IMG/VR virus record: IMGVR_UViG_3300028173_000072
Location: 1-20,874 of that record
Source: a virus
Reading direction: 5' to 3' (one strand)
DNA: 20,874 nt
The notes under the pieces: generated by a model
Told to the model about the DNA's origin: nothing
Seen by the model: only the letters and a program-made list of their open reading frames with translations
The model's database searches: none
Part shown: one piece after another, positions 1 to 20,874 of the stretch
Layout of the letters: every line of letters begins with the position of its first letter
How positions within the stretch are numbered: position 1 is the first letter of the stretch
Made by a program: the position numbers and the translations under genes

Positions 1-2
1 CT

Positions 3-806
3 GATGCTCAGGGCGCAGACATGGGATTAGATTCACTGGAGACCCAGGATTATAACTCAGCACTTGGGGGTGAAACAGGTGGTTTTTCAAATACTACCAC
101 TCAGCCAAGAGCCGGTTTAAAGACAGGTGGCACAGGTAACGCCAACCAAGTTAAAGGTGGTGGCGGTGGTAATAATGCTGGGCCTAACTCATCAACAACT
201 TGGACTGAGGCATTCCAGAAGGGGTTCAGTAAAGATAACACAATGAAAGCTGCTATGAATATGGGTGGAAACTTACTGTCAAACGCATTAATATCAAACG
301 AATTACCAGCCGAACAGCAAGCGCAGATTAACGCCGCTCAGGCTGTGGTTGACCGCTTAGAGGCACAGGGCGCAGAGGTTGATGAATTAAAGTTAGCCGC
401 CGCTAAGCTAGCCCTACGTGATGCTAACAACATCAGCATCGAGTGGTTAAGACAGCAGAAATACGCACAGGCTAAGAACAGAGGTTCACGACAAACACGA
501 GATGCAGTACGTATTGCAAGCGCTAAAGGCTACAACCAAGCTGGTATGCCAAACGTATACCGTAGAGGCGGGTTAGAGACCGAGAAGGCTGCATCAACAG
601 CAGGCGAGCAAGCAGCCTTAGGTGCATACGATACTAGAGGTAAGTTATTTGCTCAAGCGAACTCAATGTTCCCAACCTCTACCGGAACCACCGGTTATAG
701 GACAAGTATGCAGAGCATATGGGACGCTGATGCGAAGCGTAAAGAAGACGAGCGTAAAGCATATGGCAGTGTATGGGCAGGCCTAACCGGTCAAGGCATA
801 AGTTAA
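3..806 (+). CDS. Virion-associated protein, probably 5'-incomplete (hypothetical)
   Basis: I do not recognise the family. The frame is open to the left edge. The first ATG, at 21, has only a weak AGG-type site about 8 bases upstream, whereas the next two genes have clear AGGAG sites, so the real start probably lies outside the window; a start at 21 (261 residues) remains possible. From that ATG, roughly the first 60 residues are rich in Gly, Asn and Thr and look disordered. Residues about 95-160 are Ala/Gln/Glu/Lys-rich and probably form a long helix or coiled coil, followed by a basic stretch. There is no signal peptide or membrane segment. It lies 17 bases before the 621-residue gene and two genes before the giant protein. 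By position and composition it may be the smallest of a set of internal virion proteins, comparable in place to T7 gp14. That role is inferred from context only. Confidence 0.6.
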   Translation, partial: DAQGADMGLDSLETQDYNSALGGETGGFSNTTTQPRAGLKTGGTGNANQVKGGGGGNNAGPNSSTTWTEAFQKGFSKDNTMKAAMNMGGNLLSNALISNELPAEQQAQINAAQAVVDRLEAQGAEVDELKLAAAKLALRDANNISIEWLRQQKYAQAKNRGSRQTRDAVRIASAKGYNQAGMPNVYRRGGLETEKAASTAGEQAALGAYDTRGKLFAQANSMFPTSTGTTGYRTSMQSIWDADAKRKEDERKAYGSVWAGLTGQGIS

Positions 807-823
807 ATTCATAGGAGATACAA

Positions 824-2689
824 ATGGGATTATCACTAGGATTTCAACAGGGTGTAGCTGACGGGAGAGCCCGCAATATCTCTGACTTTGAGAACAAGAG
901 GAAATGGCAAGCTGAGGATGAGAGTGCTAACTACTTACGTTACTTACGCCAGCTTGAGGTAGGTAAGCTACAACGCGAAGAGCAATCACGTCAAATGCGC
1001 CAGCAACAATCACAGGATTTATCATATCAACCAGTTGATTCTATGTCCGGCATTATGCCAGTTGGTGACTCATATGAGTATGAGAGAGACCCGGAGTTAC
1101 TTGATATTGACCGACAGTTTAATAGGGAACTAAGACCTGATAATTTGGCTACTACGCCTAGAGCTACACTCGCAGCTAACAACCCTATAAAGATTGCAGA
1201 GGCTGAGAAACTAGCAGAGTTTAGGCGCCTAGCTAAGGGTGACTTAGATTTTATGGGTGTAAATTTAGGAGAGTTAAGCTCCTTACCTGCGATAGAACCT
1301 GGGGAAGGCACGGGCGACCTTGGCCGTATAGGATTAACTAAAACAACCCTTAACAAAGGATTATCCGATATAGGTAAGCGCCTTAGTTCGCGCCGTATAG
1401 CTGAGCCAGGACTATTTGAGTATCAATCCAAGGAGGATAAAACTAATAGTGCTCGTAATAATAAACTGATTAATACTGCAGCATCTTGGTATACCTCAGC
1501 AGAAGCTAAACAATATTTTAGCCATTTTCCGGGGCTCTACCCACAGGCGCAGAAAGCTCCGTATGAGTTCTACACGCTATTTAAAAATAGTCAGGGTGAG
1601 TCAGCAGTAGCTCCCGGTATTACTAGCGGCGACTTTGATTTTGCTGAGATAAGCGGCGACTTTGATTTTGCTGGGGTATCTAATGAGGGCTCCGTGCAGC
1701 CTGTCCCAGAGACAGTAGTCCAGCCGTTTACTCCAGTGGCTGCTACGGATAGTGGAAACATTATTAAGGACAACAAAGGTAGAGTGCGGACAGTAGCGGA
1801 CGGAACATCAACGGACGGAACATCAACGGGCGGTACTCCCACTATAACAGTAGACGGTACTCCCACTACAACAGTAGACGGTACTCCCACTGAGCAACCC
1901 TGGTCTCCGACTGCAACTCCACCCGCAATGCCTATACAAGATACTACAGAGATAGGCCCTGGGTATGAAGCTCAAACGTTAATGACTGAGAGAGATAAGC
2001 TTTCTCGCCTTGCTAATATCTACCGACAGTCAGGCCAGATGGATAAGTTTGATGAGTTAACAACGCAGGCTAATGCTAAGAACCTAGAATCCCTTGTGTC
2101 TATAGGATTTGAGGGGCTACAAGACCTGTCCAATAGAAACAATGGCGGTAAGTTAGCGGGTGTGCTATCACAGATGACGGGGAGCCAGATTCAAATACAA
2201 CCAATGGATGACGGCACTTGGGATATTTACTTTAATGGTAACCTAGCACAATCATCTACAACTGCAGAGCTAACAGACTATGCTAAGACAGTCTTCAATA
2301 GTGCGTACAGAGCATCACAGGCTGCACGATTAGCGAAGTTCCAAGAGTATGAGTTCGAGAAACGCATAGATGCTAAGTATGGTATCCAATCTAAGAACGC
2401 TGAGATTATGAGCCAGATGATGAAAGATATAGCGACGGCTAATAACCAAGGTGACCTTGATAAGTCATTAGAAATATTTAAAAACTCACTTCCAACTGAC
2501 CCTACAGCAGATGGCAATGGCAACTTGTGGTCGCGCAGTGGTAGTACCATAACAGGTATATTCCCTAGGGGGGTAATCGAACCAGGTATTGATGGTGAGG
2601 ATGATAAGACTGTCTATACTAAGTCGTTCAATGTAAATCAGGATTCTAATATTATCCAAGGTATCTTAGCGAATGCGCTAGCAAAATAG
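824..2689 (+). CDS. Putative internal virion protein with Thr/Pro repeat linker
   Basis: A 621-residue protein with no family I can name. The ATG at 824 follows an AGGAGA site with 5 bases of spacing. The N-terminal 75 residues are highly charged and Gln/Arg-rich, probably helical. A low-complexity middle (about residues 265-375) contains two copies of a Ser-Gly-Asp-Phe-Asp-Phe-Ala unit and a run of Gly-Thr-Pro-Thr/Val-Asp-Gly repeats, and looks like a flexible linker. The C-terminal 240 residues look globular and mixed helical. No catalytic motif or membrane segment was seen. It lies 17 bases after the previous gene and 9 bases before the giant gene, so the three are likely co-transcribed. 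By position and size it may be the counterpart of T7 gp15, a middle-sized ejected protein. A tail component is the main alternative. Confidence 0.65.
   Translation: MGLSLGFQQGVADGRARNISDFENKRKWQAEDESANYLRYLRQLEVGKLQREEQSRQMRQQQSQDLSYQPVDSMSGIMPVGDSYEYERDPELLDIDRQFNRELRPDNLATTPRATLAANNPIKIAEAEKLAEFRRLAKGDLDFMGVNLGELSSLPAIEPGEGTGDLGRIGLTKTTLNKGLSDIGKRLSSRRIAEPGLFEYQSKEDKTNSARNNKLINTAASWYTSAEAKQYFSHFPGLYPQAQKAPYEFYTLFKNSQGESAVAPGITSGDFDFAEISGDFDFAGVSNEGSVQPVPETVVQPFTPVAATDSGNIIKDNKGRVRTVADGTSTDGTSTGGTPTITVDGTPTTTVDGTPTEQPWSPTATPPAMPIQDTTEIGPGYEAQTLMTERDKLSRLANIYRQSGQMDKFDELTTQANAKNLESLVSIGFEGLQDLSNRNNGGKLAGVLSQMTGSQIQIQPMDDGTWDIYFNGNLAQSSTTAELTDYAKTVFNSAYRASQAARLAKFQEYEFEKRIDAKYGIQSKNAEIMSQMMKDIATANNQGDLDKSLEIFKNSLPTDPTADGNGNLWSRSGSTITGIFPRGVIEPGIDGEDDKTVYTKSFNVNQDSNIIQGILANALAK
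1625..1678 (+). repeat. 27-bp tandem duplication inside the 621-residue protein gene
   Basis: Two adjacent 27-base units (1625-1651 and 1652-1678) are nearly identical and encode two Ser-Gly-Asp-Phe-Asp-Phe-Ala blocks. The period is a multiple of three, so the reading frame is kept. It probably arose by slippage or unequal recombination in a linker. Confidence 0.85.
1801..1891 (+). repeat. In-frame tandem repeats, 15-bp and 24-bp units
   Basis: Two 15-base units (1801-1815, 1816-1830) are followed directly by two full 24-base units (1831-1854, 1855-1878) and a 13-base partial copy (1879-1891). They encode a Gly-Thr-Ser/Pro-Thr and Val-Asp-Gly-rich linker. All periods keep the frame. The two unit types abut, which points to repeated local expansion. 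Confidence 0.85.
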
Positions 2690-2698
2690 GAGTTAGTT

Positions 2699-5600
2699 AT
2701 GGCTAAAGCAGGATTGAGTGCATTCATGAGCCCAATGTTTGGCGCAATGGATACAGGGCTGAGCTCCACCCCGAACCCGTACATGCCTACGGACGTTTCT
2801 AAAACTATAACGGGCGTTGATAACCTAGGGCCAACGTCAGCAGACATAGCTGTTATGGGTGAGGCGGCACGTACTAAAGCTAACCAGTTCGACATGCCTG
2901 CTATGAACCGCCCAAGTTCAAACGTAGCATACAACCGTTCAACTAAAGAGATGTTTGTTAACGGTTTGTTATTCCCTGCCGAAGACCATCGTGCTGCACT
3001 TGCATCAGTGAACGAATTGACTAAGCCCCCGGTTAGCCCACCAGCTGGAGACTGGCGCCCTGTAGACCAGGGTGAGTACGAGTCATACATTAATAATATA
3101 CAAGACCCAAGCCTCGGCAGGCTAGTAAGTAAGAACTGGGATGTAGGTGTTGACAACTTACAGCTACTCAGCGGTTACTTAATGCAGGCGCTAGGTGCTG
3201 TTGATACAGGGCAGGGTATTGTTGATAACAACCTTAGAGAATTATCCTATAACGAACCATATCAGCGCCTTGCAACTGACATAGAATCGGGTAGTCAGGC
3301 AGTGGATTGGTTTGTATCTAACGGAGCTCAGCTAGCACCAATGCTAGTTGAAACTGCTATCACCACATTGATTGGTGCAGGTATAGGTGGTGCAACCGGC
3401 GGAGGAAACCCTGTCAGTACAGCAGGTGGTGCGCTACTCGGTATGTTTGGTAAGGAAACAGTTAAGAAGGCACTCATTGTGGCTGCGAAGAAGCGTGCAG
3501 CAGGGCAGACTATTACAGCTGCTGAACATAAATTACTACGCGAGGCAACAAGTTTCACTATGGCTGCAGCCGCCAAGAGTCCGGTTGCATTTAGGAAAAC
3601 GTTAGACAAAACAGTAGCAAACACATTATCGCAAGGCAAGCGACAAGCAACAGCAGGTGGTGCAACTATTGCTAACATGACAAACATGTATGGTATTGGT
3701 GTAGGTGATATCTATGGTGAGACGGGTAGTAGAACAGATGCATTCTTAGGTGCTGTACCTTATGCACTGCTAGAGATGATGCCCGAGTTTGCATTAGCTA
3801 AGCGCGTATTTGGTACATCCAAGACTGCTATTAAAGATATCGCAGGTAAGGGCGCTAAGGCTAGAGCCATTGGTAGTCGCGCAGGTACTGGCCTACTAGC
3901 AGGTGGTACTGCTGAGGGTTTAGTTGAAGCCTCACAAGAGGGTATCCTAATCGGGCTTAATGAAGACGTAGATATGAACAGTGAGGAAGGTGCTCATCGT
4001 TTGATTAACTCGTTCGCAGCTGGCTTCGGTATCGGTGGACCTATTGGTAGTGTCGCTAATATCCCAGGGCGGTTTGACCTAGCAGGTACTGACCAAGTTG
4101 ACTTACTTAAACCAAAGGGTGTAGAGGCAGCTGATGTTACTACAGTAGGCGAGGCTGGACCGATGCCTATTGATACACCGCTGTATGATGTGCCAGAGGG
4201 CAACATCGGCGCTACAGCATCAGGGCAACAAGGTTTATTAGGTGTGTTTGGTCCGCAGATGACAGCCGCTGAAATTACAGATAAGATGGGTGTACCAGTT
4301 TCGACTGAGGGTGTACCTACACCAGAGCCTATGACTGTTGAGCAGGAGCAAGAGGCATTTGATTTACAGCGTGAGGAAGCATCGCAAGATGCAGCAAAGG
4401 ATGACTTCAATGAGTTGCAACGCCAAGTGCGACAGATGCGTGCTGACCAGGAACGTGAGGAACGCAGAGAATCTGCGAAACAGGAGCAAGAGCAACAAGA
4501 CTTAGACTCAGCATACGGCGCTGCAGTTAGTGGTGAGACTACAGAGGCGCAGAGACAAGTACAGCAAGACCTAGGGTTAGACGCTACTCCTACCCAGGAC
4601 ACTGAACAGCTAGAGTTCTTCGATGATGAAGACGGAGTAACTAAGAACGCCTTGACTAAAGGTGAGGAAGAATCCAGTTCGACTGGCACAGAGGATAGCA
4701 CCAAGAAACAGAATGAGACCCTCGATAAAGCAATAGATGGGCTTATTGGTGACCCGCAACCTATTGACGACGCCACTGCTGGTGATGCTAAGACATGGAA
4801 TAAAGCTAAGGGTAAAGGCGGTATCACCTGGGCTAACCTAAGTGATGCAGGTAAGAGCGCATGGATTCAAACACGGAAGACACTTAATAAAGACCTACGA
4901 AATACTGCAACATGGGAGCGTGTTGCTAAGCGCATTGAAAAGAACGCCGGAGCAAAACCAACTACTATTAAGAAGGGTGTGGCAACCCTTAAGAAAGGCG
5001 CAGCGAAGGTTAAGGTTGCAGCAAAAGCAACAGCAAAAGCAGCGGGTAAGAACTTAGGTACACCAATCACACCTATCGCGATTGAAGGTGAAGAGACAGA
5101 GAAACCTAAAGTCGCTAAGAAACCTAAGGCTAGTGAGAAACTTAAGGTCGCTAAGAAACCTAAGGTCGCTAAGAAACTTAAGGTCGTGAAGAAACTTAAG
5201 GTCGTGAAGAAACCTAAAGCTAGTGAGAAAGAACTCGCTGGTAACATGCTTAAGAAGAAGACATCACCAACCAAGGACACCCCAAATAAATTCCTAGACT
5301 TACCACCAGCAATGAAACTTAAGTCTAAGCGTAAGACTCAACTGAGTACAGCTGAGACATTACATGTGGGTACGAACAAATCTGTCAAGCTATCCTCGTT
5401 AACCCCCGAACAACTTAATGAACTAGAAGAGTTACGTGCTAACCGCGCTAGTGAATCAGACTTCGAGTCGTTCTTCCAGGAGTTAACTGCAACAGAAGTT
5501 GAGAAAGAAGTAGCCGCTAAGAAAGCTAATAAACTATTAGGTATAGCCACTCAACTAACTGCGAAAGAGCGTAGAGATGCGAAGACTAAGGCAGACAAAG

Positions 5601-8600
5601 TTACAACAACAACTCAAGGCCAAGCTAGAGATGCATGGGATGCACATGGTTTACCTATTAAGTGGGGTGAGCTTAACCATGTACGCCAGCTTGAGGTTAA
5701 GCGGTGGATGGATAGCCATAAGGGCAAGATATCTAAAGTCCAGGCGCTTAGGATTGCTCAAGCTGAAACAGATAGCAAGGGGGCATCTACAGTTAGGGAG
5801 ATAATCACTACGCTGATGCAAGACATCGAGGGTGAGAAGAGCTCTAAGAAGCAGAAGTCTATGCTCACACACGTGATTAACAACTGGCTTCTCAACCTTA
5901 ACCGTGTAGGTAAAGGCCACGTAACGTTCAAAGAAAACCGGGCTGTAGGTAAGTGGTTGAATGAAACAGAGTTTGGCCCTGCAACACGCACGTTTATAGA
6001 CAACACAATAATTTCTAATCTACGAGATAATGAGCCGCGTCCTGCATCTTCTAAGGGGCAGACACACGCATACTTCAAGTACCTAACAAACCAAGGTCTG
6101 CTTGATGATGCACGTTTATCCGACATTGAATTTACAGGCGAGGCTATAGAAGCCCCTAAGGTAAAAGGTAAGGCAAAACCTAAAGCAGTAACAGGCCAGG
6201 ATATAGTTAAAAAGTTACTCCGTGTTAATGCAGCTGGGTATCAGAACGTGAAGCAGGCTAAAGCAAAACTTGATAAGATGTTAGCTGATGTTAGCCAGAA
6301 GATTCTTGATACTACTGTGGTAGACCCCGAACGTGGTACTGTGCTTAGTGATTACATAATCGGTGGTAAGTTCAAAGCTGAGATGCTGGGTAGTAAAGTT
6401 CTTATTAAGACTGATGTACTGAGCAAAGACTCTCGCACTGATGTACAGGCTGCTATCGCTGCAGAGACTAAAATCATAGGTATGAACTCAGTTAGGTTGG
6501 GAGCATTCATAAAACAACTTCGCACTAAGACTAGGGCAGCTAAGAAGGAAGTAGGCATTACTCTCACCATGAGTGAGAACGAACGTGACGATATAATCGA
6601 TAAAAACCCTGCACTCAAGGAAGACTTACGACAGTTAGATGTTGCGCGTAATGTACAGAACGACAAGGCACAGCGTAAGTCTGATGCCACCATTGGTAAG
6701 TATATGCGTGATGATGGTGAGACTATTAACAACCCTCTGTCACTCGGTAAGACTAAACTATTAGTTAAGAAGTGGATTAAGAAACTTAAGGTTAACCCTA
6801 TAGTACGTGTGTTCAGAGACCAGGCTCATATGAAGCAGACTGCTCCGGAGTTATTCAAACGAGCAGTAGCAGCACGAGCTGACGAGTCCTTTGAAGATAC
6901 CTCAGCGATGGGGTACTCATTTGGTAATAACATTATTATATTCAGCGATAGAGTCCCAACTGAGAAGGCACTGAAAGTTGTGTTAGCCCACGAGGTAATA
7001 GGACACAACGGGTTACGAGCTTTATTATCCCCCGCTTCAATCAAAGTAATCCTCAGTAATATCTTAGAGTTTGATACCGTTGTGCGAGCAGAAGCTATAC
7101 GCAGAGCAGACGTATATGGCATAAGTAGACTAGAAGCCGTAGAAGAAATTATTGCTGACTCTGCTGCAGCGATTGATAATAATACACTGCTTAGATTGTG
7201 GGAAGCTATTAAGGGGGCGTTCAAAAAGATATTCAACCATGAGCCTCAACAGTGGGAAGCTAGATACTGGGTACATCACCTACGCAGGTATGCTAGAACA
7301 GGCAAATCATCCTTGGCTACACCTGAGGCTATACTAAAGAACATGGAGACCTTAGTGCAGGATGAGAACTCTGGGCGCTATGCAATGGCTGACACAGCAT
7401 CGACTGCTTCCAACTGGTTACAGACTGCTGCACTCAACCAAGGTATGTCTAATTTCTGGGGGCGCCTTAAAGAACTAACTAATCCAGGTGAACTTAAAGA
7501 CTATATAGATAGAACGGGCGGTATTAACAACGTGACTAATGATGTCATGGAGTTCCTCCAGACGATGGACCACACTGCTCTAAAATCCTTAGGGCTGCAT
7601 GAACTCTACAAGATGTTTGAGAGCCAGGGTAAACAGTCGGGTGACTTAATGAATCGCTGGAACCGCATGATGTCTCGTGTATGGGAGCTAGAGGCCAGTG
7701 GTGGTTTAAGTCAAGTAGAATATAACCAAGTATCTGAACTATTAGCTATGGCATCACTATATAAGGGTGGCAACCTAGATAGCAACCTACTTAGAAAGTA
7801 TGGTGATAAGAAACTATTTGTTATATCAGATGGCGTATGGGTTGAGAACACTGTAGTGACTGATGCTATGAAGCTAGAAGGTAGGGTAACGCTCGCACAG
7901 TTTAAGCAAGGGATTAAGATAAAAGTTAGTGAGACAGAGACTGACGGTGAGATTGAGGCTGAGTTCAGTAAAACGTTTAAGCCAGACTACCTAGCAGGAC
8001 TAACTGAAGATAGTAAAGTCTGGAAAGCCTATAACGAAATCATGGATACCATGACGGACAAGGCTCTGGAGAAACTCAAAGGCCGCCTTGAATCTGCTGA
8101 AGAGGAGCAGGCGGGTGAGCTAAGTAAGTTACGCTTTATCGGCGTTGATAAGGACACACCAACCTTTAGTCGTGGGCAGATGGATACTATCAAAAAGATA
8201 TATGACGTATACAAACGTATCCATTGGGAGAACCCGGACATAGACAAGACAACTGGGTTAAAGATACCTAGTAGAGAAAGCACAGAGAAGGCTGAGACTT
8301 TTCTAATACAGATAACACGGGCCTTCCACAACGACACTAAGCTACAAGACTGGCTAACTAAAAACCCAGATGAGGATTCATTTGAGTTCCTTAACGAACC
8401 TGGTGTCGCCGGTATTGTTAGAGAGTTGCAAGGGTTTAATGATTTAAAACTAGACCTTGATGCACATGTGTACCCTGTGCAGAACACTATCCGAGAGATA
8501 TTCACAACAGATACACTGGTTAAGGATGCTACGCTAGGCGCTGCCCGTTCAATACTAGGCTCTTACGTACCACTGTGGCGTAAGGGTAAGTACCAAGTTA

Positions 8601-11005
8601 TGATGAAAGCCTATGACTCTAAGGGTAACTCGGTGCAGCTGCATAAGTCTATCCACCTCCCATACTACCAAGGTGATAGCAAGACCAACATGGAAGGCAT
8701 CATGAAGGAGCTGGATAGCAATGAGTTATTTGGTGGTAAGTCCTATAAGGTACTAAACTTTGAAGGGCATGAAGTTAATGTGACGCTCAAAGCTGAGCGA
8801 AGTGAAACTCGCCAGGCTCAACCAGCATCAACAGGTATTGATTACCATGCGGTGCTACTAACCATGAAACGTATCGGGCATACACTGTCGAACACCGAGC
8901 GTATTAAGCTCGTGAAAATTACAACCGCGGCATCTGACCGTAAGCGTAAAGGTTTGATGCGTGAGAATGTCGCTGGTTTCGACTGGGATATTATTAAGTT
9001 TGTATCTGAGGACTTAGAGGCTGCTGCACACGTCATCAGTAAGATGAATAACATGTATAAAATTACTTCACTTATGGATAGAGGTGAGATGTGGTTCGGT
9101 AAGCGAAGCACACTAGATGCACTAGCCGCTAGGGTTAATGAGTTCCCAGAGAGTGAGTATGATACCGACGCATTTAAAACTGCTAAGCGTGCCTTTGATA
9201 GGTATGCATATGCATACCGCCATATGGCTGGTGCTGAAGCAGGTGAAAAAGGTAGGCATATTAAGATGACTGTCGCTGGGAAAGAGGTTGACTTACAACT
9301 GATGGGACAAGGCGAGCGCTACAAAGATAAGGCTGAGGAAATACTCGCATGGTATAGAGAGGCGGATAATATCTCAGTGAGTACAGAGGACATGCTATCT
9401 CGACACCCTATTGGCTCGAAACTTAAGATGATTACTGTACTGATGCAACTCGGTGGAAATATAGCCATTGGTATCATTAATACTACTTCACTACTACTCC
9501 ACACGTTACCACTACTTGCAACGTACAACGCGAAGAACGGTACAGGTGGCGGCTTCGGATTTAGTAAAGCCACTACTCAAGTATTTAATGTAGCTACTAG
9601 GCTAGGACACCGTAAGTATTCTAAGATTGATTACCTCAAGCAGTTAGCTGCTAAGGGTGCAGAGGGTGATGCTCTTAGGAAAGAAGCTGGTATTGAACAA
9701 CACACTGCTGAGTTCCTACTGTCAGAAACCCAGAAGGGTGGACTACAAGCAGCGTTGTTCAATGCACTCATGGGTTCATCACGTGGTAGTATCACTAACC
9801 CTAGGCTGATAAGCGCTATCAATAAATGGATGGCTCCATTCACCTACACTGAGCAACTCAACCGTAGAGTTTCAGCCATCGCTTCATATGAGATGGAGTA
9901 CGCTAGAGCCATTGCATCTGGTGAGTCTGAGAAAGAAGCTGTACATATTGCTAAGCGAGAGGCAAGAATTACTGTCGAGCAATCGCAGGGTGAGTACGGT
10001 ATGTTTAATAGACCTAAGGTAGCACGTGGTTCTATATTACAATTTCCATTTATGTATAAGCAGTTCCCTATCACATCAGTGCAGTTATTGACACGTATGC
10101 CACCAGCTGGTAGAGTCTATTACCTATCACTGCTTGTGTTTGTTGCAGGTATTAAAGGTATACCTTTTGCTGATGACCTCATGGACTTAGTAGATACTCT
10201 GATGCAACATTTTGGTATTAAGAAGAAGACCGTTGAAACTGAGCTCAATAATTTCTTTGATGCGTTATCCCCCGGCTTAGCGCCATACGCTATGAGAGGT
10301 GTGTTGGACAACATAACAGGCGGTACAATTTCAACACGAATTGGTATGGGAGATTTGTTGCCATTGACGGGGTCGCTTAAAGAAGGGGCGTCGTTCAAAC
10401 ATGAAACGATTAATGCTCTCGGGCCAGTAGCCGCAGCAGGTAAAGGCATAGTAACAACAGGTTGGAACTTACTTGAGTATGGTGCAGAAGCTGTGGGTAT
10501 TAAGTCTGATAAGAGCAACTTTATTGATGTGCTTAGAGATGCACCATTGACTGGGCTACGAGCGTTATCTGACTCCTACTCATACATGGATACAGGTCAG
10601 ATAACTAACTCTAGGGGGCAAGTGTTGTCGCGAGAGATGGACAACAAGACTGTCCTTATGAGGATGCTAGGGTTCTACCCATCGGTTGCATCAAGGCAGA
10701 ATGATATTGTTAGGATGGCGAAACAGACAGGTGACTACGCGAAGTCAGTACGTGCAGACTTCCGCAATGCTTGGGTTAAGGCAACTATAAATAAAGATAC
10801 TGGATTGGCACGTTCTATTGAGACATCAGTGGATGAGTGGAATGCAGTCGCAGGTAATGACTCTCCTTTCTACATTAGTAACTTTATAAAATCTGCTAAT
10901 AGGTCACTACGCGAATGGGAAAAACCACCGTCTGAAAGACTACAACCTGCGAAGACTATGAAGCCTACGTTAGAGCAGCTCCGTAGGATGTATGGGTTTG
11001 ACTAA
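2699..11005 (+). CDS. Giant virion/polyvalent protein with HExxGH zinc-peptidase-like and PLxRFG-like domains
   Basis: A single uninterrupted frame of 2768 residues; the ATG follows an AGGAG site with 6 bases of spacing. Order of parts seen: Gly-rich hydrophobic segments at about 216-252, 395-420 and 438-457, possibly membrane-active; a charged Gln/Glu/Arg coiled coil at 545-605; a Lys/Ala-rich H1-like stretch ending in 5-residue repeats at 801-845; helical regions; a zincin-like block with beta segment 1405-1417, HExxGH at 1431-1436 and a downstream EExxAD at 1482-1487; a long helical part; Pro-Leu-Trp-Arg-Lys-Gly-Lys-Tyr at 1958-1965, resembling the PLxRFG domain signature; hydrophobic stretches at 2244-2276 and 2473-2490; and a basic helical C-terminus. 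Known giant phage proteins of this type are virion components thought to be ejected with the DNA. Here that role, and proteolytic activity, are inferred. I saw no clear lytic transglycosylase motif. Its place as third in the set matches T7 gp16, though it is about twice as long. Confidence 0.85.
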   Translation: MAKAGLSAFMSPMFGAMDTGLSSTPNPYMPTDVSKTITGVDNLGPTSADIAVMGEAARTKANQFDMPAMNRPSSNVAYNRSTKEMFVNGLLFPAEDHRAALASVNELTKPPVSPPAGDWRPVDQGEYESYINNIQDPSLGRLVSKNWDVGVDNLQLLSGYLMQALGAVDTGQGIVDNNLRELSYNEPYQRLATDIESGSQAVDWFVSNGAQLAPMLVETAITTLIGAGIGGATGGGNPVSTAGGALLGMFGKETVKKALIVAAKKRAAGQTITAAEHKLLREATSFTMAAAAKSPVAFRKTLDKTVANTLSQGKRQATAGGATIANMTNMYGIGVGDIYGETGSRTDAFLGAVPYALLEMMPEFALAKRVFGTSKTAIKDIAGKGAKARAIGSRAGTGLLAGGTAEGLVEASQEGILIGLNEDVDMNSEEGAHRLINSFAAGFGIGGPIGSVANIPGRFDLAGTDQVDLLKPKGVEAADVTTVGEAGPMPIDTPLYDVPEGNIGATASGQQGLLGVFGPQMTAAEITDKMGVPVSTEGVPTPEPMTVEQEQEAFDLQREEASQDAAKDDFNELQRQVRQMRADQEREERRESAKQEQEQQDLDSAYGAAVSGETTEAQRQVQQDLGLDATPTQDTEQLEFFDDEDGVTKNALTKGEEESSSTGTEDSTKKQNETLDKAIDGLIGDPQPIDDATAGDAKTWNKAKGKGGITWANLSDAGKSAWIQTRKTLNKDLRNTATWERVAKRIEKNAGAKPTTIKKGVATLKKGAAKVKVAAKATAKAAGKNLGTPITPIAIEGEETEKPKVAKKPKASEKLKVAKKPKVAKKLKVVKKLKVVKKPKASEKELAGNMLKKKTSPTKDTPNKFLDLPPAMKLKSKRKTQLSTAETLHVGTNKSVKLSSLTPEQLNELEELRANRASESDFESFFQELTATEVEKEVAAKKANKLLGIATQLTAKERRDAKTKADKVTTTTQGQARDAWDAHGLPIKWGELNHVRQLEVKRWMDSHKGKISKVQALRIAQAETDSKGASTVREIITTLMQDIEGEKSSKKQKSMLTHVINNWLLNLNRVGKGHVTFKENRAVGKWLNETEFGPATRTFIDNTIISNLRDNEPRPASSKGQTHAYFKYLTNQGLLDDARLSDIEFTGEAIEAPKVKGKAKPKAVTGQDIVKKLLRVNAAGYQNVKQAKAKLDKMLADVSQKILDTTVVDPERGTVLSDYIIGGKFKAEMLGSKVLIKTDVLSKDSRTDVQAAIAAETKIIGMNSVRLGAFIKQLRTKTRAAKKEVGITLTMSENERDDIIDKNPALKEDLRQLDVARNVQNDKAQRKSDATIGKYMRDDGETINNPLSLGKTKLLVKKWIKKLKVNPIVRVFRDQAHMKQTAPELFKRAVAARADESFEDTSAMGYSFGNNIIIFSDRVPTEKALKVVLAHEVIGHNGLRALLSPASIKVILSNILEFDTVVRAEAIRRADVYGISRLEAVEEIIADSAAAIDNNTLLRLWEAIKGAFKKIFNHEPQQWEARYWVHHLRRYARTGKSSLATPEAILKNMETLVQDENSGRYAMADTASTASNWLQTAALNQGMSNFWGRLKELTNPGELKDYIDRTGGINNVTNDVMEFLQTMDHTALKSLGLHELYKMFESQGKQSGDLMNRWNRMMSRVWELEASGGLSQVEYNQVSELLAMASLYKGGNLDSNLLRKYGDKKLFVISDGVWVENTVVTDAMKLEGRVTLAQFKQGIKIKVSETETDGEIEAEFSKTFKPDYLAGLTEDSKVWKAYNEIMDTMTDKALEKLKGRLESAEEEQAGELSKLRFIGVDKDTPTFSRGQMDTIKKIYDVYKRIHWENPDIDKTTGLKIPSRESTEKAETFLIQITRAFHNDTKLQDWLTKNPDEDSFEFLNEPGVAGIVRELQGFNDLKLDLDAHVYPVQNTIREIFTTDTLVKDATLGAARSILGSYVPLWRKGKYQVMMKAYDSKGNSVQLHKSIHLPYYQGDSKTNMEGIMKELDSNELFGGKSYKVLNFEGHEVNVTLKAERSETRQAQPASTGIDYHAVLLTMKRIGHTLSNTERIKLVKITTAASDRKRKGLMRENVAGFDWDIIKFVSEDLEAAAHVISKMNNMYKITSLMDRGEMWFGKRSTLDALAARVNEFPESEYDTDAFKTAKRAFDRYAYAYRHMAGAEAGEKGRHIKMTVAGKEVDLQLMGQGERYKDKAEEILAWYREADNISVSTEDMLSRHPIGSKLKMITVLMQLGGNIAIGIINTTSLLLHTLPLLATYNAKNGTGGGFGFSKATTQVFNVATRLGHRKYSKIDYLKQLAAKGAEGDALRKEAGIEQHTAEFLLSETQKGGLQAALFNALMGSSRGSITNPRLISAINKWMAPFTYTEQLNRRVSAIASYEMEYARAIASGESEKEAVHIAKREARITVEQSQGEYGMFNRPKVARGSILQFPFMYKQFPITSVQLLTRMPPAGRVYYLSLLVFVAGIKGIPFADDLMDLVDTLMQHFGIKKKTVETELNNFFDALSPGLAPYAMRGVLDNITGGTISTRIGMGDLLPLTGSLKEGASFKHETINALGPVAAAGKGIVTTGWNLLEYGAEAVGIKSDKSNFIDVLRDAPLTGLRALSDSYSYMDTGQITNSRGQVLSREMDNKTVLMRMLGFYPSVASRQNDIVRMAKQTGDYAKSVRADFRNAWVKATINKDTGLARSIETSVDEWNAVAGNDSPFYISNFIKSANRSLREWEKPPSERLQPAKTMKPTLEQLRRMYGFD
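5099..5233 (+). repeat. 15-bp imperfect repeats encoding a Lys-rich tract
   Basis: About nine imperfect 15-base units encode pentapeptides of the Lys-Lys-Pro/Leu-Lys-Val-Ala/Val and Lys-Ala-Ser-Glu type, residues 801-845 of the giant protein. Variation between units is mostly Pro/Leu and Ala/Val exchanges. The frame is kept throughout. Confidence 0.85.
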
Positions 11006-13848
11006 TTAACCATCTGTAATTGACCCTGCAACAAATCCTCTGCGGCTACATCAGCATCATCTAGTATGCCTTGCAGTCGTGGATGATTGAGGTTGATACC
11101 CACAACATATGCTTGACCTAGTTTGATAGGTGTGTTCTTACCTAAGAAACACTTCTTAGACTTAGGTGTAGCATCAATGTGTTCACAGGTAAGTTCACCA
11201 CAGAACGACTTGTAATCATGCCCGCTCATAGATAACCACTTACGGAAGTGAGTACGGTCTAACATTAGCGTACCACTGCTGAACACGTCAGTCATTGTCT
11301 TACGGAAGACATCGAACCTAACACGTATCTCTCCACGTGGTAATCGTTGGAAGTCAACCACTGGCTTCTGTCCTGCTGTGTGCATAACAGTGACAGCAAC
11401 ATCAGCGAAGTCACTAAGGTAAGCAGCGATGATATCAAACGAGTCCATCTTACTTTCTTCTGCCACTATTCGGATAGCACCTATCTGTTCAAGTACCCAC
11501 TCAGTTCCCTTAGTATAGTCATAGTCAATCAATCCCCAGTCCTTAGCAAGTTTAGATGCTAGGTCTGATAGTATGATAGCTTGTTCCCAGAATCGTTCTT
11601 GCCCACTGAACTCAGCGCCGTATCGTTTGTGGAATGTGTCAGTTGCTTCGGCAACCATGGCTCTTATATCTTCAGAACCTATTTCCATCAACTTGTTTAT
11701 GAATGTGTGGCCTGCATGACCGTAGTTATTTGTTACGAAGTTATAGAGGTTTCTACCTGCTGAGCTGCTCTTAGTAAATAGTTCGTGTGGCGGCACAGTA
11801 ACCTCTAGTAAACGTGCCATCTGTGCATCGGTGTCTAACCCAGAGGCTATCAACTTAGATTGCAGTGACTTGTTTGTAGATACAACGACCGGGGTTGCCC
11901 ATGTTTTTGTATCACGCTCTACTGCTGAGCGACTTAGTCTCGCCTTGTCTTTACCTTGGCTCACCCAGTAACAGAAGTCGCCAACCTCTTTGTCTTGCAT
12001 CATGGTGACCTCATCAATGGTCATCGGTAAATGTGCATACAAACCCATACGGTTGAACAGTGTGTTCTGTGTAAACTTCGCAGCGAAGTGCAACTTGTCT
12101 GGGTCACCATAGATGGATTGTATCCAGTATTGTGCTAGTGTTTTACCACCACCTGTTGGCCCATATAACGACACCGTTAATCCCTTCAAGCCAGTGAAGT
12201 TATACAGCGGTGCAGAGAAGCCAACGCCCAAAGCAAACATATGACTCGGCATATGTGCTTTCTCTAGCATGTTAGTCATCGTAGTCCACGCTGCAGCGTC
12301 TCCTTTCCTGCCATACATACCTGTACTTAAGTTGCTTGATGCTGTTGATAATGTAACTTGTTCTTCTGAGACACTGCCGTCATCTGCTTTGCTTATAACT
12401 GTGTCGCCTATAACAAAATGCGTATTGTTTTCTTTCCAACCCATGGTTGAATAGAGGTTGGTCATGGTACGTATCTGCCTTAGTTCTTCCATGTATGTTC
12501 GTAACATAAGTTGAAAATACTCCGTCTGTCGTTTGTTGAATAGCACAATACCTTGGTCTGCTATCGCAGTAGGAAACTCTCTGCTTCCATCTGTTAAGTA
12601 TGCTTGTCGTAATTTAAGTTCAGTCCACCCGATGTGTGGTCGCTTCCAGTGGAAACGAACAACTTCATAATCAAGGTGGTCATCACGTCCATAACCTACA
12701 GGGTATATGTCAAACTTACATATGTCAATATCAGTATCATCAATAGTCATCTTGATACCATGCTGTGTACGCTTAAACGGTTTCGGGATAGGTACTAGGT
12801 TCGCTACCTTATCTGGTACTTCTGTAGTAATGGCTACCTCTTGGTACTGGATACCTAGTCGTGCTGGTGAGCCAACTTTGCCTGCATACTTACACCCTCT
12901 ACAACCATTCGGTCTATCAGATTTAAGTTTGTCACAAGTTGTTGGTCCAGTAGCATTGTCTTTCCACTGGATAACTTTATCTCTTGTCACTGACTCAGAG
13001 TAGGAGTCATGCCCCTCACTCCATTTGATTGCAGTATCTTCTGGGTCTACACAGAATGCCGCAACTCCGATGAGGCTATACCACAACGGCTCTGGTACAT
13101 CCTTCTGGTTCTTAATTGCCCAACCAATCTGCTGACACTTACTAGATACAACAGAGCCAACAGCAGGTGGGTACTCTTGAGTCACTGCTAAGTTATTCAG
13201 CAACGAACTCTCACGTGGTTGTCGACTACTAGGGGCCTGATTGTATTGCACGTAGTTTGTAAGTTTACTTAGAAGAGCTTTAGGCGTAACAGGCTCAGCA
13301 TCCACCAACAACTTCACCTCGTTCCCATTCTTAGGGTTGTGAGTTCCAACTGGTCGTAGTACCAGTGCACTGTTGGTTGTTAGTCCTGCATCAATATGAA
13401 ACTCTTTCTCTGCTGCGGCTAACTTCATAGCACCAGCCAATGGCTTCCACTGCATAGGTGTTAGTTCTTCTGTAAGAACCCAGTATACATGCAGTCCGTT
13501 ACCAGAGAAAATTATCATAGGCTTCGGTAGTTCCAACTCGTTGATGAACTTGCCTAGTGCTGTTAGTCCAGCCTTCCAGTCTGGATATGGCTTTGTTTCA
13601 CCACAGTCCACATCAAGTGCCACAACTTTGGTTGCCCTAACGTTGTCTTGCTTTCGGTTGCCCTTAGTTTTAAAGGCTGATATTGCGTAGTAGGTATTGT
13701 TTTTAGTTTGGTCTGACCTAACACAGACCTTTGATAGCTCGTCTACACTGTTAAAGAACCCCTGTCTATTACCGTCTTTGTTGATGACAGTAGTGACGTA
13801 GAACCCCTTGGTAGGTAGAACGCGCTGTAGAAATTCCAACGTGTCCAT
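11002..13848 (-). CDS. Primase-helicase: AEP-type primase fused to a DUF927-like ATPase
   Basis: A 948-residue protein predicted to make primers and unwind DNA at the phage fork. The N-terminal part shows the archaeo-eukaryotic primase pattern: an Asp-x-Asp pair at D79/D81, Ser-Gly-Asn-Gly-Leu-His at 115-120, His-x-Asp at 151-153, and Arg165 before a Gly-Thr-His-Asn-Pro-Lys segment. Cys238, Cys305, Cys316 and Cys319 lie in a segment resembling the Cys-containing linker of such primases and could bind zinc. The C-terminal part is a P-loop ATPase of DUF927/SF3-like type, with Walker A GPTGGGKT at 563-570, Walker B MTIDEV at 609-614, a sensor-like Ser-Thr-Asn at 657-659 and a possible arginine finger at Arg679. 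The ATG follows a GAGGAGG site. The gene is last in the minus-strand arm, lies just after an intrinsic terminator, and its stop overlaps the stop of the giant gene. Fold assignments are by motif reading. Confidence 0.85.
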   Translation of the reverse strand: MDTLEFLQRVLPTKGFYVTTVINKDGNRQGFFNSVDELSKVCVRSDQTKNNTYYAISAFKTKGNRKQDNVRATKVVALDVDCGETKPYPDWKAGLTALGKFINELELPKPMIIFSGNGLHVYWVLTEELTPMQWKPLAGAMKLAAAEKEFHIDAGLTTNSALVLRPVGTHNPKNGNEVKLLVDAEPVTPKALLSKLTNYVQYNQAPSSRQPRESSLLNNLAVTQEYPPAVGSVVSSKCQQIGWAIKNQKDVPEPLWYSLIGVAAFCVDPEDTAIKWSEGHDSYSESVTRDKVIQWKDNATGPTTCDKLKSDRPNGCRGCKYAGKVGSPARLGIQYQEVAITTEVPDKVANLVPIPKPFKRTQHGIKMTIDDTDIDICKFDIYPVGYGRDDHLDYEVVRFHWKRPHIGWTELKLRQAYLTDGSREFPTAIADQGIVLFNKRQTEYFQLMLRTYMEELRQIRTMTNLYSTMGWKENNTHFVIGDTVISKADDGSVSEEQVTLSTASSNLSTGMYGRKGDAAAWTTMTNMLEKAHMPSHMFALGVGFSAPLYNFTGLKGLTVSLYGPTGGGKTLAQYWIQSIYGDPDKLHFAAKFTQNTLFNRMGLYAHLPMTIDEVTMMQDKEVGDFCYWVSQGKDKARLSRSAVERDTKTWATPVVVSTNKSLQSKLIASGLDTDAQMARLLEVTVPPHELFTKSSSAGRNLYNFVTNNYGHAGHTFINKLMEIGSEDIRAMVAEATDTFHKRYGAEFSGQERFWEQAIILSDLASKLAKDWGLIDYDYTKGTEWVLEQIGAIRIVAEESKMDSFDIIAAYLSDFADVAVTVMHTAGQKPVVDFQRLPRGEIRVRFDVFRKTMTDVFSSGTLMLDRTHFRKWLSMSGHDYKSFCGELTCEHIDATPKSKKCFLGKNTPIKLGQAYVVGINLNHPRLQGILDDADVAAEDLLQGQLQMVN

Positions 13849-13860
13849 TTGTCCTCCTCA

Positions 13861-13885
13861 ATAAAAAGAGGGGAAGTTCCCCTCT
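13861..13885 (-). terminator. Intrinsic terminator between the HTH gene and primase-helicase
   Basis: On the minus strand, a GC-rich inverted repeat (13885 to 13867; up to 8 paired bases around a 3-base loop) is followed at once by five T and then AT. This is the classic rho-independent form. It starts 9 bases after the HTH gene stop and ends 12 bases before the primase-helicase ATG, within the leader that carries that gene's ribosome binding site. It may be a partial terminator or attenuator rather than a full stop. Confidence 0.75.
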
Positions 13886-13894
13886 CTAGTCTGC

Positions 13895-14182
13895 TTAATG
13901 ATACTCCTCTAAATAATCAACGAGTTGCTTTTTTCTGTCCTTAGGGTCAAGCACAATGATATCGGGTGATGGCCACCCTTTGTCTTGCATAACTGACAGA
14001 AGTTTGCGTAGTGTATCACGTAGTTTGATATCATTATCTTTCCGAATGGGCGTACCCTTCTTCCAACTATGATAGGTCATACGTGACACTCCCACCACTG
14101 ACGCCATGTCAGTGATAGTAAGCATCATATGCTTACGCAGCGACTCCACTTTAGAAAAATCAAGTGGCTTCGGTTTAGTCAT
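13895..14182 (-). CDS. Small helix-turn-helix DNA-binding protein
   Basis: A 95-residue protein with an HTH of the Xre/Cro or bacteriophage-replication-regulator kind at about residues 21-43: a helix with Ile-Thr-Asp-Met-Ala, a Gly-Val-Ser turn, then a recognition helix with Tyr-His-Ser-Trp. Basic residues flank it and a charged tail follows. I chose the ATG at 14182 because the AGGAG at 14192-14196 sits 9 bases upstream; the TTG at 14188 would leave only 3. The start overlaps the end of the preceding gene by 8 bases, suggesting translational coupling. It is the last gene before the terminator. It probably regulates phage transcription, but no operator is evident, and a role as a replication accessory DNA-binding protein is equally open. 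Confidence 0.75.
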   Translation of the reverse strand: MTKPKPLDFSKVESLRKHMMLTITDMASVVGVSRMTYHSWKKGTPIRKDNDIKLRDTLRKLLSVMQDKGWPSPDIIVLDPKDRKKQLVDYLEEYH

Positions 14183-15155
14183 CGGCAACTTCTCCTACAA
14201 GAGCAGCAATCTCATCAGCAAGGCTAGTCGTAGCACTGTCAGCAACTGGTGCTTCAGCAGGCTCTTCAACAACTTTTCTTACTTTAGGTTTTGCTTTAGC
14301 CTTAGGCTTAGGTGCTTCAACAGGTGCTGCTTTACCAAATCCCTTAGTCACTGGTGCTTCTTCAACCACTGCTACAACCACTGCTTCAACCACTGCTTCA
14401 ACCACTGGTGCTGGCTTGGCTGCAACTTTAGGTACAACAGGCTTATCAATTTCTTTCTCACCTGTTATCTTTAACACTTGCTCAGTACCAAACAACTTAT
14501 CTACTGCGGCTTGCGCTGCTTCATCAATGAAGCCACCAAATCCAAACGCTAACTTAGGGTATGACGCATCAGTATCGAAAGACAACGTGGTCTTAACAAT
14601 CTCTGGTGGTATGCCTCTTGTAGATAGTTCTTTCTGGTAGGCGTTCAACCCTTTCAATGCACCCGGAGTTACTTGTAGTAAGTACACTGAACCATCGGCA
14701 TCATCAGCAGCAACTACTGCTAAACGTTTCTGGTCTGCACAGGCTTTAATCTGCTGACCTTGTGGTGTTAACTTAGAACCCCAAGCATTCTGAGGACATG
14801 AGGCACACAAATCGTTCTGTGGATTGGTGCTGTCAGTATGTGGACCGACACCAGTCAACGAGAAACAGTCTGGTGCTGAAGGCTCTGCATCTGGAGTCCA
14901 TGCTTTCTCATACCATGTCTTAGATAACCTAGGGTTAGCACCCACAATGATTACATCAATCTTGGTTGAGTCAAGGACTGTTTCATCACCGCCATCAACG
15001 ATGCGGAAACGACTACCTTTGATAGAGATACGTGGGAAGCCATCGCCACCCGTTGCTAGTCCACCTGTTAACGATTGCGCTAATACAGATGGTGCGCCTA
15101 CTTTGCCTGCAAGGTGTGCAGGAACTTGGATATTACTGGGAACAATATTTGACAT
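14175..15155 (-). CDS. Candidate phage ssDNA-binding protein with Cys cluster and acidic tail
   Basis: A 326-residue protein. Residues 1-235 look like one globular domain, with Cys97, Cys117, Cys120 and Cys139 spaced so that they could bind one zinc ion. Residues 240-310 are a Pro/Ala/Val/Lys-rich linker containing a repeat. The last 16 residues are acidic and end in Asp-Asp, as in many ssDNA-binding proteins, where such tails contact partner enzymes. It resembles a conserved phage protein found in replication clusters beside helicases and polymerases, but I could not match it to a named family. Its position between helicase and primase genes supports ssDNA binding. The ATG follows an AGGAGAG site. 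Alternative: another replication accessory protein. The function is inferred. Confidence 0.5.
   Translation of the reverse strand: MSNIVPSNIQVPAHLAGKVGAPSVLAQSLTGGLATGGDGFPRISIKGSRFRIVDGGDETVLDSTKIDVIIVGANPRLSKTWYEKAWTPDAEPSAPDCFSLTGVGPHTDSTNPQNDLCASCPQNAWGSKLTPQGQQIKACADQKRLAVVAADDADGSVYLLQVTPGALKGLNAYQKELSTRGIPPEIVKTTLSFDTDASYPKLAFGFGGFIDEAAQAAVDKLFGTEQVLKITGEKEIDKPVVPKVAAKPAPVVEAVVEAVVVAVVEEAPVTKGFGKAAPVEAPKPKAKAKPKVRKVVEEPAEAPVADSATTSLADEIAALVGEVADD
14359..14406 (-). repeat. Four 12-bp tandem repeats in the linker of the candidate SSB
   Basis: Four adjacent 12-base units (14359-14370, 14371-14382, 14383-14394, 14395-14406), the last two identical and the others differing by one or two bases, encode a Val/Glu/Ala-rich piece of the linker, about residues 251-266. 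The frame is preserved. Confidence 0.85.
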
Positions 15156-15177
15156 TGTACTCTCCTATTTTTTATTA

Positions 15178-15582
15178 TTAAACATCAACTTTGGGTGCAG
15201 GCTTACGGACATTGACGTCAATCTTTGTGCCGTATGTAACTCCTGCGGGGACAGCCTTGTTCATGTCGATGTATCCACGAACTGCTGTTTTACTTACACG
15301 CTTTTCAAACAAGTCGTATGCTTCGTTCTCTCTGATAAATCCTAGCATAGCGTCCCAGTCTGCAACTCGAGCATAGTCATTGGTAGTTAGAAATGCTGTA
15401 CCATGATTGGTCTTGAAGGATGTTACTCCGTCGGCATCTGCTTTCTCCTTTAACCACGACTCAAGTTTCGTCATGTTCTCTTTAATACCTTTGACCTTTG
15501 CTTTCGACTCAGACTCAATGGCTTCTTTCTTCTTGCGAAACTTCATGTAAGTTTCAATTACTTGGTCTACTGTTAGACTCAT
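15178..15582 (-). CDS. Conserved phage protein of unknown function, replication cluster
   Basis: A 134-residue protein. Residues 1-50 are Lys/Glu-rich and probably form a coiled coil. Residues 53-100 contain a Thr-x-x-Gly-Thr-Ala segment followed by Trp-Asp-Ala-Met, and residues 93-134 contain Ser-Lys-Thr-Ala-Val and a Pro-Ala-Gly-Val segment. This layout, a coiled coil followed by a small beta-rich part, recalls Mu Gam-like and Gp157-like phage proteins, but the similarity is only general. The ATG follows a GAGGTGA site. It lies 3 bases after the helicase gene and 22 bases before the candidate ssDNA-binding gene, so it probably works with them. No catalytic residues were recognised. Confidence 0.65.
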   Translation of the reverse strand: MSLTVDQVIETYMKFRKKKEAIESESKAKVKGIKENMTKLESWLKEKADADGVTSFKTNHGTAFLTTNDYARVADWDAMLGFIRENEAYDLFEKRVSKTAVRGYIDMNKAVPAGVTYGTKIDVNVRKPAPKVDV

Positions 15583-15585
15583 ATG

Positions 15586-17136
15586 TCACCTCGTTTCTTG
15601 TTGTATTAAATCAAGAAGCAATCCCTGTAACTTTTGTTTGTTACGTAGCCTGTCATACATCTTAGCCTCCACTGCGATGGACTCAATGTGTACAACATTT
15701 GATACATGCTTCTTACCTATTCGCTCAATGCGACCATTCGCTTGAACATACTGCTCGTTACTTGTTATCGGTCCATACCATATGATGGTCGACGCTGATG
15801 TTAGCGTTAACCCATGAGCCATAGTTGCAGGATGTGCAATCAATACCCTTGGGTCTTTACTATTTTGGAAGTCGTTGAATATCTGGTTGCGTTTTGTTGA
15901 ACTCACTGCACCATTAACAACTGCGACACTCCACTTCTTCTCCAACTTAGCCTTCAACATATGTAATGTTCCAGTTAACGGAACGAACAATATAACTTTC
16001 TCACCTGCTTCTTCAATCACCTCCTCTACTGCTTTAATTCTAGGCGAACAGTCCAACTCAATGTTCTGCCCGTCATCACCATAGACTACACCACATGCTA
16101 TCTGTACAAGTTTCTGTAACTTAACAGCCTCATTGACAGCAGTGATAGAGCCTTCCTCTTCCATTTCAATAACGAAACGCCTTAGCATTTCCTTGTAATA
16201 CTTTTCCTGTTCCTTAGTCAATGGTACTTTACGTGTCTGTATTATAGTATCGGGTAAGTCAAAGCACTCATCACGAGAATACCTAACCGATGGTTGTAAT
16301 ACATCCTTCACAATGTCCACTGACTCTGGTCTGGGTAGCCACTTCCATTGCCCTATCTTCATCATCACTTGGTCACGGAACGCAGTGTATGTGTTGGAAC
16401 AGAACGGACTGTTGACTAACTTCGCTAACGCCCAAGCATCTGTTGGGTCATTAGGTGTTGGTGTACCTGTCATCAACCACAACCTTGTATTCCTATTACC
16501 TTCCATCCACTTACGGAATATCTTAAACCTATTAGTAGATGGGTTGCGTAGTACAGCAGCCTCGTCAACGATGATAAGGTCAAACATATCTTTCGCTTCC
16601 TCTGCTATGATATTAAATCCATCATGGTTAATGATGTAGAAGTCAGCCTTAGTATGTAGCAACTTCTTTCTACGTGCTGCTGTTCCGTGTAGTGTGACTG
16701 CAGTGCGATGTATAAAGCCTGTAAATATACTATCACCCCACACCCTTTCAAGTGTAGACAGTGGTGATATGATTAGACACTTCTTAACCTCACCTGCATC
16801 CATCAAGTAGTCAGCAGCCCATAGTGCTGACTGCGTCTTGCCAGTACCAATGTCATTAAGTACCAGTGCTTTCTTGTGCATGGTTAAGAATGCAGAGGTT
16901 AAGCGTTGGTGCTTGTAGGGAGTGAAATCGCCAACCCAGTCATAGTAATGTAGGATAGGTGAGGGTACTTTAATACCGAGGTTACGCAGTACCTTTACTT
17001 CATCAATCTTATGGGGTGCTACTACAATGTCAGTACCTTTAACTGTCATTAACTTTGCAGATGGTATGCAGTCAAGCACACGGTTAGGGTTAGTAAGTTT
17101 TAACGCAATAGCCTTGGCTTGTTCGACAACTACCAC
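15586..17136 (-). CDS. SNF2-like superfamily 2 helicase
   Basis: A 516-residue ATP-dependent DNA helicase or translocase with both RecA-like lobes. Seen in order: Lys75-His-Gln before motif I; Walker A Asp-Ile-Gly-Thr-Gly-Lys-Thr at 95-101; DEAA box at 191-194; Thr-Gly-Thr-Pro (motif III) at 223-226; His-Gly-Leu-Thr-Leu-Thr (motif V) at 441-446; and Gln-x-x-Gly-Arg-x-x-Arg (motif VI) at 465-472. The Gly-Thr-Gly-Lys-Thr P-loop and the motif VI form are typical of SNF2 helicases in phage replication clusters. The start is GTG, 4 bases after an AAGGAGG site, and overlaps the VRR-NUC gene by 7 bases. Paired with that nuclease it could act in recombination, fork restart or cleavage of branched DNA; that pairing role is inferred. 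Confidence 0.9.
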   Translation of the reverse strand: MVVVEQAKAIALKLTNPNRVLDCIPSAKLMTVKGTDIVVAPHKIDEVKVLRNLGIKVPSPILHYYDWVGDFTPYKHQRLTSAFLTMHKKALVLNDIGTGKTQSALWAADYLMDAGEVKKCLIISPLSTLERVWGDSIFTGFIHRTAVTLHGTAARRKKLLHTKADFYIINHDGFNIIAEEAKDMFDLIIVDEAAVLRNPSTNRFKIFRKWMEGNRNTRLWLMTGTPTPNDPTDAWALAKLVNSPFCSNTYTAFRDQVMMKIGQWKWLPRPESVDIVKDVLQPSVRYSRDECFDLPDTIIQTRKVPLTKEQEKYYKEMLRRFVIEMEEEGSITAVNEAVKLQKLVQIACGVVYGDDGQNIELDCSPRIKAVEEVIEEAGEKVILFVPLTGTLHMLKAKLEKKWSVAVVNGAVSSTKRNQIFNDFQNSKDPRVLIAHPATMAHGLTLTSASTIIWYGPITSNEQYVQANGRIERIGKKHVSNVVHIESIAVEAKMYDRLRNKQKLQGLLLDLIQQETR

Positions 17137-17441
17137 TGTACCTCCTTGGCACTAATGATATAGTCCTCGACTTCTTTAATAGTGTCGTCATCAAAGACCA
17201 AGAAGCACTTGCCACCTGCTGCTTCTATGTCCCTCATACACTTATCTTGTAGGGCTGTGGGTTTCTTAGTCCTGTCAGCCTTAGCCTCGACTCCTACTAT
17301 CCTACCTTTAACTATTGCAAGCCTGTCTGGTATACCCGCCCTTCCAAACGGACCAGACTGTGGACTAAAGTACCATATCTTATACTTCTTAAATACTTTA
17401 TCCAGTCGACTTTTAATCTTACCTTCTGGTGTTGTTGCCAT
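17130..17441 (-). CDS. VRR-NUC domain nuclease
   Basis: A 103-residue protein that is essentially one VRR-NUC domain, a small PD-(D/E)XK-type nuclease fold also found in FAN1. Visible catalytic pattern: Glu6 in the first helix, Gly-Ile-Pro-Asp with Asp39, Glu52-x-Lys54, and Gln65 in a Thr-Ala-Leu-Gln segment. Phage versions are stand-alone and may resolve Holliday-type or other branched DNA. Its start has a GAGGAGG site, and it is the first gene after the strong promoter at 17462-17491. Its end overlaps the helicase start, implying coupled expression. Confidence 0.9.
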   Translation of the reverse strand: MATTPEGKIKSRLDKVFKKYKIWYFSPQSGPFGRAGIPDRLAIVKGRIVGVEAKADRTKKPTALQDKCMRDIEAAGGKCFLVFDDDTIKEVEDYIISAKEVQW

Positions 17442-17461
17442 TGTTCCTCCTCTTCACTTGT

Positions 17462-17491
17462 ATTATATACTTATATTTACAGCAGTGTCAA
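17462..17491 (-). promoter_or_regulatory. Consensus sigma70-type promoter, minus strand
   Basis: In the 50-base gap between the Cas4-like and VRR-NUC genes, the minus strand holds a perfect TTGACA (17491-17486) and a perfect TATAAT (17467-17462) separated by 18 bases, with AT-rich sequence between. Transcription would start near 17455, giving a leader of about 14 bases before the VRR-NUC ATG. It would drive the VRR-NUC, helicase, 134-residue, candidate SSB and HTH genes up to the terminator at 13861. Confidence 0.75.
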
Positions 17492-18151
17492 CTAAAGTTT
17501 TGCATAGTCACACATATGTTTCGCTGGACACCAAGGGCATAGCCCACTTGGCTTAGGTGGCCAGTTGTCATGCTCTGCTGACTCATAAATCCTGTTGATA
17601 CGTGTCATCAAACGAGTCCACATCTCGTTAGACTGTTCACGCTTGTAAACTTCTGTGTCCATTGCCTTAGTCTTTAACCATATCAATGATGACTTAACTG
17701 TGTTCACCTTAGGGTAGTGCTTGAACACTTGTAGTGCAAACATCTCCATCTGTGTGAAGTCTGGTCTACGCTTACCTGTCTTCCAGTCCAGTACATAGGC
17801 CCTATCCTCATGGACAATCAACACATCAAGGATTGACCTAAGCCATGCGTCTGATGCAAACCAATCTGTTGGTGTTAAGTTTTCGTCAAGCGTCATCTTC
17901 TGCTCGGCTAGTAACTCACCGCCGATTGCCGCCTTCTCCATAGATACACACAGTCCCTCATACATCTTGGTCTCATCAGTCAATGGTGTCTTATCTCTAA
18001 GCCTCAACTCCAGTGACTCATGGACACGTTCACCATACATACTTGCCTCGCCCCCTTCATCTTGTACTTCCTTGTTAATACGCTGGTGCATATATCTTTT
18101 GGGGCAGTTCTCATACATCTTTAATGCCGAGAATGAATGTGCTAATTTCAT
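17492..18151 (-). CDS. Cas4/RecB-like PD-(D/E)XK nuclease with Fe-S cluster cysteines
   Basis: A 219-residue exonuclease-type protein. It begins with a Ser-x-Ser-x-x-x-x-Tyr-x-x-Cys-Pro motif containing Cys16. His44-Glu45, Asp109 and Asp122-Trp-Lys124 form the PD-(D/E)XK active site, with Gln134 in the following helix (motif QxxxY/F type). Cys205, Cys208 and Cys214 at the C-terminus, together with Cys16, match the four-cysteine 4Fe-4S site of Cas4 and AddB-like nucleases. It is probably a ssDNA/dsDNA end-processing enzyme in replication or recombination. No CRISPR or cas1/cas2 is present. The start overlaps the stop of the 40-residue membrane protein gene in an ATGA, and the ribosome binding site GGAGGTGA lies inside that gene. 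Confidence 0.88.
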   Translation of the reverse strand: MKLAHSFSALKMYENCPKRYMHQRINKEVQDEGGEASMYGERVHESLELRLRDKTPLTDETKMYEGLCVSMEKAAIGGELLAEQKMTLDENLTPTDWFASDAWLRSILDVLIVHEDRAYVLDWKTGKRRPDFTQMEMFALQVFKHYPKVNTVKSSLIWLKTKAMDTEVYKREQSNEMWTRLMTRINRIYESAEHDNWPPKPSGLCPWCPAKHMCDYAKL

Positions 18152-18270
18152 TTGTCACCTCCAAAGAACTTGTCACACTTGCCCATGTATATTGTATGTA
18201 CTACACCTGCTACATACCCTAGAACAAATACCATTGCTACACCTAGCCAACTTACTATTACTTGTATCAT
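18148..18270 (-). CDS. 40-residue single-pass membrane protein
   Basis: A short gene with a strong GAGGAGGAG site just before its ATG and ATGA overlaps at both ends, which argue that it is translated. Residues about 3-29 are a continuous hydrophobic stretch rich in Val, Ile, Leu and Gly, with a Gly18-x-x-x-Gly22 helix-packing motif. The last 10 residues contain three Lys, predicting a cytoplasmic C-terminus. There is no signal cleavage site. I do not recognise it. Small membrane proteins in phage early regions can affect the host envelope, block superinfection or anchor complexes, but nothing in the sequence selects among these. Confidence 0.7.
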   Translation of the reverse strand: MIQVIVSWLGVAMVFVLGYVAGVVHTIYMGKCDKFFGGDK

Positions 18271-18446
18271 TTCTCCTCCTCAACAGGTTTAATTCTATAT
18301 TCTCTATCTGTGTACCAACCTGGTGTGACAGTACAATCTTCCCAGTCAGCAGTATCTGGGTGTTCACAGCATAGATGTACTTTATGTTGCACTGTGTAGC
18401 CCTCTGCCCAAGCGTGTATCTCTCTAGCGTGTATATGTTTTTCCAT
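18267..18446 (-). CDS. Small phage protein with C-terminal YRIKP-type motif
   Basis: A 59-residue protein with an AGGAGG site upstream. The ATG lies 9 bases after the polymerase stop, and the stop overlaps the next start in an ATGA. It contains a helix with Ile-His-Ala-Trp-Ala, a Cys26-Cys27 pair, Trp35 and Cys38, and a Tyr-Arg-Ile-Lys-Pro motif at residues 50-54. Small phage proteins ending in such an (F/Y)-R-I-K-P motif are common and of unknown function. No enzymatic residues are evident. The coding reading rests on ribosome binding site, coupling and this motif. Confidence 0.75.
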   Translation of the reverse strand: MEKHIHAREIHAWAEGYTVQHKVHLCCEHPDTADWEDCTVTPGWYTDREYRIKPVEEEK

Positions 18447-18455
18447 TTACTCCTC

Positions 18456-20318
18456 CTACTTTGCTTCACTATAATTATTACCAAGGTCTGCTTCACAAGC
18501 CACTGGTAAATCCTTTGCCCAACTTGGGGGCTTAGACATTTCTTCAATCATAAATGCCTTTGCTTCTTCTGCTTCTTCTTCCTTAACCACTACGATAATC
18601 TCGTCATGGACTTGGAAAGATACATGGTATCGTTGCCCTATACGCACCATCTGCTCTGCAACTACGTTCCTTGCAAGGGCTTGCACTACATTCTCCACCA
18701 CCTTACCACCATAGATGCGTGTCCAGTTATTACCTGCTATGCTGTCACCATTCGAGTGCTTTCTATACACTCGGGAGTCAGCAAGATAGGAGAACCCACC
18801 CGAACCTGCTCTTAATGCAGGGTAGTGAATACGCAAACCGTTCGGCATCAGTATGCCCTTGTGGTCATAGGACAGAATGTCGTTAATCTGTCCACTACCA
18901 CCTGCTAACATGCCTGTAAGAACCGTGCCACATCTATTCCAAAATGCAACAATCCTGTGGTTCTTTTGTCTGTATAAATTTACTATTCGTTGTGCTTCAA
19001 ACTCATCAACATCAACGGACAGCCCACCCATACCTAGTGCTAAGGTATCTTTAAACTTAGCATGACCCATGCCATAACCAAGACCTAGTATACATGTTTT
19101 ACCTACGAACCTTTTAACTTTATCAGTCTTTTCTACCTTGTACCCATACACATCTGAAGCGAACTCACTGTACACATCACGCCCTTCTCTGAAAGCATCA
19201 AGCAAGTCCTCTTGCCCCGCAACATATGCTGTCATACGGGCTTCAATCTGTGATGAGTCACAAGCAACCATCTTATAACCTAGTGGTACAGTCAGTGACT
19301 CACGGATAGCACCATTACGAGGTAGGTTTTGTAGATTTAACTTGTCACCGCCAGAGAACCTACCAGTGTGAGCACCATAGTATTTAATCATGATAGGTAA
19401 GTAGCCACGCTTGGCTGTTTCGATTAGCCGTTGTGTTCTAGTCTCCTCTATGGTAGACTTGATGCCAAGTCTTGCCTTAACAAGGCTACCAACTTGGGGG
19501 TCATCATGTTCCAACAAGTTTAAGAAAGGTTTGTCAGTCTTAGCGAATGCATATGCTACCTTGCCTGTACGCAGGCTAGTCTTAGTAGGTACTTCCACCC
19601 CTAATGCCTCAAGTAACTTAGCAAACATAGCATTACTCATTAACACTTTCTTTACCTGTGCCTCACTGAACTGACCCATACCTAGGCTATCTATCAAGTC
19701 CGACTTGGCTTGCTTAACACCTATGATGTGGCGTTCTAATACATCAGAGTCAAGTACCACTGTTGGTTCAGTATACATACGCAATGTCTGGTCAATGATG
19801 AGTAACTCATGCGGTGGGAAGCCTTGCTTTAGTTTGTTGAATAACTTATAGGTTAGTTCAACATCTTGGATACAGTAGTCTGCAAAGTCTTGCATCTCTG
19901 ACTCACTGAAATCCTCACGCCGTTTACCTACTGTGTTCTCCACCTCTGCACCTTTCTCGCCTATACCATAGTAGTTTGCTAGGGCTTTCAAGGAACTACC
20001 CTCCGTCATCTGGTGCTTAGGTTTAGCCATACACATAGTATCAAACCAGAACTTAGGCTTAATACCGTACAGCCACGACAGGATTGCACCATCAAAGTAT
20101 GTGTTGTGGCATAAGATAGCCTTGTCTGTGTAGTCAAGACTATTCAAAAACCCACCAACATCTTCACCACTATACCAATCAGTGGGGTTGTCGTTTACTT
20201 TAATACCTACACCTATGACTTCAAAGTCTGCACTGCGTACATACTCCTCGGTTGTCATCTTGGATAACGAGAACTTCTTATCCCAGTAGGTTTCAAAGTC
20301 GAGGGTTACTATGTCCAT
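18456..20318 (-). CDS. Family A DNA polymerase with 3'-5' exonuclease
   Basis: The replicative DNA polymerase of the phage, 620 residues from the ATG at 20318. The exonuclease domain is intact: Asp7-Phe-Glu9 (Exo I), His-Asn-x-x-Phe-Asp76 (Exo II), and Tyr148 to Asp152 (Exo III). Polymerase motifs: A with Asp354-Ser-Ser-Gln-Ile-Glu359-Ala-Arg; B with Arg403, Lys407 and Tyr415-Gly; C with His571-Asp572-Glu. The residue matching E. coli Pol I Phe762 is Leu411. There is no 5'-3' exonuclease domain, as usual for phage enzymes of this size. I chose 20318 rather than the ATG at 20363 because AGGAG at 20326-20330 lies 7 bases upstream, and because the extra 15 residues precede the usual exonuclease start. 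The start overlaps the 56-residue gene by 26 bases. Confidence 0.95.
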   Translation of the reverse strand: MDIVTLDFETYWDKKFSLSKMTTEEYVRSADFEVIGVGIKVNDNPTDWYSGEDVGGFLNSLDYTDKAILCHNTYFDGAILSWLYGIKPKFWFDTMCMAKPKHQMTEGSSLKALANYYGIGEKGAEVENTVGKRREDFSESEMQDFADYCIQDVELTYKLFNKLKQGFPPHELLIIDQTLRMYTEPTVVLDSDVLERHIIGVKQAKSDLIDSLGMGQFSEAQVKKVLMSNAMFAKLLEALGVEVPTKTSLRTGKVAYAFAKTDKPFLNLLEHDDPQVGSLVKARLGIKSTIEETRTQRLIETAKRGYLPIMIKYYGAHTGRFSGGDKLNLQNLPRNGAIRESLTVPLGYKMVACDSSQIEARMTAYVAGQEDLLDAFREGRDVYSEFASDVYGYKVEKTDKVKRFVGKTCILGLGYGMGHAKFKDTLALGMGGLSVDVDEFEAQRIVNLYRQKNHRIVAFWNRCGTVLTGMLAGGSGQINDILSYDHKGILMPNGLRIHYPALRAGSGGFSYLADSRVYRKHSNGDSIAGNNWTRIYGGKVVENVVQALARNVVAEQMVRIGQRYHVSFQVHDEIIVVVKEEEAEEAKAFMIEEMSKPPSWAKDLPVACEADLGNNYSEAK

Positions 20319-20463
20319 CTTCTTTCTCCTGAAAGTTATCTGCTTTACGCTTATCCCAAGCATCTTCTAGTTTCTCTTGTACGCCTAGTGGTAATTTGTT
20401 CTCCTTACACTGGTCTAGTTCTACTGCCATATCATCTATTTGTTCTGCTGTCTTGTAGTTCAT
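20293..20463 (-). CDS. 56-residue hypothetical protein upstream of DNA polymerase
   Basis: A small charged protein (rich in Lys, Glu, Asp and Gln), likely helical, with no recognised motif or membrane segment. Its ATG overlaps the stop of the 82-residue gene in an ATGA, and a GAGGTAGAGGA stretch just upstream can serve as ribosome binding site. Its end overlaps the polymerase start by 26 bases in another frame, so translation may pass ribosomes to the polymerase. The coding claim rests on coupling and spacing. Confidence 0.6.
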   Translation of the reverse strand: MNYKTAEQIDDMAVELDQCKENKLPLGVQEKLEDAWDKRKADNFQEKEDGHSNPRL

Positions 20464-20708
20464 TCCTCTACCTCATTCCATTCATCAGCATCACCATCTT
20501 CATCTAACTCTGCTTGATACACTTTCTCAGGTCGTTTGTAATCGCACTCACCTTGAGCATTTGATGCATATGAAACCCACTCACCATCTTCTTTATGTTG
20601 TACCTCTAAGGTGTCATACTTAATGTACCAGTTATAAGACTCCTCTAAATCAAAGTCAATATCCCATTGCGAGTACGCTGTGTACTGTGCCTCTACTTTA
20701 TATTTCAT
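20460..20708 (-). CDS. Acidic 82-residue hypothetical protein
   Basis: A strongly acidic protein with many Tyr and Trp residues: a Tyr/Trp-rich first half predicted as beta strands, and a tail of Asp/Glu residues. I do not recognise it. The ATG follows an AAGGAGA site with 8 bases of spacing and overlaps the previous stop in an ATGA; the stop overlaps the next start in the same way. Acidic small early phage proteins sometimes mimic DNA or inhibit host enzymes, but there is no specific evidence of that here. Confidence 0.7.
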   Translation of the reverse strand: MKYKVEAQYTAYSQWDIDFDLEESYNWYIKYDTLEVQHKEDGEWVSYASNAQGECDYKRPEKVYQAELDEDGDADEWNEVEE

Positions 20709-20872
20709 CTCTTATTCTCCTTTGTTAATTCATCTAATAGTGGAGACTCAGGCATATAGTTCTCACTAAACCACCCTGCATCTCCATTCTCAAAAGCCTC
20801 CACATCTCCTTGAAGTTCATCTAAAGCCTCATCTTTTGTGCCTTTAAAGTTTCTAAAAATTATCATCTCCAG
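20705..20872 (-). CDS. Small hypothetical protein, 5'-incomplete at the window edge
   Basis: The frame is open to the right edge. The ATG at 20866 would give 53 residues, but the purine-rich GGAG touches it directly, which is too close to serve, so the true start is probably beyond the window. The visible part is acidic and mixed, with no known motif. Its stop overlaps the ATG of the 82-residue gene in an ATGA, supporting a real, coupled gene. Confidence 0.55.
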   Translation of the reverse strand: MEMIIFRNFKGTKDEALDELQGDVEAFENGDAGWFSENYMPESPLLDELTKENKR

Positions 20873-20874
20873 TC

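Follow-up and report, generated by a model that had tools for sequence, protein, structure and literature searches.

Gene order and promoter of the operon

The analysed stretch of DNA (the window) is a virus contig of 20.9 kb. The genes on its minus strand follow one another in the order exonuclease, endonuclease-like protein, SNF2 helicase, 134-aa protein, candidate single-stranded DNA-binding protein (SSB), helix-turn-helix (HTH) protein and DUF927 primase-helicase, with a promoter of the TTGACA-18-TATAAT form between the first two and a hairpin between the last two (Table 1). A DNA-level blastn search of the window against known phages gave no match. The primase-helicase gene converges with a plus-strand gene for a 2768-aa protein (2699-11005), the two overlapping by four bases (11002-11005), which leaves no space for a terminator between them; the C-terminal part of this giant protein resembles a PLxRFG-type structural protein of Pseudomonas phage H66 (25% over 17%).

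Table 1. Positions of the operon genes, the promoter and the elements of the gap in front of the primase-helicase gene.
Feature	Position	Strand	Remarks
Sigma-70-type promoter TTGACA-18-TATAAT	17462..17491	(-)	12/12 matches; before first operon gene
103-aa endonuclease/resolvase-like gene	17130..17441	(-)	first of operon; phrog_93 E 2e-16
SNF2-type DNA helicase gene	15586..17136	(-)	PF00176, PF00271; phrog_62
134-aa gene	15178..15582	(-)	phrog_13900; its "minor head protein" label doubtful
Candidate ssDNA-binding protein gene	14175..15155	(-)	OB-like core, Cys insert, acidic C-terminal tail
97-aa XRE/Cro-type helix-turn-helix protein gene	13895..14188	(-)	PF01381 E 3e-4; alignment of 24
Intercistronic hairpin AGAGAGGGGA-ACU-UCCCCUCUUU	13865..13887	(-)	core 19-nt palindrome 13885-13867; position kept in 67/70 relatives' gaps
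T-run TTTTTATT	13860..13867	(-)	gives hairpin its terminator-like look; strong in close relatives of window only
Shine-Dalgarno (SD) GAGGAGG of primase-helicase gene	13853..13859	(-)	
948-aa DUF927 primase-helicase gene	11002..13848	(-)	last of operon; PF06048 E 1e-25; phrog_25314, phrog_8841

The perfect sigma-70 consensus lies 3.6 kb upstream of the primase-helicase gene and is conserved in the close relatives of the window. Counted from the start of the primase gene, a 12/12 site lies at -3607 to -3726 in the window and in L005, L006, L011, L012, L014 and L063, and many other relatives carry sites with 10-12 of 12 matches at about -3.6 to -4.05 kb; no promoter of this kind was found in L047, L051, L058, L061 and L064. 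The minus strand between 13848 and 14900 holds no promoter-like site with at least 9 of 12 matches, the nearest one being a weak 9/12 match at 14974, within the candidate SSB gene. Promoter-like sites close to the hairpin are also rare in the relatives (L036 at -174, L054 at -84). Since the primase-helicase gene has no promoter of its own and the conserved one stands 3.6 kb upstream, its transcripts must come by read-through from upstream. The sequence-only reading had named such read-through among the ways of reaching the gene, and had noted that nothing but the HTH gene separates the hairpin from the candidate SSB gene; the promoter scan and the gene map of the window agree with both.

The candidate SSB has 326 aa and matches phrog_27714. 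Its insert contains the invariant residues Cys97, Cys117, Cys120 and Cys139, and its acidic C-terminal tail is shared with the gp2.5-like SSB of one relative (G011). A low-confidence model (pLDDT 58) aligned to T4 gp32 (1gpc) with a VIA-align Z of 5.3, and Foldseek with the candidate SSB returned nothing significant (E above 0.4). The likeness to T4 gp32 comes from the second-look aligner and the cysteines, and is suggestive only. In some relatives (L061 4290-5667, L099 12851-14228) a gp2.5-like SSB gene adjoins a shortened counterpart of the candidate SSB of the window, and in G011 it is the gp2.5-like protein on which the acidic tail sits. The HTH gene precedes the primase-helicase gene in nearly all relatives from viral contigs, and the recognition region of its product is conserved (VSRMTYY/H). 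A tblastn search with this protein against known phages gave no match.

Structure of the hairpin and its conservation

Read along the minus strand, the HTH gene ends with its stop codon at 13897-13895, and then come the palindrome, the T-run, the GAGGAGG site and the primase-helicase ATG at 13848. The palindrome, AGAGGGGAACTTCCCCTCT, is perfect over its 19 nt; with G-U pairs included the hairpin has 10 pairs (13887-13865), and this full stem starts 7 nt past the HTH stop. The predicted stability is -10.9 kcal/mol for the core and -14.5 kcal/mol for the full stem, which corresponds to a stable GC-rich hairpin. Past the last G/C seven of the eight positions of TTTTTATT are T (TTTTT at 13867-13863, an A, then TT at 13861-13860), a U-tract of the kind that marks intrinsic terminators. 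The minus-strand sequence places the hairpin within one or two bases of the position first proposed for it. A strict pattern (seven perfect pairs with at least four G/C, a loop of 3-6, and at least five T in the next eight positions) matched a single time over the two strands of the 20.9 kb window; in 60 dinucleotide-preserving shuffles the mean was 0.12, with at least one match in 6 of the 60. As the pattern was built from this very hairpin, the figure serves as a guide only. Taken by itself, the hairpin stretch has a modest fold (z -2.0; 5 of 200 shuffles equally good). A built-in terminator scan of the window did not call the hairpin, apparently because greedy stem extension consumed the T-run, and an Rfam search of the window gave no match at the gathering score.

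Searches with the primase-helicase yielded about 150 loci, from which 70 distinct HTH-to-primase gaps of viral contigs were compiled; L040 and L046, with a longer gap, stand outside this count. In one of the loci (L063, G021 5903-8706) the primase-helicase match falls into two overlapping pieces with in-frame stops, which suggests a frameshift or an assembly error. A hairpin is present in 67 of the 70 gaps, with stems that are unrelated between clades yet internally complementary. The three gaps without one (20-22 nt) belong to a single clade (L022-L025), and the hairpin is therefore dispensable. When 38 representative gaps were folded and compared with shuffles, the mean z was -2.60 and none lay above 0. 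The stem begins 0-15 nt past the stop codon and ends 11-29 nt ahead of the ATG. Of the representatives, 37 have a hairpin, and every one of these is rich in purines in its 5' arm and in pyrimidines in its 3' arm. Loop length at this junction varies from 3 nt to more than 30 nt (ACU, UAA, GCAA, loops of 11 nt and above), and no loop or stem sequence is preserved across clades.

The pairing itself is maintained through sequence change. Within one clade three of the ten pairs have changed on both sides, and 95.7% of the cells pair. When relatives whose gaps have the same length were compared in pairs, the single comparisons not being independent of one another, there were 41 double-compensatory and 38 pair-keeping single changes versus 32 broken cells. 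Half of the broken cells (16 of 32) came from setting L047-type hairpins against L132, which has one extra base in its loop. The hairpins contain 53 G-U pairs as against 11 A-C mismatches, and the fold of the sense strand is stronger than that of the antisense strand in 38 of the 42 in which the two differ. The excess of G-U over A-C indicates that the hairpin probably acts as RNA, on the coding strand.

A similar hairpin recurs at a second junction. In most relatives the major capsid gene (phrog_267, 301 aa) and the next gene (150-158 aa) are followed by a hairpin in front of the SD of the following gene, often with a CUUCGG loop. These loci comprise L187-L266, together with G001 38302-38331 (+), G002 44601-44618 (+), G004 10132-10162 (-) and G011 46581-46647 (-); the hairpin is absent at this junction in L229, L231, L236, L254 and L258. 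Terminator-like hairpins (7 of 8 T) were also seen after a terminase-type gene (459 aa) in G006 30130-30157 (+) and G011 51679-51717 (-). In cultured relatives, too, hairpins follow SSB-like and capsid genes, some of them with U-runs. Rhizobium phage RHph_TM3_14A has a hairpin (with TTTA) between its SSB-like gene and the primase-helicase gene, with no annotated HTH gene there, and a U-run hairpin in the gap behind its annotated capsid gene. In Pseudomonas phage Rollin the SSB-like gene and the small gene that takes the HTH position have a hairpin between them, and a U-run hairpin occupies the gap behind a 351-aa gene taken as the capsid gene. Because both phages keep the hairpin after the SSB-like gene while the HTH gene is absent or on the other side, the HTH protein is an unlikely partner of the hairpin, which, to judge from these gene orders, goes with the SSB-like gene instead. 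The idea that the HTH protein influences read-through is disfavoured by the same arrangements.

Terminator strength and alternative roles

The sequence-only reading had taken the hairpin for a terminator placed directly in front of the primase-helicase gene. For the window this fits, the d'Aubenton-Carafa-type score of its hairpin being 23; U-tract terminators elsewhere in the relatives' genomes score 16-64 in six of seven cases (the seventh -4). As a conserved function the terminator finds no support, since only 13 of the 67 junction hairpins score above 0 and 54 score below it, mostly far below. A strong T-run (at least 6 T of 8) occurs in 7 of the 67, all of them close to the window and confined to its 13-member clade; the T-run seems to have disappeared from one subclade there. 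The few strong T-runs and the mostly negative scores indicate that the hairpin is the item that has been kept, and that the terminator property is local to the window's lineage. In that lineage the sequence, which in the window scores like a genuine intrinsic terminator, is likely to be a leaky one.

A regulated terminator would stop most transcripts early, until antitermination by the HTH protein or another phage factor gave access to the primase-helicase gene, a switch of timing or dose. The good score in the window would suit it, as would the want of a promoter in front of the primase-helicase gene and the HTH gene just upstream in nearly all relatives. Most relatives, however, have no strong U-run, RHph_TM3_14A keeps the hairpin without an HTH gene and Rollin has it before the gene in that position, and the stems vary too much in sequence to serve one protein as a specific site, so that such a switch is considered rather unlikely. 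An inverted repeat acting as DNA, whether as operator of the HTH protein, as replication origin hairpin or as hairpin promoter of the phage N4 kind, would be in keeping with a perfect palindrome that adjoins both the HTH gene and the primase gene. The strand asymmetry of pairs and fold disfavours it; moreover, the stem varies although the recognition region of the HTH protein is conserved, and loops of over 30 nt are hard to reconcile with this role, which makes it the most improbable of the readings weighed here.

A translational element is also unlikely. Its C-rich 3' arm would be a potential anti-SD sequence: the folded hairpin would free the ribosome site and its disruption, e.g., by ribosomes ending the HTH gene, would hide it, or else the hairpin would insulate the site from upstream RNA. 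The purine-rich and pyrimidine-rich arms found throughout agree with this, and alternative folds between the 3' arm and the SD do exist. In the window, the pairing of the CCCCTC arm with GAGGAGG reaches about -10.8 kcal/mol when the 5' arm is left out, so that the pairing proposed at the outset is possible and stronger than the "weak" one then envisaged; it is, however, no better than that of shuffles of its own stem (fraction as good 0.47). Across relatives the mean number of expected pairs between 3' arm and SD is 4.7, compared with 4.2 for shuffled and 4.1 for non-cognate arms, a weak excess at most; insulation of the site may still apply. The broader design, a group-wide, sequence-free and riboswitch-like one in which the pyrimidine-rich 3' arm pairs with either the 5' arm or the ribosome site and translation of the HTH gene controls that of the primase-helicase, is held to be very unlikely. 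Very unlikely, too, is autogenous repression of the T4 gp32 or gp43 kind, in which a replication protein (the candidate SSB or the primase-helicase itself) would bind the hairpin as an RNA operator. Standing immediately ahead of the ribosome site for a replication protein, the hairpin would be well placed for this, and in T4 the operator of gp43 is such a hairpin (PMC3014915), but the loops run from 3 to over 30 nt, no loop or stem sequence is shared between clades, and the similar hairpin of the capsid junction precedes an unrelated gene.

A probable boundary inside the operon and its known counterparts

Summarizing, the hairpin is explained best, and with fair probability, as an operon-internal 3'-boundary (step-down) element that in the window's lineage would also be a leaky terminator. 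Its location after genes of probable bulk products and before another gene fits such an element, which is probably an ordinary step-down or mRNA-end element rather than a special replication switch. The stem-loop would mark a 3' boundary inside the polycistronic message, where it may hold back some of the RNA polymerases and/or stop 3'-to-5' exonucleases. The upstream part of the message (helicase, candidate SSB and HTH protein) would thereby exceed the primase-helicase part in abundance or lifetime, and because the hairpin folds on itself, the SD site in front of the primase-helicase gene would stay free. In the window's lineage the U-run behind the hairpin would turn it into a leaky intrinsic terminator; in most relatives, which have no U-run, an exonuclease block or a pause is the more plausible role, although the sequence by itself would suit termination and an exonuclease block alike. 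The purpose may lie in a division between bulk proteins upstream and an enzyme downstream, a logic that depends on the identity of the candidate SSB, as suggested by its modelled fold, and on the capsid case. A limited literature search found no transcriptome of these phages.

If this holds, genes of one operon may be expressed at unequal levels without extra promoters in a large group of uncultured phages, by means of hairpins placed after the genes of probable bulk products (candidate SSB, capsid) and before other genes. The locus also carries a caution: one genome suggests a terminator switch, whereas comparison with its relatives reveals that what is kept is the hairpin and not the T-run.

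One close likeness is to the hairpin of the E. coli gal operon, which has an 8-bp stem and a 4-nt loop and lies between the galE stop codon and the galT SD (PMC11925234, PMC9239205). It was shown experimentally to block exonuclease and to set polarity (PMC9239205, PMC11925234). At the junction described here, a hairpin conserved in structure likewise follows the stop codon of one gene and precedes the SD of the next, which is read in the same direction. The galE-galT 'E-hairpin' is similarly GC-rich, with about 8 pairs, and sets the 3' end and polarity without a U-run; it differs in belonging to a bacterial operon and in needing downstream Rho termination or RNase E cleavage, and the window copy has a U-run. 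According to PMC8948821 (citing Tuerk et al. 1988), CUUCGG hairpins occur commonly in the intergenic regions of phages, and one of them stabilises the T4 gene 32 RNA. These T4-type hairpins are matched as phage intergenic stem-loops by many hairpins behind the capsid pair, which have CUUCGG loops, whereas those of the primase junction have other loops, that of the window being ACU in place of C(UUCG)G. Leaky intrinsic terminators of phage operons resemble the window, where the hairpin with UUUUUAUU scores as a terminator and no promoter lies behind it, but most relatives retain the hairpin without the U-run. The T4 gene 43 RNA operator (PMC3014915) is comparable in that a hairpin precedes the ribosome site for a replication protein, and it differs from the hairpins described here in that these have no conserved loop.
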